In this document: positions 1 to 64,000 of the stretch, in pieces
Layout of the letters: the number at the start of each line of letters is the position of its first letter
How positions within the stretch are numbered: position 1 is the first letter of the stretch
Assembly: GCA_001464425.1 (NCBI GenBank)
Contig: LNEK01000026.1
Span: 62,001-126,000, forward strand
Length of the DNA: 64,000 bases
Origin: Alphaproteobacteria bacterium Ga0077535
GTDB taxonomy: Bacteria > Pseudomonadota > Alphaproteobacteria > Caulobacterales > Aquidulcibacteraceae
Direction of reading: 5' to 3'
Translations under genes and position numbers: made by a program
The notes under the pieces: model-generated
Seen by the model: only the letters and a program-made list of their open reading frames with translations
Database searches by the model: none
What the model was told of the DNA's origin: nothing

Positions 1-350
1 TGCGCCAATCGATCATGCTCTCCGGCGCCGACGGCATCGCGCTAACCAAGCTCGACGTGCTCGACACGTTCGATGAGATCAAGATTTGCACCGGCTACAA
101 GCTCGGCGGCAAAACGCTGGATTACCTGCCGGCGGGCGTGAAAGATCAGGCCGCTTGCGAACCGATCTATGAAACCATGGAAGGCTGGAAAGAGCCTACC
201 CGCGGCGTCCGCACCTCGCGCGATCTGCCGGCCAAGGCGATCAAATATGTCCGCCGGATCGAGGAGCTAATCGGGTGCCCGGCGGCGTTGGTCTCAACCA
301 GCCCCGAGCGCGACGATGTTATCCTGATGCGCGATCCGTTTAAGGCGTAA
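1..350 (+). CDS. purA: Adenylosuccinate synthetase, C-terminal part (cut by window start)
   Basis: PurA joins IMP and aspartate using GTP to make adenylosuccinate, the first committed step of AMP synthesis, in the cytoplasm. Only about 115 C-terminal residues are visible. They contain the conserved stretch reading [19 protein letters not shown], the segment CTGYKLGGK, and the late [20 protein letters not shown] region just before the family's usual end. The frame is open to the left edge, so the start lies outside the window. The next gene begins 76 bp downstream on the same strand after a short repeat of TGCCTAT units. Identification is by family sequence memory and is strong. Confidence 0.95.
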
Positions 351-375
351 GCTAGGGCGCGTTCGGCAGGCGAGC

Positions 376-421
376 TTGGTTGACACTGTTGCCGGCTGCC
401 TATTGCCTATTGCCCCGGAGT
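376..421 (+). repeat. Short tandem heptamer tract (TGCCNNN units) between purA and the Yip1 gene
   Basis: Four consecutive 7-bp units beginning TGCC (TGCCGGC, TGCCTAT, TGCCTAT, TGCCCCG) occupy about 394-421, directly before the ribosome binding site of the next gene. Unlike the heptad elements near 49.3, 49.8 and 56.0 kb, there is no clear second arm. It may be a one-armed relative of those elements. Confidence 0.4.
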
Positions 422-426
422 TCCAA

Positions 427-1068
427 ATGTCCGCCGACGACGAAAACCATCCGCAGGGCCCGCATCGCTTCAGCGTCGAGGATGCGCGCGCCAGGGCGCA
501 GGAAGCGTATCGCAAGTCCGAGTTCATTTTCTCGCGCGCCTACGGGCTGCTGCGTGAGCCCAACAAGGAATGGCAGCAGATCAAGTCTGAGACGACAACG
601 ATCCCGAACATTCTGTTGGGCTATGTCGCGCCGCTTGCTGCTATTCCGCCCGTATGCGGCCTTATCGGCGCGATGGTATTCGAGCCGACGCGTCTGCGCG
701 CGATCCACACTGAGATCACCAGTGTCGTGGTCACTTGGATCGTCACCATCGCCCTAGTATTTTTGCTTGGCCTCCTGGTGAACACCCTTGCCGACCAGTT
801 TGACGGCGATCGTGACGAACTCTCGGCGCAAAAGATCGCGGCGTATTCGCTGACGCCGTCGTTCCTCTCGGGACTGTTCTCGCTGTGGCCGCCGCTTTGG
901 TGGCTGTCGCTGTTTGCTTTGGGCGCGATGGTCTACATTATGTATCGCGGCCTGCCGATCCTGATGAAGGCGCCGCAGGAGCGCGCGCTCCACTACGCCG
1001 GCACTGTCACGGTCGCCGCGATGGTGGCGGGGATCGTGCTGTTCGGCCTCGCGAGCTGCGTGACTTGA
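427..1068 (+). CDS. Yip1-family integral membrane protein
   Basis: A 213-residue membrane protein with a hydrophilic N-terminus (about 45 residues) and four to five hydrophobic segments, matching the bacterial Yip1 domain. The motif LLREPNKEWQQIKSE (about residues 39-53) before the first membrane segment is typical of these proteins, which often begin with a phrase about 'P..W..I'. The ATG at 427 was chosen because CCGGAG precedes it by about six bases. A longer reading from an upstream TTG would run through the heptamer tract. The next gene is a second Yip1 protein, so the two may work together in the membrane. The biochemical role of bacterial Yip1 proteins is unknown. Confidence 0.8.
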   Translation: MSADDENHPQGPHRFSVEDARARAQEAYRKSEFIFSRAYGLLREPNKEWQQIKSETTTIPNILLGYVAPLAAIPPVCGLIGAMVFEPTRLRAIHTEITSVVVTWIVTIALVFLLGLLVNTLADQFDGDRDELSAQKIAAYSLTPSFLSGLFSLWPPLWWLSLFALGAMVYIMYRGLPILMKAPQERALHYAGTVTVAAMVAGIVLFGLASCVT

Positions 1069-1140
1069 GCGCGATTTGAGTTGGCGCACACGCGCCAACG
1101 TCCTTAGCATTGGCGGACCTGTCATCGCCGGGGGTGCGCC

Positions 1141-2307
1141 ATGACCATTGATCCTGCCAATCTGGACACCCAGTCGTTGGCGTCGCGCGTGAAATCCATT
1201 CTGCTGAAACCGCGCGAGGCGTGGGAGGCGTTGGCACGCGAGCCAATCGAGGTCGATGAGCTTTATATGCGCTACGCGGTCCCGCTGGCTGCGTTCTCGG
1301 CGCTTTGCCTAACCATCGGCCTCGTGTTTTTCCCGTGGGGCGCGGGCGGATCTTATATTCATTTGAACGCGGTGCAGGCGCTCATCAGCGGCGCCGTCCA
1401 GTTCATTTCGCTGCTTGCCATGATCTATATCATGGCTCGCGTCATCGATGGCTTTGCCCCGATGTTCGGCGCCGAGAGAAACCGTGCGCAGGCTCACAAG
1501 CTGGCCGTGTTCTCCTTCACCGCCGCGCTTTTGAGCGGTGTGTTTTCGCTGCACCCCTGGTTCGGCGTCTTTGGCATACTTGGCCTCTACACTCTGGTGC
1601 TTCTCTATCTCGGCCTGCCCCGCTTGACGGGCGTGGCTGAGGACAAACGTGGCCAATTCTTCGCCGCCATCATCGGTGTCACCATCGCTGGCGTGCTTGT
1701 CCTTTCGCTGGCGCTTGGGGCGGCGCGTGGCGCACTCGTCGGCATTACCAGCGCAATCATGCCGCCATTCGGCCAAGCGGCGCGGGCGCCCGAAGCTCAA
1801 ACTGAACTGGCTGTGCCCGGCGGCTCGATCGATTTACGTGAGTTGGAGAAGCAAGCGCGCAGCTATGGCGGCGCGCGCCAAGACGTGAGTTCCGCGCGCT
1901 TGGCGGAGTTTCTGCCGCAGACGCTGCCCTCAGGTTTCACCCGCACCGAGGTATCCAGCACCAGCGCGCCCGGCGTTGCGCAAGCTGTTGCGCAATATCG
2001 AAGCGGTGAAGCGCGAATGACCGTCACCATCGCGCGTGTCGCTGGCGCGAACGGCGTCACCGCGCTCGCTGAGGTCGCCAACGTGCAGCAGAACCGCCGT
2101 GATTCCGACGGTTTCTCCAGCGTCCAGACCATCAATGGGCGTCTCTATAGCGAACAGGTCAGTGTGAGCGCCGGCACTGCGAGCCACGCGGTGGTCAGCC
2201 GTGGCATTGCGCTGACGGCGGAGGGCTCAGGTGTGACGCCGGATCAGCTCCGCGCCGCTGTCGAGACGATAGACATGCAGCGCCTAGAAAACGAATTCGC
2301 GAACTAG
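1141..2307 (+). CDS. Yip1-family membrane protein with C-terminal soluble domain
   Basis: 388 residues. The N-terminal half (about 1-200) repeats the Yip1 layout of the preceding gene: a soluble start with LLKPREAWEALAREP, then about five membrane segments ending near residue 205. The C-terminal half (about 220-388) is soluble and rich in Ala, Ser and Thr, and has no fold I recognise. It probably sits on one face of the inner membrane. The two adjacent Yip1 genes look like paralogues with one carrying an added domain. The start follows a 72-bp gap; GGGGGTGC lies just upstream. Confidence 0.75.
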   Translation: MTIDPANLDTQSLASRVKSILLKPREAWEALAREPIEVDELYMRYAVPLAAFSALCLTIGLVFFPWGAGGSYIHLNAVQALISGAVQFISLLAMIYIMARVIDGFAPMFGAERNRAQAHKLAVFSFTAALLSGVFSLHPWFGVFGILGLYTLVLLYLGLPRLTGVAEDKRGQFFAAIIGVTIAGVLVLSLALGAARGALVGITSAIMPPFGQAARAPEAQTELAVPGGSIDLRELEKQARSYGGARQDVSSARLAEFLPQTLPSGFTRTEVSSTSAPGVAQAVAQYRSGEARMTVTIARVAGANGVTALAEVANVQQNRRDSDGFSSVQTINGRLYSEQVSVSAGTASHAVVSRGIALTAEGSGVTPDQLRAAVETIDMQRLENEFAN

Positions 2308-2321
2308 TCACGCGCGTCCGC

Positions 2322-3068
2322 TCACACGTCAAACAACGCGAAAGGACGTTCTCCCGAACGTGCCAGCACCGGGCGCGCGACGTTAAATACCGGAACGCCT
2401 TTCGGTGTTTCACCCTTGTGAACGCCGCGATGGGCATGCCCATGCACGACGGCGCGAACATTGTCGAAGCGGTCGATCGTTTCCGCCAGGCGCGAATTTC
2501 CTAGGAACGGAAATATCTCCAACGGCTCGCCCTCAAGCGTGCCGATGATCGGCGCGTAGTGCAGCACAGCCACGCTGCGGTCTGTGCGCAGCATGCGAAG
2601 GCTAGTTTCAAGCTTCATTGTTTCATCAATACAAGCTTGCACGAACGTCTTCACGGATGGTTCGCCGAACGAGGAGAGCATGCCGCGGCCGAAACCACCC
2701 ATAGCGCCCATGCATCCGCCGAAGCCTACGTCCATCACCTCCACTGCTTCGCCGCCGTCCAGGATGCGCGCGCCAGCTTGGGTCAGAATTTCCTTCACGT
2801 CATCGACGCAACCGGACTCGTAATCATGGTTGCCAAGCACCGCGATGACCGGGACCGAACACGCGTGCAGATCCTCGGCCAGGACCTGCGCCTCACTCGG
2901 TTTGCCGTAATTGGTGAGATCACCGCACAAGAGGAGGACGTCCGCTTCAGCGCTCACCTGCGCGAAGATTTCCCGGTACGCGCGTGCGGAAGTTTCCGTG
3001 ACGTGCAGATCGCCGATTGCAGCGACCCGGACTTTGCCGGGCTCAGGTGACGGCGTCATGGCGTTCAT
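2322..3068 (-). CDS. Metallophosphoesterase (calcineurin-like)
   Basis: 248 residues with the full set of calcineurin-like metal motifs in order: GDLH (near 17), GDLTNYG (near 50), GNHDYE (near 79), and the C-terminal GHAHRG. These bind two metal ions and support phosphoester hydrolysis; the substrate cannot be told from sequence. The ATG at 3068 is preceded by AAAGGGCTTG, a good ribosome binding site; a TTG three bases upstream and an ATG at 3059 are alternatives. The start overlaps the end of the upstream nucleotidyltransferase gene by 26 bp, so the two are almost certainly cotranscribed and translationally coupled. Confidence 0.85.
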   Translation of the reverse strand: MNAMTPSPEPGKVRVAAIGDLHVTETSARAYREIFAQVSAEADVLLLCGDLTNYGKPSEAQVLAEDLHACSVPVIAVLGNHDYESGCVDDVKEILTQAGARILDGGEAVEVMDVGFGGCMGAMGGFGRGMLSSFGEPSVKTFVQACIDETMKLETSLRMLRTDRSVAVLHYAPIIGTLEGEPLEIFPFLGNSRLAETIDRFDNVRAVVHGHAHRGVHKGETPKGVPVFNVARPVLARSGERPFALFDV

Positions 3069-3819
3069 CAAGCCCTTTGCCGGCGAGGTCAGCGTAGCCC
3101 CATTCGCCGATGTCGATGATGTAATCGCGGGCGCTGAAAATCCGGCCGCGGCAGACTTTCACCTTTGAGGGCGGCATATCGAGGTGTTGGCGCATGCGGT
3201 CCATCAGCTCGTCCATCACCCAGCGTGGAATGCGATCTCGTTCGCTGGGATAGATGTATCGAAAGTTGACCAGGTGCGTCAGCAACACTTCCCAATGCAC
3301 TTCCATGTAGCGCATCAGCCTCGGCCAATCGATCGCCTCGTGCTGCTTCAAGATTACGTGGGCAACGTCCGCGCCGTCGTAACGGTAGCGATCTTGAACG
3401 AAGATTTTCGACCAGATGAGCTCTGTGGGCTTAATGATCTGAACCTTGGTGCCGTAAACTTCGATATACGGCGCGTCTTCGAACCATTCATCAGTGATCG
3501 CGATTTCGGCTGCCCGGCAGCTATAAATCACGTCGAAGAAATAGCGGTCACGGTGCACCTTGGCGAGCCAGCGTTCGTCTTCGACAGAGATGTCATAACC
3601 CTCGTCGCGAAAGAACGAGAGGATGCGTGGATAGTCGCTCGCCTTGCAGAAAATATCCAAGTCCTTGGTCGGCCGCACGAGGCCGGTATAGGCCGTCACG
3701 GCATAGGTGCCACACAGGAGGAAGGGGATGTCGCTCTTGGCGAGCAGGCGGAGGCCCTCGACGTAAAAGTCCTCGGCTTCGGGCGGCGGCTGAAAGATTT
3801 GTTCGGAAAAGCTGGTCAT
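3043..3819 (-). CDS. Nucleotidyltransferase-fold protein
   Basis: 258 residues. Residues about 35-60 carry the signature of minimal nucleotidyltransferases: a G-T-Y-A-V-T-A-Y-T-G stretch followed by RPTKDLDIF, where DLD supplies two metal-binding acidic residues. A third acidic residue is probably in the strand near YFFDVIYS. The rest is helical with many aromatic residues. Similar proteins are annotated as nucleotidyltransferase family or AbiEii-like, but no antitoxin partner is visible; the partner is instead an overlapping metallophosphoesterase. No clear ribosome binding site precedes the ATG at 3819. Function and substrate are unknown. Confidence 0.7.
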   Translation of the reverse strand: MTSFSEQIFQPPPEAEDFYVEGLRLLAKSDIPFLLCGTYAVTAYTGLVRPTKDLDIFCKASDYPRILSFFRDEGYDISVEDERWLAKVHRDRYFFDVIYSCRAAEIAITDEWFEDAPYIEVYGTKVQIIKPTELIWSKIFVQDRYRYDGADVAHVILKQHEAIDWPRLMRYMEVHWEVLLTHLVNFRYIYPSERDRIPRWVMDELMDRMRQHLDMPPSKVKVCRGRIFSARDYIIDIGEWGYADLAGKGLDERHDAVT

Positions 3820-3855
3820 CGAGGTGGAGAACCAGCGAAGCGCCGCTCGTGTTCC

Positions 3856-5937
3856 TTAGCCTGCATTCGCGACGTACGGGCGTCCAGAGAGCAGGGCCGA
3901 GCAGTTCGCATCTTCGGCAAGGCCTGCATCGACGAAGGGCAGTACGACGGCTAGCGGCGCGACGATCGTGCCGAGCAATGCAGCCAAGCCGCCTTCTTGC
4001 ACAAGCTCGCCAGCATCGACGCCGACGCTGGGCGATCGCAACTTGCCGCGTAGCGTGATCGGCGCGCCGACGCGCACCAGCCTCGCTTCTTTTGGTTCGC
4101 CCTCAAGGCGCAGGTCCATCGTCTCGTCGCCAAGGTTGATCGATCCGCTGCCTTGGATCAGCATCGTCTCGGTGTCGAACACGATGGTCCGCGCGCGGGC
4201 GACGCCGCCGCGGACGTCAAAACTCGCGACACCGCAGCGCACGTCAATCTTGCTTCGATCATTCGTAAGCAGCAGCCCAAGCCCGCGCGTGACGTTGATG
4301 CCAGTCAGCTCTGCGAACGCCTCGCGCACTTCGCCTCGCGGCGTCACCAAGGTGACATTGCCATTCGCGTTAGATGCCGCTCCGCGCACCGATGCGCCGC
4401 GGCCGCTAAGCTGCAAGCGTCCCAGAAGCGACCCCGTCAACGGCGGCTCGCCGCCGAGCGCGATAATGCTCTCGAGCCGCGCATTGGTGAGGCGTAGATC
4501 GACATCAACTTGTGGTGTCGCTTCTCGCGCGTTGATCGCCACCGCGCCCCCGATACGGCCCTGACGAAGATCGAGCGTAAGGGGATCGAGCTGGAGTAAG
4601 CCACGATCAAGCGCGATATCGAGTGACAACCCGCGCAGCGGAAAGCGCTCGCTGCGGACACGGGCGGCGCGATAGCTGACGCGCGCATCCATATTGCGCA
4701 CACGGCTGATATTGAGCCGGGCGTTCGGCAGAATGCGTCCTTGTGCGGCCAGGTTCGCCGCCATAGCGCGCTGTTCTTCGGAGGCGGTCTCATCGCCGCC
4801 CGTACTGGGTGGGCCGCCAAGCACAGTCATCAGGTCATCGAAATCGAGACGGCTTGAAACGAAATCGCCATCGAGAAAAAGCCGCCCGTTGCGCCGTGTC
4901 GCCGTGAAGGCGCCGCGTAGATCGCTATCTCCGATGGTGCCGGCGAGATTGGGCATGCCGTAAGTCTGGCCGCGCCGCTCAACACGGCCGCGCAGCGCGT
5001 AGGGCGGTGTGTTCGGTAGTGCGAGGCCGATCAGATAATAGAGCTGCGCCAAGTCCGGGCCGGACGCCACGACGTCAGCCTGGAACGCGCTGAAATCGAA
5101 CGGCCGGGTAATCGAGCCGTCTGCCTGGATGCGTGTGCCGCCCGCGCGCACGTCGGCGACAAAGGCGTAAGGCCGGTTGCGCTGCACGTTCAGGAGCGGC
5201 GCGCCGGTCAGTTCAAGGGTGAACGGCCGATCGTTGATGCTGCCTTCGCCGTCTAACGCGAATTGGCCCGGGTCGCGCGCATCGGCGCTTTCACGCGTGC
5301 TGAATGTGGCGTCCAGCGCCATGCCGCGCTTTTCGTCAACGAGTTCGATGCGGCCGTCATGCAGTGAAAATTCCCGGATCGCCGGCAAGTTGATGGGCTT
5401 GCCGCGTCCCGCTCGCGGATTTGGCGCCCAGTTGGAGTCGCCTTCAGCGCTTCGGAAGAGACGGATGTCAGCGCCGTTCAGATCGAGTTGCACGATGTCG
5501 AAGCGGCCGATGAACAGAGGGAAGAGCCGCACCGATATGTCGGCCTGTTGGATGCGGGCAAAATGGCCGCGTTCAGCGAAGCGCGTAGGGTTGCCGATAC
5601 GCAGATCGCTGACCCGGATGTCCGGGGTGAAGGACCACGGGTCGACGTCGAGGTCGCCGGCGATCACGACTTCGCGGCCGCTCGCCGCTGACGCCATGCG
5701 CGAAATCGGGCCGCGCATTGCATTCCAATCGGCGAAGGTGACGAACAGCACCAAAGCTGTCGCGAGCACGCCGAACACGGCGCCGGCGCCAATCCCAACG
5801 CGCTTCCACGGCCAGACGCGTACGCGCGCCCATGTCCAGCGCGCACCGGACGCGCCGCGTTGCGCTTGGATATCGCCCCACGCGCGTAAACGGGCCCAGC
5901 GGGCCCGGACGGTTTCGGTAAATTGCGACTTGGCCAT
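3856..5937 (-). CDS. AsmA-family envelope protein
   Basis: About 693 residues. A positively charged cytoplasmic start, one membrane segment (about residues 30-52), then the AsmA pattern beginning with W-N-A-M-R-G-P-I-S-R-M, A-S-G-R-E-V-V-I-A-G-D-L and continuing as beta-rich repeats. The C-terminal AsmA_2-like portion shows the stretch FDTETMLIQGSGSINLGDET, as in other family members. AsmA proteins are inner-membrane anchored and are thought to move phospholipids or tune outer-membrane assembly. I chose the ATG at 5937 because the longer reading to 6000 adds a Cys/Arg-rich stretch not seen in the family; neither start has a clear ribosome binding site. Confidence 0.85.
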   Translation of the reverse strand: MAKSQFTETVRARWARLRAWGDIQAQRGASGARWTWARVRVWPWKRVGIGAGAVFGVLATALVLFVTFADWNAMRGPISRMASAASGREVVIAGDLDVDPWSFTPDIRVSDLRIGNPTRFAERGHFARIQQADISVRLFPLFIGRFDIVQLDLNGADIRLFRSAEGDSNWAPNPRAGRGKPINLPAIREFSLHDGRIELVDEKRGMALDATFSTRESADARDPGQFALDGEGSINDRPFTLELTGAPLLNVQRNRPYAFVADVRAGGTRIQADGSITRPFDFSAFQADVVASGPDLAQLYYLIGLALPNTPPYALRGRVERRGQTYGMPNLAGTIGDSDLRGAFTATRRNGRLFLDGDFVSSRLDFDDLMTVLGGPPSTGGDETASEEQRAMAANLAAQGRILPNARLNISRVRNMDARVSYRAARVRSERFPLRGLSLDIALDRGLLQLDPLTLDLRQGRIGGAVAINAREATPQVDVDLRLTNARLESIIALGGEPPLTGSLLGRLQLSGRGASVRGAASNANGNVTLVTPRGEVREAFAELTGINVTRGLGLLLTNDRSKIDVRCGVASFDVRGGVARARTIVFDTETMLIQGSGSINLGDETMDLRLEGEPKEARLVRVGAPITLRGKLRSPSVGVDAGELVQEGGLAALLGTIVAPLAVVLPFVDAGLAEDANCSALLSGRPYVANAG

Positions 5938-6069
5938 GCTTTTGCAGGCAGCCAACGTTGCCCGACAGCATCGCGTTCCGTGCTTATGGCCGCGCCGCAT
6001 AGCGTTAATGTGCGGAAACGTTTATGGATTTAGCGCGCCGTTGGGGCGCGCGCGCTGGCATTTATCCTC

Positions 6070-7314
6070 ATGGTGCTGCTGACATTCCTGCCGGAAATCG
6101 CGGCTTTCCTGCTGTTCATCGGCATGGGCACGCAGGTCCCTCAGATCGGCGCCGCGATCATCTTGGCCGAGTTCGCGCTGATCGGCCTGTTGTTCGTTTT
6201 TAAGACAACTGCCTTCATCGATGTGCTGACGCGCTGGTGGTGGCTGCTGCTGATGCCGTTCATCGCCATGCTGTCCGGCCTGTGGTCGGACGTGCCGATG
6301 GTGTCATTCCGGTATGGCGCCCAGTTCCTGTTCACCTGTTTTGTCGGCGTCCTGCTCGCCCGTTTGCTCACGCCAAAGCGCTTCATCTGCACGCTGGCGG
6401 TGGCGCTTTTTGTGTTTTGCATAATCTGTATCGCCTGGGGCCGGCAGGGCACGTCCACCGAAGGCATGGTGTTGATCGGGCTCACGGGTTCGAAGAACCA
6501 GATGGGCTATGCGGGGCAGGTGTTGCTGCTGGCGGCGTCGGCCGTGCTGATGCTGAAAAACATCGGGCCGATCCTGCGCATCATCGCGTTGCTGTCGCTT
6601 CCGCTGGCGACCTATATCGTCGCGGGCACTAATTCCGCCACGGCAGTGCTGATGGCTTTCGGCGGCTCTGCTGTGCTGCTGGGGCTTTGGTGGGCGGAGC
6701 GTTTGCCGCCTGGAGGCCGGCTCGGCACGCTGATCGCCGGTGCTTTGATCTTTGCGCCGCTCATGCTGCTTCTGCCGGAAGCGATCGCGTTCACTAACCA
6801 CTTCCTATTCGACACGCTTGGCAAGGATCCGACCTTGACCGGCCGCACCATTCTCTGGGAGCGGGCCGACGCGCTGATCGATCGCAAACCAATCCTTGGC
6901 TACGGATTTCAGGCCATCTGGATGGGCGACTCCGCCGACACGATCGGTTTGAAACGCCTGGCGGACATTGAGGATGGGCGCCAATTCCACTTCCACCATC
7001 AGTTCCGCATTCTAGCGGTGGACCTAGGCTTCGTCGGCCTCATGCCCTTCGTTCTGGCGATCCTAGCGGCAGGCTATGGCCACATCCGGCAAGTGCTATT
7101 GCGCCCAACGGTGGCGACATCGTTCTTCTTTGTATTGTTCGCGCTGATGGTAGTGCGTGCGTTCACGGACCAAATCATCAGCCCGTTCAACATGCACACG
7201 CTCTTCTTCTTCGCCTGCAGCGTTTATGCGTTTTGGAGGCCGGAGCAGGTGGGAGCTGAGGCGGCCGCGCCGGCGCAATCGCACCGTCGCGGCCGCGCCA
7301 GGCCGGCCTATTAA
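6070..7314 (+). CDS. O-antigen ligase / Wzy-like polysaccharide polymerase family protein
   Basis: 414 residues with about 10-12 membrane segments. The signature is the periplasmic-loop region around residues 255-285, DPTLTGRTILWERADAL followed by PILGYGFQAIW, which is typical of the O-antigen ligase/ExoQ group. Family members polymerise or ligate lipid-linked sugars on the periplasmic face. Whether this is a WaaL-type ligase or a Wzy/ExoQ polymerase cannot be decided from sequence, and no polysaccharide gene cluster surrounds it. Its stop codon and that of rpoH share the same four bases (TTAA, 7311-7314), so the genes converge with no spacer. Confidence 0.8.
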   Translation: MVLLTFLPEIAAFLLFIGMGTQVPQIGAAIILAEFALIGLLFVFKTTAFIDVLTRWWWLLLMPFIAMLSGLWSDVPMVSFRYGAQFLFTCFVGVLLARLLTPKRFICTLAVALFVFCIICIAWGRQGTSTEGMVLIGLTGSKNQMGYAGQVLLLAASAVLMLKNIGPILRIIALLSLPLATYIVAGTNSATAVLMAFGGSAVLLGLWWAERLPPGGRLGTLIAGALIFAPLMLLLPEAIAFTNHFLFDTLGKDPTLTGRTILWERADALIDRKPILGYGFQAIWMGDSADTIGLKRLADIEDGRQFHFHHQFRILAVDLGFVGLMPFVLAILAAGYGHIRQVLLRPTVATSFFFVLFALMVVRAFTDQIISPFNMHTLFFFACSVYAFWRPEQVGAEAAAPAQSHRRGRARPAY

Positions 7315-8225
7315 GCCTCAGCGTCGGCCAGCAAGCCGCGCGCGGCGGCTTGCTTCTTCATCGCCTTCTGCAGTTTCTCGAACGCGCGCACCTCGATCTG
7401 GCGCACCCGCTCGCGGCTGACGCCGTATTCCTTGGAGAGATCCTCCAAGGTCGCCGGATCATCCTTCAAGCGGCGTTCGCTGATGATGTGACGCTCGCGA
7501 TCGTTGAGTTCGCTCATCGCTTCTTGCAGCAGCGTCATCCGCTCGCTGAACTCTTCAGTATCGGCAAGACGCGTTTCTTGCGTGCCCTCGGCTTGATCGT
7601 CAGCGAGCCAATCCATCCACTCGCTGTCGCCTTCGCCGCCGGCGCCGCCGATCGGCGCGTTGAGCGAGGCATCGCCGCCGCCGCTCATGCGCCGGTTCAT
7701 CGAGATGACTTCGTCTTCAGTGACCGCGAGCTTCTTGGCGATCGAGGCGACGTGCTCGGGCCGGAGATCGCCTTCCTCAAGTGCCGCCATCTCGCCCTTC
7801 ATCCGGCGAAGGTTGAAAAAGAGCTTTTTCTGCGCGGCTGTGGTGCCCATTTTCACGAGCGACCACGAGCGTAGGATGTATTCCTGGATCGAGGCGCGGA
7901 TCCACCACATGGCGTAAGTCGCCAAGCGGAAGCCCTTGTCCGGATCGAATTTCTTGACGGCCTGCATCAGGCCAACATTGCCTTCGGAGATCACTTCCCC
8001 GATCGGCAGGCCATAGCCGCGGTATCCCATGGCGATCTTTGCCACGAGCCGCAGGTGCGACGTCACGAGCTTATGCGCGCTCTCGGTGTCCCCGTGTTCC
8101 TGCCAGCGTTTCGCCAGCATGAATTCGTCTTCCTTGGTGAGCATAGGAAATTTGCGGATCTCGGAGAGATACCGTTGCAGTCCTTGCTCTGGGGACAGGG
8201 CGAGCGTCAGCGCAGTGGAAGCCAT
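7311..8225 (-). CDS. rpoH: RNA polymerase heat-shock sigma factor RpoH (sigma 32)
   Basis: 304 residues. Sigma-70 region 2 includes the AYRG-like stretch and YAMWWIRASIQEYILRSWS; the RpoH-specific box QKKLFFNLRR follows at about 134-143 and separates RpoH from other sigma factors. Region 4 ends with the helix-turn-helix LEDLSKEYGVSRERVRQIE. RpoH directs transcription of chaperone and protease genes after heat or unfolded-protein stress. A strong AAGGAGGGG lies about nine bases upstream of the ATG. The 234 bp upstream are gene-free; I could not assign a convincing promoter there. Alphaproteobacteria often have two rpoH genes, and which one this is cannot be said. Confidence 0.95.
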   Translation of the reverse strand: MASTALTLALSPEQGLQRYLSEIRKFPMLTKEDEFMLAKRWQEHGDTESAHKLVTSHLRLVAKIAMGYRGYGLPIGEVISEGNVGLMQAVKKFDPDKGFRLATYAMWWIRASIQEYILRSWSLVKMGTTAAQKKLFFNLRRMKGEMAALEEGDLRPEHVASIAKKLAVTEDEVISMNRRMSGGGDASLNAPIGGAGGEGDSEWMDWLADDQAEGTQETRLADTEEFSERMTLLQEAMSELNDRERHIISERRLKDDPATLEDLSKEYGVSRERVRQIEVRAFEKLQKAMKKQAAARGLLADAEA

Positions 8226-8423
8226 AGTGTAGAACCCCTCCTTGGCGGGTCGTTTTCCTTGTCCCTCTAGGTACGGCTGAGGGGCGCTCCAGGATGCGCG
8301 ACCGCGAGGCTTAATATAGGGAGCCGTTCAAGCCCCCGCCGCGACCGTCTTATGACGATTCCGCGATTTGGAACATAAATAGAACACACTGATTCGGCAA
8401 GTGAAATGAAATCAAAGTCTAGT

Positions 8424-8450
8424 CCTCAAATGCGGAACGTTTGAGGATGA
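8424..8450 (-). terminator. Hairpin downstream of the small membrane-protein gene
   Basis: CCTCAAA (8424-8430) pairs with TTTGAGG (8440-8446) around a 9-base loop, giving a 7-bp stem directly after the stop of the minus-strand gene at 8460. On the minus strand it is followed by a moderately T-rich stretch (CTAGACTTTGATTT). A rho-independent terminator is likely but not certain. Confidence 0.45.
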
Positions 8451-8459
8451 GGCCTAGAT

Positions 8460-8762
8460 TTAGCGGTTTTGACCCAGTCCGCGGCCGGTATTCGAGCGCT
8501 GAAATGTTTCGGCTACGGCCCAAGCGCACAGCACCGCGGTCATTCCCGCCAGCCCCCAGCGAACCATGACATCGAATAGGCTGAGATAGGCGGGCTCGGC
8601 ATTGCCGAGAAACTGCAGCCACACGCCATAAACCTGGCCGTGGCCAGAGTCGGGCGACCGCGGCAGCGTGTAAAACATGCGCGCTTCGTTGAGCGTGAAG
8701 ACCAAAAGCGCCGTCACCGAGGCGAGCAAACGCTCTGGTTTTGAAAACACGTCCGACAACAT
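8460..8762 (-). CDS. Small two-segment membrane protein of unknown function
   Basis: 100 residues with hydrophobic stretches at about 12-28 and 64-85 and a polar loop containing Pro, Asp and His between them. I recognise no family. It starts about 85 bp downstream of the frameshifted ATPase on the same strand and may belong to the same transcription unit. No good ribosome binding site is visible upstream of the ATG. Coding potential is supported by length, membrane pattern and position, so it is a moderate call. Confidence 0.5.
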   Translation of the reverse strand: MLSDVFSKPERLLASVTALLVFTLNEARMFYTLPRSPDSGHGQVYGVWLQFLGNAEPAYLSLFDVMVRWGLAGMTAVLCAWAVAETFQRSNTGRGLGQNR

Positions 8763-8847
8763 TCTACTACCCCGTCACCGCGTCCTCGCTTTATCCGTTT
8801 TGGGCGAGTCTTGGGAGTGGTGAATCTGCTGTTCCTCGCGTCGGAAC

Positions 8848-10286
8848 TCATGCCTCCGCCAACTCGTCTGTTTCGTCGGCCGCGCTGCGCCAACGTGGCT
8901 GGCGATCACGGAAGGCCCAGTGGATTGTGACTTCTCCGACTTCAGGGACCGCGCTTAGCCGCCAAGTGTCCGCCCACGTTGCGCTGCGGCCTCTACCAAA
9001 GCCGATTACATTCGCGTTGTAGAGGCTAGAGATGCACGCATCGAGTGCGGTGTGGTCAGCCTCGATGCCAGCATCTATCAAAAACAGCTTAAAGTCGTCG
9101 CGGGATAGGGTTCTTTTCGGCGCACGGCTAAGGCTTCGAAGCAATCTTCGCGCGAAGGTAGGCTCGTACTGAAAGGCAAGGGTTGGCAGCGCCTCGGAGA
9201 GCATGTCCTCCCGCTGTAGAGCGATCTTGTCGATTACAGATTCGGAAGAGATCAGCATGTCTGGCTCGAATGCCGCTGCGTGCTGTGACGCGTAACGCAC
9301 GAAATTCAACAGTTCGCGGGGGCGTCCAAAGCAATAGTGCATCATATATAAAAGCTGATCGTCCTGTCCTTCCGCTTGCGCTTGAAACAGATCGGAAATG
9401 CCTTTGGGCTGAGCGTGACGAAGCTTGATTTGCTCAGATACCAACCGATGTTGAACGATGTCTCGAAGCTTTTCACGCGTCCATTGGAGCTTGAGGATTG
9501 TTCGCTGCACTTTCGCATCAGGTCATCTTCGGTAACCTGTAAATAGTCGGGCCGAAGCAACAGCACGAATGCTGGCCCTTTTTGTCTTTGGTGAAGCCGG
9601 TAGACGGCGTGGATCAGCGCCTTGAGTTCCAGGGACTTTTCTGGGTTCGTTATCCGGAACTGTGCAGCTTCATCGACTGAATCGAAGAAGAAGACTTCCG
9701 GCACCTTCTTGCTAATCAACAGCTTCAGAACATCTTCAATACGGTCCTTGAGAATAACGGGTGCAATCTTCGGGGCGGCTTGGCCGGTCTCGGGCATCGC
9801 GGCCTCGATCCCGTCCTTCGAGATCTTCGATCGCGATAGAAAGAACATTATTTTGTCGAGCCACGAGGGCTCTGTAAGGATGCGCGTGCGGGCTTCAGCT
9901 GACAGTTGTTTTGCTTCGGGAAGCTCGCCCTTTTCCAGTTTCTTTATTGCGCGGCGGAGGATCGCTCCCTCAAACGCCAGGACCATCGTGTTGAAGTCTA
10001 GCTCTCCAGACAGGCGCTGGAGTATGAAGCGGTACTCGTCATAGAGATCAGCAAAGCTATCGACTCGGAATTTCTTGGGGAGCCGCTCGCAGAGTGCTTT
10101 TGCTAGGCCAGTTTTTCCCGTGCCCTTTTTCCCGAGCACGAAGGCATACCGCCGACCGCGAAGCTGCTTGATCGTCGCGTCCGAGACGATGATTTTGTTT
10201 CCGACATCGATGTCTCGATCAGCATCGATCGTCCAGTCGCGGATTGCGAGGTGAAGTTCTTCTCGCTGCTCCAACGTGATCGTCAT
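8848..10286 (-). pseudogene. P-loop ATPase, Sll1717 type, split by a one-base frame change
   Basis: Two overlapping frames together make one protein of about 478 residues. The first frame (from 10286) has the Walker A motif GKKGTGKT (about 52-59) and a Walker B-like VFFFDSVDEA (about 208), then loses sense after DDLMRK. The second frame resumes exactly there, as VQRTILKLQWTREKL, and runs to 8848. The layout matches the Sll1717 P-loop ATPase family. The break is at 9510-9513, where the coding strand reads CGAAAG then TGC; one missing base, or a -1 slip on A-AAG, would restore the frame. It could be a true mutation, an assembly error or programmed frameshifting. GGGAGTGGGCGG precedes the ATG. 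The function of this family is unclear. Confidence 0.75.
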
Positions 10287-10343
10287 CCGCCCACTCCCTG
10301 GACGGATATTAACTCACATTAACCAAATCGCAATCCACGGTCG

Positions 10344-11384
10344 CTAAAGTGAACGTAGCGCGTCTACCAAAAATTGCATGTCCGCTGGCAGCTCGCTGGT
10401 GAAACGCATTTCGTCGCGGGTGATGGGATGGACGAAGCCCAGCACCGCCGCATGGAGCGCCTGGCGCGGAAAAGCCGCGACAGCCGCTGCGGCTTCTTCC
10501 GCGCGCGGACCTTCGGCTTTGAACGCGCGTTGCTTGCCGTACATCGGATCGCCGACCAGTGGGCAACCCAGATGCGTGAGATGCGCGCGGATCTGGTGCG
10601 TCCGGCCTGTGTGCAAACGGCACTCGAGCAACGCCGCGGCGGGGCGGCCCGCCGATGCGCCGGCTTGCTGGCCGTAGCTCTCGATCGTCCAATACTGCGT
10701 TATCGCGATCTTGCCAGCTTCGGTGTCCGGATCGCGCGCCACCACGTATTTGCGGCGGTCTTCGCTTGAACGCACGAGTCTGTTTTCGATTGTTGCGGTT
10801 CGCTCTTTCGGCGCGCCGCGCGTCACCGCGTAATAGACGCGGTCGATATCGTGTTTTGCGAACAGCTTCGCCAATCCCTGATGCGCCGCATCGTGTTTGG
10901 CGACGACGACCAGGCCTGTCGTGTCCTTATCGATGCGATGCACGATCCCTGGCCGCGCGACGCCGCCAATGCCGGAGAGGCTGTCACCGCAATGCGCGAG
11001 CAGGGCGTTTACCAGCGTGCCGCGCATCGACCCGGGCGCCGGATGCATCGCCATGCCCATCGCTTTGTCGACGACGACCAGGTGCGCATCCTCGAACACG
11101 ATGTTCAGGGGCAGCACTTCCGGCTGCGGCGCGGCCGGCTCTGGCGGCGGCAGCACTAAGGCATAGGTCGCCCCCGCGCGCGGCTTATCCTTCGCGTGCG
11201 TGACGGGCGCGCCATCGATGCTAAGTTTGCCGGCGCCGATCAATCCCTGAACGCGCGAGCGCGAAAGGTCCGGCCAAAGCTGCGCCAACCAAACGTCCAC
11301 GCGCTCGCCCGCGCCCTCCGGCGCAACCGCCCGGCGAACCTCGCCACCGTCCGGCGCTTCGATGTCTTCTTCGTCGTTGGTCAT
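10344..11384 (-). CDS. rluD: Ribosomal large-subunit pseudouridine synthase, RluA/RluD family
   Basis: 346 residues. An S4 RNA-binding domain (about 25-80) precedes the pseudouridine synthase domain, whose catalytic motif HRIDKDTTGL puts the nucleophilic Asp at about 152. The later RLHTGRTHQIRAHL motif is also conserved. RluD makes pseudouridines in helix 69 of 23S rRNA; the family also holds RluC and RluA, but the S4 domain and length favour RluD/C. ATG at 11384 was chosen because GGGAAGGGAAG lies upstream; the longer reading starts inside a repeat element. Upstream is a pair of inverted CCCTCCCCT repeats and the divergent endonuclease-fold gene. Confidence 0.9.
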   Translation of the reverse strand: MTNDEEDIEAPDGGEVRRAVAPEGAGERVDVWLAQLWPDLSRSRVQGLIGAGKLSIDGAPVTHAKDKPRAGATYALVLPPPEPAAPQPEVLPLNIVFEDAHLVVVDKAMGMAMHPAPGSMRGTLVNALLAHCGDSLSGIGGVARPGIVHRIDKDTTGLVVVAKHDAAHQGLAKLFAKHDIDRVYYAVTRGAPKERTATIENRLVRSSEDRRKYVVARDPDTEAGKIAITQYWTIESYGQQAGASAGRPAAALLECRLHTGRTHQIRAHLTHLGCPLVGDPMYGKQRAFKAEGPRAEEAAAAVAAFPRQALHAAVLGFVHPITRDEMRFTSELPADMQFLVDALRSL

Positions 11385-11392
11385 GCGCTCAA

Positions 11393-11531
11393 CTTCCCTT
11401 CCCCTTGAGGGGAGGGCCACGGGTGGGGTGAAACTCAGTGCCTGCGCTTACGCAATTGCGTGTTGAAACGCGAGCTTTCATGCATCGGCGCTGCACCCCA
11501 CTCCTTGCCCCTCCCCTCGAGGGGAGGAGGC
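11393..11531. repeat. Facing pair of GGGGAGGG-type repeats between divergent genes
   Basis: The left copy (about 11393-11431) and right copy (about 11492-11531) are inverted relative to each other and share CACCCCAC, a spacer of about seven bases, then CCTCCCCT followed by a self-complementary AAGGGG/GAGGGG arm. Each copy is itself a small palindrome (CCCCT-GAGGGG). They flank about 60 bp and lie between the starts of rluD and the next plus-strand gene. This looks like a dispersed REP-type palindromic element present twice, or part of a symmetric regulatory region. Confidence 0.55.
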
Positions 11532-11546
11532 GTGTAAGCAGAGGCC

Positions 11547-12569
11547 ATGAAGCGCGTACTCATCACCTTGGCCGGCGTTGCAGCGGCGGCGGCAATCTAC
11601 GTCGTCGCCTTCCTTTATGTGAACCATCAGGTCTCCGCGCGCGCCGAAGACTTGCATCGCGCCACTTCGCCCGATCTTGCTGAAGCCGGCGACACGCTCG
11701 ACATCCTGATTTGGAATATCGGCTATGGCGGCCTCGGCGCCGGCAGCGATTTCTTCGCCGATGGCGGCGAGAGCACTTTCCCGCCCAGCCGCCGCGCCGT
11801 GCGCGACAACGTCGCCGGCATTGAGAGCTTCCTCATCAGTCAGCAGGACGCCGATGTCGTGCTCATTCAGGAACTCGCGCGCGGCGGGCCGGTGAATTAT
11901 TGGATCGATGCGCGCGCGCGCGTGGAGCATGCTTTGCGTGATCGCGACTCTTTGGTGTTCGCCGATTTTCGCACGCGGCTCCTGCCTTGGCCTCTGCGCA
12001 TGGATCACGGGCAGGGCATCTATTCGCAAGTCCGCATCGGAAGCGCCGATGTGGTCGCGCTGCCGGCGGAGGACGGCGGCCTCCTCGGCGTGCGCCGCCG
12101 TTATGCGTCGCCGCTCGTGCATCTCGCGGGAGATCAGAACTGGACCATAGCCAGCGTCCACCTCGCCGCCTTTGACGATGACGCGGCCGTGCGCACGCGT
12201 CAGCTCCGCGAACTCATGGCCTGGGCCGTGAGCGAGTATGAAAGCGGCCGCCGCGTTGTCATCGGCGGCGATTGGAATTTGCAACTGGTTGAGACCGATT
12301 TCCCGCACACGACGGATGAGCGCTTCTTGTTCTGGCTGTTCCCGTTTCCGCAGGACGCATTGCCCGAGGGCTGGCGCATCGCCGCGGACGCCGAGATCCC
12401 AAGTGTTCGCACCAATCACCAGGCCTATGTGCCGGGCGAAAATTACGTCACTACAATCGACGGGTTCATCGTATCCCCGAATGTGGATATCGTCGATGTC
12501 CACGGCTTCGATCTGGGCTTCGCCCACGCCGATCACCAGCCGGTCCGCCTGCGCGCCCAAGCGCGGTAA
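11547..12569 (+). CDS. Exported endonuclease/exonuclease/phosphatase-fold protein
   Basis: 340 residues. A single N-terminal hydrophobic segment (about 4-27) acts as signal anchor, so the domain is periplasmic. The fold is indicated by ILIWNIGYGG (metal-site strand), VVLIQEL (catalytic Glu), SVHLAAF, GGDWNL (Asp/Asn pair) and the closing ADHQPV (catalytic His). The family includes sphingomyelinases, nucleases and inositol phosphatases; the substrate here is not evident. GAGGCC precedes the ATG. The PhoD-type phosphodiesterase follows 67 bp downstream, so the two may form an extracytoplasmic phosphate-scavenging unit (inference). Confidence 0.8.
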   Translation: MKRVLITLAGVAAAAAIYVVAFLYVNHQVSARAEDLHRATSPDLAEAGDTLDILIWNIGYGGLGAGSDFFADGGESTFPPSRRAVRDNVAGIESFLISQQDADVVLIQELARGGPVNYWIDARARVEHALRDRDSLVFADFRTRLLPWPLRMDHGQGIYSQVRIGSADVVALPAEDGGLLGVRRRYASPLVHLAGDQNWTIASVHLAAFDDDAAVRTRQLRELMAWAVSEYESGRRVVIGGDWNLQLVETDFPHTTDERFLFWLFPFPQDALPEGWRIAADAEIPSVRTNHQAYVPGENYVTTIDGFIVSPNVDIVDVHGFDLGFAHADHQPVRLRAQAR

Positions 12570-12636
12570 CGGGCGCTTCTCCGCCCCCTTGCAGCCGCGC
12601 GGCGCTTAGGGTCTTCTCCGCGCAGTGGAGGGACGC

Positions 12637-14499
12637 ATGAGTAAGCGGAAATGGACGCGCCGCGGCGTAGTGATCGCCGGCGCCAGCGGCGCGGCGGCAG
12701 CTTGTGCGCAAAGCGTCGAAACCCCGCCTTATGAGGGCGCAGTCGCCTTCAATCACGGCGTCGCTTCCGGCGATCCCAAGCAGGATCGCGTCGTCATTTG
12801 GACGCGCGTCTCGCCCGAGCAAAGCGGTGACGTGCCGGTGCGCTGGATCGTGGCGCGCAACCGCGAGCTTACCGACATCGTCAAGACCGGCGTCATCGCC
12901 GCCAACTCCGCGCGCGATTACACTGTGAAGGTTGATGTCACCGGCCTGCGCCCCGGCGCGCCATACTTTTACGGCTTCCGCGCCGGCGCCTCCGAAAGCA
13001 CGATCGGCAAAACCCGCACGCTGCCGCGCGGTAGCGCCGAAGTCGCGCGCATCGCGGTCGTATCCTGTTCGTCCTTTTCGCACGGTTTCTTCAACGCATA
13101 CGAATCGCTGGCGGAGCGCGACGATATCGATCTCGTCGTTCACCTAGGCGATTACATCTACGAGTACGGCATCAACGGTTATGGCGGCGATGTCGCCCTG
13201 CAACTCGGCCGCGTGCCGGCGCCCGAAGTGGAGTGTCTGGGGCTTTCCGATTATCGCGCCCGCCATGCGCAATACAAAACCGAGGCCGAACTGCAAGCCG
13301 CGCACGCCATGGCGCCGTGGGTGGTGGTCTGGGACGATCACGAGGTCGCCAACGACACCTTCGCCACTGGTGCGCAAAATCACAATGAAGGAGAGGGCCA
13401 ATTCGCCGCGCGCAAACAGGCGGCGCTGCAGGCGTATTATGAGTGGATGCCAATCCGCGATCCCGAAACTGGCCGCGCCTTCGAGGCCATCAATCGCAGC
13501 TTCGACTATGGCGATCTGTTCAGCCTGATCATGCTGGAAACGCGTCTTTTGGCGCGCACGCAACCGCTCGATTACGCGCGCGAGATGCCGATCCGCCAGC
13601 AACGCTGGAGTTTCACTAGCCCGACCGCTGCGGTCGCTCTCCGTGACCATGAGGCCGATACACCCGGAATGCAGCGTTTGCCGGCTATCTTCGAGGAAGT
13701 GGGCCAAGAGATGCGCCCCGTCCTCGATTGGCGCCGCGCCGGCCCGATGCTGCAAACGTTGCAAGCCGGGCAGTCGTTACCTGCCGGCTTTTTCGTCGCG
13801 CCCGATGCCGACGCGATCGCGGCTCTGCTCGCGGCGCCAGAGCGCCAGCTCACCGGCGCGGTGCAGGAGCAATGGCTGTCGGAAGAACTCGCGCGCTCCA
13901 AGCAAGCTGGCGCGACGTGGCAAGTGATCGGCAATCAAATCTTGATGGCGCCGGTGCTGGCGCCAGACCTATCGCGCACGCCGCCGCAACTCGCGGCCGC
14001 GCTCGAGCGCTTGTTGCCTGGCGTCACCGAACTCCTGAAGCTGTCGCGCTTTCCGTTCCCGCTCAACACCGATGCTTGGGACGGCTATCCCGCCGCGCGC
14101 GCGCGGGTGTTGGCGAGTCTGCGCGCCAATGCTGGCAACGCACTTGTCCTCACGGGCGATACGCACACCGCGTGGGCCAACGAGATCGAGGATGGTGAAG
14201 GCCGCATCGCGGTCGAGTTCGGTACGACGTCGGTCACATCGCCTAGCCAGTCCGATCCGTTCGCGCCGGCCGGCATCGACTTCGATGCAGGCGTCCGCGC
14301 CCGCAACCCGCACGTGAAATACGCCGATGGCACGAAGCGCGGCTATCTGGTTCTGACCTTGTCGCGCGAGCAGGCGCTGGCGGAATTCTTCGGCGTGTCC
14401 AACATCCTGTCGAAGGAATACGAAACCGCGCGCACCGCCGCCTTCACTGTCGCCGCCGATACCGGCCCAGGCGTTGGCGCGATTACAGCGGCAGAATAA
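12637..14499 (+). CDS. phoD: PhoD-type alkaline phosphatase/phosphodiesterase, Tat-exported
   Basis: About 620 residues. The N-terminus has a twin-arginine signal (KRKWTRRGVVIAG) followed by a Cys-containing region, consistent with Tat export to the periplasm. A short N-terminal PhoD_N domain (FNHGVASGDPKQDRVVIWTR) is followed by the metallophosphatase core with HLGDYIYEYG, WDDHEVANDT and the late GDTHTAW motif, all metal ligands in PhoD enzymes. PhoD uses Fe and Ca to cleave phosphomono- and diesters. The start was set at 12637 by GGAGGGACGC just upstream. No Pho box was recognised. Confidence 0.9.
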   Translation: MSKRKWTRRGVVIAGASGAAAACAQSVETPPYEGAVAFNHGVASGDPKQDRVVIWTRVSPEQSGDVPVRWIVARNRELTDIVKTGVIAANSARDYTVKVDVTGLRPGAPYFYGFRAGASESTIGKTRTLPRGSAEVARIAVVSCSSFSHGFFNAYESLAERDDIDLVVHLGDYIYEYGINGYGGDVALQLGRVPAPEVECLGLSDYRARHAQYKTEAELQAAHAMAPWVVVWDDHEVANDTFATGAQNHNEGEGQFAARKQAALQAYYEWMPIRDPETGRAFEAINRSFDYGDLFSLIMLETRLLARTQPLDYAREMPIRQQRWSFTSPTAAVALRDHEADTPGMQRLPAIFEEVGQEMRPVLDWRRAGPMLQTLQAGQSLPAGFFVAPDADAIAALLAAPERQLTGAVQEQWLSEELARSKQAGATWQVIGNQILMAPVLAPDLSRTPPQLAAALERLLPGVTELLKLSRFPFPLNTDAWDGYPAARARVLASLRANAGNALVLTGDTHTAWANEIEDGEGRIAVEFGTTSVTSPSQSDPFAPAGIDFDAGVRARNPHVKYADGTKRGYLVLTLSREQALAEFFGVSNILSKEYETARTAAFTVAADTGPGVGAITAAE

Positions 14500-14670
14500 T
14501 CACGCCGCCTTGCGCTCATCTTCGCGCTTCGGCGCTTCAATCGCGTCCGTCTCGATCGCGCGCATCAGCATTGTGTGCACGAACAGGTTCGCGGCGTTGA
14601 GATCGCGCCCGGAATGTTGCGCGAATGACCGCAAGGTTTCGGCGAGGGAGAGAAATTGCTCAGCGTTCAT
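14500..14670 (-). CDS. Small hypothetical protein, 56 residues
   Basis: An intact 56-residue frame starting MNAEQFLSLAETLRSFAQ and ending in a charged tail EDERKAA. It fills the gap after phoD on the opposite strand with no overlap; its stop lies immediately beside the phoD stop. Composition is balanced and predicted helical, unlike an antisense shadow, since no gene covers it on the other strand. The ribosome binding site is weak. I recognise no family. Confidence 0.5.
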   Translation of the reverse strand: MNAEQFLSLAETLRSFAQHSGRDLNAANLFVHTMLMRAIETDAIEAPKREDERKAA

Positions 14671-14738
14671 GCTGTGCTATCTGGGCTGAATCGGCGACAG
14701 CTTCGTGACTCGCGCGTGACTCAAATGTGGCGCGCACG

Positions 14739-15842
14739 TTAACTTTTTGCGCCGCCCAGCCTGTTGACATCGCCACGCCGCGCCAAACCAAAGCTCAGCA
14801 GCTGTTCTGACGGCCTTCCGCTTAGCCATTCTTCCGCCAGCTCGCCAAACACCGGCGCATATTTGAATCCGTGTCCGGAGCACGCGGAGAACAACAACAC
14901 GCGTTCGTTCGCTGCGCTTGGCGCAATCAAGAAGTGCTCATCAGGCGTCACCGTGTAGAGGCAGCGCTGCATCCGCACCGGCTCGGCATGGTGCTTCGGT
15001 AAGAGTAACGCCGCTTGCTCCGAGAGCAGGGCCGCATCCCGTTCATCGGGTTCGCGCACAGCGTCCGGCTCAGTCGCGCCGCCAATGGCGTGGAGACCGA
15101 TTTTGTAATAGCCGCGCGGCGCCGGCATGCCGAACGTGCCTTCTTCGTTGTCGATGCAAATTACCGGCAGCATCCGTGGCTGATCGGTTTCGAACCAGCC
15201 GACAACGCGCCGCTTCACGCTAAGCCGCCCCGCAAACTCCGGCAGCATCCGCCCGGCCCACGCGCCCGCCGCGACGATCACCGCATCGAAGGTCATCGTC
15301 GTGTCATCGATTTTTAGCGTAAGCCCCTCGATCGGCGCGGAAATGCGTTTGCCGTGCGCCAGACGCGCGCCCCATTTCACAGCTTGCCGAAGCAAAAACG
15401 CGCGCGTCGCGTCAGCGGCGATCACGCCGCAGTCTTCTTGCCGAAACACGTCCCATTCGTACGGCATCGCGATGTAGCCGCGCGTCAGCGGATGGATCGC
15501 ATCGCCGCGCAGCAAGGCGGCGGGCTTGCGGCTCAAACGCTGGCACGCTTCCACGAACGGCGAGCCGCGCGGCCCGGCCATCAGCCCGCTCGTCCATTCG
15601 ATCAGCGGCCGCCCGGCCAAGCCTTCCCAGGTGCGCCACGCCTCAACGGCGCGCCGCGCCAGCTGCACATAGACTTCGCCTTCGCCGGGCGTCGCTCGCA
15701 TGATCCGTGTGTCGCCGTGCGAAGAGCCGTTCTCGTGCATCGGCTCAAACTGCTCGAAGCCGAACACGTCGTGGCCCGCGAGCGCCAAGCGCGCTGCGAT
15801 GCTCAGTCCGGCAATGCCGAGGCCAACGACGGCGACTTTCAT
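14739..15842 (-). CDS. N-methyl amino acid oxidase (SolA / monomeric sarcosine oxidase family)
   Basis: 367 residues. The FAD-binding Rossmann motif VVGLGIAGLS is at the N-terminus. HGDTRIMR (about 45-52) and the late RCLYTVTPDEHFLI with SGHGFKYAP match monomeric sarcosine oxidase and N-methyltryptophan oxidase, where the Cys before YTVT binds FAD covalently. The enzyme oxidises an N-methylated or secondary amine to give H2O2 and aldehyde or imine; the exact substrate is not deducible. The ATG at 15842 is preceded by TTTTGGGG. It is a single gene with no visible operon partners. Confidence 0.85.
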   Translation of the reverse strand: MKVAVVGLGIAGLSIAARLALAGHDVFGFEQFEPMHENGSSHGDTRIMRATPGEGEVYVQLARRAVEAWRTWEGLAGRPLIEWTSGLMAGPRGSPFVEACQRLSRKPAALLRGDAIHPLTRGYIAMPYEWDVFRQEDCGVIAADATRAFLLRQAVKWGARLAHGKRISAPIEGLTLKIDDTTMTFDAVIVAAGAWAGRMLPEFAGRLSVKRRVVGWFETDQPRMLPVICIDNEEGTFGMPAPRGYYKIGLHAIGGATEPDAVREPDERDAALLSEQAALLLPKHHAEPVRMQRCLYTVTPDEHFLIAPSAANERVLLFSACSGHGFKYAPVFGELAEEWLSGRPSEQLLSFGLARRGDVNRLGGAKS

Positions 15843-15967
15843 CCCCAAAACCTACAAGCGCCCGCGCTCCGCGCCAATGTGCATAAGCCGTGCAGAGGCT
15901 CGGCATTGTTCGAGGAATCCCATGTTCGCGCGGTGTCGCGCGCAAAAGCCTGCGCTAGCCTCGTGGC

Positions 15968-16864
15968 ATGAGTCTGAAAGACGCGATCAAGGGCAGGGTG
16001 GAGGCGCTGGACGCCTGGGCGCGGCCGTGGGCCGAGCGCTCGCAATGGCGCGCCTGGGCGTACGAGTTCCTGCTCTTCGGGTTGAAGCAAGCCTGGGCCT
16101 GCCTGTTCGGCGGCTTGATGCTGGTGCTGCTCGTCGGCACGCATTTGCTTTGGCCCGATGACGCGCCGCTGGCGCGCTATGATTTTCTGGTGATCGCTTC
16201 GGTGGCGATCCAAGCGGCGCTGCTGATGACGAAGCTCGAACGCTGGGACGAAGCTTTGGTCATCCTCATCTTCCACGTTGTCGGCACGGTCATGGAGATT
16301 TTCAAAACTGCGCATGGCTCCTGGATCTACCCGGAAGAGAGCTTGCTCCGTATCGCTGGCGTGCCGCTTTTCTCCGGCTTCATGTACGCGTGCGTCGGCT
16401 CCTACATCGCCCGCGCCATGCGCCTCTTCGAGATCAAGTTTCAGAACTATCCGCCGCTTTGGACGACATGGGCGCTGGCGCTGCTCGCCTACATCAACTT
16501 TTTCACGCACCACTACACCATCGATATCCGCCTCGGCCTGTTCGCGTTTTCAGCGCTGATCTTCGGCCGCGCTTGGTTCGTGTTCACGCCTGACCGACGC
16601 CCGCGCCGCATGCCGATGCTGGTTGGGTTGCTTTTGGTCGCGCTTTTCATCTGGATCGCCGAAAACGCCGGCACCTTCGCCGCCGCCTGGGTTTATCCTA
16701 GCCAGCGGGACGGCTGGCATATCGTGCCGATCGACAAGATGGGCGCTTGGTATTTGCTGATGCTACTGAGCTTTGTGCTGGTGACGCTGGTGCATAAGCC
16801 CGAGCTAAGTCCGCAATTGCCAGCCCGCGGCGGCATCGCTAGCGTTTCCCCTGTACCGCGCTGA
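15968..16864 (+). CDS. DUF817 integral membrane protein
   Basis: 298 residues with about seven to eight membrane segments. The stretches FEIKFQNYPP, INFFTHHYTID, FGRAWFVFTPDR and AENAGTFAAAWVYP are those of the DUF817 family, whose function is unknown. An amphipathic N-terminus (RVEALDAWARPWAERSQWRAW) precedes the first segment. The following gene starts only a few bases later, with its own ribosome binding site, so the two are likely cotranscribed. Confidence 0.8.
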   Translation: MSLKDAIKGRVEALDAWARPWAERSQWRAWAYEFLLFGLKQAWACLFGGLMLVLLVGTHLLWPDDAPLARYDFLVIASVAIQAALLMTKLERWDEALVILIFHVVGTVMEIFKTAHGSWIYPEESLLRIAGVPLFSGFMYACVGSYIARAMRLFEIKFQNYPPLWTTWALALLAYINFFTHHYTIDIRLGLFAFSALIFGRAWFVFTPDRRPRRMPMLVGLLLVALFIWIAENAGTFAAAWVYPSQRDGWHIVPIDKMGAWYLLMLLSFVLVTLVHKPELSPQLPARGGIASVSPVPR

Positions 16865-16882
16865 TAGGCGATGGGGAGAAGA

Positions 16883-17644
16883 ATGCGTCAGTTAGCTCTC
16901 GCAGCCCTATTGGCCGTGTGTGCCGCGCCTGCTGCGGCGCAAGACCTGCGTGTTCTGACGCACGCTGAGCTCGCGCAAGCGTTTGAGGGTCGACACGGCT
17001 GTCGCGGCCCAACGTCGGAAGGCGAATGCGAATCCGTAATGACGTTGCTGCAATCTGATCAGGCGGTGTTGCGTGTGCGCGAATTGGGCGTCACGCGCAT
17101 CGCCGAGTTTGGCGAGGAACCTATTTCAGAGTTTGTGCGCAGCCTCGGTTTTTACTCGGCGCATGCCGATCTTTTCACCGCGCTCGAAGCTCAGCGCGCG
17201 GCCGGCGGCTACGTGTTCCTAAAGCAGATCGAAGTCGCCTCCGGCGCGTACGATGCTGAAGTCGGCGCCTATTGTTCGCGCACGGAGGCAGCTCAAAGTT
17301 TGGCTGATGTTGAATTCTATTTTTCGTCGTCACCCGCACCCAACATCGAAGGGGACACGCCGCTTTCTCCGGAAGACTCGGCGCGACTGCGTGCGTTTTT
17401 CGTTGCGCTCGCCAGCGATGCTGAGTTCCGCTCCGCGCTCCCGCCGGACGAGGGATTAGGGCTTATGCTCGATGTCATCACCGGCGGCGCGCGCTATTGC
17501 GTGCAGTATGTCGGTGTTGCGACAGACGCAGGTGTTGAGGTACGCGGCAGTTTAGCGACGGCCGATGGCGTGCCTATCGTGTCGCTGAACCAGCCCATCC
17601 GCATGGCGCCGCTCAGTGAGGAGCTGCGCCTAGTTGCGGACTAA
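16883..17644 (+). CDS. Secreted protein of unknown function
   Basis: 253 residues from the ATG at 16883, which follows GGGGAGAAGA; an ATG at 16871 would add four residues. A Sec signal peptide (LALAALLAVCAAPAAAQ, cleavage after AAA about residue 20) leads a soluble periplasmic domain with four Cys, the first two as C-R-G-P..E-C-E. No family recognised. It directly follows the DUF817 gene on the same strand. Confidence 0.65.
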   Translation: MRQLALAALLAVCAAPAAAQDLRVLTHAELAQAFEGRHGCRGPTSEGECESVMTLLQSDQAVLRVRELGVTRIAEFGEEPISEFVRSLGFYSAHADLFTALEAQRAAGGYVFLKQIEVASGAYDAEVGAYCSRTEAAQSLADVEFYFSSSPAPNIEGDTPLSPEDSARLRAFFVALASDAEFRSALPPDEGLGLMLDVITGGARYCVQYVGVATDAGVEVRGSLATADGVPIVSLNQPIRMAPLSEELRLVAD

Positions 17645-17646
17645 CC

Positions 17647-18261
17647 TCAGCCGTACCCTGCCAGCTTCAAAAACCGATTCCGCAACTCCGCGTCATCCTT
17701 AAACGCGCCGGTGAATTGCGTCGTCACCGTCGTCACGTCCTTGTGGTGAACGCCGCGTGTGCTCATGCATTGATGCTCAGCGTCGATCAGCACGGCGACG
17801 CCGCGCGGCTTGAGCGTAGCATCGATCGACTGTGCGATCTGCGAGGTCATCGTCTCTTGCGTCTGCAGACGCTTGGCAAAAATCTCGACCACACGCGCGA
17901 TCTTGGAAATGCCGACCACCGCGTCCGTTGGCAGATAAGCGACATAGGCCTTGCCGAGGAACGGCGCGATGTGGTGCTCGCAATGGCTCTCCACGTCGAT
18001 CTTCTTCAGCATGACCATGTCGTCATAGCCGCTGACATCCTCGAACACGCGGTTGAGTTCGTCAGCCGGGTTCTCGTCATAGCCGCGGAACCACTCGCGA
18101 TACGCATCAACGACGCGCTTCGGGGTGTCCTTCAGCCCCTCGCGTTCCGGATCGTCACCGGCCCAGGCGATCAGCGTCTTGACCGCTTCCATCGCCGCAT
18201 CGCGCGAAGGCCGCTTTTGCGCAGCCTCTTCAGGCGTGCGCCATTTCAGTATCTCACTCAT
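17647..18261 (-). CDS. folE: GTP cyclohydrolase I
   Basis: 204 residues. FolE converts GTP to dihydroneopterin triphosphate, the first step of folate (and queuosine precursor) synthesis. The zinc ligands are visible in ESHCEHHIAPF and EHQCMSTRGV, and GLKDTPKRVVDAYREWF opens the domain. The ATG at 18261 was chosen over a longer reading that adds a Pro/Ser/Arg-rich stretch with no family match. Convergent with the preceding secreted-protein gene. Confidence 0.95.
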   Translation of the reverse strand: MSEILKWRTPEEAAQKRPSRDAAMEAVKTLIAWAGDDPEREGLKDTPKRVVDAYREWFRGYDENPADELNRVFEDVSGYDDMVMLKKIDVESHCEHHIAPFLGKAYVAYLPTDAVVGISKIARVVEIFAKRLQTQETMTSQIAQSIDATLKPRGVAVLIDAEHQCMSTRGVHHKDVTTVTTQFTGAFKDDAELRNRFLKLAGYG

Positions 18262-18407
18262 CGAAAGCAGGGTCCTTGGACTGAGGGACGGGGGTCGAGC
18301 CGGGAGGGTTCGAGAGGCATATACGCGCCAGCACGACACCCGGACTTAACGCCCGCCCGAAAAACTCACCTCAGGCGATGGGACCCATAATTGGCCCCGG
18401 AAACGAT

Positions 18408-18434
18408 ATGGAGTGTACCACGGCTTGCCGCTAG
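18408..18434 (+). CDS. Possible Cys-containing leader ORF upstream of cysS
   Basis: An 8-codon ORF reads M-E-C-T-T-A-C-R-stop and ends 12 bp before the cysS ATG. Two of eight codons are Cys, a rare residue, which would suit a cysteine-responsive leader. There is no strong ribosome binding site and no clear terminator hairpin, so it may be chance. Confidence 0.2.
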   Translation: MECTTACR

Positions 18435-18446
18435 AACCCACCCCAC

Positions 18447-19823
18447 ATGAAAATCCAGCTGACCAATACCCTTACGCGACGAAAAGAGGCGTTCGCTCCC
18501 ACCGATACAAAACGGGTCACGATGTATGTGTGCGGGCCGACCGTTTACAACGTCGCCCACATCGGCAACGCCCGCCCGCCGGTCGTGTTCGACGTGCTGT
18601 TCCGCCTGCTGCGCCACACCTATGGCGAGAAAGCCGTGCTCTACGCGCGCAACTACACCGACATCGACGACAAGATCATCAACGCCTCGATCGAGCGCGG
18701 CGTGCCAATCGCGGATGTCACCCGCGCGGTGGAAGAGCAGTACGAAGCCGACATGGGCGCGCTCAACGTGTTGACGCCGACCTTGCGGCCGCGCGCGACT
18801 GAGAACGTGCCGGCAATGATCGCGGTGATCGAAAAGCTGATCGAGAAGGGCGCGGCCTACGTCGTACCCAGCGGCGTCTATTTCTCCGTCGCGGCGGACG
18901 AAGATTACGGCAAGCTCTCCGGCCGCAGCCAAGATGATCTCAAAGCCGGCGCCCGTGTCGATGGCGAGGACGATAAGCGAAGCTCCTCGGATTTCGCGCT
19001 TTGGAAAACCACCAAGCCCGGCGAGCCGTCATGGGAGGCGCCGTTCGGCGCCGGCCGCCCCGGCTGGCACATCGAGTGCTCGGCCATGATCGAGGAAGAG
19101 CTGGGCTCGCCGATCGACATTCACGGCGGGGGCATCGATCTCATCTTCCCGCACCACGAAAACGAAATCGCGCAAAGCGAGTCCGCGCACGGCCATCCCC
19201 TGGCGCGTGTCTGGATGCACAATGGCTTCCTGACGATGGACAAAGAGAAGATGTCCAAATCCATCGGCAACATCATCACGCCGCGCGAATTGCTGGAGCA
19301 GGGCTGGCAAGGCGAAACCATCCGCTACGCGCTGCTCAGCGCCCACTACAAAGCGCCGCTCGATTGGAATGATGAGCTGCTGGAGCAGGCGCAGAAGAGC
19401 TTGGACCGGATGTACGGCGCCGTGCTGCGATTGAAAGATGCGCCCGCCGCTGAAGCCGAACCTCCAGCCGCGTTCGTTGCTGCGTTGGCCGACGATCTTA
19501 ATACGCCCGCCGCGATCGCCGAACTCTCTGCTCTCGTCACCAGCGCAAACAATTCCAAGAAGCCGGCCGAACAAGCGCAAGCGAAAGCCGATCTGCTCGC
19601 CGCGGGCGCGCTCGTAGGCCTGCTGCAAAGCGATCCTGAGCACTGGTTCCGCGCCAGCTTCGGTGAGCAGGCGGCCGAGATCGACGCGCTCGTCGCCGAA
19701 CGCGTCGCCGCCCGCGCCGCCAAAAACTACGCCGAGTCCGATCGCCTCCGCGATGCGCTGGCCGAACGCGGCGTCGAAGTCATGGACAGCGCCAGCGGCA
19801 GCACCTGGCGGCGGAAGGGCTAG
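18447..19823 (+). CDS. cysS: Cysteinyl-tRNA synthetase
   Basis: 458 residues, class I synthetase. The motifs are AHIGNARP (HIGH type, about 37-44), the zinc ligands (YVCGPTVYN Cys, HIECSAMI Cys, GGIDLIFPHHENE His) and KEKMSKSIGN (KMSKS). The C-terminal part is the usual DALR-like helical domain. It charges tRNA-Cys in the cytoplasm. The end reads SGSTWRRKG, as expected for CysS. Upstream lies a gene-free 185 bp to folE with a possible short Cys-bearing ORF. Confidence 0.97.
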   Translation: MKIQLTNTLTRRKEAFAPTDTKRVTMYVCGPTVYNVAHIGNARPPVVFDVLFRLLRHTYGEKAVLYARNYTDIDDKIINASIERGVPIADVTRAVEEQYEADMGALNVLTPTLRPRATENVPAMIAVIEKLIEKGAAYVVPSGVYFSVAADEDYGKLSGRSQDDLKAGARVDGEDDKRSSSDFALWKTTKPGEPSWEAPFGAGRPGWHIECSAMIEEELGSPIDIHGGGIDLIFPHHENEIAQSESAHGHPLARVWMHNGFLTMDKEKMSKSIGNIITPRELLEQGWQGETIRYALLSAHYKAPLDWNDELLEQAQKSLDRMYGAVLRLKDAPAAEAEPPAAFVAALADDLNTPAAIAELSALVTSANNSKKPAEQAQAKADLLAAGALVGLLQSDPEHWFRASFGEQAAEIDALVAERVAARAAKNYAESDRLRDALAERGVEVMDSASGSTWRRKG

Positions 19824-19979
19824 TGACGGCGGACGGAACACGCCGACACACCCTGACACAACCATGTTCGCACTATGAGCCGCACCCCCACAGCGAGTTC
19901 AGCCTTAAGAGTTCATGGTCCGCGTTCGAAACGAAGGGTCTCCGTCCCCCGGGTGATCGCTTTCGTTGAGGAGCATTCC

Positions 19980-20492
19980 ATGAAACGCATAAAAATCGCG
20001 GCTGTTGCTGCCTTGATGCTTGTCGGCCCGCTGGCCGCGACCGCATCGGCGCAGACCGCTGGTCAACATCGCGGCGACCGCAATGACGACCGCCGTGGTG
20101 ATCGCAATGATGATCGCCGCGGAGACCGCAACGACAATCGCGGCGACCGCTACGATCGCAACGATGATCGCCGTGATGACCGCCGTGACCACCGCCGCCA
20201 ACGTTGGGATAACCAACGCCACAACGGCTACAGCTACAACGGCCGTTGGAACTACGGCCCGCCGCCTGCTGCCTACGAAGGCCGCAACGGGTACGAAGCC
20301 GGCTATCGCGGCTGGCGCCGCGGCGACCGTTTGCCGTCCTACTATCAGACGCGTTATCGCACGGTCGATTATCGTCGCGAGCACCTTCGCGCACCGCCGC
20401 GCGGCTATCGCTACGTTGAAGACGATCGCGGCCAAATGCTGCTCGTCGGCATCGCAACCGGCGTTATCCTGAGCGTCCTTCTCAGCCAATAA
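19980..20492 (+). CDS. RcnB-like secreted protein with RGDRNDD repeats
   Basis: 170 residues: a Sec signal peptide (about 1-24, ending ATASAQ), then about 50 residues of imperfect RGDRNDDR repeats coded by a GC-rich tandem repeat (about 20067-20200), and a C-terminal RcnB domain (WRRGDRLPSYYQTRYRTVDY, PPRGYRYVEDDRGQMLLVGIATG). RcnB in E. coli is a periplasmic factor tied to nickel/cobalt homeostasis, but most members of this family have unknown roles. The ATG is preceded by GAGGAGCATTCC. A strong terminator follows. Confidence 0.8.
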   Translation: MKRIKIAAVAALMLVGPLAATASAQTAGQHRGDRNDDRRGDRNDDRRGDRNDNRGDRYDRNDDRRDDRRDHRRQRWDNQRHNGYSYNGRWNYGPPPAAYEGRNGYEAGYRGWRRGDRLPSYYQTRYRTVDYRREHLRAPPRGYRYVEDDRGQMLLVGIATGVILSVLLSQ

Positions 20493-20510
20493 ACGCTAGA
20501 AATTGAGAGA

Positions 20511-20539
20511 CCGCCTCGGAGCAATCCGGGGCGGTTTTT
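20511..20539 (+). terminator. Rho-independent terminator after the RcnB-like gene
   Basis: CCGCCTCGG (20511-20519) pairs completely, with one G-U, to CCGGGGCGG (20526-20534) around a short loop, followed by TTTTT. It begins 18 bp after the stop codon. Confidence 0.9.
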
Positions 20540-20639
20540 CGTTGCCCACACAGTAACGAACACGCTGGCCATTTTGCGCTTGCGTTCAGAGCGTCCTGGC
20601 TCACGATGCGTATCGAGGGATACAGAGTGGAGGGACGCC

Positions 20640-21182
20640 ATGCGCTTGTTCGCTATCGCCGTCGTTTCGTTTCTCGCCTGCAGCGCGCCGGCCTTCGCCG
20701 CTTGTGATTTATCCCCGACGATCGGCGCTCGCGCCGAGGCGCGCGCTGGCCAGGACATTATGATCACGCTCGCCGTCGAAAATCGCGGCGACACAAATTG
20801 CCCTGGAACCATCGAAGCGCCGCCGGCCGCGAGTTACATGGTCGATATCTTCCTTTCGACCGATCGTAACGCGCCTGCGAGTTGGGCGATCTACAACGCA
20901 ACGTGGCGCGAAGACGTGCTGCTGCGCGGCGGGCGCGTCTCGCGCACAAACAGTATCGGCCCCGGCGCTAGCGTGCGTTACGGCGCCCCAAGCTACGAGA
21001 TTGGCCCAATGACGTTACCCACGGGCGTTCCGCCAGGCGACTATTTCCTCTGCGCCGGCGTCGATCAGGGCAGTCGCGTCGCTGAATCGAACGAGCGAAA
21101 CAATGTCGCCTGCAACCCGATCCGCATTCTCCCGACGCTCCGCATCGATCCGCGCCGTGGGCCGCGACTTCCGGGGCAATAG
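20640..21182 (+). CDS. Secreted CARDB-like protein
   Basis: 180 residues. Signal peptide about 1-20 (FLACSAPAFAA). The mature part has the CARDB/Ig-like pattern: an early GQDIMITLAVENRGD strand pair, DIFLSTDRNAP, and the closing PPGDYFLCAGVD..SRVAESNERNN, which is characteristic of these bacterial adhesion-like beta domains. Paired Cys suggest a periplasmic or surface location. The ATG is preceded by GGAGGGACGCC. It stands alone; the serpin gene starts 65 bp downstream. Confidence 0.7.
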   Translation: MRLFAIAVVSFLACSAPAFAACDLSPTIGARAEARAGQDIMITLAVENRGDTNCPGTIEAPPAASYMVDIFLSTDRNAPASWAIYNATWREDVLLRGGRVSRTNSIGPGASVRYGAPSYEIGPMTLPTGVPPGDYFLCAGVDQGSRVAESNERNNVACNPIRILPTLRIDPRRGPRLPGQ

Positions 21183-21246
21183 CTTGGGATCGCCTTCACT
21201 TCGCCAAACCTTGGCGCATCAATGCGTCGAGGGCAGGAGACATGGC

Positions 21247-22488
21247 ATGCATCGTCGCGCTTTGTTGTGGTCCGCCGCCGCCGCCGCCGCCGCTGGGCTT
21301 AGCGCTTGCGCTGCTCCGCCAGGCGCGGCTGAACCTCCGCCCAGTCCGCAACCCACGCCAGCACCAGTGATGCCGCCCTTGCCTGATGGTTTCGAACTCG
21401 CGCTTTACCGCGCACTTGCCGCCGACCGCGGCAACCAATTCGTCTCGCCCTACAGCATCCTCTCGGCCTTCGCGCTGCTCTATCCCGGCGCGCGGGGCCC
21501 AACCGCGGCTGAGATGGCGTCCACCTTCGGCTTCGACGTCGATGTCGCCGCGCAAGTTCAGCAAACCCGCGCCCGCCGCGATGCGCTGGCCGCGCAAATG
21601 AGCGGCAGCGATTTCACCACCGCTAACGCCGCCTGGGTCGAGCGCACGATGGCGCTGCGCGACGACTACGCGCGCACCATCCGCGATCAGCTCGGCGCCA
21701 CCATCGAAAGCGTGCCCTTCATCGCCAACCAGAGCCAAGCTTTGCGCACGATCAACGCGTGGGCCGCACGCGAGACTCGTGACCGGATCCCAGAAATCCT
21801 AACGCAACAGGATCCCTCGCGCCGCCTCGTGCTCACCAACGCTGTCTATTTCAAAGGCACGTGGCAGAACCAATTCTCCGCCAACGCTACGCGCGACGGC
21901 GATTTCTTCGCCGAGAACGGCGCAACCCAACGCGCGCGCCTCATGCGCCAGGTCGCTCACGCGCCATACTACGAAGGTGAGGACTTCCAGGCCGCTGAGT
22001 TCGCATATGACGGAGGCGCCTTCGCGCTCTCGGTGTTCCTCCCGCGCGCCCGCGACGGCCTCGCGGCCTTCGAGCGTCGTCTGATGGGCAACGCGCTTGA
22101 TCGTTGGCTCAGCGACCTCGACCGCGCTGAACGCACGCGCCTCGACATCACGCTGCCGAAGGTCGAGATGCGCACCGATTACGAGCTCTCGCCGCACTTG
22201 CAGGCGCTGGGCCTGCGTCTCGCGTTCAGCAACAGCGCCGATTTCACCGGCGTCACCGACGCCGACCGCCTCGCTATCAGCGCCGTCATCCACAAAACGT
22301 TCCTCGCCATCGATGAGGAGGGCACCGAGGCCGCTGCCGTCACCGCGATCGACATGCGCACGACGTCCGCCATGCCGCGGCCGGAGCCCGACCCGATCGT
22401 CTTCCGCGCCGATCACCCGTTCTTCATCGTGCTCCGTCACAAGCCGACGAATACGAGCCTCTTCATGGGCCGTGTTGCGGAAGTGTAG
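21247..22488 (+). CDS. Serpin-family protease inhibitor, predicted lipoprotein
   Basis: 413 residues. A signal peptide ends in a lipobox (AAGLSAC), so the protein should be a membrane-anchored lipoprotein. A Pro-rich linker is followed by a full serpin fold: [20 protein letters not shown] (about 60-80), [14 protein letters not shown], and the closing [21 protein letters not shown]. The reactive-loop hinge [10 protein letters not shown] matches inhibitory serpins (small residues at P12-P9), predicting real inhibition of serine or cysteine proteases. By usual spacing P1 falls near the RTTSAM stretch. The start at 21247 follows AGGAGACATGGC. Serpins are uncommon in proteobacteria. Confidence 0.9.
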
Positions 22489-22520
22489 GCTTGGTTTCGA
22501 GAGCGCTGACGGAAGTGGCC

Positions 22521-22871
22521 ATGACCAAGCACCGCATCTACACAACCAGCTTCGCCAGCGTCTATCCGCACTACGTCGCTAAGGCCGAGAAGAAGGGGCG
22601 TACGAAAGCCGAGGTGGATGAAATCATCCGCTGGTTGACCGGCTACACGCAAAGAGCGCTCGACGCGCACATCAAGAAGAAAACCACGTTCGAGGATTTC
22701 TTCGCCGCCGCCTCCAAGATCAACCCATCGCGCACGCTGATCACCGGCGTCGTCTGCGGCGTGCGCGTAGAGGAGGTTGAAGAGCCGCTGATGCGCGAAA
22801 TCCGCTATCTCGATAAGCTCATCGACGAACTCGCCAAGGGCAAGGCAATGGAGAAAATCCTTCGCGCTTGA
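22521..22871 (+). CDS. DUF2200 family protein
   Basis: 116 residues, soluble. The opening [27 protein letters not shown] and later [32 protein letters not shown] are those of the DUF2200 family, of unknown function. GGAAGTGGCC precedes the ATG. It sits 32 bp after the serpin gene on the same strand. Confidence 0.85.
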
Positions 22872-22967
22872 GGGCGCGAAATGGCCGATACATTCGCGTC
22901 GGCTGAGTTCGTTTTCGCTAGTCCACGCTACGCATCAGCGCTACGCCAACACGGCGTGGAGGGTGTG

Positions 22968-23669
22968 ATGGCGGGTGTTGCGGCACGTACGGCGCTGAGC
23001 GCGCTTGGGCTTTCTCTAGCGTTACTGTCTTCTGGTTGTGCCTTGTGGGAGCGGCCATCGCTTGCAAGCTTGCCGGTGACGACCAGCGCACCTGCGCCTG
23101 TCGTAGCCGCCGAGGTCGCGCCGCCGCCGGCGCCACTGCCCAGGCTCGCGCCACTGCCTGCGCTCAGCAATGAGCCGGAGGATTTTGCCTGCGGCGACGG
23201 CTCGCAGCTGCGCGTGAGCTACCCCGAAGGCCGCGACACGATCGCCGTGAGCCTCAACGGCGCCACGCCGATCGCCATGCGCCGCGCCGACGAAGGCGGG
23301 CTCACCGCCTACCGCGCCTCAAATCTCGTGCTGCGCCGCTCCGGCGTGCGCGTTGCGTTGGTCAGCGATTCCGCTTCCGTCACCGTGCAAAGCGGCGACA
23401 CTCTTGGCCTCATCGCGCAGCGCATCTATGGCGATCGCATGCGCGCCTTCGAAATCGCGCGCATGAACAATATCCAAAACCCGGACCTCATCCTGCCGGG
23501 CCAAGTGCTGAGCCTCGCGCCCATGGAACGCCGCTGCCGGCGTTCACACGTTCAAGAGGCGTCCTACACGCCGTCGCGCCCGCTCAATCGTCGCGCCTTC
23601 AGCCCGCCCAGCGCGCGTCAACCCGATCAGCAGAACATCCGCGCGACGGCTACGGATCCATCGCGCTGA
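22968..23669 (+). CDS. Lipoprotein with MliC-like and LysM domains
   Basis: 233 residues. The signal peptide ends in a lipobox (LLSSGC, about residue 24). After a Pro/Ala linker, residues about 70-130 show the MliC pattern (FACGDGSQLRVSYPEGRDTIAVSL... TAYRASNLVLRRSG), the fold of membrane-bound c-type lysozyme inhibitors. Then a LysM domain (about 136-185: VQSGDTLGLIAQRIYGD ... LILPGQVLSL) should bind peptidoglycan. The basic tail is unassigned. Start chosen at 22968 because GGAGGGTGTG lies directly upstream; a longer reading lacks a signal. Together this suggests a wall-bound lysozyme inhibitor (inference). Confidence 0.75.
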   Translation: MAGVAARTALSALGLSLALLSSGCALWERPSLASLPVTTSAPAPVVAAEVAPPPAPLPRLAPLPALSNEPEDFACGDGSQLRVSYPEGRDTIAVSLNGATPIAMRRADEGGLTAYRASNLVLRRSGVRVALVSDSASVTVQSGDTLGLIAQRIYGDRMRAFEIARMNNIQNPDLILPGQVLSLAPMERRCRRSHVQEASYTPSRPLNRRAFSPPSARQPDQQNIRATATDPSR

Positions 23670-23678
23670 CTTAGAACG

Positions 23679-24014
23679 CTACCGCGAACGCAGCGTCTGC
23701 ATGTAGGCCCACACATCGTCACCGTCCTCTGGTGCGACGATGAGGTGCGGCATGCTCGGGTGTTCGCTGGCAAGCCACACGTTGACTGCGCGACCACTCA
23801 TACCCGGCGTGTCGGCGACGGTCTGAAAGCTCGGCGCCAGCGGATTGGGTGACCAGGCGTCGCCAGCGGCAATGGCGTGGCACGTGGCGCAATTTCGCTG
23901 CGCGAAGGCAAAGCCGCGAATGGCGTCGCCGCTTTCGATGGCTTCGAGCGGCGCTGGCGTTTGCGCGCAACTGCTGAGCGCGAGCGCAAATAGCGCAGCG
24001 GCGGCAAGGCGCAT
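23679..24014 (-). CDS. Small c-type cytochrome lipoprotein
   Basis: 111 residues. Signal peptide with lipobox (LALSSCAQ, about residue 16). The single heme site is CATCH (near 43-47), and a Met ligand is probably in the PGMSG or MPHL segment. The fold is that of class I monoheme cytochromes. The ATG at 24014 follows GGGAGGTTCGGAA. It would carry electrons in the periplasm; no partner oxidase is adjacent. The gene faces away from the SulP transporter. Confidence 0.85.
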   Translation of the reverse strand: MRLAAAALFALALSSCAQTPAPLEAIESGDAIRGFAFAQRNCATCHAIAAGDAWSPNPLAPSFQTVADTPGMSGRAVNVWLASEHPSMPHLIVAPEDGDDVWAYMQTLRSR

Positions 24015-24146
24015 TTCCGAACCTCCCAAAGTGAGACGCTGCGCCCGGATAGAGCGGGCGCATTGATCCTGCTCAAGCGAACCCCGTGGCCGTGTGGCCC
24101 CTTGTGCAGCCTCGCCCTCGCGCGCGATGATTGCGGCCGACTCACA

Positions 24147-25886
24147 ATGACATCTCCTGAAGACTCGAAGCCCGCGCGCGCTGGCTTGTTCGGCGACTGG
24201 CGCCTCTTCGTGCCCAAGTCGGTGACGGTGCTTGCGCAGGAGGGCTATTCGTTCGCCAAGCTGCGCGCCGACGCGCTTGCGGGCCTGACGGTCTCGATCG
24301 TCGCTGTACCGCTCGCCATGGCGATCGCCATCGCCTCGGGTGTGACGCCGGCGCAGGGGCTCATCACCGCCGTTGTTGCGGGCTTTCTGATTTCGGCGCT
24401 GGGCGGCTCGCGCTTCCAGATTGGCGGTCCAACCGGCGCCTTCATCGTCGTCGTCTACGGCGTCGTGCATCAATACGGCTATGATGGCTTGGCGCTGGCG
24501 ACGATGATGGCCGGCGCGATTTTGATCGTTGCCGGCCTGATGCGTGTCGGCGCCTGGATCAAATACATCCCCGAACCGGTGGTCACAGGTTTCACCGCCG
24601 GCATCGCGGTCATCATTTTTTCCAGCCAGATTCGCGACTTGTTCGGCCTCGACATGGCCGAGGCGCCTGCCGACTTCATCGAAAAAATGGCTGCGTTCTG
24701 GGCGGTGCGCGACACTGTTTCCCTGCCGACGATCGCGATCGCCCTTGGCGCGCTTGGGGCCATCCTTTTGGTGACGCGTTTTGCGCCACGCTTGCCTGGC
24801 ATGCTCATCGCCGTCGCAGGCGCCACTCTCGCGGTCTCGTTGTTCAATTTGCCGGTGGAGACGATCGGCTCGCGCTTTGGAGAGAGCGCCGCTACCGTGC
24901 TGCTGGAGCTTCGCTTCCCGCAAGTCACCTTCGAGCGCCTCCAGCAATTGCTGCCATCGGCGCTGACCATTGCTTTCCTCGCCGGTGTTGAGAGCTTGCT
25001 CTCCGCCATGGTGGCTGATGGAATGACCGGCCGCCGTCATCGCTCTAATTGCGAAATCGTGGCGCAGGGCGTGGCCAATATCGCGGCGCCGTTGTTCGGC
25101 GGCATTTCCGCCACCGGCGCTATCGCCCGCACCGCGACGAATATCCGCGCTGGCGCGCAGACACCTTTAGCTGGGATATTTCACGCGCTGTTTGTGCTGG
25201 TGTTTATGTTGGCGCTTGGCCCTTTGATTGCTCAGATCCCGCTCGCAAGTCTCGCGGCGGTGCTTGCCGTCGTCGCCTGGAACATGAGTGAGCGTGAGCG
25301 CTTCCGCCAATTGTTGCTCGGTCCCGCCGGTGACCGGGTGGTGCTGGTCGCGACGTTCCTGCTTACAGTTCTGGTCGATCTCACGGTCGCAATCGAAGTC
25401 GGCGTTGTGCTCGGCGCAATCGTCTTCATGCATCGCATGGCGGAATCGACGGCTATCGAACACGGCGTTTCGCTGATTGAGCGCGATCAGGATGATTTCA
25501 GCCGCCCCAATCGGGAGAATTACGAAGCGCGGGCGGAATTGCCACGAAATGTCGAGATGTTCGAATTGCATGGGCCGCTCTTCTTCGGGGCTGCCAGCCG
25601 CTTGAATGATGCACTCGACGCTGCGTTCCCGCCGCCGCGCGCCTTTGTGCTGCGCTTTCGTGATGTGCCGCTGGCCGATGCCTCCGGCGCCAGCGCGCTC
25701 GAACGCTTCATCAAACGCTGCGCCGGTCATGGCGTGGAGATTGTGTTCTGCGAAATGCGGCCGAGCGTGCGCGCCACGCTCGCCAAGCTTGGCCTCTTGG
25801 AGCATGTCCAAGCGACCGAGACTTACGACGAAGCCGTGACTCTCGCCGCCATCGCCGCCGAGACCGAAGGCGGCCCCAGAGGATGA
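24147..25886 (+). CDS. SulP family anion transporter with STAS domain
   Basis: 579 residues from ATG 24147. About 11-14 membrane segments make up the SulP core, with AGLTVSIVAVPLAMAIAIASG near the N-terminus and GGISATGAIARTATNIRAGA in the middle, as in SLC26/SulP transporters. The C-terminal STAS domain (about 440-565: EMFELHGPLFFGAASRL ... LADASGASALERF) is cytoplasmic. Substrates in this family include sulfate, bicarbonate and other anions; no neighbour identifies which. There is no carbonic anhydrase next door. Confidence 0.9.
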   Translation: MTSPEDSKPARAGLFGDWRLFVPKSVTVLAQEGYSFAKLRADALAGLTVSIVAVPLAMAIAIASGVTPAQGLITAVVAGFLISALGGSRFQIGGPTGAFIVVVYGVVHQYGYDGLALATMMAGAILIVAGLMRVGAWIKYIPEPVVTGFTAGIAVIIFSSQIRDLFGLDMAEAPADFIEKMAAFWAVRDTVSLPTIAIALGALGAILLVTRFAPRLPGMLIAVAGATLAVSLFNLPVETIGSRFGESAATVLLELRFPQVTFERLQQLLPSALTIAFLAGVESLLSAMVADGMTGRRHRSNCEIVAQGVANIAAPLFGGISATGAIARTATNIRAGAQTPLAGIFHALFVLVFMLALGPLIAQIPLASLAAVLAVVAWNMSERERFRQLLLGPAGDRVVLVATFLLTVLVDLTVAIEVGVVLGAIVFMHRMAESTAIEHGVSLIERDQDDFSRPNRENYEARAELPRNVEMFELHGPLFFGAASRLNDALDAAFPPPRAFVLRFRDVPLADASGASALERFIKRCAGHGVEIVFCEMRPSVRATLAKLGLLEHVQATETYDEAVTLAAIAAETEGGPRG

Positions 25887-25951
25887 TTGTGGGCGCGCCT
25901 TGAACCTGCCTCCTGGGGCCGTTAAGCCCGCCAGGGACAAGGACAAAGCGC

Positions 25952-26404
25952 ATGCGATTTTTGATTTTGACGTTGGCGGCTGGGCTCATGGCGTGCGCGA
26001 CAGGCGGGGCCGAACCCGGCGCTGATGAAATTGGCGCAACACCGTTCAACGTCGAGCGTGGCACCGCCTTGCCGCCGCCAGCTCCAGCGGGCGGAAGCTC
26101 AGCGCCGCCTGAAGGCCGCGCATCCGGCGGCATCGATTTTGGTCAGTGGCGCAGCGCCGATCCAGTTGCCTACGCTGCATCGTTCCAAGCTCAAATCCGC
26201 CAGCGCTTCAACGATGGCCGCGACGCCGCGCGCATCCGCGCCGATCTCGAAGCCAACGGCTTTGCGTGCGAAGATTCGCAACGCCTCGATTGTCGCATCG
26301 AGATCATGGAGCGTCAGTGCGCGATTGATTGGTATGTCGTTGTCGAGCGCGGGCGCCCGGAACCGGTTGTCGGCTTCGACAAGATGTGCCTCGGCGCCAA
26401 TTGA
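25952..26404 (+). CDS. Small lipoprotein, unknown function (paralogue pair, first)
   Basis: 150 residues. Lipobox LAAGLMACA near residue 15, a Pro-rich linker, then a small domain ending with DLEANGFACEDSQRLDCRIEI and further paired Cys (RQCAID, KMCLG). The next gene starts one base into its stop codon and has the same plan, as has the gene at 27858. AAGGACAAAGCGC precedes the ATG. The family is not one I recognise. Confidence 0.6.
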   Translation: MRFLILTLAAGLMACATGGAEPGADEIGATPFNVERGTALPPPAPAGGSSAPPEGRASGGIDFGQWRSADPVAYAASFQAQIRQRFNDGRDAARIRADLEANGFACEDSQRLDCRIEIMERQCAIDWYVVVERGRPEPVVGFDKMCLGAN

Positions 26405-26850
26405 TGCTGCGGTCGGCTGCTCTCGCGCTGGTGCTGGCTGTCACGGCGTGTTCAACGCCGGTGGGCGGCGTCTCTGCGCCATCTGGCACAGGCCAAATTC
26501 CGTCGACACCGCTCGATCTCGGCAATTGGCGCGCGAGTTCTGAGGGCGCAACATTGAACGCGTTTCGGCGCGGCGTGAGTGCGCGCTATGCTCAAGGCGC
26601 CGCCATCAACACCGTCACCGCCGATCTGCGACGAAGCCAGTTCAATTGCGGCGCCGCGCCGCCCGCGCTGGCGGACAATCGCGGCGTCCCGCCTGTGCAA
26701 GTGTGCCGCCGCATCATCCGTGCTGCAGGTTGCACGCACACTTGGCAGGTACATCTCTTCGATCGGATGGGTGATCGCCGCCTTGCCAGCACGCGCGGTC
26801 TTTACGACCGCAGCTGCGGTGATGAAGGCCTACTGGGCGGGCCCGGCTGA
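26404..26850 (+). CDS. Small lipoprotein, unknown function (paralogue pair, second)
   Basis: 148 residues, starting at the ATG that overlaps the previous stop by one base (TGATG), a sign of coupled translation. Lipobox VTACS near residue 16. The domain is similar to the preceding one (LGNWRASS..., ADLRRSQFNCGAAP... CRRIIRAAGC), with four or more Cys. Its 3' end overlaps the convergent SseB-like gene by 21 bp. Confidence 0.6.
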   Translation: MLRSAALALVLAVTACSTPVGGVSAPSGTGQIPSTPLDLGNWRASSEGATLNAFRRGVSARYAQGAAINTVTADLRRSQFNCGAAPPALADNRGVPPVQVCRRIIRAAGCTHTWQVHLFDRMGDRRLASTRGLYDRSCGDEGLLGGPG

Positions 26851-27318
26851 ATCAGGTGAGGGCGGAATTCCGAGGAATTGCGTGATGCCTTCGGAGTCCA
26901 GCAGCAACGTCGGCTCATAGCCAAGATTGATCGCGACGCTGTGCGCGCGCACGCGCATCAGAGCTGCGCGACCCGTCATACCAGCCCGCGGCGTATCGGC
27001 GCCGAGCCGGCGTTCGAGCAATGCATCGCTGGTGAAGATCATCGCCGCACGCCCGCCCGGCACATCGCCAAACTGCGGCGGCGAATTGGCCGCGCGCGTC
27101 GCGGTGACGAGCAGTACGTTGCTTTCAAGAAACTGACGCCGGAACGCGGGCCGCATCGCCGGGCTGCGAAACGCTTGCACGAACGTTTGCTCTAGCGCGG
27201 TCTGCGGCTCGATCGGCTCGAAGTCCGGGACGGTCGCAGGCGGGGTTTCCGTCGTCTGCGCAAACGCAGGGGCCGCAGCGGCGGCGAGGGCGGAAAACAA
27301 GACAGTGCGTCGCAGCAT
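26830..27318 (-). CDS. Exported SseB-like protein
   Basis: 162 residues from the ATG at 27318. A Sec signal (AAAAAPAFAQ) precedes a domain with the SseB N-terminal pattern: FRSPAMRPAFRRQFLESNVLLVTA ... MIFTSDALLERRLG ... VAINLGYEPTLLLDSEGI. SseB-like domains are usually cytoplasmic; here the signal peptide suggests export. Role unknown. It ends inside the convergent lipoprotein gene. Confidence 0.65.
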   Translation of the reverse strand: MLRRTVLFSALAAAAAPAFAQTTETPPATVPDFEPIEPQTALEQTFVQAFRSPAMRPAFRRQFLESNVLLVTATRAANSPPQFGDVPGGRAAMIFTSDALLERRLGADTPRAGMTGRAALMRVRAHSVAINLGYEPTLLLDSEGITQFLGIPPSPDSAGPAQ

Positions 27319-27382
27319 GGCTGACCTCGGACGGTTCACAATGGCGGTTGCGTGCCCAAGAAGGAAGGCCACATAAGGGCGG

Positions 27383-27820
27383 ATGGAGGACCTCTACCAC
27401 CCCCGGATCATGGAACTGGCCGCTGACATCCCGCATGTCGGCCGCCTGGACGCGCCAGATGGCGCTGCCACGAAGGTCAGCCGCGTCTGCGGCTCGGTGG
27501 TGACGGTGGAGCTCAAAGTCGAGAACGGCGTGGTCAGTAAAATCGCCGTGCATCCGAAAGCGTGTGCGCTTGGCCAAGCCGCGACCGGCGTGTTGGCGAT
27601 GCATGCCGTGGGCGCGACGCCGGCCGAAATTCGCGCTGCGCGTGATGGTTTGAGCGCCATGCTGCGCGAGGGCGCCGCGCCACCCACAGGGCGCTTCTGG
27701 GAGCTGCGGCACCTTGAAGGCGTACGCGAATATCCGCCGCGCCACGCCTCAACCATGTTGGCGTTTGACGCTGCTGTTGAGGCCCTGAATCAGGCGCAGG
27801 CGAAAGCCAGCGCGAAATAG
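27383..27820 (+). CDS. Iron-sulfur cluster scaffold-like protein (IscU/NifU N-terminal family)
   Basis: 145 residues with the IscU fold: LDAPDGAATKVSRVCGSVVTVEL carries the first Cys (about 36), HPKACALGQAATGVL the second (about 61). At the third conserved position (PPRHASTML, about 122) the usual Cys is Ala, though the preceding His is kept. Proteins like this are common in alphaproteobacteria and annotated as iron-sulfur assembly scaffolds. With two of the three cluster-binding Cys, it may hold or hand over clusters differently from IscU. It starts 64 bp from the divergent SseB-like gene. Confidence 0.8.
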   Translation: MEDLYHPRIMELAADIPHVGRLDAPDGAATKVSRVCGSVVTVELKVENGVVSKIAVHPKACALGQAATGVLAMHAVGATPAEIRAARDGLSAMLREGAAPPTGRFWELRHLEGVREYPPRHASTMLAFDAAVEALNQAQAKASAK

Positions 27821-27857
27821 ACTATTCAAATCCGTGTGGTGCGGTTTAACTGCGGAC

Positions 27858-28181
27858 ATGCGTACAGTTATCTTTGTCGGCCTATTGCTGGCTATGCCCG
27901 CCGCGGCCCTCGCGCAAACACGCGAGCCGTTTTCTGTCGAAGCTCTGGTTGCGAACGCTACGGCTTACGTAGAGGCGCGATATACGCAGAGTGAATTGCC
28001 GTCGGCGCTAATCGCTGATCTCACCGCCGCCGGCTTTCAATGTCAGCGCAGCGGGTCCGGCAGTGATTGCACGCTTTCACGCGAAGCTGGCGTGGCGTGT
28101 TTTGATGTGACGAACGTCAGCATTGGCGCGGAGGGCGTTGCAGCAGATCGAAATCGGCTGTGCATGGGCGCGGAAGAATGA
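27858..28181 (+). CDS. Small secreted protein related to the 25952/26404 lipoproteins
   Basis: 107 residues. Sec signal (MPAAALAQ, cleavage about residue 19). The remainder resembles the two lipoproteins at 25.9-26.9 kb: IADLTAAGFQCQRSGSGSDC ... NRLCMGAEE, with the same GF.C and closing LCMG/MCLG patterns. Unlike them it has no lipobox. It ends just before a set of three hairpins. No known family. Confidence 0.55.
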   Translation: MRTVIFVGLLLAMPAAALAQTREPFSVEALVANATAYVEARYTQSELPSALIADLTAAGFQCQRSGSGSDCTLSREAGVACFDVTNVSIGAEGVAADRNRLCMGAEE

Positions 28182-28273
28182 CCCCGCCGCGCGGGGGGGC
28201 CCAAAGAAGCTAGCGTCGGCTTTCGCGCCGACGCCGCCTGCGCTGCACTGGACGCCGCCAAAGCAGCGTCCAG
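28182..28273. terminator. Three consecutive hairpins between convergent genes
   Basis: CCCCGC/GCGGGG (28182-28196, 3-base loop), GCGTCGGC/GCCGACGC (28213-28234, 6-base loop) and CTGGACGC/GCGTCCAG (28248-28273) follow one another between the stops of the 27858 and 28287 genes. None has a long T-tract on either strand, but together they are a plausible two-way terminator. Confidence 0.5.
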
Positions 28274-28286
28274 GCAACGCGCTTAG

Positions 28287-28541
28287 TTACGCTGGCCGGC
28301 GACGGATGAAGTTGAGCAGCGCGAGCAACAAGATCGCGCCAAGCGCCGAAATCACCAAGCTGCCCCAGAATCCGGCAAAGCTGATGCCGAGCATCCCGGC
28401 GATCAACGCGCCCAAGAAGGCGCCGACGACGCCAACGATGAGGTTGGTGAGCAGGCCGTGCTTACGGCCCATGACTTGTTCGGCGATCCAGCCGGCGAAA
28501 ATGCCGATAATGATCGCGCCGAGGATCGAGACTTCATTCAT
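28287..28541 (-). CDS. GlsB/YeaQ/YmgE-family stress membrane protein
   Basis: 84 residues, three membrane segments. The Gly-rich pattern GAIIIGIFAGWIAEQVMGRKHGLLTNLIVGVVGAFLGALIAG is the hallmark of this family, known as stress-induced inner-membrane proteins. An EcfG-type promoter (GGAAC-N17-TGTT) lies about 30-55 bp upstream, which fits general-stress control. Oriented against the small secreted-protein gene. Confidence 0.9.
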   Translation of the reverse strand: MNEVSILGAIIIGIFAGWIAEQVMGRKHGLLTNLIVGVVGAFLGALIAGMLGISFAGFWGSLVISALGAILLLALLNFIRRRPA

Positions 28542-28570
28542 AACCTAAGCTCCGCTGAGAGATGCGGGCC

Positions 28571-28596
28571 AACAGTTGAAAATGCCAAGTCGTTCC
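28571..28596 (-). promoter_or_regulatory. EcfG/SigT-type promoter upstream of glsB-like gene
   Basis: On the minus strand GGAAC (28596-28592) is followed after 17 bases by TGTT (28574-28571), one mismatch from the alphaproteobacterial general-stress consensus GGAAC-N16/17-CGTT. It is 30 bp upstream of the ATG. Confidence 0.5.
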
Positions 28597-29010
28597 CAAG
28601 CGGGGCGTGCTATCTGCTTCCGGATAAGCGCGAGCGCACCTCTCAAGCACGCCGACGCGAAAGCCCTGCGCAAGGTCGCTTTGGCTTACCCCGCTACAGT
28701 CGAGGATTTTCCCTGGGGCCATTCCGCCTTCAAGGCCGCCGGCAGAAGGGCGTTTATGTTCTTGAGCGCCACGGACGATGGCGGCTTTACCTGCTCGATG
28801 AAGCTGCCGTTCCGCAGTGAGGAGGCGCTCAAGATCAAAGGCGCCGAACCGACCGGCTACGGGCTCGGCAAATCCGGCTGGGTCACGTTCACGTTCGCCG
28901 CGAAATCAAAGCCGCCGTTGGACAAGCTCAGCGATTATCTGGATGAATCCTGGCGCGCTGTGGCGCCTAAGAAGCTGTCAGCAACTTTTGCGCCGCCTGG
29001 ACGGAGCTAA
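28582..29010 (+). CDS. MmcQ/YjbR family protein
   Basis: 142 residues from the ATG at 28582; the true start may be slightly later as the first 20 residues lack family match. The core HADAKALRKVALAYPATVEDFPWGHSAFK ... CSMKLPFRSEEAL ... WVTFTF ... LDESWRAVAPKKL is the MmcQ/YjbR pattern, a CyaY-like fold that may bind DNA. Its 5' end overlaps the glsB promoter region on the other strand. Confidence 0.8.
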   Translation: MPSRSQAGRAICFRISASAPLKHADAKALRKVALAYPATVEDFPWGHSAFKAAGRRAFMFLSATDDGGFTCSMKLPFRSEEALKIKGAEPTGYGLGKSGWVTFTFAAKSKPPLDKLSDYLDESWRAVAPKKLSATFAPPGRS

Positions 29011-29087
29011 TCGTCGAAAATCGGGCGCCGGCGCTTCCGGCGGTGTCACTTCAGTCCTATGGTCCCCGCACAACAGGGGACCCGACC

Positions 29088-29384
29088 ATGCTCAAAGCGC
29101 TTATTCTCATCGTCATCGTGGCCGTCGCCGCATACTTCACCAACCCGGCAGAAAGCGCATACAGCGATCCTGCGCGCGAAGTCCTGAGTGAAGCCGCGAG
29201 CGCTGATCTTGAGCAAGTCGATCTCGGTGGCGCTTTGGGCAACGCGGTCGCGACGCTCGGCGACGGCGAGTATCAAAGCTTCTACGTCGCCGGCAAATAT
29301 TCGCTCCCGAACGCGGCTGACGCGCGCGTTGAGTGCTGGGGCGCGTTCACGCTCGTCCAGTGCAACCGGACGGCAGCGTCTTAA
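29088..29384 (+). CDS. Small exported protein of unknown function
   Basis: 98 residues. A hydrophobic N-terminus (ALILIVIVAVAAYF) is a signal peptide or anchor; two Cys near the end (VECWGAFTLVQC). AGGGGACCCGACC precedes the ATG. The stop codon shares its bases with the convergent ATP-grasp fusion gene (TTAA at 29381-29384). Not recognised. Confidence 0.55.
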   Translation: MLKALILIVIVAVAAYFTNPAESAYSDPAREVLSEAASADLEQVDLGGALGNAVATLGDGEYQSFYVAGKYSLPNAADARVECWGAFTLVQCNRTAAS

Positions 29385-31489
29385 GCTGAAGCGATAGCAG
29401 GCGCCGCTTCGTCCGTCTTGGACGAAGCGCGCGCTTTCGCCGCCGCTTCAAGTCGGCGCTCTTCGCTGCGCGCGGCGGCTGCCTCAACCAGCGCTCTGAA
29501 CAAGCGCCGGAACGGCGCGCGGTAAATCAGAAATTCCGGATGGAATTGCACGCCCAGCCAAAAGCGCGGCGCCGGGTCTTCGATCGCCTGGATGACGCCA
29601 TTGGCTTCGCGCGCGCTGACCGTGAGGCCAACGCCGAGCCGATCAATCGCTTGGCTGTGGATCGCGTTGACCACCATCTCTTTTGAACACTTCGTCAGCT
29701 GCGCCAGCTTTGACTTGTAGCGCACGCGCACCGGGAAACGGTGGAAGAAGCGTTCGATAATGTGGTTGGGGCGCTTGGTTTCGAACTCGGAGAGGTCCGC
29801 GTGCAACGTGCCGCCTGCGAGCACGTTGAGCATCTGCGCGCCGCGGCACACGCCGAGCACCGGTAGGTCCAAGCGCCGCGCCGCCAGCGCCCAAGATGCT
29901 TCCATGTCGCCCCGCGCCAGATCGTAACGATAGCCAGGCTTCGGCTCGCCCTGGTAGCGCTTTGGGAAAACATCGGCGCCGCCGCCTAAGATGAGCCCGT
30001 CAATCGTGCGCGGATCGCGCGGCGCGCGCGCCGTCACTTTGATCGGATCGCCGCCCGCCAACCACACCGCCAGTTTCATCGCCAAGAACGCCAACGTATC
30101 GCCGCGCTCCGGCTTGGTGATGCCGATCACTGGTCGTGTGCGCGGCGGTGGCGGCTCGGCCGGGGCGCGCGCCGTATCGTCGGCTTCGTACGTCACTTCT
30201 GCTGGCAGCTTGCCGTGCCGCACCAGTGACGACAGCACAAAAAGCGCGCCCAGGCCCACCATCGGATCGTTTGCCGAAGAAAGCTCGCTCGGCGCGTCTT
30301 TCAAATCGCGCACTTCCTCGCGCAATTGCTTCACGGCGCCAGCAACGGCGAGCGTGTTGCCAAGCGCCTTGCCAGCATCGTCCAGCGCCGCCAGCAATTG
30401 CCCGGTCTTCATCCGCCGGTTCGCATTGCGCCATGCGCGCCGCGCTGCGTTGAAGTGCGGATCGGACGCCGCCACGTCTTCTATCGCCGCCAGCAACCAC
30501 GCGCCCGTCGTCTTCGTTGTCGAGCCGACTTCTGCTTCAGGCTCTTCCTCGAGCGGCAGCCCAATCGTCTGCGCATAGAGCAGCCACGGAAAATCGACGC
30601 CGGATTCGATAGAGTGAAAAATGCCCGCCCAGAAGCGCGCGTTCACTTCGATCAGCTTCGGCGCGTCCGTGGCCTCGCCGCTCCAGCGGAAATCGATCTC
30701 GGCGACGCCGTTCCAATTCGTCGCCGCGACCAGTTTTTCCGTCTCAGCGCGGAAGGGGGCGGCGTCCACCGTCTCGCGCACCGCGCCGGCGCCAGCCTCG
30801 CGCGGAAACGTCGTCACGTTGCGGTACGCCATGATGGCGGTGACTTTGCCGGCGTTCGCCAGCACAGCGACGCAATAATCCTCGCCCTCGATGCACTCCT
30901 GCACCAAAGGCGGCTCGTCAAAGCCAAGCGCCTCGGCTTGTTCGACAATTTCAGCTGGTGTCTTGGCGCAGGTGACGCCGCGCCCGCCAGCGCCATCGAC
31001 GGGCTTTACGATGCGAGGATAAATCAGCTTTGGCGCGCGCTCGCGCAATTCGTCCAGCGTCTCCGGCCGCCACGTCTCCGGAACGTCCAGGCCAAATTCT
31101 TCGGCAAGCTCTGCCAGCTTGTGCTTCGGCGTCACCCGCTCGATGCTCTTGATGTTCGGCGCCGCGAGCTTGATCGCCGGCTCAAACCGCTTTCGATTGC
31201 GGGTGATCAGGTCAATCTCGCGAAACACGGGCATCAGCACATAGGGGCGCCCATCGCGCGGCGCGTACTCGAGCACGGCAGCTTCCAGGTCCGTCAGAAA
31301 CTGCTCCGGCGCCGAGTCCCAGGGCGCGACCGTGAAGGTTTCCCGCACGTGCTTCGAGAACGAGAGCACCGTGAGGTTGACGTCATCGCAGCCGATAACC
31401 TCTACGCCCCGCTCGGCCAGCGAGCGGGCGATCACCAAAGCCATCAGGCTCCGGCCATAGGTAAGGATGACACGCCCCGGCTTACTCAT
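29381..31489 (-). CDS. Fusion of ATP-grasp ligase and peptidase C26 (glutamine amidotransferase-like) domain
   Basis: 702 residues. The N-terminal half (about 1-320) is an ATP-grasp enzyme: a PreATP-like opening (RVILTYGRSLMALVIARSLAERG), IVKPVDGAGGRGV for the ATP loop, VQECIEGEDYCV, and LIEVNARFWAG for metal binding. A linker of about 120 residues leads to a class I GATase-like domain of the PuuD/C26 type (about 450-665), with nucleophile Cys in GVCRGAQMLNVLAGG and His in VQFHPEF. Separately these are carboxylate-amine ligase and gamma-glutamyl hydrolase domains; joined they could make and trim a gamma-glutamyl or similar amide (inference). Start at 31489 by family fit; the tail is Ala/Arg/Lys rich. 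Confidence 0.8.
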   Translation of the reverse strand: MSKPGRVILTYGRSLMALVIARSLAERGVEVIGCDDVNLTVLSFSKHVRETFTVAPWDSAPEQFLTDLEAAVLEYAPRDGRPYVLMPVFREIDLITRNRKRFEPAIKLAAPNIKSIERVTPKHKLAELAEEFGLDVPETWRPETLDELRERAPKLIYPRIVKPVDGAGGRGVTCAKTPAEIVEQAEALGFDEPPLVQECIEGEDYCVAVLANAGKVTAIMAYRNVTTFPREAGAGAVRETVDAAPFRAETEKLVAATNWNGVAEIDFRWSGEATDAPKLIEVNARFWAGIFHSIESGVDFPWLLYAQTIGLPLEEEPEAEVGSTTKTTGAWLLAAIEDVAASDPHFNAARRAWRNANRRMKTGQLLAALDDAGKALGNTLAVAGAVKQLREEVRDLKDAPSELSSANDPMVGLGALFVLSSLVRHGKLPAEVTYEADDTARAPAEPPPPRTRPVIGITKPERGDTLAFLAMKLAVWLAGGDPIKVTARAPRDPRTIDGLILGGGADVFPKRYQGEPKPGYRYDLARGDMEASWALAARRLDLPVLGVCRGAQMLNVLAGGTLHADLSEFETKRPNHIIERFFHRFPVRVRYKSKLAQLTKCSKEMVVNAIHSQAIDRLGVGLTVSAREANGVIQAIEDPAPRFWLGVQFHPEFLIYRAPFRRLFRALVEAAAARSEERRLEAAAKARASSKTDEAAPAIASA

Positions 31490-31567
31490 GCGCTGCCAGA
31501 AATACCCGAGTCGGTATTTTGTTCCCGTATCGGAAACCACAGGGGGTCGCAAAACCCAGCAAGTTTT

Positions 31568-31581
31568 GCTATCTCAGCGCC
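31568..31581 (+). promoter_or_regulatory. Candidate -10 element for the Thr leader
   Basis: GCTATCTC (31568-31575) matches seven of eight positions of the Caulobacter housekeeping -10 consensus GCTANAWC. The leader ATG begins six bases later, where transcription would start, giving a leaderless message. The -35 region is not convincing. Confidence 0.4.
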
Positions 31582-31617
31582 ATGCGGCTTCTGACGACGA
31601 CTACGACTACCTATTAA
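31582..31617 (+). CDS. Threonine-rich leader peptide (putative attenuator) upstream of yidD-thrS
   Basis: An 11-codon ORF encodes [11 protein letters not shown]: six Thr codons in a row (ACG, ACG, ACT, ACG, ACT, ACC), then Tyr and TAA. A run of codons for the amino acid handled by the downstream gene is the hallmark of ribosome-mediated attenuation. The next genes, 80 bp downstream, are yidD and thrS. No ribosome binding site is seen, but a -10-like GCTATCTC six bases upstream suggests the message begins at the ATG, as for other alphaproteobacterial leader peptides such as trpL. A stem (GCGGCGCG/CGCGCCGC) follows the stop. No classical T-tract was seen. Confidence 0.7.
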
Positions 31618-31622
31618 AGCCG

Positions 31623-31647
31623 GCGGCGCGGGATCGGGCGCGCCGCA
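31623..31647 (+). promoter_or_regulatory. Hairpin after the Thr leader (candidate attenuator arm)
   Basis: GCGGCGCG and CGCGCCGC, separated by the eight bases GGATCGGG, form a strong 8-bp stem starting about six bases after the leader stop. It is followed by a second possible weaker stem around GGCAGCG/GCGCC. No T-run follows, so termination might be rho-dependent or the control might act on translation. Confidence 0.4.
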
Positions 31648-31696
31648 GCGGCAGCGTTTGCGCCCCGGTCAGATCAACCCAATCGTCAAAGTCATC

Positions 31697-32023
31697 ATGT
31701 CGCCGAGCCTGCCAGCCCGGGGCCTTTTGGGCCTCATCCAGCTTTACAAGTGGACGCTCTCGCCCCTGATCGGGCGCGATTGCCGCTACTTGCCGACATG
31801 CTCGTCCTACGCCGCCGACGCTATTCGCGCGCACGGCGCCTGGGCGGGCAGTTGGATGGCGGGCGCGCGCCTTTGCCGTTGCCACCCCTGGGGCGGCGCC
31901 GGCTGGGACCCCGTGCCCGCGACGGCTAGCGCGCCTTGGTACGCGCCCTGGCGCTATGGCGATTGGAAACGCGGCTATCGCGCGCCGCCCGAACACAGCG
32001 AATCCGATAAGAGCAATCCATGA
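31697..32023 (+). CDS. yidD: Membrane protein insertion efficiency factor YidD
   Basis: 108 residues. The YidD core is unmistakable: [32 protein letters not shown] followed by [13 protein letters not shown]. YidD is a small amphipathic inner-membrane protein helping YidC-dependent insertion. It ends with ATGA overlapping the thrS start by four bases, so it is translated together with thrS. Usually yidD sits by rnpA/yidC; linkage to thrS occurs in several alphaproteobacteria. Confidence 0.9.
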
Positions 32024-33954
32024 GCATCTCTCTCAAATTCCCCGATGGCGCCGAGCGTTCGTACGATGACGGCGTGACGCCGCTTGGCGTCGCAGAAGGC
32101 ATTTCCAAGTCCCTGGCCAAAAAGGTCGTCGCGGCCAAGATCGACGGCGCCTGGTGGGACCTGACGCGCCCGCTCGAAGGCGGCGGCAAGTTCGAACTTG
32201 TCATGCGCGATAGCGCCGATGGTCTTGAAGTGCTTCGCCACGACGCGGCGCACGTGCTTGCGCAAGCGGTGCAAGAGCTCTTCCCCGGCACGCAAGTCAC
32301 GTTCGGCCCGGTGACGGACGATGGCTTTTATTACGACTTCGCCCGCGACGAACCGTTCTCGACGGACGATTTCGAGAAGATCGAAAAGCGCATGCGCGAA
32401 ATCGTCGACGCCGATCTGCCGATCATCCGTAAAGTCTGGGAGAAAGAAGCCGCCATCGCGCACTTCAAGTCGATCGGCGAAATCTACAAAGCCGAGACGA
32501 TCGACGAAGTGATCAAGCCGGGCGACGCGATCACGGTCTATTCGCACGGCGATAAATGGGGCGATCTCTGCCGCGGCCCGCATTTGCCCTCAACGGGCAA
32601 GCTCGGCAAAGCCTTCAAGCTGATGAAGCTTGCCGGCGCCTATTGGCGCGGCGATCAGAAGAACCAGCAGCTGCAGCGCATCTACGGCACGGCTTGGGCC
32701 GACGAAAAGCAGCTCGAAGAGCATCTGCATCGCCTCGAAGAAGCCGAGAAGCGCGATCACCGCAAACTCGGCCGCCAGATGGATCTCTTCCACATGCAGG
32801 AAGAGGGGCGCGGCATGGTGTTCTGGCATGAGAAGGGCCTGACGCTGTGGCGCACGATCGAGGCCTACATGCGCCGTCGCTTGGATGCGGCCGGCTATGT
32901 CGAAGTGCGCACGCCGCAAGTGCTTGATCGCGTATTCTGGGAAAAGTCCGGACACTGGGACAAGTATCGCCCGAATATGTTTGTCTGCGAGACGGTGGAG
33001 GGCGAAACGCTTTCGCTGAAGCCGATGAACTGCCCGGGTCACGTGCAAATCTTCAAATTCGGCCAGAAGAGCTACCGCGATCTGCCGCTGCGCATGGCCG
33101 AGTTTGGCGCCTGCCATCGCTACGAACCTTCAGGGTCGTTGCACGGCCTCATGCGCGTGCGGGCGTTCACGCAGGACGATGCCCACATCTTCTGCCGCGA
33201 AGATCAGATCGAAGAAGAGACGACGCGCTTCATCCAACTCGCCAAATCCATCCACGCCGATTTCGGCATGGTGAGCGACAAGATCGCGCTCGCCACGCGC
33301 CCGGAAATGCGCGTCGGTTCCGACGAGTTCTGGGATAAGGCCGAAGCGCAAATGCTGAACGCCGCGCGCGCGGCGGGCGTCGAGCCGGTGATCGCGGAAG
33401 GCGACGGCGCTTTCTATGCGCCGAAGCTCGACTTCTCGGTGAAGGACGCCATCGGCCGCGAATGGACGATCGGCACGATCCAGCTCGACTATCAGCTGCC
33501 GGATCGTCTCGACGCGGAATATGTCGGCGAAGACGGCGCCAAGCACCGCCCGGTAATGCTCCACCGCGCGATCCTCGGCTCGCTCGAACGCTTCATCGGC
33601 ATTCTGATCGAAAACGTCGCCGGCACATTCCCGCTCTGGCTTTCGCCGGTGCAGGTCGTCGTCGCTACGATCACGTCAGATGCGAACGGCTACGCCGAAG
33701 ACGTCGCCGCCGCGATGCGCAAAGCCGGGCTCCGCGTCGAGACGGATCTGCGCAACGAGAAGGTCGGCTACAAAATCCGCGAACACTCGTTGCAGAAGAC
33801 GCCTGTGATCGCTGTCGTCGGCAAGAAGGAAGCGGAGAATCGCTCGGTCGCCATCCGCCGACTCGGCGGCGAGGCGCAGACGCTTCTCAGTCTCGACGAA
33901 GCAATCGCTTCGCTTGTCGAAGAGGCCAAGGCGCCGGACCTGAAGCGGGGCTGA
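32020..33954 (+). CDS. thrS: Threonyl-tRNA synthetase
   Basis: 644 residues with the whole domain set: N-terminal TGS domain (about 1-61), the editing/SAD domain containing [11 protein letters not shown] and DLCRGPHLP, the class II catalytic core ([11 protein letters not shown] zinc Cys; [20 protein letters not shown] motif 2), and the C-terminal anticodon-binding domain (about 545-640). It charges tRNA-Thr. The start ATG overlaps the yidD stop. A Thr-codon leader upstream points to control by charged tRNA-Thr. A strong stem-loop follows the stop. Confidence 0.97.
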
Positions 33955-33961
33955 AATTGTG

Positions 33962-33993
33962 ACGGGCCGCCGGATTTGCCGCCGGCGGCCCGC
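33962..33993 (+). terminator. Stem-loop after thrS
   Basis: GGGCCGCCGG (33964-33973) pairs perfectly with CCGGCGGCCC (33982-33991) around an 8-base loop, 7 bp after the thrS stop. It is followed by CTTTC rather than a long T-run; likely the terminator. Confidence 0.6.
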
Positions 33994-34119
33994 TTTCAGC
34001 TAAAACCGACGTAAGGCTGCCACTTCCGTCCCCAGCCCGCCACATGGCGCACTAGACGCCGCCACATCCTCGCGACACACTACCTAGAGTCGAGATGGGC
34101 TCCCGGGGGCGGAGACAGC

Positions 34120-35007
34120 GTGGACAAGTTCCCTACACACGCGCAGTCGGCGGCGACGACGACAGAATTGCGTGTGAGCGCCGTTGTGGTGGTCGCCAAA
34201 GTACGCGGCACAAGCCCTGCGCGAACGCGGCTCGATCTCTGCTTGCGCAGTATTTTGGCTGATCCTTGGATCGATGAACTCATTGTCGTTGATGTCGGAA
34301 ACGATGTCAGCGTCTCGTCGATGCTACGCGCTTTTCAGGCTGATCGGCGCGACGTGAAATTGATTTCGGCGCCGGCTGAGCTGAGCGCCGCCGCTGCCGC
34401 CAACCGCGCCGCCGAAAGCGCGCGCGGAAGATTGCTCTTGTTTTTAGACGCCGATGTCGTGCTTCAGCGCGGCGCGGTGGTGCGCCTCGCGACGGCTGGC
34501 GGCAGTGCGCGCACGCCATGCATCGTCGGTGGACGTTTGATTGACATAGAAGGAAGGGATCGTTCAGCCGCACGCGCGGGCGCACTCAATGCATTTTCGG
34601 CGATCGCGGTCGCCATGGACCTCCCAGCTTCCAAGCGCCGCAAGCGCCGAAGTGGAGGCACAGCAACACAGGTCGCGGCCGTATCGGGCTCCTTTATGTT
34701 GATGCCGCGCGGTGATTTTCTTGCGCTCAGCGGATTTGACGAAGCATTCGCCACCGACGCCGCCGATCTCGATTTATGCAGACGCACCTCTGCGGCAGGC
34801 GGCAGCGTCCTCTTTCAGCCTTCAGCTTCCGGCGTACAGTTTCAGCGCGACCCGCGCGGGCGAAGATTGGCGCAAGGCTTGGCTCTATTCGCGAGTAAGA
34901 GCGCCAAGACGCCGCTTGAGAAAGCTTTTGCCGCCATTGCGCGCCCCGCGCTCATCGTTTTGCTCGGCCTCAAAGATCTTGTTATCGGCCGTCCGCCGCT
35001 TCGTTGA
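34120..35007 (+). CDS. Family 2 glycosyltransferase
   Basis: 295 residues with a GTG start preceded by GGCGGAGACAGC. The GT2 pattern includes ELIVVDVGND near the N-terminus, AANRAAESARGRLLLFLDADVVL (DxD-like metal site, about 105) and a late FDEAFATDAADLDLCRR (acceptor-side acidic residues). A hydrophobic stretch (ARPALIVLLGLKDLVIG) near the C-terminus may attach it to the membrane. It resembles hopanoid- or rhamnosyl-type GT2 enzymes, but donor and acceptor are unknown. It converges with the GT39 gene, overlapping by 26 bp. Confidence 0.75.
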   Translation: MDKFPTHAQSAATTTELRVSAVVVVAKVRGTSPARTRLDLCLRSILADPWIDELIVVDVGNDVSVSSMLRAFQADRRDVKLISAPAELSAAAAANRAAESARGRLLLFLDADVVLQRGAVVRLATAGGSARTPCIVGGRLIDIEGRDRSAARAGALNAFSAIAVAMDLPASKRRKRRSGGTATQVAAVSGSFMLMPRGDFLALSGFDEAFATDAADLDLCRRTSAAGGSVLFQPSASGVQFQRDPRGRRLAQGLALFASKSAKTPLEKAFAAIARPALIVLLGLKDLVIGRPPLR

Positions 35008-36712
35008 GCGCCGGCGCTTCGGTTACTTGCCCCACAAACAACGCCACGCGTTCGCCGCGTCCTAGCGCAAAGCCGCGCACGGGCGGCTCAGCTGGCGCGA
35101 AGGCGAGCCCGCGCACCGCCAGATCGCTCGCCATGGTTTGCAGCAAACGTCCTTCCACGATCATTGCATCGCCTGCCTCCGCCATCTCCGCCGCCTGCGT
35201 CGGCTCGGCCACGCGGATCGAAGTGCGGGTGAGGAAAACGAGGCTAGTCTCATTGTAGCCGACCACCCAGAGCGGGCGGGTATCGCGCGGCGTCAGGCGC
35301 GCCCGCGTCAACGCCGCTACCGCTTCACTGCTCACAAAAAGCGATCGCGCCTCAGGCAAAAGCCGCTCGCGCAAGCTGAAAGAAAGCGCGAGTGCACACA
35401 ACACCATTGCCGCCGCGCGCGCAGCTGGGCGCCGCAACATGATCAGCGCCACTGTGCCTGCGCCAACGACGCCGATGCCAATCAAAGCGGTTGAAACGGC
35501 GCGCCGGAAATCGGCCGCGAAATCGCCTGGCATAAAGGTGGCGCTCGCCGCCATCAGCGCGACAATGCTGATGCCGCACACCGCAAACATCACGACGCCG
35601 GCCGGATGCGCCGTGCGCCAGCGCCGTCCCAAAATTGCGTTCAAGCCAGCGCCGCACAAAAGCGCAATGGCAGGATAAGCAGGCAGCGCGTAATGCGGCA
35701 GCTTCGTCGGGGCCAATTCGAAGAAAATCAGGATCGGCACAGCCCACGCGATCAAAAACCTGATCGGCGCTTGTCCGTCATCGTTCCTCGGCGCGCGCAC
35801 AGCGTCCAACACGATCCGCGCCGCCGCCGGCAGCGCATACGTCGCCGGGAAAATAAGAAACGGCAGCAGGAACGTGTGAAAGCCGGGCAGCGCGAAATGG
35901 CTTTCTTGACCGCTCAGCAGCTTGGGGACGATGTCCTGTGCGAACATATCCGCAAAGAAGCGTCCATTGGTTTCGATCGAAACCAGCACCGCCCATGGCG
36001 CAACGATCGCCACCGCCAACAGCGGCCCAGGCCACCACGCCAGCGGCTTCATCCACGCAAAGCGCCGCTCCCATCCTGCGATAGCCAGCAGCGTCAGCGC
36101 CACAACGAGCGGCGTCACCGGCCCCTTGATCATCACGCCGAGCGCAAGCGCCGCCCAGAACACAAGTGCGAGCACACGCGGCCCCGGCCGGCCGGCCGGC
36201 GCCCGCAATCGCGCCAAAGCCGCCATCGCCAAAGTCGTAAACCCGAGCAGCAGCGCATCGGTCTTTGCGGTCATGCCTTCGAAACCGACGAGCACGCCCG
36301 CCGCAAACAGCCCCGCGCCATAAAGCGCTGCCCGTGACCCGATTAGCGCTGTGCCGCCCCACAGCACCGCTAGCGCCGCCAGGACAACCCCCAGCGCCGA
36401 GGGCAGGCGGTACGGCCAGATCGCATTCGTCCGCCCTGTCAGCGGCTCAAACAATTGCACCGATGCGGCCTGCGCCCAGTGAACGCCAATTGGCTTCAGC
36501 CTCCGCTCCTCGTCCTGCAGCCGGATGAGGACGTATTCGCCACTCTCCACCATTTGCCGGCTGGCCTGGGCGAAGCGCGCTTCATCCGCGTCCATCACCG
36601 GCACCCGCCCAGCCCCAAACAGGCCCGACATCAGCGCGATCAACGCAATCAGCGCGTAGCCGCGCCAGCCGCTGGCGAATTGCTCGAAGAGGGAGGGTTG
36701 GGACTGCGCCAC
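34982..36712 (-). CDS. GT39/ArnT-like membrane glycosyltransferase
   Basis: 576 residues, with about 11 membrane segments. VMDADEARFAQASRQMVESGEY is the first periplasmic loop with the catalytic DE-type acidic residue, as in ArnT and PMT family enzymes; RLKPIGVHW and KLPHYALPAYPAIALL are also typical. Such enzymes move sugars from polyprenyl phosphate to lipid A, proteins or polysaccharide on the periplasmic side. The start is a GTG. The divergently placed GT2 at 36829 resembles polyprenyl-phosphate mannose synthase, which could make its donor (inference). Confidence 0.85.
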   Translation of the reverse strand: MAQSQPSLFEQFASGWRGYALIALIALMSGLFGAGRVPVMDADEARFAQASRQMVESGEYVLIRLQDEERRLKPIGVHWAQAASVQLFEPLTGRTNAIWPYRLPSALGVVLAALAVLWGGTALIGSRAALYGAGLFAAGVLVGFEGMTAKTDALLLGFTTLAMAALARLRAPAGRPGPRVLALVFWAALALGVMIKGPVTPLVVALTLLAIAGWERRFAWMKPLAWWPGPLLAVAIVAPWAVLVSIETNGRFFADMFAQDIVPKLLSGQESHFALPGFHTFLLPFLIFPATYALPAAARIVLDAVRAPRNDDGQAPIRFLIAWAVPILIFFELAPTKLPHYALPAYPAIALLCGAGLNAILGRRWRTAHPAGVVMFAVCGISIVALMAASATFMPGDFAADFRRAVSTALIGIGVVGAGTVALIMLRRPAARAAAMVLCALALSFSLRERLLPEARSLFVSSEAVAALTRARLTPRDTRPLWVVGYNETSLVFLTRTSIRVAEPTQAAEMAEAGDAMIVEGRLLQTMASDLAVRGLAFAPAEPPVRGFALGRGERVALFVGQVTEAPALNEAADGR

Positions 36713-36828
36713 AGGCGGGTGATAGCTCTTTCGGCGGTCAGGAGGCAGGTTTATGCAGGACTTGCGCCCTCGCGTCGGCTGGGCTGAACCGCTAAGAGAG
36801 CCGCCGCGAGCGGAAGAAGGCGCCCATT

Positions 36829-37560
36829 TTGGCCGAGAGCATCGAATTCAGCGTTGTCGTGCCTTTGCACAACGAGGCCGGCAATGCCGGCGCTCTGGCC
36901 CGTGAGATCGCCGCGGTACTCGATGGCCGCTCCTACGAGATGATTTTCGTCGACGATTGCAGCCGCGACGACACCCGCGCCGAACTCGCCGCTCTGAAAC
37001 CTGAATTGCCGGCCCTGCGCCTGCTCGGGCACCGCAAGAATGCCGGCCAAAGCCGCGCCGTGCGCACCGGCGTGATCGCCGCCCGCGCGCCGATCGTGGG
37101 CACGTTGGATGGTGATGGTCAGAACGATCCGGCGGACCTGCCGCGCCTGCTGGCCAAGCTCACCAGGCCCGACGCTCCTACAGAACTCGGCATGGTCGCA
37201 GGCGCGCGCACCAAGCGTCAGGACAATTGGAGCAAGCGCACTGCGTCCCGCATCGCCAACAATATCCGCAAGGCGGCGTTGAAAGACGGCGCCAATGATA
37301 GCGGCTCGGGCATCAAGGTCTTCAAACGCGAAGCTTTTTTGCGATTACCGTATTTCGACCATATGCACCGTTTCATGGCCGCACTGATGTTGCGGGAAGG
37401 CTATGCAGTCGAGTTTTTGGAAGTTAATCATCGACAGAGGGGCGCCGGGCGCTCGAACTATACGAATCTCGGCAGACTAGCCGCGAACATGACGGACCTA
37501 TGGGGCGTTATGTGGCTACGAAGCCGGGCCCGGCTTCCAGGGGGAGCGGACGAGCTATGA
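36829..37560 (+). CDS. Polyprenyl-phosphate glycosyltransferase (DPM1-like GT2)
   Basis: 243 residues from a TTG start, preceded by GGAAGAAGG at good spacing. FSVVVPLHNEAGN, IFVDDCSRDDT, NAGQSRAVRTG and GTLDGDGQNDPADLP are the standard DPM1/GtrB-like GT2 motifs; GAGRSNYTNLGR is the usual C-terminal signature. These enzymes load a sugar onto undecaprenyl phosphate. No C-terminal membrane pair is present. Next to a GT39-type transferase that would use such a donor. Confidence 0.85.
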   Translation: MAESIEFSVVVPLHNEAGNAGALAREIAAVLDGRSYEMIFVDDCSRDDTRAELAALKPELPALRLLGHRKNAGQSRAVRTGVIAARAPIVGTLDGDGQNDPADLPRLLAKLTRPDAPTELGMVAGARTKRQDNWSKRTASRIANNIRKAALKDGANDSGSGIKVFKREAFLRLPYFDHMHRFMAALMLREGYAVEFLEVNHRQRGAGRSNYTNLGRLAANMTDLWGVMWLRSRARLPGGADEL

Positions 37561-37634
37561 GCAGAAATCCGTTAGGCGCAGCAGGTGTGGCCGCTGCTGG
37601 TAGAAACCGCAGGCCAATTAACGAGGGGAGTCCC

Positions 37635-38069
37635 ATGGGGGCCATTTTCAACGTCTTTCCGCTGATCCTGATCCCGGTGCTGACGTACAATATCTGGGCG
37701 TTCGGGGCGACGGCGTCAGCCGGCGACAACATCGACGTGCGCACGCATCTGTTGTCACCCTGGCTGCAAGTGCCGATGGCGTCAGGCGTGCCGTGGGTGC
37801 TCACGTTCGGCGATGTGATGGTGCTTTTGGCGCTGATCCTGCTGTTCGTCGAACTCTTGAAGTCGACGTCGACGGGTTCGGCCGCGATCTTCAATCACGC
37901 GCTTTCGATGCTGGTTTTCATCATCTGCTTGGTGGAATTCCTGCTCCACCCGGCGTTCGCAACCAGCGTCTTCTTCATCATCATGATCATGGCGCTGCTC
38001 GACGTCCTCGCTGGCGTCGTCGTCACCATCATCTCTGCCCGCCGCGACGTTGAGTTCGCCGGCCAATAA
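37635..38069 (+). CDS. Four-segment membrane protein of unknown function
   Basis: 144 residues with four membrane segments (about 5-22, 53-75, 84-104, 111-133). No motif recognised; similar proteins are widespread in alphaproteobacteria as hypothetical membrane proteins. The ATG at 37635 follows GAGGGGAGTCCC. An in-frame ATG at 37557, overlapping the previous stop (ATGA), would add 26 residues and coupling; the former has the better ribosome binding site. Confidence 0.6.
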   Translation: MGAIFNVFPLILIPVLTYNIWAFGATASAGDNIDVRTHLLSPWLQVPMASGVPWVLTFGDVMVLLALILLFVELLKSTSTGSAAIFNHALSMLVFIICLVEFLLHPAFATSVFFIIMIMALLDVLAGVVVTIISARRDVEFAGQ

Positions 38070-38095
38070 GGCAGTAAGCGAAAACGGCATTATAG

Positions 38096-38121
38096 GGCAG
38101 TAGGGGTACCCCTGCTGCCCT
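38096..38121 (+). terminator. 26-bp palindrome after the membrane-protein gene
   Basis: An almost perfect palindrome: the arms GGGCAGTAGGGG and CCCCTGCTGCCC pair with a single T-C difference that still allows G-U pairing. It lies 27 bp after the stop of the 37635 gene and is followed by TTGTCG. It is probably a terminator. The GGCAGTA word also occurs at 38071 and resembles the TGCCTAT units near 400. Confidence 0.5.
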
Positions 38122-38274
38122 TGTCGTGCGCGCTAACCCGCCGTCAGAGGCACCACATGCCCACAGCTAGAGCGATTGAGAAGTCGAGCCAGCGGCCGAA
38201 TCGGGGAAGGATGACCAGGTTCATGGTCCAGCGCCTTCTGCACGAATGGCGCCGATCGCTTGGCGGGTGACCGA

Positions 38275-38604
38275 ATGTCCCTGTTTTTTGACGCTGTCTG
38301 GTTCGACGCGAAGCTTGCTGCGCGTAAGCTGGATCGCACTGCGTTGGCCGTCGCCGTCGGCATCGAGCCCACCGAGTTGCATCGCATCTTCACGCATGAG
38401 CGCGAACCGACGGCGGAAGAGCTTGCGGTATTCGCCAACGTACTCGGATCTGATCTTGTCGAAGTGACTTTGAAGAGCGGCGTCGCCCCGCGCGCGACAC
38501 CCGAGGACGCCGATTCCGGCGACCGCATCAGCGATATCGAAGCCCGCCTGGACGCCATCGATACTTGGCTTGCAGAATTCGAAGCCGCGAAGAAAACGGC
38601 CTAA
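38275..38604 (+). CDS. Small helix-turn-helix protein
   Basis: 109 residues. The N-terminal portion reads FDAKLAARKLDRTALAVAVGIEPTELHRIF and EREPTAEELAVFANVLGSDLVEV, which fits an XRE-type helix-turn-helix. The C-terminal helix (DRISDIEARLDAIDTWLAEFEAA) looks like a coiled coil for dimerisation. It is probably a DNA-binding regulator; its targets are unknown. GGCGGGTGACCGA lies upstream of the ATG. The gene tail touches the convergent small gene. Confidence 0.6.
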   Translation: MSLFFDAVWFDAKLAARKLDRTALAVAVGIEPTELHRIFTHEREPTAEELAVFANVLGSDLVEVTLKSGVAPRATPEDADSGDRISDIEARLDAIDTWLAEFEAAKKTA

Positions 38605-38834
38605 GCCTCGACGTTCACCACAACGCCCGCGCGCAGCTTTTGCGTCAGCGCGTACGCCCCAGTGCAGGTCTCTTCCTGGGCAGCAATCTGGTTCACCAAA
38701 GTGGCAGCGAATAGCGTGTCCAGCTTGGCCCGCACTGTCCGGCGATTTTGCGCGCGCCGGTCCTGGCGGCGGCTTTCGCCGACATCGACGAACTCCGCGT
38801 CGATTACCTCAGGCTTGAGACCATCTGCGCTCAT
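38601..38834 (-). CDS. Small hypothetical protein, 77 residues
   Basis: Starts MSADGLKPEVIDAEFVDVG, then a basic stretch (RRQDRRAQNRRTVRAKL) followed by a hydrophobic-leaning tail. Convergent with the HTH gene, sharing four bases. Possibly a DNA- or RNA-binding small protein from its charge; no family is recognised. Confidence 0.45.
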   Translation of the reverse strand: MSADGLKPEVIDAEFVDVGESRRQDRRAQNRRTVRAKLDTLFAATLVNQIAAQEETCTGAYALTQKLRAGVVVNVEA

Positions 38835-38901
38835 GTGCCTTGCCACTGCATTCGACGTGCCAAACGCGAATTAACCGCTATCGTCTCCCCCGGAGGAAAC
38901 G

Positions 38902-40323
38902 ATGCAGAACTACGCCGAACACGACGGCCTTGGCCTAGCCGAGCTGGTGCGCAAACGCGAAGTCACTCCGGCCGAATTGCTTGACGCAGCGGTAGAACGC
39001 ATCGAGCGGCACAATGGCTCCCTGAATGCCGTCGTTTACAAAGCTTATGACGAAGCGCGCGCGGTTGCTTCTGGCCCGCTGCCTGACGGCCCGTTCAAAG
39101 GTGTGCCATTTCTGATCAAGGATCTCGGCGTCAGAGTTAAGAACTGGCCGCGCACATCCGCGAGCCGGTTTGCCCGCATAGACGCCGACGCCGACGATTC
39201 AATTCTCACCCAGCGCTACCGCGCCGCAGGTGTTGTGCTCGCCGGCAAAACCAACACGCCCGAGTTCGGTATTCCGGGCGTTACGACGTCGGCCCTGCTC
39301 GGCCCATGTCGCAATCCCTGGAATACGGATCACATTTCCGGCGGCTCCTCCGGCGGTGCGGCGTCGGCTGTCGCTGCCGGCATGGTCCCGCTCGCGCACG
39401 CCAGCGATGGCCTGGGCTCGATCCGCATCCCCGCGGCATGCTGTGGCCTCGTCGGCATGAAGACCACGCGCGACCGCAACCCGAATGGTGAACACGATAC
39501 CGATCGCGTCATTGGCTTTAGCGTCGATCACGTCGTCAGCCGCACCGTGCGCGATAGCGCCGCCATGCTCGACGCCACCGGCGCGCCGCAGCCCGGCAGC
39601 CCGTATGCGCATCCGCATCAAGAGCGCCCGTATCTGGAAGAGATCACGCGTTCGCCAGGCAAACTGCGCATCCGCTGGTCCACGGAAACGCCAGCGGGTG
39701 ATCCGATCGACCCGGATGTGCAGGCCACCATTGAACGCACAGCAGAAACGCTGAAAGCGCTCGGTCATGACGTGTATGAAGAGGGGCTCGGCATCGATTA
39801 TCGCGCGCTCTACCGCGCCCAAGGCATCGTCTCCGCCTCGAACTTCGCCGCCAACATTTCGCGCTGGGTCGCCATCAAGGGCCGCGAACCGGGCGACGAG
39901 ATCGAAGGCCTGGCGCGCCGCGCTTACGAAGCTGGCAAAGCGCTTACCGGCGCGCAGGCGCTCTGGGGTCTGCAGGAGTTGCGCCTGCGCACTCGGGAAG
40001 TGCTGCAACGCTTCGAAGCGTTCGACGTCTATCTCTGCCCCGTCATGTGTACGCCGCCGCCGCGTGTCGATTTCCTTGATACGCTGATGCAGGATTTGAA
40101 GGAGTTCGATCGCCGCCAGCGCATCACGTTCGGCTTCACGCCGCCGTTCAACATGACCGGCCAGCCATCGCTCTCACTGCCGCTCGGCCAATCGCGCGAT
40201 GACCTCCCCATCGGCATGATGTTCACCGCGAAATACGCAGACGAAGGAACACTCTTCCGCCTCGCCGGTCAGCTCGAAAAAGAAATGCCGTGGAAGGACC
40301 GCAAGCCGGTGGTCTGGGACTAG
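38902..40323 (+). CDS. Amidase signature family protein
   Basis: 473 residues. The Ser-cisSer-Lys triad is present: Lys at about 73 (FLIKDLG), cis-Ser at about 150 (SGGSSGGAASA) and nucleophile Ser at about 173 (SDGLGSIRIPAACCGL). The usual DGGGSIR is DGLGSIR here, as in a number of amidases. It hydrolyses an amide bond; the substrate is not evident. It is not GatA, since no gatB/gatC neighbours exist and the C-terminal part differs. GGAGGAAACG precedes the ATG. Confidence 0.9.
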   Translation: MQNYAEHDGLGLAELVRKREVTPAELLDAAVERIERHNGSLNAVVYKAYDEARAVASGPLPDGPFKGVPFLIKDLGVRVKNWPRTSASRFARIDADADDSILTQRYRAAGVVLAGKTNTPEFGIPGVTTSALLGPCRNPWNTDHISGGSSGGAASAVAAGMVPLAHASDGLGSIRIPAACCGLVGMKTTRDRNPNGEHDTDRVIGFSVDHVVSRTVRDSAAMLDATGAPQPGSPYAHPHQERPYLEEITRSPGKLRIRWSTETPAGDPIDPDVQATIERTAETLKALGHDVYEEGLGIDYRALYRAQGIVSASNFAANISRWVAIKGREPGDEIEGLARRAYEAGKALTGAQALWGLQELRLRTREVLQRFEAFDVYLCPVMCTPPPRVDFLDTLMQDLKEFDRRQRITFGFTPPFNMTGQPSLSLPLGQSRDDLPIGMMFTAKYADEGTLFRLAGQLEKEMPWKDRKPVVWD

Positions 40324-40407
40324 CGCCATGCTGCGCCGCGCAATGACGGGCAACGCAAACCAATCTAAGCTCCGGAACAGCGCCTTCGCTTACGGAGTTG
40401 CATCGCC

Positions 40408-40554
40408 ATGGCCAAAAGCACCACCGCCGAAACCGAAAACCGCGCGTCCTCCGCTGGCTTGCCAGCCATCGGCGCAATCACTCTCACGGTGATCTGGGGC
40501 GCCTACACGCTGCTGGTTCTGTACGAAATCTTGATGACGCCGCTGCCGGGCTAA
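40408..40554 (+). CDS. Small single-segment membrane protein, 48 residues
   Basis: An intact frame beginning MAKSTTAETENRASSAG with one membrane helix (about 20-42: IGAITLTVIWGAYTLLVLYEI), stop at 40552-40554. CGGAGTTGCATCGCC lies upstream, giving a ribosome binding site. It fills the gap between the amidase and the phaR end. Small membrane proteins of this shape are commonly missed. No function can be given. Confidence 0.6.
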   Translation: MAKSTTAETENRASSAGLPAIGAITLTVIWGAYTLLVLYEILMTPLPG

Positions 40555-40558
40555 CGCG

Positions 40559-41177
40559 TCAGCCCTTGCTGCGCGCCATTGCGTCGAGCTGCTTTTGCAT
40601 CGCTTCCATCTGCTTGCGCAGAAGGGCGAGCTGCTCGTCCTTGTCGCTGTCATCGATATCGGCCGGCGTTTGGGGCGCTACTGCGCCAGGCATCGCCCCT
40701 GGCATTCCGAGCCTGCTGAAACATCGCCATATTCCGCTGGGCTTGTTCTTCGAATGCGGCCAGCGGCGTAGAAGCGCCGAATGTGCGCGAGAATTGCTCG
40801 CGCATCTGCTCTTGACCCTTTGAGAAACTGTCCATGCTCATTTCGAGATAGGGCGGCAGGAAGCCCTGCATCTGATCGCCATAGAACCGGATCAGCTTCC
40901 GCAGGAACGCGACCGGCAGCATGCTTTGCCCCTTGCTCTCCTGTTCGAAGATGATCTGGGTCAGCACAGAGCGGGTGATGTCATCGCCGGTCTTGGCGTC
41001 GAGCACGATGAAGTCCGTGCCTTCGCGCACCATTTCCGAGAGATGGTCGAGCGTCACGTAGCTTGACGCCGCCGTATTGTAGAGCCGCCGGTTGGCGTAC
41101 TTTTTGATAATGACCGGGTCGACCTGCGCCTGTGCGCCGCCGACATCCTCGGCCTGTTGGCCGTTCGCGTCCGCCAC
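40559..41177 (-). pseudogene. phaR: PHB synthesis regulator PhaR, C-terminal frame broken
   Basis: PhaR represses phasin and PHB genes and binds PHB granules. The GTG start at 41177 follows AAAGGACGAACCCC. The PHB accumulation regulator domains are intact: IIKKYANRRLYNTAASSYVTLDHL (about 22-45) and LTQIIFEQE ... FYGDQMQGFLPPYLEMSM. After FQQAR (about 156) the frame runs out to a short unrelated tail ending at 40650, whereas the shifted frame continues sensibly as GMPGAMPGAVAPQTPADI ... LRKQMEAMQKQLDAMARSKG to 40559. One extra base at about 40709 explains it. The DNA-binding part is whole, so the 175-residue product may still function. Sequencing error is possible. Confidence 0.8.
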
Positions 41178-41382
41178 GGGGTTCGTCCTTTTGAATTATG
41201 GCGCCCGCGAAGGCGCGAGCTTTCCAATAGAATCCCGCGTCCTTCGCCGCAATGCAAGACAAAGCCTCTGTTTAGGGTCAGTCGATGCGACGGACCGGCT
41301 TGGATTTCGCCCGCCGCTTGTGCGATAGGGGTGGGAAGTCTCCCTTTCAGACCAAGGCGTTCGCGCCCCTGGAGCTTCTTCC

Positions 41383-42555
41383 ATGACCGACATCGTCATC
41401 GTATCCGCCGCCCGCACCCCCGTTGGCTCCTTCCTCGGCTCGTTTGCTGCACTGCCCGCGCACGAGCTTGGAAAGGCAGCGATCACAGCTGCGCTGCAGC
41501 GCGCCAAAGTCGATCCGAAAGAGGTGTCCGAAGTCGTGCTCGGTCAGGTGCTCACCGCCAATCAAGGCATGAACCCGGCCCGCCAAGCCAGCCGCGCCGC
41601 CGGCGTGCCCGACGAAGCGCCGGCCTGGTCGCTGAACCAAGTGTGCGGCTCAGGGCTCCGCGCCGTCGTGGTCGGCTACCAGCAGCTGAAAGCAGGGGAC
41701 GCAAAGATCGTCGTCGCCGGCGGTCAAGAGAATATGAGCATGAGCCCGCACGCGCAGAACATGCGCGGCGGCACCAAGATGGGCCCGGTCGAATTCGCCG
41801 ACACCATGATCAAGGACGGCCTGACCGACGTCTTCAATCAATATCACATGGGCATCACCGCCGAAAACGTCGCCGAGAAGTGGCAGATTACGCGTCAGCA
41901 GCAGGACGAGTTCGCTACGCTCTCGCAGCAGAAGGCGAGCGCCGCGCAGAAGGCCGGCAAGTTCAAAGATGAAATCATCGCTGTCACCGTGAAGGGCCGC
42001 AAAGGCGATACGGTCGTTGAGAACGACGAATACATCAAACACGACGCCACGCTCGAAGGCGCAGCTGGCCTGCGCGCCGCGTTCAAAAAAGACGGCACCG
42101 TCACCGCCGCCAACGCTTCCGGCCTCAACGATGGCGCAGCCGCGCTCGTGCTGATGACAGCCGACGAAGCCAAGGCGCGTGGCCTGACGCCACTTGCGCG
42201 CATTGCCTCATGGGCCTCGCGCGGCGTCGATCCGGCTGTGATGGGCTCGGGCCCGATCCCGGCGTCTAAGGCCGCGCTCGAAAACGCCGGCTGGAAAGTC
42301 GGCGATCTCGATCTCGTTGAAGCCAACGAAGCCTTCGCCGCGCAAGCCTGCGCCGTGAACAAAGACATGGGCTGGGACCCGTCGATCGTGAACGTCAATG
42401 GCGGCGCCATCGCCATCGGCCATCCGATCGGCGCCTCAGGCGCGCGCGTTCTCACGACGCTCCTCTACGAACTCCAACGCCGCGGTAAGAGCAAAGGCCT
42501 AGCCACCCTCTGCATCGGCGGCGGCATGGGCATCGCGTTGTGTGTTGAGCGGTAG
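41383..42555 (+). CDS. phaA: Acetyl-CoA acetyltransferase (beta-ketothiolase)
   Basis: 390 residues. PhaA joins two acetyl-CoA into acetoacetyl-CoA, first step of PHB synthesis. The catalytic Cys lies in NQVCGSGLRAVV (about 88), with NGGAIAIGHPIGASGARVL and CIGGGMGIALCVE at the C-terminus holding the His and second Cys. Divergent from phaR with a 205-bp intergenic region; the PHB reductase gene lies 2.2 kb downstream. No phaC in the window. GGAGCTTCTTCC precedes the ATG. Confidence 0.93.
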   Translation: MTDIVIVSAARTPVGSFLGSFAALPAHELGKAAITAALQRAKVDPKEVSEVVLGQVLTANQGMNPARQASRAAGVPDEAPAWSLNQVCGSGLRAVVVGYQQLKAGDAKIVVAGGQENMSMSPHAQNMRGGTKMGPVEFADTMIKDGLTDVFNQYHMGITAENVAEKWQITRQQQDEFATLSQQKASAAQKAGKFKDEIIAVTVKGRKGDTVVENDEYIKHDATLEGAAGLRAAFKKDGTVTAANASGLNDGAAALVLMTADEAKARGLTPLARIASWASRGVDPAVMGSGPIPASKAALENAGWKVGDLDLVEANEAFAAQACAVNKDMGWDPSIVNVNGGAIAIGHPIGASGARVLTTLLYELQRRGKSKGLATLCIGGGMGIALCVER

Positions 42556-42558
42556 GCG

Positions 42559-43224
42559 CTAAAGCTCGCGCGGCGCCACGGCCCGCAGCGCTTGCTGCAT
42601 GGACGCCGACGGCAGCTGCTCTGACGCATCGATCAGCTGCGCGTTGGCGTCGCGTAGCTCGACGTGCACATGGTTGGTGATGCCGGGATAACGCGCGCTT
42701 AGGTCCTGCGCTGTGCCGATCGCTTCGCCGGCGAGCAGGATGTCGCCCTCGACCACATTTGGCGCAACGTAAAGAATCCGCGCCGTGAGCTTGGTCACCG
42801 GATTGGTGATCTCCACGAACCGCAGCCCGCCGACGCCGCCATAGGCATCGCCCAGCCGCGTCACGCGTCCACCAATCGGCGCGCGTACCGGCGCGCCAAC
42901 TTCGGCGACATAATCGACTCCGTGGTGCCGTCGTTTGCCAGCATCACGCACCGCGCCGAAATCGCCCGAGCCAAACGCATCGATGCCGCGCACGCCGCCG
43001 TGTGTCGGGTTTGAAAAATCGACAAGCCCATCGCCGTTGACGTCGATGGTCCACAGCAGGGCGGCCGCGCGCGCTTGCGTTAGCGCCGTGGCTTCGGCCG
43101 TCGATTGAGCGGAGGCGAAGGGCGCGTAATCCGCGGTCGCGTCCGCGAGCGAGCGCAACGCGCCGTCAGCGCCGCCTACATTGACGAAAGCCAATGCCAG
43201 CACCGCAAGCGAAAGCCGCCTCAT
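42559..43224 (-). CDS. Exported M23-family peptidase
   Basis: 221 residues from the ATG at 43224 (start uncertain; an in-frame TTG at 43332 is possible). A signal peptide (LAVLALAFVNVGGADG) precedes an EF-hand-like DVNGDGLVDF and a LytM/M23 fold with HHGVDYVAEVGAPVRAP and the final HVHVEL motif. M23 enzymes cut peptidoglycan cross-links when the zinc ligands H-x(n)-D and HxH are present; both seem to be here. Convergent with phaA, 3 bp between stops. Confidence 0.75.
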   Translation of the reverse strand: MRRLSLAVLALAFVNVGGADGALRSLADATADYAPFASAQSTAEATALTQARAAALLWTIDVNGDGLVDFSNPTHGGVRGIDAFGSGDFGAVRDAGKRRHHGVDYVAEVGAPVRAPIGGRVTRLGDAYGGVGGLRFVEITNPVTKLTARILYVAPNVVEGDILLAGEAIGTAQDLSARYPGITNHVHVELRDANAQLIDASEQLPSASMQQALRAVAPREL

Positions 43225-43502
43225 CGTGTCAGCGATGAAGCGTTTGACCGCGCGGCCAAATGTAAGCGCCTTGCCGGCGGATTGTGGTCGAAGGCGGAAG
43301 GTGCGCGGGCGCGCGATTGAAACGTGCGTCAAGGAGGGAGCGTCTCACATGGAAAGGCTGCAGCGCAGGCGCGGCGTGGAGGCGTCTTAAAGCGATTGCG
43401 CGGGGCCATTTTGTGGCGCCAACGGCGCCATTTCCGCGCAGTGCCAAACGCAATAGGCCGATCCGCTAGCTCTATGCGCCGCCGCACGCTAAACCGCCCG
43501 CA

Positions 43503-44222
43503 ATGTCCCAAGTCCAGCGCAAGCTCACCACCATCCTCGCCGCCGATGCCGCCGGCTACAGCGGCAGCATGGAATCCGACGAAGTGCGGACCCTGACGGA
43601 CCTGCGCGCGTCGCGCGCTGTGTTTCAGCAATTCATCACCCGCCACCACGGCCGTATCGCCAACACGGCGGGTGACGGCCTGATCGCCGAGTTCCCTTCC
43701 GTCGTCGAAGCCGTGCAATGCGCTATCGAGGTGCAGCGCGAACTCGCGACCGACGCCAACAGCGCGCTTAAGTTCCGCATCGGCGTCCATCTCGGCGATG
43801 TCATCGTCGATGGCGATGATCTCTTGGGCGAGGGCGTCAATCTCGCCGCGCGTCTGCAAAGCATGGCCGAGCCCGGCGGCATCCTGATTTCGCAGCAGGT
43901 CTACGATCAGGTGCAAAAGAAGCTCTCTGTGGGCTTTGCGTATCTCGGCGAAAAGCATCCGAAGAATTTCGCTGAGAGCATTCCCGTTTACAGCGTCGGC
44001 GGCAGTGACGCTGATACTGGCGCGCGCCCGGCGCGCAACGCGGCGCCGAAGAGCGACGGCAAATCACAGTTCATCGCGCGCGCCATGCGCCTCGGTGCAA
44101 TCTTGGCGGCTCTCGCCGTCCTCGACTGGATGACGGGCGAGGGCTGGTGGGTGCAGTGGCCAGCGATCGGCATGACGCTCTACCTTGCGTCCAAATCCGG
44201 GCCGCTGTTTGAGCGCTCGTAA
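43503..44222 (+). CDS. Class III adenylate/guanylate cyclase with C-terminal membrane segments
   Basis: 239 residues. The cyclase homology domain runs from about 5 to 165: TTILAADAAGYSG (first metal Asp), NTAGDGLIAEF (second metal Asp), FRIGVHLGDVIVDGDDLLGEGVNLAARLQ (transition-state region), and LISQQVYDQV. A hydrophobic C-terminus (about 196-230) probably anchors it in the membrane. Cyclic AMP or GMP is the likely product. A 13-codon ORF with a good ribosome binding site lies about 110 bp upstream. Confidence 0.85.
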   Translation: MSQVQRKLTTILAADAAGYSGSMESDEVRTLTDLRASRAVFQQFITRHHGRIANTAGDGLIAEFPSVVEAVQCAIEVQRELATDANSALKFRIGVHLGDVIVDGDDLLGEGVNLAARLQSMAEPGGILISQQVYDQVQKKLSVGFAYLGEKHPKNFAESIPVYSVGGSDADTGARPARNAAPKSDGKSQFIARAMRLGAILAALAVLDWMTGEGWWVQWPAIGMTLYLASKSGPLFERS

Positions 44223-44243
44223 AAGATCAACACGCGGTTGCGT

Positions 44244-44675
44244 TCACGCGATCTCTAAAGCCCGCAACACCGCGCCTTGATCGAAATAGGGCCGCTCGCA
44301 AATGATCTTATCCGTGCCCGGCGCGAACTCGAAGCTCGCCGCAATGCGGATGCGAAAGCTCTTCCCCGTCGGCTCGATCGTGCGGCTGCCAAGCTTTAGC
44401 GGACCTAGGTGCGTGCCCGTCAGCCAGAACTCCACCAGCACCGTGTCGCCATCGGCGGCGAGCGCAATGATCTCGTTGCCCTGATCCGGAAACGGCGTCC
44501 GCGACGCAGCGAAATAGCCGCGCACCGCCGCCTCGCCATCGAACACCTGGCCGCCGCCGTGCATCTCGTAGCGCGGGTGCTGGAACGTCGCGATGACGCC
44601 GTCCCAATCGTGGGTCACCTCGAGCGCCATGTGGTCGCGCACGGTCTTCAGGCGGGCGGCGGTGAGGTCGGTCAT
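44244..44675 (-). CDS. SnoaL/NTF2-fold protein
   Basis: 143 residues. The start DLTAARLKTVRDHMALEVTHDWDGVIATFQHPRYE, then VRGYFAASRTPFPDQGNEI and VLVEFWLTGTHLGPLKLG form the SnoaL-like NTF2 fold often annotated as ester cyclase or polyketide cyclase. No catalytic assignment can be made. Located divergent to phaB. Confidence 0.75.
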   Translation of the reverse strand: MTDLTAARLKTVRDHMALEVTHDWDGVIATFQHPRYEMHGGGQVFDGEAAVRGYFAASRTPFPDQGNEIIALAADGDTVLVEFWLTGTHLGPLKLGSRTIEPTGKSFRIRIAASFEFAPGTDKIICERPYFDQGAVLRALEIA

Positions 44676-44797
44676 GCGGGGCGCTCCTAATTTCCGGACG
44701 AGCATAGCATTTTTGGCGGGCGCTGTTGCCTCTCCCATAGAGTCGCGCAATGTGATCCCAGAAGATTTCGCATCAGACGAAAATTCGGGAGGACTAG

Positions 44798-45523
44798 ATG
44801 GCGCGCGTAGCATTCGTAACCGGTGGCACCAGAGGGATCGGCAAGGCCATCTCGGCCCGGCTCAAGGCTGATGGTCTCAAAGTTGCGGCCGGCTATTCCG
44901 GCAACGAGGAGGCCGCGCAGGCCACTGCCAAAGAACTCGGCATCATGGTCGTCAAAGGCAATGTCGGCTCGTTCGAGGATTGCGTGAATGCTGCCAAGGC
45001 CGTCGAAGCCGAGCTCGGCCCGATCGATGTGCTGGTCAACAATGCCGGCATCACCCGCGATGGCTTCTTCCACAAGATGAGCCACGAACAATGGTCCGAA
45101 GTCATTCGCGTGAATATGGACTCTTGCTTCAACATGACCCGCCAAGTCATCGAAGGCATGCGCGCGCGCGGTTACGGCCGCATCATCAACATCAGCTCCA
45201 TCAATGGCCAAAAAGGCCAAGTCGGGCAGGTGAACTATTCAGCCGCGAAAGCTGGCATGATCGGTTTCACCAAAGCTTTGGCGCAAGAAGGCGCGAGCAA
45301 GGGCATCACTGTGAACTGCGTCGCGCCCGGCTACATCGATACGGAAATGGTCGCAGCGGTACCGGAAGAGGTGCTGAAGAAAATCATTGCGGGCATTCCT
45401 GCTGGTCGCCTCGGCAAAGCGGATGAAATTGCGCACGCGGTGTCGTTCCTGGCGTCGGAACAAGCAGGTTTCATGACGGGCGCAACGCTAACCATGAACG
45501 GTGCGCAATACATCGCCACCTGA
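44798..45523 (+). CDS. phaB: Acetoacetyl-CoA reductase
   Basis: 241 residues, short-chain dehydrogenase. TGGTRGIGKAI binds NADP(H); Ser, Tyr and Lys lie in INISSINGQKGQVGQVNYSAAKAGMIGFTKAL. The PhaB type is supported by FHKMSHEQWSEVIRVNMDSCFNMTRQVI. It reduces acetoacetyl-CoA to (R)-3-hydroxybutyryl-CoA for PHB. phaA is about 2.2 kb upstream, separated by three genes in other orientations. GGGAGGACTAG precedes the ATG. Confidence 0.93.
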   Translation: MARVAFVTGGTRGIGKAISARLKADGLKVAAGYSGNEEAAQATAKELGIMVVKGNVGSFEDCVNAAKAVEAELGPIDVLVNNAGITRDGFFHKMSHEQWSEVIRVNMDSCFNMTRQVIEGMRARGYGRIINISSINGQKGQVGQVNYSAAKAGMIGFTKALAQEGASKGITVNCVAPGYIDTEMVAAVPEEVLKKIIAGIPAGRLGKADEIAHAVSFLASEQAGFMTGATLTMNGAQYIAT

Positions 45524-45532
45524 TTTGTAATC

Positions 45533-45558
45533 GGAACCCCTTGGCGCTCACCCACGTT
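45533..45558 (+). promoter_or_regulatory. EcfG/SigT-type promoter for the CsbD gene
   Basis: GGAAC (45533-45537) and CGTT (45555-45558) separated by exactly 17 bases match the alphaproteobacterial general-stress sigma consensus GGAAC-N16/17-CGTT perfectly. It lies 28 bp from the CsbD ATG. Confidence 0.8.
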
Positions 45559-45585
45559 TCTCCTGCATACCGAAAAGGAGACCTC

Positions 45586-45780
45586 ATGGATAAAGAGCAC
45601 CTCAAAGGCGCGGCCGATAAAGCTTCGGGCGCCGTCAAAGAAGGCATCGGCAACGTGACGAACGATTCGTCGATGAAAGCCAAAGGCAAGGCCGATCAGG
45701 CCAAAGGCGAAGCTCGCGAAGCACTCGGCGACGTCAAAGACGCGCTGAAGGGCAAAGACGGTCGCGACGACCGCGTATAA
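45586..45780 (+). CDS. CsbD family stress protein
   Basis: 64 residues, lysine- and alanine-rich. HLKGAADKASGAVKEGIGNVT ... KAKGKADQAKGEAREALGDVKDALKG is the CsbD repeat pattern. CsbD-like proteins are induced by general stress and have unknown biochemical function. A perfect EcfG-type promoter lies upstream, and AAAAGGAGACCTC precedes the ATG. A strong terminator follows. Confidence 0.95.
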   Translation: MDKEHLKGAADKASGAVKEGIGNVTNDSSMKAKGKADQAKGEAREALGDVKDALKGKDGRDDRV

Positions 45781-45805
45781 GCCAGCTTCACGCTAACGAA
45801 TGAAT

Positions 45806-45836
45806 CGGCCCGCGTGAAAGCGCGGGCCGTTTTCGT
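45806..45836 (+). terminator. Rho-independent terminator after CsbD gene
   Basis: CGGCCCGCG (45806-45814) pairs perfectly with CGCGGGCCG (45821-45829) around TGAAAG, followed by TTTTCGTT. It also sits at the end of the convergent VOC gene, so may act both ways. Confidence 0.9.
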
Positions 45837-46258
45837 TATGGCTTGTGCACGTATTCGAGTTTCAACCCGTCTGGATCAGCGAAGAACACGGCATAATATC
45901 CGGCGCCGTAGCGCGGATACTCAGCGGGCGCATCAAGGATCATCGCGCCGATGCTTAAGAGATGCGCGTACATCGCATCCACGTCGGCGCGGTCCGATGC
46001 TGTCCACGCGATGTGATGAAGCCCTGGACTGTAGCGATCATGCACGCGAGCCGCATGTTCGCCACACGCGCTCAGAATGCCAATCGAACAGAACTGATCT
46101 CCATCGTGCAGATCGAAATCAAAACCGGTCTCATCTTCCCCGAACGGATTTCCGGCGCTCAGCCGATAGCCCATGAAGCCGAGCACGCTTTCGTAAAACG
46201 CGCGCGATGCGCGAGCATCCTTCACCGTGAGATCAATGTGGTGAATGCCGCCGCGCAT
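45836..46258 (-). CDS. VOC/glyoxalase superfamily protein
   Basis: 140 residues from ATG 46258. GIHHIDLTVKDARASRAFYESVLGFMGY and LHHIAWTASDRADVDAMYAHL ... YAVFFADPDGLKLEYVH show the vicinal oxygen chelate fold with typical metal-ligand positions (H at the start of each repeat, E near the end). Substrate unknown. Its start overlaps the stop of cobO by one base (TGATG), forming an operon. Confidence 0.85.
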   Translation of the reverse strand: MRGGIHHIDLTVKDARASRAFYESVLGFMGYRLSAGNPFGEDETGFDFDLHDGDQFCSIGILSACGEHAARVHDRYSPGLHHIAWTASDRADVDAMYAHLLSIGAMILDAPAEYPRYGAGYYAVFFADPDGLKLEYVHKP

Positions 46259-46830
46259 CAGCGGTTCGCGCCCGGCTTCCACAACAAGTCAGCACGGCCT
46301 TCATCGTTCGCGTAACGCGCCGCGACGAACAGCAAATCCGAAAGCCGGTTCGCATACTTCACCGTCTCCGCCGCGACAGTGTCGTCCACATCCCGGAGCG
46401 CGACGATGGCGCGCTCGGCCCGGCGTGCAATTGCGCGGGCCAAGTGCAGATGCGCCGCAGCCGGCGTGCCGCCGGGCAGAATGAATGAGGTGAGTGGCGT
46501 CAGCTTCTCGTTGAGCTGCTCGACTTCGCGTTCCAGCCGATCGGTTTGGCTCGCCTGAATCCGCAGCGGTTCGAACTTGAGCTCGTCGCTGTGCGGCGTC
46601 GCCAGATCGGCGCCGAGGTCGAAGAGGTCGTTCTGAATCCGGTCCAAAATTGGATCGAGCACGGGATCGGCGCTCGTGTGAAGACGCGCCACGCCAATTG
46701 CGGAGTTCGCCTCGTCTACCGCACCGTAGGCTTCCACGCGCGCGCTGGCCTTAGACACAGGCTCGCCAGTGGCGAGGCGCGTCGCGCCGCCATCGCCGGC
46801 TTTGGTGACGATCTTATCTAAACGGACCAT
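46258..46830 (-). CDS. Cob(I)yrinic acid a,c-diamide adenosyltransferase, PduO type
   Basis: 190 residues. IVTKAGDGGATRLATGEPV is the ATP-binding start; ASARVEAYGAVDEANSAIG and the late RLSDLLFVAARYANDEG are characteristic of PduO-type cobalamin adenosyltransferases. They turn cob(I)alamin into adenosylcobalamin. It is the middle gene of a tight operon: HIG1-like gene, this, VOC. In many alphaproteobacteria the first two genes pair with etfBA, which is missing here. Confidence 0.92.
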   Translation of the reverse strand: MVRLDKIVTKAGDGGATRLATGEPVSKASARVEAYGAVDEANSAIGVARLHTSADPVLDPILDRIQNDLFDLGADLATPHSDELKFEPLRIQASQTDRLEREVEQLNEKLTPLTSFILPGGTPAAAHLHLARAIARRAERAIVALRDVDDTVAAETVKYANRLSDLLFVAARYANDEGRADLLWKPGANR

Positions 46831-46831
46831 G

Positions 46832-47032
46832 TCACCCGTATTGCTGCTTAAACCACAGCGCCGCAACCAGGATCAGAACCGCCCCGAACTGCGCCACAAC
46901 CCGCAGCCGCATCGCCTTGTTCGACCAGGACCGCCCAAAGTCGCCGCCGCGAAACATGGCGTAAATGCCAAAGCACAGCACGCCGAACACCACGAGGAGG
47001 GCGATCGGGATCAGATAATCAAACACGTTCAT
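46832..47032 (-). CDS. Twin-transmembrane HIG1-like protein
   Basis: 66 residues, two membrane segments: IPIALLVVFGVLCFGIYAMF and FGAVLILVAALWF. The loop GGDFGRSWSNKAMRLRVVAQ has the HIG1 pattern. HIG1 proteins act near respiratory complexes in mitochondria, and bacterial ones are uncharacterised. The cobO ATG lies one base after its stop. Confidence 0.85.
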   Translation of the reverse strand: MNVFDYLIPIALLVVFGVLCFGIYAMFRGGDFGRSWSNKAMRLRVVAQFGAVLILVAALWFKQQYG

Positions 47033-47133
47033 CCTCAGAAACTAGGCGTCCGGCGGCCCTTTCGCCATGCGCCAGATCAACCCTATAACGGAGGGGCATG
47101 TGGTCGGGGCCGGCGGACTGCTAGGCTTCCGAA

Positions 47134-48432
47134 ATGACCGAATCGCTTTTGCTTCTCCTGGCCGTCGCCGCCATTGGCGCTGCCGTCTGGTTCGCCTACC
47201 GCTCCGCTGGCGTTGAGCCCATCCGCGCCGAGCGTGACCGGCTGCGCACCGAGCTCGATGGCCTGCGCCGCCAGAACCTCGACCTCGCCACCGAACTCGC
47301 GGGCGCCAAGGCGCAAAAAAGCGAGCGCTCGGAATCTGAGGAAGCACGCTTCCTGGCGCTCGCCGCCAAGGCGCTCGAAACCTCGCAAGCCAGCTTCATG
47401 GCGCTCGCCAGCCAGACGTTCGAGAAGCACCAACAAGCGGCCGCGGGCAGCGTCAAAGAAGTAGTGACGCCCGCACAGGAAGCGCTCGCCAAACTCGCAA
47501 CCTCCGTCGAAGCGCTCGAGAAAGCCCGCCTGCAGGATAAGTCCGCGATCAACGAGCAAGTGCGCCAGATCGTCGAAGCCGTCGGCAGCACCAACAAGAC
47601 CACCACACAGCTGCTTTCAGCGCTGCGTGCGTCGCCTAAAATGCGCGGCCGCTGGGGCGAGCAGACCTTGCGCAACGTGCTGGAACTCTCGGGCCTCTCC
47701 GCCCATGTCGATTTTGTCGAACAATTCTTGACCACGGACGGCGAGGGCGCGCGCCTGCGCCCCGACGTCGTGATCAATCTCCCCGGCGGCCGCTGTATCG
47801 TCGTCGACTCAAAAGTCGCGCTCTCTGGCTATCTAGACGCCGTCGAAGCGACTGACGATGCCACGCGCGAACTGCATCTGAAGAAGCACGCGCAGGAATT
47901 GCGCTCGCACGTAAAAAATCTCTCGTCCAAGGCCTACCAAGAACACGTGCCGAAGACGGCGGACTTCGTCGTGTTGTTCGTGCCCGGTGAAAACTTCCTA
48001 GCCGCCGCCGCAGAGCGCGATCCGGCAATCTTTGAGGACGCCTTTCAGCAGAAAGTCATCATCACCACGCCGTCGACCTTGATCGCCCTAGCGAAATCCG
48101 TCGCTTACGGTTGGCGCCAGGAGCAGAGCGCCAAGAACGCGCAGGAAATCGCCGAGCTCGGCCGCGATCTCTTCCGTCGTATGGCGGTGATGGTCGATCA
48201 CATGGGCAAGGTCGGCGACTCGATCGGCAAATCGGTGAAGACTTACAACGAGATGATCGGCTCGGTCGAAAGCCGCGTCTTGCCACAAGCGCGCAAGTTC
48301 AAGGAATTGGGCGCGGGCGACGCCGGCATCGAGATCGCCTCGCCACCGCAAATCGAAGCCGCGCCGCGCCTGCCGCCGCCGCCAGAGCAACTGGAACTCA
48401 TGCCCCCGCCGCAAACCAAACGCGGGCGTTGA
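47134..48432 (+). CDS. rmuC: DNA recombination protein RmuC
   Basis: 432 residues. N-terminal membrane helix (about 1-18), a long coiled coil (about 25-155), then the RmuC core: SPKMRGRWGEQTLRNVLELSGL, RPDVVINLPGGRCIVVDSKVAL, DFVVLFVPGENFL, and PSTLIALAKSVAYGWRQEQ, a restriction-endonuclease-like fold with the DSK catalytic pair. RmuC limits recombination at inverted repeats; it may be nuclease-like. C-terminus is Pro-rich. Confidence 0.93.
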   Translation: MTESLLLLLAVAAIGAAVWFAYRSAGVEPIRAERDRLRTELDGLRRQNLDLATELAGAKAQKSERSESEEARFLALAAKALETSQASFMALASQTFEKHQQAAAGSVKEVVTPAQEALAKLATSVEALEKARLQDKSAINEQVRQIVEAVGSTNKTTTQLLSALRASPKMRGRWGEQTLRNVLELSGLSAHVDFVEQFLTTDGEGARLRPDVVINLPGGRCIVVDSKVALSGYLDAVEATDDATRELHLKKHAQELRSHVKNLSSKAYQEHVPKTADFVVLFVPGENFLAAAAERDPAIFEDAFQQKVIITTPSTLIALAKSVAYGWRQEQSAKNAQEIAELGRDLFRRMAVMVDHMGKVGDSIGKSVKTYNEMIGSVESRVLPQARKFKELGAGDAGIEIASPPQIEAAPRLPPPPEQLELMPPPQTKRGR

Positions 48433-48511
48433 TCGCACTCGCGTGCCGTTCGTCGCGCCGCCGGTGACCGCACGCCACGGCCGCGCTAGCACGAGGGCAG
48501 GGAGACGCCTG

Positions 48512-49294
48512 ATGAAACACGTCCTGATCGCCGCTGTCGCCGCCATCGCGCTGGCGGCCTGCAACCAACAAACCGCGCCCGCGCCGGAAGCGCCTCGCGC
48601 GGAGGTCACGCCCGACGCCGCCAACATCGTCGCCGCCGTCGCCGATACGCGCCGCCCGCAGGCCGATCGTGACCGTGACGCCATGCGTCGTCCTGCAGAA
48701 ATGCTCGCCTTCGCGCAGATCGAGCCGGGTGACCGCGTCGGTGAAATTTTCCCGGGCGGCGGCTATTTCACGCGTCTCTTTGCGGTCGCAGTCGGCGACG
48801 AAGGTCGCGTCTACGCCACCATCCGCCCCGATGGCGTCGCGGGTGAGTACGAAACGCCGGTCATCGCCGTCGCCGCTGAATATCCAAACGCCGTGATGGC
48901 GCGCACGCCTTATGACGCGCTCGCGTATCCCGAGCCGCTCGACGTTATCTTCACGGCGCAAAATTATCACGACATGGCGCTGACCGCGTATGCCCTCGGC
49001 GACCGCGCCGCCATGAACCGCACCGCCTTCGCCGCACTGAAGCCCGGCGGCTACTACATCGTTATCGATCACTCTGCCGTCGCCGGCTCACCAATCGAGA
49101 CGAACGCCGAAACCACCACGCACCGCATTGACGAAGCGACCGTCCGTGCTGAAATCGAAGCGGCTGGCTTTGTTTTCGATGGCGAAAGCGATGTCCTGCG
49201 CAATCCTGCCGACACGCGCACCACCAACGTCTTCGATCCCGCCATCCGCGGTCGCACCGATCAGTTCGTGTTGCGGTTCAGACGGCCGGAATAA
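48512..49294 (+). CDS. Methyltransferase-like lipoprotein (paralogue 1)
   Basis: 260 residues. A signal peptide with lipobox (IALAACN, about residue 17) should place it in the periplasm. The body is Rossmann methyltransferase-like, with EIFPGGGYFTRLFA in place of motif I, then VIFTAQNYHDMAL, LKPGGYYIVIDHSAVAGS and a final DQFVLRFRRPE. SAM is not expected in the periplasm, so catalysis is doubtful. The gene at 49893 is a clear paralogue (RRPQADRDRDAMR/RRPAADRERDVLR). ArfB lies between them on the other strand. Confidence 0.75.
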   Translation: MKHVLIAAVAAIALAACNQQTAPAPEAPRAEVTPDAANIVAAVADTRRPQADRDRDAMRRPAEMLAFAQIEPGDRVGEIFPGGGYFTRLFAVAVGDEGRVYATIRPDGVAGEYETPVIAVAAEYPNAVMARTPYDALAYPEPLDVIFTAQNYHDMALTAYALGDRAAMNRTAFAALKPGGYYIVIDHSAVAGSPIETNAETTTHRIDEATVRAEIEAAGFVFDGESDVLRNPADTRTTNVFDPAIRGRTDQFVLRFRRPE

Positions 49295-49372
49295 TCGGTT
49301 GTCGGGAATCGGTTGTCGGGTCTCGGAAGCGTTCGGGCCTCGATAACCGAACCCCGATAACCGATCCCCGAC
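49294..49372. repeat. Heptad-phased inverted repeat A (between convergent genes)
   Basis: The left arm (49294-49320) is made of 7-bp units TCGGTTG, TCGGGAA, TCGGTTG, TCGGG; the right arm (49341-49371) of CGATAAC, CGAACCC, CGATAAC, CGATCCC. The arms are imperfectly complementary, with several G-U-compatible differences. Lies between the stops of the 48512 and arfB genes and could fold into a long hairpin. A near copy is at 55983-56085. Confidence 0.75.
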
Positions 49373-49373
49373 C

Positions 49374-49796
49374 TCAATCCTGATCCCGCACCCGCCCGCG
49401 CTTCGACTTCACATCGCCGCGCTTAGCTTTGCCCTCTAAGCGGCGCTCTTTCGCAGCGCGCGGTACCTTGGTTTTCTTGCGCGGCTTCGGTCGATGCGAG
49501 GCTTGCTCGACCAGCGCCACCAAACGCGCCAGCGCCTCAGAGCGGTTGCGATCCTGCGTGCGATGCTCATCCGCGCGCAGCACGATCTCGCCGGCAAGGT
49601 TCAAACGCCGCCCCGCCAGCCGCTCCAGCCGCGCCCGTACATCATCCGGCAGCTCGGTGAAGCCGTTCATCTGAAAGCGCAGCTCGACCGCGGTCGAAAC
49701 CTTGTTGACGTTCTGGCCGCCCGGCCCAGCCGCGCGGATGAAGCGCTCCTCGAGGTCGCGCTCGTCGATGGCAATGGAGGCGGTGACCGGAATCAT
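49374..49796 (-). CDS. arfB: Alternative ribosome-rescue factor ArfB (peptidyl-tRNA hydrolase)
   Basis: 140 residues. The catalytic GGQ (about 26-28) is in RAAGPGGQNVNK, and the basic C-terminal tail (PKPRKKTKVPRAAKERR ... GRVRDQD) enters the mRNA channel of stalled ribosomes. ArfB releases peptides from nonstop ribosomes. Alphaproteobacteria rely on it alongside trans-translation. It is flanked by inverted repeats A and B, and between the two methyltransferase-like paralogues. Confidence 0.93.
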   Translation of the reverse strand: MIPVTASIAIDERDLEERFIRAAGPGGQNVNKVSTAVELRFQMNGFTELPDDVRARLERLAGRRLNLAGEIVLRADEHRTQDRNRSEALARLVALVEQASHRPKPRKKTKVPRAAKERRLEGKAKRGDVKSKRGRVRDQD

Positions 49797-49797
49797 C

Positions 49798-49882
49798 GGG
49801 TGTCAGGTATCAGGTGTCGGGTATCAGAAGCTTGAACATGCCGAAAAAAGCTCCGACACCTGATCTCTGACACCTGACACCC
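49798..49882. repeat. Heptad-phased inverted repeat B (between divergent genes)
   Basis: The left arm (49798-49832) consists of GTGTCAG, GTATCAG, GTGTCGG, GTATCAG units; the right arm (49848-49882) is its imperfect reverse complement, with loop about 15 bases. It is directly upstream of the arfB start and ends 10 bp before the second methyltransferase-like gene. The word differs from elements A and C, but follows the same 7-bp rhythm and G-K-K-R-T-C-R pattern. Confidence 0.75.
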
Positions 49883-49892
49883 GGAGCGCAAA

Positions 49893-50660
49893 ATGCGGAA
49901 CCTGACCCTCGCCATCGGACTCGCCGTGCTCGCCGCAGCCTGCGCCGGCGGCGCGATCCCCAGCATCATGATGGCCGCGCCCGCTGAGGTCACCGCAACT
50001 TCGCCCAACATCCTCGCCGCAATCGCCGATCCGCGCCGACCCGCCGCAGATCGTGAGCGTGACGTGCTCCGCCATCCCGCTGAGATACTCGCCTTCGCGG
50101 GCGTCCAGCCCGGCGCGCACATTGCCGACATCGGCCCCGGCGGCGGCTATTATACGCGCCTCTTCTCGGTCGCGGCAGGCGAGGGACGCGTCTACGGCGT
50201 CGATCGCGCCGGCACGCCCGAACGGCCGCGCCCGCTCACCGCCGTCGCCGCTGAATATTCCAACATCACGCACCTGACCGACGGCTATCAGAACTGGACG
50301 ATCTCAGAGCCGCTCGACGCGATCTTCATTTCGCAAATTTATCACGACTTCTATCTGCCCCAACTCGCCATCGACGTGCCGGCGCTGAACCGCAAAATGT
50401 TCGACGCGCTGAAGCCCGGCGGCGTTCTCATCATCATCGACCACGCCGCCGCCGACGGCAGTCCGATCGAGGTCACTAATACGCTCCACCGCATCGACCG
50501 TGCGCGCGTGATCGCCGATCTCACCGCCGCCGGCTTCGTCCTCGATTCTGAAAGCCAAGTCCTGCGCAACCCCGCCGACGACCGCGCGCTCCGCGTCTTC
50601 GAAGGCGACATCCGCGGGCGCACCGACCAGTTCGTGTTGCGCTTTCGCCGGCCGGAGTGA
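49893..50660 (+). CDS. Methyltransferase-like lipoprotein (paralogue 2)
   Basis: 255 residues. Lipobox LAAACAG (about residue 17). The methyltransferase motif I is better kept here than in its paralogue (IADIGPGGGYYTRLFS), followed by IYGVDRAG-like acidic residue region, IFISQIYHDFYLP and LKPGGVLIIIDHAAADGS. As for the paralogue, location outside the cytoplasm makes SAM-dependent activity uncertain. Starts ten bases after repeat B with GGAGCGCAAA. Confidence 0.75.
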   Translation: MRNLTLAIGLAVLAAACAGGAIPSIMMAAPAEVTATSPNILAAIADPRRPAADRERDVLRHPAEILAFAGVQPGAHIADIGPGGGYYTRLFSVAAGEGRVYGVDRAGTPERPRPLTAVAAEYSNITHLTDGYQNWTISEPLDAIFISQIYHDFYLPQLAIDVPALNRKMFDALKPGGVLIIIDHAAADGSPIEVTNTLHRIDRARVIADLTAAGFVLDSESQVLRNPADDRALRVFEGDIRGRTDQFVLRFRRPE

Positions 50661-50666
50661 GCTAGA

Positions 50667-51182
50667 TCAGTGCCTGTTCTTCAAGCGCAGCGTATCCATG
50701 ATCTTTTGCGCGCGCGCCGGATCGATTTTGAGATCAATCGCCAAATTTCGAAGGAATTCTCTTTCCTTCTTTGGGATGCTTAGGTCTGAGCAGATCAGAT
50801 CGCACGCGTGGGCGAAGATTGCTTCATCGATGCCCCTCTTAGGCGCTGGCCCGAACTCCTTGCCGCTGCGCGCCGCTGAGACGCTCAAGCATGCAAGCTT
50901 GACCTGGTCCTTGCGCGGCTTTTCGTCTTTTACCAGGAGATAAATGTCGTCGCAGACGCGGCGACGCTCTTCCGGCTGCATCCCCTTTAGAGTTGTGATC
51001 CGCGCCATCAGCGCTTCCATTTCCTCTATCTCGACACTTCGCACCTTGCCGTCGGCGTGAATCGATGCCGCCAATATCGTGATAAACGCGCGCTCAAGCG
51101 GCATGACATTGCCGGGTTGGGCCAACACAGGTCCGAGTGCGGCCTCGTAGTCTGCCGGGGTGGCCGCTTCGCCGTTGGACAT
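50667..51182 (-). CDS. TerB-like protein (third of a three-gene tandem)
   Basis: 171 residues. The order of this divergon on the minus strand is 52216, 51701, 51182. The helical TerB-like pattern includes LERAFITILAASIHADGKV, an acidic VEIEEMEAL, and FAHACDLICSDLSIPKKEREFLRNLAIDLKID. TAGGAGGGTGTG precedes the ATG. TerB domains form compact helical bundles linked to metal or membrane stress; the role here is unknown. Ends KNRH; the paralogues end KNRY and KNAC. Confidence 0.75.
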   Translation of the reverse strand: MSNGEAATPADYEAALGPVLAQPGNVMPLERAFITILAASIHADGKVRSVEIEEMEALMARITTLKGMQPEERRRVCDDIYLLVKDEKPRKDQVKLACLSVSAARSGKEFGPAPKRGIDEAIFAHACDLICSDLSIPKKEREFLRNLAIDLKIDPARAQKIMDTLRLKNRH

Positions 51183-51191
51183 CACACCCTC

Positions 51192-51701
51192 CTAATAGCG
51201 GTTTTTCGCTGCGATCGCCTGCAAGATGAGTGACGCCCGGTCCGGGGTCACCCTTAGATTTTTGGCGATTGTCTTGATGAAGTTCATCTCAGAGTCGGTG
51301 ACTTCCAGGTCGGTGTAGATGACGTCGCACGCGTGCGCGAACACCGACTCTGCTAATCCTGGCGCCTCCGGGGTTGTTGGCGGTGAGCCGGCCTGCGCCT
51401 GCAAGACGCTTTCGCAAGCGATCTTGACCCGATCCGCCCGCGTTCGCTCATCTCTGACAAGTGGCGTCACTTCTTCCCGGCGCTTCTCTCGGTCATCGAC
51501 GGGAATGGTCTGCAGAGTACGCACGCGGGAGATCAAAGCGTCCGCTTCTTGTGTTTCGACTTTGCGTTCGCGGTTGTCGGCATAGATCGCGCCCATAAGG
51601 ATAGTCAGAAACGCGACCTCGCGTGGCAGCGCCGCCCCGTTGTTCTGGCGAAGCACTTCGTCGAGAATGTCATAGTCCGCCGCATTCGGTCTGTCCGCCA
51701 T
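51192..51701 (-). CDS. TerB-like protein (second of three)
   Basis: 169 residues. Same plan: EVAFLTILMGAIYADNRERKVETQEADALISRV and VFAHACDVIYTDLEVTDSEMNFIKTIAKNLRVTPDRASLILQAIAAKNRY. The final 50 residues are closest to the paralogues. The gene ends 9 bp before the next ATG, which suggests an operon. The region rich in acidic residues near D-x-E/D motifs may bind a divalent metal. Confidence 0.75.
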   Translation of the reverse strand: MADRPNAADYDILDEVLRQNNGAALPREVAFLTILMGAIYADNRERKVETQEADALISRVRTLQTIPVDDREKRREEVTPLVRDERTRADRVKIACESVLQAQAGSPPTTPEAPGLAESVFAHACDVIYTDLEVTDSEMNFIKTIAKNLRVTPDRASLILQAIAAKNRY

Positions 51702-51712
51702 ACAAAGCCTCT

Positions 51713-52216
51713 TCAACAAGCGTTCTTCGTACGAATAATGTCGATGTAATCGCGCGCATCCGTGGGCTTCAGCTGCAGCATGATCGCCAGGTCTTTGATG
51801 AACTTCGTCTCTGCGTCGGTCAGCATTTGATCCGCGTAGAGGATATCGAGCACGTGCATGAATGCCGACGCGCGCACGGTTTCGTTCGCGTTACAGATGC
51901 GGCGCGCGGCCAGTTCGGCGTAGTGATCGATCTCTTTGGATACCAGTCTGGGCTCGATCTTCTCCTGCAACTCGGCGCGCTTAGAGAGTGAAAGCGCGTT
52001 GATCTCCTGCAGCTCGCGGCGGTCCACCGATCGATCAATATGCGCCGCGATGAGCAGCAGCGCGTAAAATGCTTTCTTTTTGCTCGCGACGTGCGGGACG
52101 CGACCCAAGAACGGAAGCGGGATGCCCCGTTTGAGAACAGGCGTCTTTTCTTCGATGTCGGGGGCGAAGAGTTCTGCGCCGCCTTCAAGGCCCGCGTCAC
52201 GTTTGCCGCCGATCAT
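51713..52216 (-). CDS. TerB-like protein (first of three)
   Basis: 167 residues. The N-terminal 50 residues are unlike the other two (Gly/Glu-rich, with LPFLGRVPH). Then KKKAFYALLLIAAHIDRSVDRRELQEINAL and FMHVLDILYADQMLTDAETKFIKDLAIMLQLKPTDARDYIDIIRTKNAC match the TerB pattern. GGGGGGACGTTC precedes the ATG. Likely heads the three-gene operon. Confidence 0.75.
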   Translation of the reverse strand: MIGGKRDAGLEGGAELFAPDIEEKTPVLKRGIPLPFLGRVPHVASKKKAFYALLLIAAHIDRSVDRRELQEINALSLSKRAELQEKIEPRLVSKEIDHYAELAARRICNANETVRASAFMHVLDILYADQMLTDAETKFIKDLAIMLQLKPTDARDYIDIIRTKNAC

Positions 52217-52324
52217 GAACGTCCCCCCGGTCCGTTTCCTCGCGTCAAGCGTGTGTGGTAACACGCCCATTACCACATGTTAAGAACTTTGCGCCCCGGC
52301 CGCGGCGGGCCATAAGCTTTTCCG

Positions 52325-53230
52325 ATGCTGCTGCTGCAAAATCCCAACGCTTTCACGCGTTCCCCGCTCGACCGTGCCGGTCATCATCGCCGCGACGCGG
52401 CTTGGCTCGAAGCCGCGCTTAAGGCCGAAACGACGCTCCTTGTTCCATTCAACGAGCAGCGACCGTTTGTGACAGAGGCGGGCGGCGCCGTTGTTCCCGG
52501 TTGGCTTGGCGCGCACGCGCGCGCTGGCATCGCCCGCCACGATGCGCGGCTTTTGTTTCTGGGGCTGAACGACGCCGGCGCCGCGCACTTCGCCATCGAT
52601 GTCGACGATCCGGCCAAGCTTGAAGGTCTCGGTCGCTTCGACGATCTGCGCGCCCTCGGCCCGCGCCTCTCACACGATGATCTCGCCACGCTCGGCCCCG
52701 CCAAAGCGGTGTTCGAGTGGCACGTGAAGAACGGCTATTGCGCCAATTGCGGCGCGCCGACGCTTGTTGTCGAAGCTGGTTGGAAGCGCTCGTGTCCGAT
52801 GTGTTCGGCCGAGCATTTCCCGCGCGTCGATCCCGTTTGCATCATGGTGCCGACATTCGGCGATAAATGTTTCCTTGCGCGTCAGAAGATGTGGCCGCGC
52901 GGCATGCATTCGGCGCTCGCTGGCTTCATCGAACCTGGCGAGGCGATCGAAGAAGCCGTGGCGCGTGAGACCATGGAGGAGGCGGGACTGAAAGTGGTTG
53001 AAGTGCGCATGCACTCAACTCAGCCTTGGCCATTTCCGCATTCACTGATGATCGGCGTGCTTTGCGAAGTCGAGCACGACCGCGAAACCATCGACACGTT
53101 CGAACTCGAAACCGGCCGCTGGTTCACGCGCGAGGAAGCCAAGCTCCTCATCGCCGCCAAACACCCAGAAGCGTTCGCCCCGCCGCCTTTTGCGATCGCG
53201 CACCAATTGCTCAAGACTTGGGCCGAATAG
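52325..53230 (+). CDS. nudC: NAD(+) diphosphatase NudC
   Basis: 301 residues. Zinc ribbon CANCGAP ... SCPMCSAEHFPR (about 139-165) and Nudix box GFIEPGEAIEEAVARETMEEAGL (about 198-220) are both present, followed by the NudC-specific STQPWPFPHSLMIG. NudC cleaves NADH or removes NAD caps from RNA. It faces away from the TerB-like operon, starting 108 bp from its first gene. Confidence 0.93.
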   Translation: MLLLQNPNAFTRSPLDRAGHHRRDAAWLEAALKAETTLLVPFNEQRPFVTEAGGAVVPGWLGAHARAGIARHDARLLFLGLNDAGAAHFAIDVDDPAKLEGLGRFDDLRALGPRLSHDDLATLGPAKAVFEWHVKNGYCANCGAPTLVVEAGWKRSCPMCSAEHFPRVDPVCIMVPTFGDKCFLARQKMWPRGMHSALAGFIEPGEAIEEAVARETMEEAGLKVVEVRMHSTQPWPFPHSLMIGVLCEVEHDRETIDTFELETGRWFTREEAKLLIAAKHPEAFAPPPFAIAHQLLKTWAE

Positions 53231-53233
53231 GGC

Positions 53234-54148
53234 TCAGCACTCCACGCAATCATCCCTCTGTGTGCGCTCGACCTGCAGCGTCGCGTGCTTGATCCCGAAG
53301 CGCTGCGCGAGTTCAGCTGACACCGCCGCCAAGAACGCATCGTCGCCGCCCTCCGGCCGCACCAGATGCGCCGTAAGCGCCGGCTTGGTCGCGCCCATCG
53401 CCCACACGTGCAGATCGTGCACTGCAGTCACGCCCGCCTGCGCGGCGAGGAACGCACGCACGTCCTCGACCTTGATGTTCGCCGGCGCCGCGTCGAGTGA
53501 GAGATCGAGCGACTCTTTCAACAGTCCCCACGTGCCCCACAAGATCAGCAGCACCACCGCGATCGAGATCGCCGGATCGATCCAGTGCAATTGCGTGAAC
53601 CAGATCGCCGCGCCCGCGACGATCACCGCCGCCGACACGCCCGCGTCCGCCATCATGTGCAGGTAGGCGCCGCGCACGTTCACATCCTCTTTGCGCCCGG
53701 CCAGAAACAGCAACGCCGTCGCGCCATTGATCAGCACGCCGACGGCGGCCACTGCCATCACGAAGCCAGCCTCAACCGGCTCCGGCGCCGAGAAGCGCCG
53801 CAGCGCCTCCCACAAAATCCCGCCGCATGCGATCACCAACACGAGTGCATTCGCCAGCGCCGCCAGCACCGTGGCTTTTGAAAAGCCGTAGGTGCGCTGC
53901 GCACTTGTTTGCCGCGTCGCCAGCCATGCTGCGCCACCCGCGAGCGCCAGTCCCAGAACATCGGACAGATTATGCGCCGCATCCGAAAGCAAAGCCGTCG
54001 AGTTCGCGTAAAATCCCGCTGCCGCCTCGATCAGTACGAATCCGAGATTTAGCGCGATTGCGATTGTATAACGTTTGTCGGTGGGGGCGGGGTGGTGGTG
54101 GCCATGGTCGTGCGTGTGATCGTGAGCGTGGCCGTGGTGCCCGTGCAT
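53234..54148 (-). CDS. Cation diffusion facilitator (Zn/Co/Cd efflux)
   Basis: 304 residues. The His-rich start HGHHGHAHDHTHDHGHHH is typical of ZnT/CzcD proteins. Six membrane segments carry LSDAAHNLSDVLGLALAGGA and HMMADAGVSAA (two HxxxD metal sites). The cytoplasmic C-terminal domain spans about 215-300. It exports Zn and like ions in exchange for protons. Start set at 54148. Confidence 0.92.
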   Translation of the reverse strand: MHGHHGHAHDHTHDHGHHHPAPTDKRYTIAIALNLGFVLIEAAAGFYANSTALLSDAAHNLSDVLGLALAGGAAWLATRQTSAQRTYGFSKATVLAALANALVLVIACGGILWEALRRFSAPEPVEAGFVMAVAAVGVLINGATALLFLAGRKEDVNVRGAYLHMMADAGVSAAVIVAGAAIWFTQLHWIDPAISIAVVLLILWGTWGLLKESLDLSLDAAPANIKVEDVRAFLAAQAGVTAVHDLHVWAMGATKPALTAHLVRPEGGDDAFLAAVSAELAQRFGIKHATLQVERTQRDDCVEC

Positions 54149-54237
54149 CGCGCCGATGTGGGCCCGAATCGTCGCCGCCGCAAGAGTTCGTTGACACCCG
54201 CGCCAGCACATATCTCATGCGCTCGTAGGGTACAAAG

Positions 54238-55362
54238 ATGCAGACACGGCGAACACTTCTGGCGATCGGCGCCGCGGGCCTTGCGTCCTCGTGCGCCGCC
54301 ACGCGCGGGTTCAGCAACGGATTGCAGCGCGATCTCGGCCGCACACCGCCGGCCAGCACGCGCCTCGCGCCGGTGCGTGTTTCCCGCGATCGGCTGATCC
54401 GCATCGACGTTGGCTTGCGTCCATTCCGTCCCAGCGGCTTTCGCGTAGAGCGCGAGGCGCTGGGCGACAAAGTTCTGGTGCACAATTACGGACATGGCGG
54501 CGGCGGCATTACGCTTTCCTGGGGTACAGCCAAGCTCGCCGTCGATCTCGGTTTCGATCCCGCGCGCCCGGATTGCGCGGTGCTTGGTTGCGGCGCTGTC
54601 GGTCTTGCCACTGCGCGTCTCTTACAAGAGCGCGGCGCGCGGGTGCGCGTTTACGCTAAGGATCTGCCGCCCAACACCACCTCGAACGTCGCCGGCGCGC
54701 AATGGTGGCCGGCTTCGGTGTACGACAACGACGCGGTCACGCCCGCTTACCTCGAGCAACATTTCCAAGCCGCGCGCTTTGCTTTCCGCCGCTATCAGAG
54801 TCTCGTCGGTGACGCCTATGGTGTGAACTGGGAGACGAACTACTCGCTCTCGAACCGGCCGGGCTCCAGCTATCCAGCTGCGGAAGGTGATCCGATGCGT
54901 GCGCTGGTCGTCAATCAGCGTGATCTCAATCCGCTCGAACACAATTTCCCGCGCCCCTGCGTGCGCCGCTTCGATACGATGATGATCGAAACGCCGCTCT
55001 ATCTGCGCCGCATGGAATTGGACGTGCGCCAAGCTGGCGGTGAAATCGTTGTGCGCAGCTTCGATGACATCGCCCAAGTGCGAGCTTTGCCTGAGCACAC
55101 CATTTTCAATTGCACTGGCCTCGGCGCCGGAAGGCTATTTGGCGATACGGAGATCATGCCGGTGCGCGGGCAACTTGCGATCCTGCTGCCGCAGCCGGAG
55201 GTCGATTACAACGTCATCGCGCGCGAAGGCTATATGTTTGGGCGGCGCGACGGCGTCGTGCTGGGCGGCACGTTCGAGAGAGGTGAGTGGTCGCTAGAGC
55301 CTGATCCTGCGCAGATCGAGCGTATCCTTACGGGCCACGCGAATATCTTTCGCGCGATGTAG
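54238..55362 (+). CDS. FAD-dependent oxidoreductase, DAAO family, with unusual domain order
   Basis: 374 residues. A twin-Arg start (MQTRRTLLAIGAAGLASSC) suggests Tat and lipid attachment. Then VGLRPFRPSGFRVERE and VHNYGHGGGGITLSWG, which in D-amino acid oxidases lie near the C-terminus, come first (about 55-100). The Rossmann motif VLGCGAVGLATARLLQERGA (about 113) follows, with TTSNVAGAQWWP and, at the end, MPVRGQLAILL and EGYMFGRRDGVVLGGTF. This is a permuted order relative to classical DAAO. It is probably a periplasmic amine/imine oxidoreductase; substrate unknown. Confidence 0.8.
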   Translation: MQTRRTLLAIGAAGLASSCAATRGFSNGLQRDLGRTPPASTRLAPVRVSRDRLIRIDVGLRPFRPSGFRVEREALGDKVLVHNYGHGGGGITLSWGTAKLAVDLGFDPARPDCAVLGCGAVGLATARLLQERGARVRVYAKDLPPNTTSNVAGAQWWPASVYDNDAVTPAYLEQHFQAARFAFRRYQSLVGDAYGVNWETNYSLSNRPGSSYPAAEGDPMRALVVNQRDLNPLEHNFPRPCVRRFDTMMIETPLYLRRMELDVRQAGGEIVVRSFDDIAQVRALPEHTIFNCTGLGAGRLFGDTEIMPVRGQLAILLPQPEVDYNVIAREGYMFGRRDGVVLGGTFERGEWSLEPDPAQIERILTGHANIFRAM

Positions 55363-55366
55363 GCGT

Positions 55367-55831
55367 CTACAACGGCATGAAAATTACGCGGCCACCGCGT
55401 TCACTGGCCAACGTGCGGGCCTCGCGGCAATCGCTTTCAGCCGGCTGCTCTGAAACTTCAACGCCTTCGATCCAAGCGCGGCAATAGCCACGCCGGGGCA
55501 GAGCTTCACTCGGCACGCCGGTAAAATCGTTGCGGCCATCGTAAGCGGCAGTTTCCACTTCGCCTTCGGCAGTGCCCTTAAGAACAGACCCGCCCCAGCG
55601 CTGTGCAACCCAATGCGCGTGTTCGCATTCCATCGCCGCCGGCTGCTTGTCCATCGGCAGCGCTTCATAATGAATCCGGCATTGGCCAAGTTCGAGCGTG
55701 TTCATCGGCGCTTCGATAATCGCCATGTCCGGCGCAGCTTCCGCGGACTCACCGCGCAACGTAATCGCGGAGCCGGCGATCATCGCCAGTGCGATCGCTG
55801 TTGCAAAACCGGAGGCCGATAGCTTGGTCAT
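55367..55831 (-). CDS. Secreted protein of unknown function
   Basis: 154 residues. Signal region about 1-32 ([25 protein letters not shown]). The mature part has four Cys ([29 protein letters not shown]), a pattern suggesting two disulfides. No family recognised. A CRP/FNR-like palindrome lies 75-90 bp upstream. Confidence 0.6.
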
Positions 55832-55905
55832 GTCTCCCTAACTCGCAGGACCCGTGGGTGTTTCCTGAGCGATAGATGAATCTATGCAGTGATTTGGATG
55901 CAGGA

Positions 55906-55921
55906 TGTGACCGTGGTCACG
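55906..55921 (-). promoter_or_regulatory. CRP/FNR-family operator-like palindrome
   Basis: TGTGACCGTGGTCACG matches the CRP consensus TGTGA-N6-TCACA in all but the last position. It is upstream of the 55831 gene; no other near gene is oriented to use it. Confidence 0.45.
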
Positions 55922-55982
55922 CCGCAAAATCGGTTCAATCACAAGCGCTTGAGCAGAATGCTTGATGACCGTGCCCGCGCGA

Positions 55983-56085
55983 GATCGGTTGTCGGGGATC
56001 GGTTATCGGGGCGCAGCCGAATACGCAGCGCGCGTTGATGAACGCCGCCGTTTCTCGATAACCGAGTCCGATAACCGATCCCCGA
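55983..56085. repeat. Heptad-phased inverted repeat C
   Basis: The left arm (55983-56011) reads TCGGTTG, TCGGGGA, TCGGTTA, TCGGGG; the right (56055-56085) CGATAAC, CGAGTC (6 bp), CGATAAC, CGATCCC. Nearly the same word as element A 6.6 kb away, but with a longer loop. It lies in gene-free DNA. Confidence 0.75.
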
Positions 56086-56095
56086 AGAAGGGAGA

Positions 56096-56460
56096 CGGGG
56101 CGCGTAGGAAGCGCCGAGGTAGTCTCAGTGGTGCGCTGATCATCGCTGACCAACGCTGCGCGTCGCACGCGCCCCGTTGCAATCGTTTTCGATCGGGCCG
56201 TCACGGGGAGGTTTTTCACTCTCCTGGACTGTGTCCTCCCGCGGTTCGCGCCTTACGCTGCTATCCCGCGGGCTTCGGTGTGCTCTGTCGCCGTCATTGC
56301 TGACGGAATTGCTGCGCGAACTTCGAGGGCGCCCCCTCTATTTTCGCGCCGCCGTTTCCGGGTAGCCGGACGCGTTACGGACAGCACCTTCACGCTCGAT
56401 CACATCCCTCGCTTCTGAATTGCTCGGCTAGCAACGAGAACTCCCTTGCGAGGGATGCGT
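56096..56460. other. Gene-free, hairpin-rich region of unknown function
   Basis: No plausible ORF. Several perfect stems lie in series: CCCCGT/ACGGGG (56172-56208), GGGAGG/CCTCCC (56206-56240), CCCGCGG/CCGCGGG (56238-56272), CCGTCA/TGACGG with a TTGC loop (56291-56306), GCGCGAA/TTCGCGC enclosing GAGGG/CCCTC (56314-56349), and ATCCCTCGC/GCGAGGGAT (56404-56456). It adjoins the IS110 remnant. It could encode a structured RNA or be mobile-element debris. Confidence 0.4.
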
Positions 56461-56470
56461 GCAGTATCGC

Positions 56471-56872
56471 TCAGCTTTTTGGGTGTGGGATACGTTTTTG
56501 CGCGGTGCTTGATTTTGCTGGGTGAAGTCGTGTTTTGGTGTGGCATAGAAGCGGCTGACCGCTATTGGCTGTGACCTCGCAGATCGCTTCAGCGTCAGCC
56601 GCATCGTTCTTTTGGCGTTTAACGTAGGGCTTTACGTAGCTTGGCGGGATGAGGCGCACATCGTGGCCGAGTCGGGTTAACTCTCGACCCCAATAGTGTG
56701 AGGTGCCGCACGCTTCGAGCCCCACTAAACACGGCGCCTGCTTTTCAAAAAACGCCAACATCCGAGATCGGGGCAGTCTACGACGCAGCACCACCGCGCC
56801 GGACGCATCGATCCCGTGTAGCTGGAAAACCGATTTCGCGATATCCAGCCCGATCGTAACTACGTTGCTCAT
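56471..56872 (-). pseudogene. IS110-family transposase, N-terminal remnant
   Basis: 134 codons. VVTIGLDIAKSVFQLHGID is the start of the RuvC-like DEDD domain (first Asp), then LVGLEACGTSHYWGREL (Glu), and NDAADAEAICEV (Asp pair), as in IS110 transposases of about 340 residues. After residue about 100 the sequence departs (TANSGQPLLCHTKTRLHP) and stops, so the serine-bearing C-terminal domain is lost. The element is inactive. A hairpin just 5' of the ATG (56873-56925) may be part of the left end. Confidence 0.85.
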
Positions 56873-56925
56873 GGCTCTCCTCCGGCTCAAACCGGAAGCA
56901 TACGCCGCCGGCGGGTAGGAGAGCC
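56873..56925 (-). promoter_or_regulatory. Hairpin leader before the IS110 remnant
   Basis: GGCTCTCCT (56873-56881) pairs perfectly with AGGAGAGCC (56917-56925), enclosing CCGG-CTCAAA-CCGG. It is in the untranslated leader directly before the transposase ATG; in active IS110 elements such ends are tied to recombination and RNA guides. Confidence 0.5.
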
Positions 56926-56995
56926 GTCCACGGCATCGGAAGCGGACGTTGCCACCCTCATGCTGTGCTGGCACAGAAACGCGGGGAGTGAGCCT

Positions 56996-57415
56996 TTGCG
57001 TATCCGTTGGACAGTGATCGCGCTGGTGCTCTCGTTGGCGCTCAACGTCGGGCTAGTCGGCTATCAGACCATCGACTCCGCTCACCTCCAATCCGATCAA
57101 GCATCAACTTGGCGCTACATCACTGCCGAGCGACTTCAGTTGCAGGCAATGCGCGGCCAATTCTGCGGAAATTCATCCAGCCCAACGCGCCAAGAGCTTC
57201 TGGCGTGGGAAAGCGAGTCGAGAGCCGCCGAGCGTCTGGGCGAACCATACGACAAAGATGGATTGCTTTGGCTGCGGGACGTTGGCGTAAAACTAGACGA
57301 TGGTGACCGCTTGATCGGCGTCTGCCCCTTCATGACGTGGCAAGCTCTGGACAACCCAAGCTCTGACGCGCTCGACAACGCAGGCGCCTCGTGCCCGCTT
57401 GAACCACTGTGCTGA
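56996..57415 (+). CDS. Hypothetical membrane-anchored protein
   Basis: 139 residues from the TTG at 56996, which has GGGGAGTGAGCC upstream; an ATG at 56960 would add 12 residues reading into the IS flank. One N-terminal membrane segment (VIALVLSLALNVGLVGY) and a soluble remainder with Cys near the end. Not recognised. Confidence 0.5.
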   Translation: MRIRWTVIALVLSLALNVGLVGYQTIDSAHLQSDQASTWRYITAERLQLQAMRGQFCGNSSSPTRQELLAWESESRAAERLGEPYDKDGLLWLRDVGVKLDDGDRLIGVCPFMTWQALDNPSSDALDNAGASCPLEPLC

Positions 57416-57495
57416 GAAAATGTCCGCTCTCGGTGAAAAGCGGACACTGATCACGCGGGCTGCGGCGTAGGTTGTTCTAGCGCGAATAGAGCCAA

Positions 57496-58149
57496 TCAGA
57501 GGTGTGTTCGTGCGGCCACTTTGCGGCCGTGCTGGATCAGCAGCAGCGAGATGCCGGCGACCCAGATTACGATCAGCGACATGGTCACGCGTTCGAACAG
57601 ACCCTTCACGCTTTCCGGCATCACGTAATAGAGCGGTCCGGCGAGCACCCAGAGCGTAATGCCGGCCAGGCTGAAGCGCTTCCAATTGCGATGCACTTCG
57701 CCAAAGCCGCCCGCGAGCAACAGCGCAGAGAGCGGGAAGAGGGCCGACATCGCATAGACGAGCCACATGTGGAGCCCAAGGTCGTCCGCCGCGGCAGGAT
57801 CGTAGCCGTTCCAGACTGCGAGAAAGAAGATCGAGATCGCGCACAGCCCGAGCGCGATGGTCCCCGCGCGAAAATAGCGTCCGCCCAGGCGCCAATGATG
57901 TAGCGACCAAGCGATGGCGAGAATGCCCGCGGCGAAGATGCAAAGGCCGGTATCGACGATGAGAGAATGTTTGCCCGCGGCGGTGTGGCTGATCGAATGC
58001 GCCATCAGGCTCATCCCATCGCGCAGCCCTACGGTAACCACGTCGCCGACAACGGCGGCGACGCACCCGAACAGCCCCAGATACCCCGCCCAGGTGTAGG
58101 CGTGGACTGTGGCTCGGTGTTCTTTTTCTTTGGCCGCAGCGTCGGACAT
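57496..58149 (-). CDS. DUF998-like membrane protein
   Basis: 217 residues, six membrane segments. The pattern SLMAHSISHTAAGKHSLIVDTGL in the second region, and the last segment before a basic tail, match DUF998 family proteins of unknown role. The nrdA terminator lies immediately upstream. The longer reading to 58185 enters the terminator, so 58149 was chosen. Confidence 0.75.
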   Translation of the reverse strand: MSDAAAKEKEHRATVHAYTWAGYLGLFGCVAAVVGDVVTVGLRDGMSLMAHSISHTAAGKHSLIVDTGLCIFAAGILAIAWSLHHWRLGGRYFRAGTIALGLCAISIFFLAVWNGYDPAAADDLGLHMWLVYAMSALFPLSALLLAGGFGEVHRNWKRFSLAGITLWVLAGPLYYVMPESVKGLFERVTMSLIVIWVAGISLLLIQHGRKVAARTHL

Positions 58150-58183
58150 CCGCTGCAAACATTTCGCGCCGCGACGAGTTCCC

Positions 58184-58216
58184 AAAACAAAAGCGCGGAG
58201 ACCGAAGTCTCCGCGC
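58184..58216 (-). terminator. Rho-independent terminator of nrdA
   Basis: On the minus strand GCGCGGAGAC pairs with GTCTCCGCGC around the tetraloop TTCG, followed by TTTTGTTTT. A textbook terminator, about 33 bp after the nrdA stop. Confidence 0.95.
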
Positions 58217-58248
58217 TAGTTCGATTCCAACCCAAACCAATCAGCGCG

Positions 58249-60123
58249 CTATTGGCACGCTAAGCATTCTTCGTAATCGGTGCGCTCGCTCGTCATCAGC
58301 GGCTCGTTGACGATATCGGCTTTGTTATCTTCGCCCGCGAAACCGGCGCGCTGCACCGATTTCGAGCGGCAATAATAGAGGCTCTTCACACCGCGCTCCC
58401 ACGCCATCCAGTGCAGCATGTGGAGGTCCCACTTATCGACATCGCCCGGGATGAAGATGTTGAGCGATTGCGCTTGGCAGATGAGGGGCGTGCGGTCGGC
58501 GGCCAGTTCGATGATCCAGCGCTGATCGATTTCGAACGCGGTTTTGAAGATCGCCTTCTCTTCGTCGGTCAGGAATTCGAGATGCTGAACCGAGCCTTCC
58601 TTCTTCAGGATCGAACTCCACACAGCTTCGGTGTTCTTGCCTTTTTCTTCGAGCAGTTGCTCGAGATAGGGGTTCTTCACCGAGAACGAGCCCGAGAGGG
58701 TTTTGTGCGTGTAGATGTTTGCCGGGATCGGCTCGATGCCGGCGGAAGTGCCGCCGCAAATGATCGAGATCGAAGCCGTCGGTGCGATCGCGAGCTTGTG
58801 CGAGAAGCGCGCCATGACGTTGTTCTCGGCGGCATCCGGGCAGGCGCCGCGCTCTTGCGCCAGCTTCACCGAAGCAGCGTCGGCGCCGCGGCGGATGTGA
58901 CGGAAGATGCGGTTGTTCCAAACCTTGGCCATCGCCGATTCCATCGGCACGCCTTGGCGCTGCAGGAACGAGTGATAGCCCATGAGCCCGAGGCCCACCG
59001 AACGCTCGCGCATGGCCGCATAGATGGCGCGTTCCATTTCCGGAGGCGCGCGCTCGATGAAGTCCTGCAAGACGTTATCCAGGAAGCGGAACACGTCTTC
59101 GAGGAAATCCGGCTCTTTTTCCCACTCTTGGAAGGTTTCCGCGTTCAGCGAGGAGAGGCAGCAAACGGCGGTGCGTTCGCGGCCGTTATGATCCATGCCG
59201 GTGTGCAGCATGATTTCCGAGCACAGGTTCGATTGGCGAACCTTGAGGCCGAGCTTCTTTTGGTGCGCCGGCATCTGCTTGTTCACGGTGTCGGAGAAGA
59301 TGATGTAGGGCTCGCCGGTTTGCAGGCGCAGCTCCAGGATCTTCTGCCAAAGCTTGCGCGCGTTGACGTGCTTCAGCGCTTCCTGATTCTTTGGCGAGCG
59401 CAGCGCGAACGGCAAATCATCGCGCACTGCGATCATGAATTCGTCGGTGATGTTGATGCCGTGGTGAAGGTTCAAGCTTTTGCGGTTGAAGTCGCCGGCT
59501 GGTTTGCGGATCTCGAGGAATTCCTCGATCTCGGGATGGTGGATGTCGAGATAAACTGCGGCCGAGCCACGGCGCAGAGAGCCTTGGCTAATCGCGAGCG
59601 TGAGCGAATCCATCACGCGCACGAACGGAATGATGCCGCTGGTTTGACCGTTCTGGCCGACCTTTTCGCCGATGGAACGGACGCCGCCCCAATAGGTGCC
59701 AATGCCGCCGCCGTTCGACGCGAGCCAGACGTTCTCGTTCCAGGTGTCCATAATACCGTCGAGCGAGTCACCGACAGCATTCAAGAAGCACGAGATCGGC
59801 AGGCCGCGCTCGGCGCCGCCGTTCGACAACACCGGAGTCGCCGGCATGAACCAAAGCTTGGAGATGTAATCGTAGATTCGTTGCGCGTGCCCAATGTCAT
59901 CGGCGAACGCGGTCGCGACGCGCGCGAACATGTCTTGATAGCTTTCGCCGGGGAGCAGGTAGCGATCCTGCAGTGTCGTTTTGCCGAACTCAGTCAGCAA
60001 CGCGTCGCGGCTCGGGTCCGTAACGACCTTGTCCACGACCTTGAGCGGGCGCAGCGGCTTGGGTTTGCCGCGATGGACCTCGCCCATGCGGTGAACTCCA
60101 GCTTTTTCCGCCCGTGCCTGCAT
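58249..60123 (-). CDS. nrdA: Ribonucleoside-diphosphate reductase, class I alpha subunit
   Basis: 624 residues. Makes deoxyribonucleotides with a beta subunit (not in the window). PISCFLNAV carries the first redox Cys (about 112), QSNLCSEIML the radical Cys and Glu, and ERTAVCCLSSLNAE the second redox Cys. GINITDEFM and YIIFSDTVN are also conserved. The C-terminal CLACQ pair reduces the active site. No N-terminal ATP-cone is present, so allosteric overall control may be absent or on the beta subunit. Upstream lie an NrdR-like box, a DnaA box and a CtrA-like half site. Confidence 0.93.
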   Translation of the reverse strand: MQARAEKAGVHRMGEVHRGKPKPLRPLKVVDKVVTDPSRDALLTEFGKTTLQDRYLLPGESYQDMFARVATAFADDIGHAQRIYDYISKLWFMPATPVLSNGGAERGLPISCFLNAVGDSLDGIMDTWNENVWLASNGGGIGTYWGGVRSIGEKVGQNGQTSGIIPFVRVMDSLTLAISQGSLRRGSAAVYLDIHHPEIEEFLEIRKPAGDFNRKSLNLHHGINITDEFMIAVRDDLPFALRSPKNQEALKHVNARKLWQKILELRLQTGEPYIIFSDTVNKQMPAHQKKLGLKVRQSNLCSEIMLHTGMDHNGRERTAVCCLSSLNAETFQEWEKEPDFLEDVFRFLDNVLQDFIERAPPEMERAIYAAMRERSVGLGLMGYHSFLQRQGVPMESAMAKVWNNRIFRHIRRGADAASVKLAQERGACPDAAENNVMARFSHKLAIAPTASISIICGGTSAGIEPIPANIYTHKTLSGSFSVKNPYLEQLLEEKGKNTEAVWSSILKKEGSVQHLEFLTDEEKAIFKTAFEIDQRWIIELAADRTPLICQAQSLNIFIPGDVDKWDLHMLHWMAWERGVKSLYYCRSKSVQRAGFAGEDNKADIVNEPLMTSERTDYEECLACQ

Positions 60124-60208
60124 CGCGTAGCCCCCGAATTTAGCTCTGTGTTAATCCGACTCGGCCCCAGCCCAAACCACATAACCTGGGGCCGCGCTGT
60201 GAACCGCA

Positions 60209-60224
60209 CCGCTATATGTAGTGA
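60209..60224 (-). promoter_or_regulatory. NrdR-like box upstream of nrdA
   Basis: TCACTACATATAGCGG (reading toward nrdA) matches the core CWATATNTWG of the NrdR consensus. It lies 86 bp from the nrdA ATG. NrdR represses reductase genes when dATP/ATP is high. A second box at the normal 31-bp spacing was not convincing. Confidence 0.55.
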
Positions 60225-60289
60225 TGCCACCGGTTAATTCAGGGTCAATGGAGAAGCGTCCGCAGCAGAGATTTTGCTGTTAAGAGCGA

Positions 60290-60298
60290 TGTGGATAA
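60290..60298. promoter_or_regulatory. DnaA box
   Basis: TGTGGATAA is a perfect reverse-orientation DnaA box (TTATCCACA). It is 167 bp upstream of nrdA. Confidence 0.6.
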
Positions 60299-60308
60299 AG
60301 GGTGTGCG

Positions 60309-60316
60309 TTAACCAT
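60309..60316. promoter_or_regulatory. CtrA-type half site
   Basis: TTAACCAT is the half-site form of the CtrA recognition sequence known from Caulobacter. It is 10 bp from the DnaA box. Alone it is only suggestive. Confidence 0.35.
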
Positions 60317-60549
60317 AATAAACGGGGCTGGAGCGGCTTCATTTCGGCGTTTTGGGCGCCTTTTGGACGCATTTGTTTACGAGTTGGGCGCGCCTCCCGG
60401 GCCCGCAAAAAATGTCACGAATGAGCTCTTGGACCCCGATTCGGAGCCGAGTCGGCCCGGTCCGGCGGAGAATCGGGCGCCAGATATAGGGGGAGGCAGC
60501 GGCGGGACGCCCCAATTGCTTTCCGGCCCCGGCCGCGCGACCTCCAGCC

Positions 60550-61419
60550 ATGGCTGAGGGCAGGCAAATAGGGGGTGCGGCGGTTGCCGTACTGGTGGGC
60601 GCCGCCCTTATCGGCCTTGCCCCGATTGGCATCCGGCTCTCGGAGCTGCCGCCGGTGGCCACCAATCTCTGGCGCTTCCTGTTCGCGCTGCCGATCCTGG
60701 CGGTTTGGGCGCTTACGGAGAAACCTGCGTCCGGCCGCGATACCCGGCTCTTGCTGATCGCCGGCGTCTTCTTCGGCCTCGAGCTTTGCCTCTGGGCTGC
60801 CGCGCTCACGAAAACCACCGTCGCCAACGCAACCTTGATCACCAACATGACGCCGCTGTTTGCGGCGCTGTTCGGTTGGCTGCTGCTCAAGGAAAATATC
60901 GCGCCCGCCATTCTGCTCGGCGGAGCTATTGCATTGAGCGGCGCCGTTTTGCTCGCGCTTGGCCGCGCGCCAGGTCCTGCGAGCGCTGACGAGGCGTGGA
61001 TCGGCGATCTGATGGCGACGGGCTCGGCGTTCGGATACGCCGCCTATCTTTTGATCGTGCGCTCGATCGGCAAACGCGTCGGCGTTGGCGCAATCATGTT
61101 TTGGGCGGCGCTCAGTGCTGCTGCTGTTGCGTTTGTGCTCGCACTCATCCTCGGCGAGCCGCTTCTACCGCACTCGCTGAACGGCTGGCTGATCTTGATC
61201 GGGCTGGGCGTCGTCACCCAAGTTGGCGGGCAGGGGTTGATCGCTTACGGCGTTGGCCGTCTGCCGATTTTGGTTTCAACGGTTCTGCTGTGGATGCAGC
61301 CGCTCGCGGCGGCCGCGCTCTCATGGCTGATTTTCGGCGAAATTCTTGGCCCGATTGCGCTGTTCGGCGCGGCGCTCATTCTGGCGGGGCTTTTTCTCGT
61401 GCAACGCAGCCGTCAGTGA
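60550..61419 (+). CDS. EamA/DMT superfamily transporter
   Basis: 289 residues, ten membrane segments in two EamA repeats: GLAPIGIRLSELPPVATNLWRF ... TLITNMTPLFAALFGWLLLKE (first), and VSTVLLWMQPLAAAALSWLIFGE ... GAALILAGLFLV (second). Substrate unknown; the family exports metabolites and small drugs. Its end overlaps the convergent lepB gene by a few bases. Confidence 0.88.
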   Translation: MAEGRQIGGAAVAVLVGAALIGLAPIGIRLSELPPVATNLWRFLFALPILAVWALTEKPASGRDTRLLLIAGVFFGLELCLWAAALTKTTVANATLITNMTPLFAALFGWLLLKENIAPAILLGGAIALSGAVLLALGRAPGPASADEAWIGDLMATGSAFGYAAYLLIVRSIGKRVGVGAIMFWAALSAAAVAFVLALILGEPLLPHSLNGWLILIGLGVVTQVGGQGLIAYGVGRLPILVSTVLLWMQPLAAAALSWLIFGEILGPIALFGAALILAGLFLVQRSRQ

Positions 61420-62171
61420 TGCGGCGGCCGGAGCCAGCGTTGCATGGGGCAATCAATTTCACCGCCCTCGCAGCCGCCAAGCGCAGTTGCGTAAACGATT
61501 TCAGCGCGGCCAATCAGATTTTCGATCGGCGCTGGCCCCATGCCCTCCCAACGGCTGTCGAGTGAGTTGTCGCGATTGTCGCCCATGAAAAAGATATGGC
61601 CCGCCGGGACGGTGAAGGGGCCATAATTGTCGAACTGCCCGCGCGGCGTGAGATCAAGGCTTGCGTGCACAAGGCCGCCTGGCAGCGTCTCTTCGTAGCG
61701 CCGCGCCCGTTGCCTCTCTCCAGTGTTCGTGCGCCGCTCGATAAACTCAGCTGCACCGGTCTCGGCGCTTTCGCCGTTGACGAAGAGTTCGCCGCTGCGC
61801 ACTTCAATTACGTCGTCCGGTAAACCGATCGCGCGTTTGATCATCGTGATGCCGGTGACGGGATGGATGAACACGACAACATCGCCCCGGCGTGGCAGGG
61901 CGCCGAACATGCGTTCGTTGTGCGCCGGCAATAAACGGCCAGCCTCGAATGGCAATGAATAGCGGCTGTAGCCGTAGGCAAACTTTGAAACCGTCACCCG
62001 ATCGCCGACTTCGAGGTGCGGGACCATGCTCTCGGACGGGATCTCATATTGAGCAAACGCGACCGTGGTGAAGGCGATGAACGCCACGAAGGCGCCGGCG
62101 GCCGTCTTGGCCCATTCGGCGGCCTCGGCACGCCATCCGGACGTCACCTGTTCGCCTTCGCCTTGCGTCAT
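61413..62171 (-). CDS. lepB: Signal peptidase I
   Basis: 252 residues. One N-terminal membrane helix (about 20-40). Catalytic Ser at about 48 (PSESMVPHLE) and Lys at about 112 (TMIKRAIGLPDD), then the conserved GHIFFMGDNRDNSLDSR. Cleaves Sec signal peptides on the periplasmic face. AAAGGAGTTGCTTCG precedes the ATG. lepB in alphaproteobacteria often lies near acpS/rnc; not here, so it may be a second signal peptidase. Confidence 0.93.
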   Translation of the reverse strand: MTQGEGEQVTSGWRAEAAEWAKTAAGAFVAFIAFTTVAFAQYEIPSESMVPHLEVGDRVTVSKFAYGYSRYSLPFEAGRLLPAHNERMFGALPRRGDVVVFIHPVTGITMIKRAIGLPDDVIEVRSGELFVNGESAETGAAEFIERRTNTGERQRARRYEETLPGGLVHASLDLTPRGQFDNYGPFTVPAGHIFFMGDNRDNSLDSRWEGMGPAPIENLIGRAEIVYATALGGCEGGEIDCPMQRWLRPPHH

Positions 62172-62249
62172 CGAAGCAACTCCTTTGGCGTGAGCGTGTT
62201 CAGCGCCTAGTGTGGACGTCAACCCGGGAAGCGTTGGAGGCGCGTTTTG

Positions 62250-62897
62250 GTGCGAGCAATGACGGCAATCCTCGGGGGGCTGAAGGACGTTATATTCGGC
62301 CGCCTGACGCTTCTGGCTATTTTGAACTTCATCCTGGCCGTCACGCTGACCGTGTTGGCCGCTGGCGCGCTCATCAAATACGTGGTGCCGCTCATTCCTG
62401 ACGGCGGCGGCTGGCTGGCTAACGTCTCGACGGCGGGGGAGTTCGTCGCCAGCGTTGCCGTGGTTGTGTTGGCCATCGCGTTGTCGCCGGCAATTTCGAT
62501 GTTGGTTGGCGGCTTGTTGTTCGATGTTGCTGCCGAGCGGGTGGAGAAAAAGATTGGCGTGCCGGCGGGGCGTGCAGTGCCGCTCCACCAAGGTCTGCTC
62601 AACGGCGCACGCATTGCGTTGCCGGCCTTGATTTTGAACCTGCTGGTGATCCCGCTTTATTTTATTCCGGTGGTGAACGCGATCGTGTTCTACGGCTTGA
62701 ACGGCTTCCTGATGGGCCGCGAGTATTCAACCGTCACCGCCGCGCGCCACATGAGCTTTCGCGACGCCGTGCAACTACGCAAGCGCAACGGACTGAAGGT
62801 GTTTCTGGTCGGGCTCGCGTGCTCGTTCATTCCGTTCTTCGCTCCGCTCGTCGGCGCCAGCGCCATGACCCGGCTGGTGCAATCGCTCCGAACTTAA
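62250..62897 (+). CDS. EI24/CysZ-like membrane protein
   Basis: 215 residues. Membrane segments and the GLKDVIFGRLTLLAILNFILAVTL start match the EI24 (CysZ) family; GALLSPAISMLVGGLLFDVAAERVE and FLMGREYSTVTAARHMS are also typical. CysZ transports sulfate in E. coli, but many homologues are unassigned. GTG at 62250 (or ATG at 62259) fits the GGAGG about 10 bases upstream. Confidence 0.8.
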   Translation: MRAMTAILGGLKDVIFGRLTLLAILNFILAVTLTVLAAGALIKYVVPLIPDGGGWLANVSTAGEFVASVAVVVLAIALSPAISMLVGGLLFDVAAERVEKKIGVPAGRAVPLHQGLLNGARIALPALILNLLVIPLYFIPVVNAIVFYGLNGFLMGREYSTVTAARHMSFRDAVQLRKRNGLKVFLVGLACSFIPFFAPLVGASAMTRLVQSLRT

Positions 62898-62944
62898 ATC
62901 GAACAAAGGAAGGGCTTGCAGGACGAACCCTGTTCGGTTAAGCG

Positions 62945-62958
62945 TAACCATATGGTTA
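62945..62958. promoter_or_regulatory. Perfect 14-bp palindrome overlapping the ArsR start codon
   Basis: TAACCATATGGTTA spans the ATG of the downstream regulator (62952). ArsR-family repressors often bind short palindromes in their own leader, so this is probably the autoregulatory operator. Confidence 0.6.
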
Positions 62959-63308
62959 CAAAAGCCGGAGCCCGCACAGAAAGCGCCTTTTCGGCCATCG
63001 CCGATCCGACGCGGCGCGCGATCCTCGATCTGGTGCGCAACCGGGAAATGAGCGCCGGCGATATCGCCCGGCGCTTTCCTGTGAGCCGCCCGGCGATCGC
63101 CAAGCACGTGCGTGTGTTGCGGCAAGCAGGTTTGTTGCGCGAGCGGCGCGAAGCGACGTCGCGTTATTATCGGCTCGATCCCGCCGCGTTGCAGGCGGTG
63201 GATCAATGGCTCGCGCCGTATCGATTGTTCTGGGCGGCGAAACTCGTCGATCTCAAACGTGTGGTGGAAGAAGAGGCGAAAGCCAAATCCAAGAAGGGCG
63301 AAACATGA
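62952..63308 (+). CDS. ArsR-family transcriptional regulator
   Basis: 118 residues. Winged helix: FSAIADPTRRAILDLVRNREMSAGDIARRFPVSRPAIAKHVRVLRQAGLLRERREATSRYYRLDP. Such regulators without the metal Cys box are commonly coupled with SRPBCC (AHSA1) genes. The next gene starts inside its stop (ATGA overlap). A palindromic operator covers its start codon. Confidence 0.9.
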   Translation: MVTKAGARTESAFSAIADPTRRAILDLVRNREMSAGDIARRFPVSRPAIAKHVRVLRQAGLLRERREATSRYYRLDPAALQAVDQWLAPYRLFWAAKLVDLKRVVEEEAKAKSKKGET

Positions 63309-64000
63309 GCGCGCTAAAGCACGAGTTCACGTGGAAGATTCCAGCGCCGCCTGCGCGCGTTTTCGCGGCGCTTACGAACGCCGAAGATTTGCAGGGCTGG
63401 TTCGCCGAGCATGCTGAGGTCGAGCCGCGCGTGGGCGGCGCCTATCGTTTCTGGGGTAAGCACACGCTCGGGACGCCGACGGCTTCCGGCGCTGATGGCA
63501 AGATCACCCGCTTCGAGGCTGGCCGCGCCGTCGCATACACCTGGCGCATCGAGGATCGCGACAGTGAAGTGTCATTCAGCATCGAAGCCGATCCTGAGAG
63601 TGCCGAAGCCAGTATCGTCAAAGGCGAGCATAGTTTCATAGAGGCGCCGGCGATCAACCGCGCCAAGGAAATGATCGACGATCTGTGGCGCTTCAATTGG
63701 GGCAATTTCTCCGCGCACCTCGCAGGCGGGAAGGGCAAGCTCCTCGTCGATTACGGCGCCAAGAATCCGGACGTTACGCTCTCGATCTATATCGATGCGC
63801 CGCCATCAGCCGTGTTTCGCACTTTGATCGATCCGGAGAAAATCCAGCAATGGTTCGGTGTCGCCGCCGCCGTCGATCCGCGCCTCGGCGGCGCCTGGCA
63901 TTTGAAGATGGAATTCGAGAAGGACGGACAGAAGGTCACTTCGCCGCCGTGCAAGATTTTGGACTTGGTCGAGAACGAGCGCTTGGCGATCTCTTGGCCT
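63305..64000 (+). CDS. SRPBCC (AHSA1-type) protein with two tandem domains (cut by window end)
   Basis: At least 232 residues, open to the right edge. The first START-like domain (about 1-140) opens FTWKIPAPPARVFAALTNAEDLQGWF and has GGAYRFWG and ITRFEAGRAVAYTW. A second copy begins near 155: VTLSIYIDAPPSAVFRTLIDPEKIQQWFG ... LGGAWHLKMEF. SRPBCC proteins bind hydrophobic ligands or modulate Hsp90. The ATG overlaps the arsR stop, so it is coupled with that regulator. The C-terminus is missing. Confidence 0.85.
   Translation, partial: MSALKHEFTWKIPAPPARVFAALTNAEDLQGWFAEHAEVEPRVGGAYRFWGKHTLGTPTASGADGKITRFEAGRAVAYTWRIEDRDSEVSFSIEADPESAEASIVKGEHSFIEAPAINRAKEMIDDLWRFNWGNFSAHLAGGKGKLLVDYGAKNPDVTLSIYIDAPPSAVFRTLIDPEKIQQWFGVAAAVDPRLGGAWHLKMEFEKDGQKVTSPPCKILDLVENERLAISWP

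Follow-up and report, generated by a model that had tools for sequence, protein, structure and literature searches.

A threonine-codon leader and a predicted pseudoknot upstream of yidD-thrS in a family of Alphaproteobacteria

There is strong evidence for a threonine-dependent cis-element in front of the yidD-thrS gene pair of the source genome, and the element is very probably real. It combines a short open reading frame (ORF) that ends in threonine codons with an RNA fold that begins directly behind its stop codon. Taken as a whole, the arrangement would probably act, albeit with some reserve on our part, as a translation-sensed RNA switch in cis to thrS, in which the ribosome gates a pseudoknot. 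The coordinates of its parts are given in Table 1 and refer to the window, i.e., the whole stretch of 64,000 nucleotides that was analysed.

Table 1. Parts of the putative regulatory element and the genes behind it (positions in the window)
Feature	Position	Strand	Evidence and remarks
−10-like box TATCTC, putative promoter of a leaderless transcript	31570..31575	+	ends 6 nt before leader ATG; sequence
Leader peptide ORF, stop codon TAA at 31615-31617	31582..31617	+	sequence; conservation in relatives
Stem 1, 5' strand GCCGGCGGCGCG	31619..31630	+	starts 1 nt after stop codon; gap kept in 51/52
Stem 2, 5' strand GATCGGG, within the loop of stem 1	31632..31638	+	alignment, helix scan
Stem 1, 3' strand CGCGCCGC-(AG bulge)-CGGC	31639..31652	+	alignment
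Stem 2, 3' strand CCCGGTC	31664..31670	+	pairs with 31632-31638; covarying
yidD, membrane protein insertion efficiency factor	31697..32023	+	ATG at 31697; Pfam YidD, 6.9e-27
thrS, threonyl-tRNA synthetase	32020..33954	+	Pfam TGS, tRNA_SAD, tRNA-synt_2b, HGTP_anticodon

The preliminary description of this DNA had pointed to an ORF with six threonine codons upstream of yidD-thrS, and the codons indeed read ATG CGG CTT CTG ACG ACG ACT ACG ACT ACC TAT TAA, with all six Thr codons in succession. Among the 546 ATG-initiated ORFs of 7–30 amino acids on both strands of the window, 11 contain a run of at least four identical residues, and this leader is the only one in which the run is made of threonine. 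Among 1642 such ORFs from randomised DNA with matching base composition, none had a single-residue run of more than four. The more telling test is conservation in relatives (see below), by which the threonine leader before yidD-thrS is not due to chance. The reading frames of the two genes overlap by ATGA. The divergent gene on the minus strand (29381-31552) encodes a single protein with both an ATP-grasp and a Peptidase_C26/glutamine amidotransferase domain (Pfam). A short inverted repeat (AGCAA-GTT-TTGCT, 31558-31570) adjoins the −10 region; visual comparison with a set of relatives did not reveal it there.

The element is widespread in the family to which the source genome belongs. A YidD protein search of 60 family genomes (Terricaulis, Aquidulcibacter, Phycosocius, and kin) yielded a match in 54 and none in six. 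Reading of the upstream regions located the element in 52 of the 54 genomes with a match, in 51 cases before yidD and in one (G026) directly before thrS. In G026, the leader reads MAMRASIRSLTTT and yidD lies apart, approximately 1.5 kb further upstream, which indicates that the element goes with thrS. An ORF that, from its translation by eye, reads like a CoA-transferase separates yidD from the element and thrS in this genome (L157). Two family genomes, G016 and G027, have yidD next to thrS but lack the element. A covariance model search also found none in G010 and G030, two family genomes lacking a YidD match, with the thrS of G030 being matched only partly.

Threonine runs and compensatory stem changes in relatives, which had been proposed as a check on the element, were both found. 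In 51 of the 52 elements, including that of the source genome, a short ATG-initiated ORF is separated from the RNA fold by exactly 1 nt, and while leader length ranges from 9 to 23 amino acids, this gap between the stop codon and stem 1 stays the same. Threonine is the second-last residue in all 51 leaders, the third-last in 47, and the fourth-last in 35; at least three of the last seven residues are threonine in 42 leaders. Among the nine leaders of the Aquidulcibacter type (genus g2), seven end in LTTD, six contain only two threonines, and one contains only one. The element of G014 (L046) has Thr codons but no stop codon at the usual place, and its ORF continues through stem 1; in this draft assembly, the missing stop codon may be an error or a variant.

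Codon choice at the end of the leader is uneven. The second-last codon is ACC in 34 leaders, ACT in 16, and ACG in one, whereas ACT accounts for 33 of the 47 Thr codons at the third-last position; ACC and ACT together make up 50 of 51 and 42 of 47 of the Thr codons at these sites. The opposite preferences of the two positions make some constraint at the nucleotide level possible, as would be expected if the leader ORF were untranslated and the run of ACN triplets were itself an RNA motif. Such a motif is very unlikely, because the start codon, the frame, and the stop codon are kept while the length of the ORF varies, because third codon positions vary, and because the invariant unit is Thr-x-stop, with a −10-like box before the ATG.

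The leader transcript is likely leaderless, a proposal made earlier for the source genome that is strengthened by the recurrence of a −10-like box before the ATG in its relatives. The box lies 4–9 nt before the ATG in all 51 leaders (a best-hit choice), and the best hexamer begins with TA in 50 of them. As the start of each leader, the ATG preceded by the highest-scoring −10-like hexamer was chosen, and several leaders have in-frame alternatives; the mean hexamer score of 5.57, compared with 3.34 in shuffled upstream DNA, is therefore somewhat favoured by having been maximised also over alternative ATGs. In the source genome, the −35 region is weak (TCGCAA, three of six matches), and a simple scan for sigma-70-like promoters between 31400 and 31800 passed none. 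Many relatives have TTGAGC or GTGACA-like −35 boxes at a distance of 17–18 nt.

The GC-rich stem that the preliminary description had placed right behind the ORF does begin 1 nt past the stop codon but is not a simple stem. The predicted fold comprises a stem 1 of 12 bp and a stem 2 of 5–8 bp. As the two stems are built from separate strands, an H-type pseudoknot is the natural reading. From the conservation of both helices, there is good reason to expect that such a pseudoknot, reaching to 31670, forms after the leader stop codon.

Covariation was computed for an alignment (A1) of 47 of the 51 yidD-linked elements, from which L038 was omitted for an insertion and L042, L053, and L054 as near copies. 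Across its 46 distinct sequences, the observed values exceeded the means of 500 shuffles for paired cells in both helices (96.7% vs. 91.2%), pairs with double changes (8 vs. 4.1), double-change cells (37 vs. 6.9), and the covariation score (0.219 vs. 0.114, with slid controls far lower), although relatedness inflates all of these measures. None of the shuffles reached the observed value on any of them. Double changes occur in six of the seven pairs of stem 2 and in two of the 12 pairs of stem 1.

A stem 2 helix of at least 5 bp is present in all 52 elements and one of at least 6 bp in 49, with a mean of 6.9 bp as opposed to 4.8 bp for shuffled strands. Among the 45 elements with a listed junction, 43 have stem 2 directly abutting the 3' strand of stem 1, with zero bases between them, and the third loop measures 8–13 nt in 50 of the 52 elements. 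In the two exceptions (L036 and L037), the program took a wobble-rich register; reading of the sequences shows that they also contain a 6-bp register involving CCCAAA. RNAalifold, which is unable to show pseudoknots, predicted stem 1 alone, and the single-sequence fold of 31582-31700 was no more stable than that of shuffled sequences (z −0.43).

The sequence of stem 1 is conserved beyond its pairing, even at the five loci of genus g8, which have a G+C content of 39–45%. Two or three bulged bases interrupt the 3' side of the stem. A bulged, apparently unpaired base next to CGGC (31648 and equivalents) is a G in 50 of the 52, hinting at a tertiary contact or a protein site. Such conservation would also be compatible with an operator in stem 1 to which ThrS or another protein binds, with the leader ORF only modulating access, and stem 1 begins with GCCG and ends with CGGC, as do six of the seven tRNA-Thr acceptor stems that were read. 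However, the likeness to tRNA extends over 4 bp and is not specific, and a protein operator would leave unexplained both the second-last threonine of every leader and the fixed gap of 1 nt, which renders it an improbable alternative. Mimicry of the tRNA-Thr acceptor stem, with its 4 bp of likeness, was set aside as no more than a weak lead.

Removal of the 5' strand of stem 1 (12 nt) turned the minimum-energy structure into a hairpin with at least five pairs between the loop and the downstream region in 52 of 52 elements. This hairpin is closed by the strands of stem 2 and has a mean energy of −21 kcal/mol. The same behaviour would be expected of a classical attenuator in which stem 1 serves as the antiterminator, the hairpin closed by the stem 2 strands terminates transcription despite lacking a good U-tract, and no pseudoknot exists in the cell; U-poor leaders have been reported from Streptomyces (PMC8079986) and Mycobacterium (PMC1262725). 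Such an attenuator is nevertheless unlikely. It does not account for the nearly constant pseudoknot geometry at the junction and in the third loop, and the two covarying helices, being formed by separate strands, are not necessarily mutually exclusive. Moreover, a U-tract is not conserved within the 60 nt behind stem 1 of the 52 elements, where the best 8-nt window contains six T in three elements, five in 20, and four or fewer in 29 (counts taken without a shuffled control). An intrinsic terminator was likewise not found on the plus strand between 31400 and 31800. The attenuation proposed in the preliminary description is thus not supported in its classical form, with neither a simple attenuator stem nor a terminator with a U-tract found.

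Since a U-tract terminator was not found, Rho-dependent termination is a first, tentative guess for the read-out of the switch. The region between the fold and the start codon contains 29% C and 20% G (values without a background control), and this preponderance of C over G is at most suggestive of a Rho site. Visual inspection of the sequence ahead of yidD revealed no conspicuous Shine-Dalgarno-like site.

The distance between the second-last Thr codon and the pseudoknot is 7 nt, i.e., the last sense codon, the stop codon, and one base (3 + 3 + 1). This spacing resembles that of H-type pseudoknots that cause programmed frameshifting, which also share a stem 1 of approximately 11–12 bp, a stem 2 of 6–7 bp, a short first loop, and a 7-nt spacer to the codon in the A site. 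In contrast to these, a slippery heptamer was not seen here, and no shifted frame is conserved, given that some relatives deviate by 1 nt in the length of their loops and that the spacing to yidD varies modulo 3; frameshifting on the leader is therefore hardly credible. Two related candidates were rejected for similar reasons: a conserved peptide in the −1 frame is broken by the differences in loop length, and a frame link between leader and yidD, although open in the source genome, is not compatible with the varying distance among relatives.

In the favoured mechanism, in which the ribosome gates the pseudoknot, transcription would start at or next to the ATG and yield a leaderless leader ORF, as suggested by the conserved −10 box. 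The ribosome would then read the leader, whose last Thr codons lie 7 and 10 nt before the predicted three-dimensional fold. Given the known ribosome footprint, a ribosome would touch no more than the edge of stem 1 while the second-last codon occupies its A site, but would cover approximately six to eight bases of the stem once the stop codon has moved there. If charged tRNA-Thr is short, the ribosome would stall on the Thr codons and get no further than the edge of the pseudoknot, which would stay intact. If charged tRNA-Thr is plentiful, the ribosome would proceed to the stop codon and take approximately 6–8 nt of stem 1 into the mRNA channel, and the downstream RNA may then refold into the different hairpin that was computed. 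The intact pseudoknot would permit and the refolded state would prevent expression of yidD-thrS, so that thrS would rise when its product is scarce. This polarity, with yidD-thrS on in the intact state and down in the refolded state, is suggested by physiology and is held with little more than even confidence.

The element in this form appears to be confined to the family. A covariance model (R1) built from 47 family sequences found it in 47 of 51 family genomes in a search of 249 genomes of the order, many of the family genomes being those it was trained on, and gave weak matches in three of the 198 other genomes (E 9.5e-4 to 9.5e-3). In a search of the class, the source genome matched strongly, and nine of 384 others matched weakly (E 1.2e-4 or more). 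On reading, neither the three weakly matching genomes of the order nor the nine of the class (10 loci) turned out to have a threonine leader with its stop codon 1 nt ahead of the stem, and four weak second matches in family genomes also lack one. A scan of named genomes with a DNA pattern retrieved 45 stretches, 34 from the family group by title and 11 from other groups. A stop codon 1 nt before the stem together with a second-last threonine was found in all 34 of the former but in none of the latter, although one of these happens to have a stop codon in the expected position. Among the named carriers are Aquidulcibacter paucihalophilus, Candidatus Phycosocius bacilliformis, a Terricaulis MAG, and Hyphomonadaceae MAGs; NCBI taxonomy places Terricaulis and Aquidulcibacter in Caulobacteraceae.

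Threonine leaders of other kinds were sought at 28 thrS loci in other orders of the class, which yielded a weak ORF at one locus (L108) and an ORF with five consecutive Thr codons at another (L111, genome G308). The latter, MRTHPVLRSTATTTTTATGGRWRMRA, is located 328 nt before thrS and is flanked by a TTGACA-like box upstream and a strong inverted repeat downstream; it is absent from 29 relatives in the family of G308 (30 of the 39 genomes searched were read) and was therefore not counted. In genus g15 of family f2, a different, leaderless-looking leader that ends in LTxRTRxGA/T is located between yidD and thrS in 14 of 14 genomes read (L144, L146, L170, L171, and L223-L232), and its last codons and stop codon pair with a downstream strand; it is possibly another threonine leader of independent design. 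In genus g29 of family f4 (L159, L160, L161, and L176), an ORF upstream of yidD that ends in TT/AT..TG or TT.LTG is followed by TAG and a GC-rich inverted repeat; this is either a candidate leader or the 3' end of an upstream gene.

The codon usage of thrS itself was compared with that of the leader. Among the Thr codons of thrS in the window, there are 26 ACG and one ACA but no ACC or ACT (0/27, compared with 339/761 in neighbouring ORFs; P 1.8e-7), the lowest share among 32 ORFs with at least 250 amino acids and at least 10 threonines. Ten of 12 element-bearing genomes have fewer ACC and ACT codons in thrS than in their own neighbouring ORFs (P<0.05), the exceptions being G047, with the leader MLRRLTDTITY, and G018. 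The same avoidance was found in seven of nine element-free genomes (G064, G072, G139, G066, G113, G016, and G347; not in G061 and G063), a sample in which G064 has a different leader and G347 was picked for its low value. The thrS genes of g2 and g8 contain many ACC and ACT codons. Because the bias is absent from some carriers and present in non-carriers, it is not diagnostic and was rejected as proof of the element.

Codons ACC and ACT are presumed to be read, through wobble, by tRNA-Thr with the anticodon GGU. In a scan of 30 tRNA loci, this tRNA was seen in G018 and G003, and one with the anticodon UGU was seen in the listed part of the source genome's set. Isoacceptor tRNAs are, in theory, selectively charged when their amino acid is limiting, and the codon pattern of thrS fits such selective charging, although it is not specific to the pseudoknot element. 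It is conceivable, though this goes considerably further than the switch as such, that the element represents a new attenuator class in which the ribosome gates a pseudoknot 1 nt past the stop codon without a terminator, and which is tuned to one isoacceptor through the ACC and ACT codons of the leader, with thrS cleared of these codons and still translatable when that tRNA is uncharged.

Several known systems share individual features with the element. Classical ribosome-mediated attenuators, such as those of thr, trp, and pheST in Escherichia coli, also combine a leader peptide of cognate codons with a downstream RNA structure; unlike in these, a terminator with a U-tract is lacking here, and the two helices form a predicted pseudoknot 1 nt past the stop codon. 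The T-box riboswitch of Firmicutes senses tRNA charging for aminoacyl-tRNA synthetase genes as well, but in the present case sensing would occur through an apparent ORF. In E. coli, ThrS binds an operator with anticodon-like loops in its own mRNA, so that thrS is likewise controlled at its own leader RNA, whereas here an ORF with Thr codons is the apparent sensor. A T-box or another known RNA family was rejected, because no Rfam family matched 31300-32100 at E≤1, and six element loci gave no Rfam match at gathering score.

One of the two closest parallels is the leaderless thrL predicted before thrS in Streptomyces lividans (PMC8079986), which is also a short ORF with Thr codons; one hairpin and no U-rich tract are reported in the available parts of that paper. 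A threonine leader on thrS, which the preliminary description had regarded as a distinct solution if present in this group, is therefore not entirely unprecedented, but the open-access literature searched contains no threonine leader or pseudoknot before thrS in Alphaproteobacteria. The thrL of this actinobacterium differs in its peptide (MKRVRPFLETTPGFVPAR, with two internal threonines and no Thr-x-stop end), and the available description includes no pseudoknot, no 1-nt spacing from the stop codon, and no yidD (PMC8079986). The other, the LEU element before leuA in Actinobacteria (PMC1262725), also couples a leader ORF containing successive cognate codons to a conserved pseudoknot but concerns leucine and leuA; according to the part of the report available, its authors find leader translation unlikely as the mechanism, because mutations of the leucine codons were without effect. 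Among Alphaproteobacteria, the available parts of the respective papers describe a leaderless trpL in Sinorhizobium meliloti, which shares the leaderless start, together with a candidate leader rich in threonine and lysine (SEP5; PMC10117765), and leader ORFs before trpS and ilvIH in Caulobacter crescentus (PMC4117421). The accessible portion of a survey of premature terminators contains nothing on a threonine leader before thrS (PMC2965389). With its features predicted from sequence, the thrS element is rated as a new variant of ribosome-mediated attenuation.

The leader and its putative pseudoknot would represent a compact design, conserved throughout the family, that replaces the pair of antiterminator and terminator by a leader peptide together with a pseudoknot. 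To our knowledge, little is known about the control of aminoacyl-tRNA synthetase genes outside the textbook cases, namely the T-boxes of Firmicutes and, in E. coli, the operator bound by ThrS. The codon pattern of thrS may offer a natural case for the selective charging of tRNA isoacceptors, and the precise geometric rule of the element (Thr codon, 7 nt, pseudoknot) makes the design directly testable by mutants.
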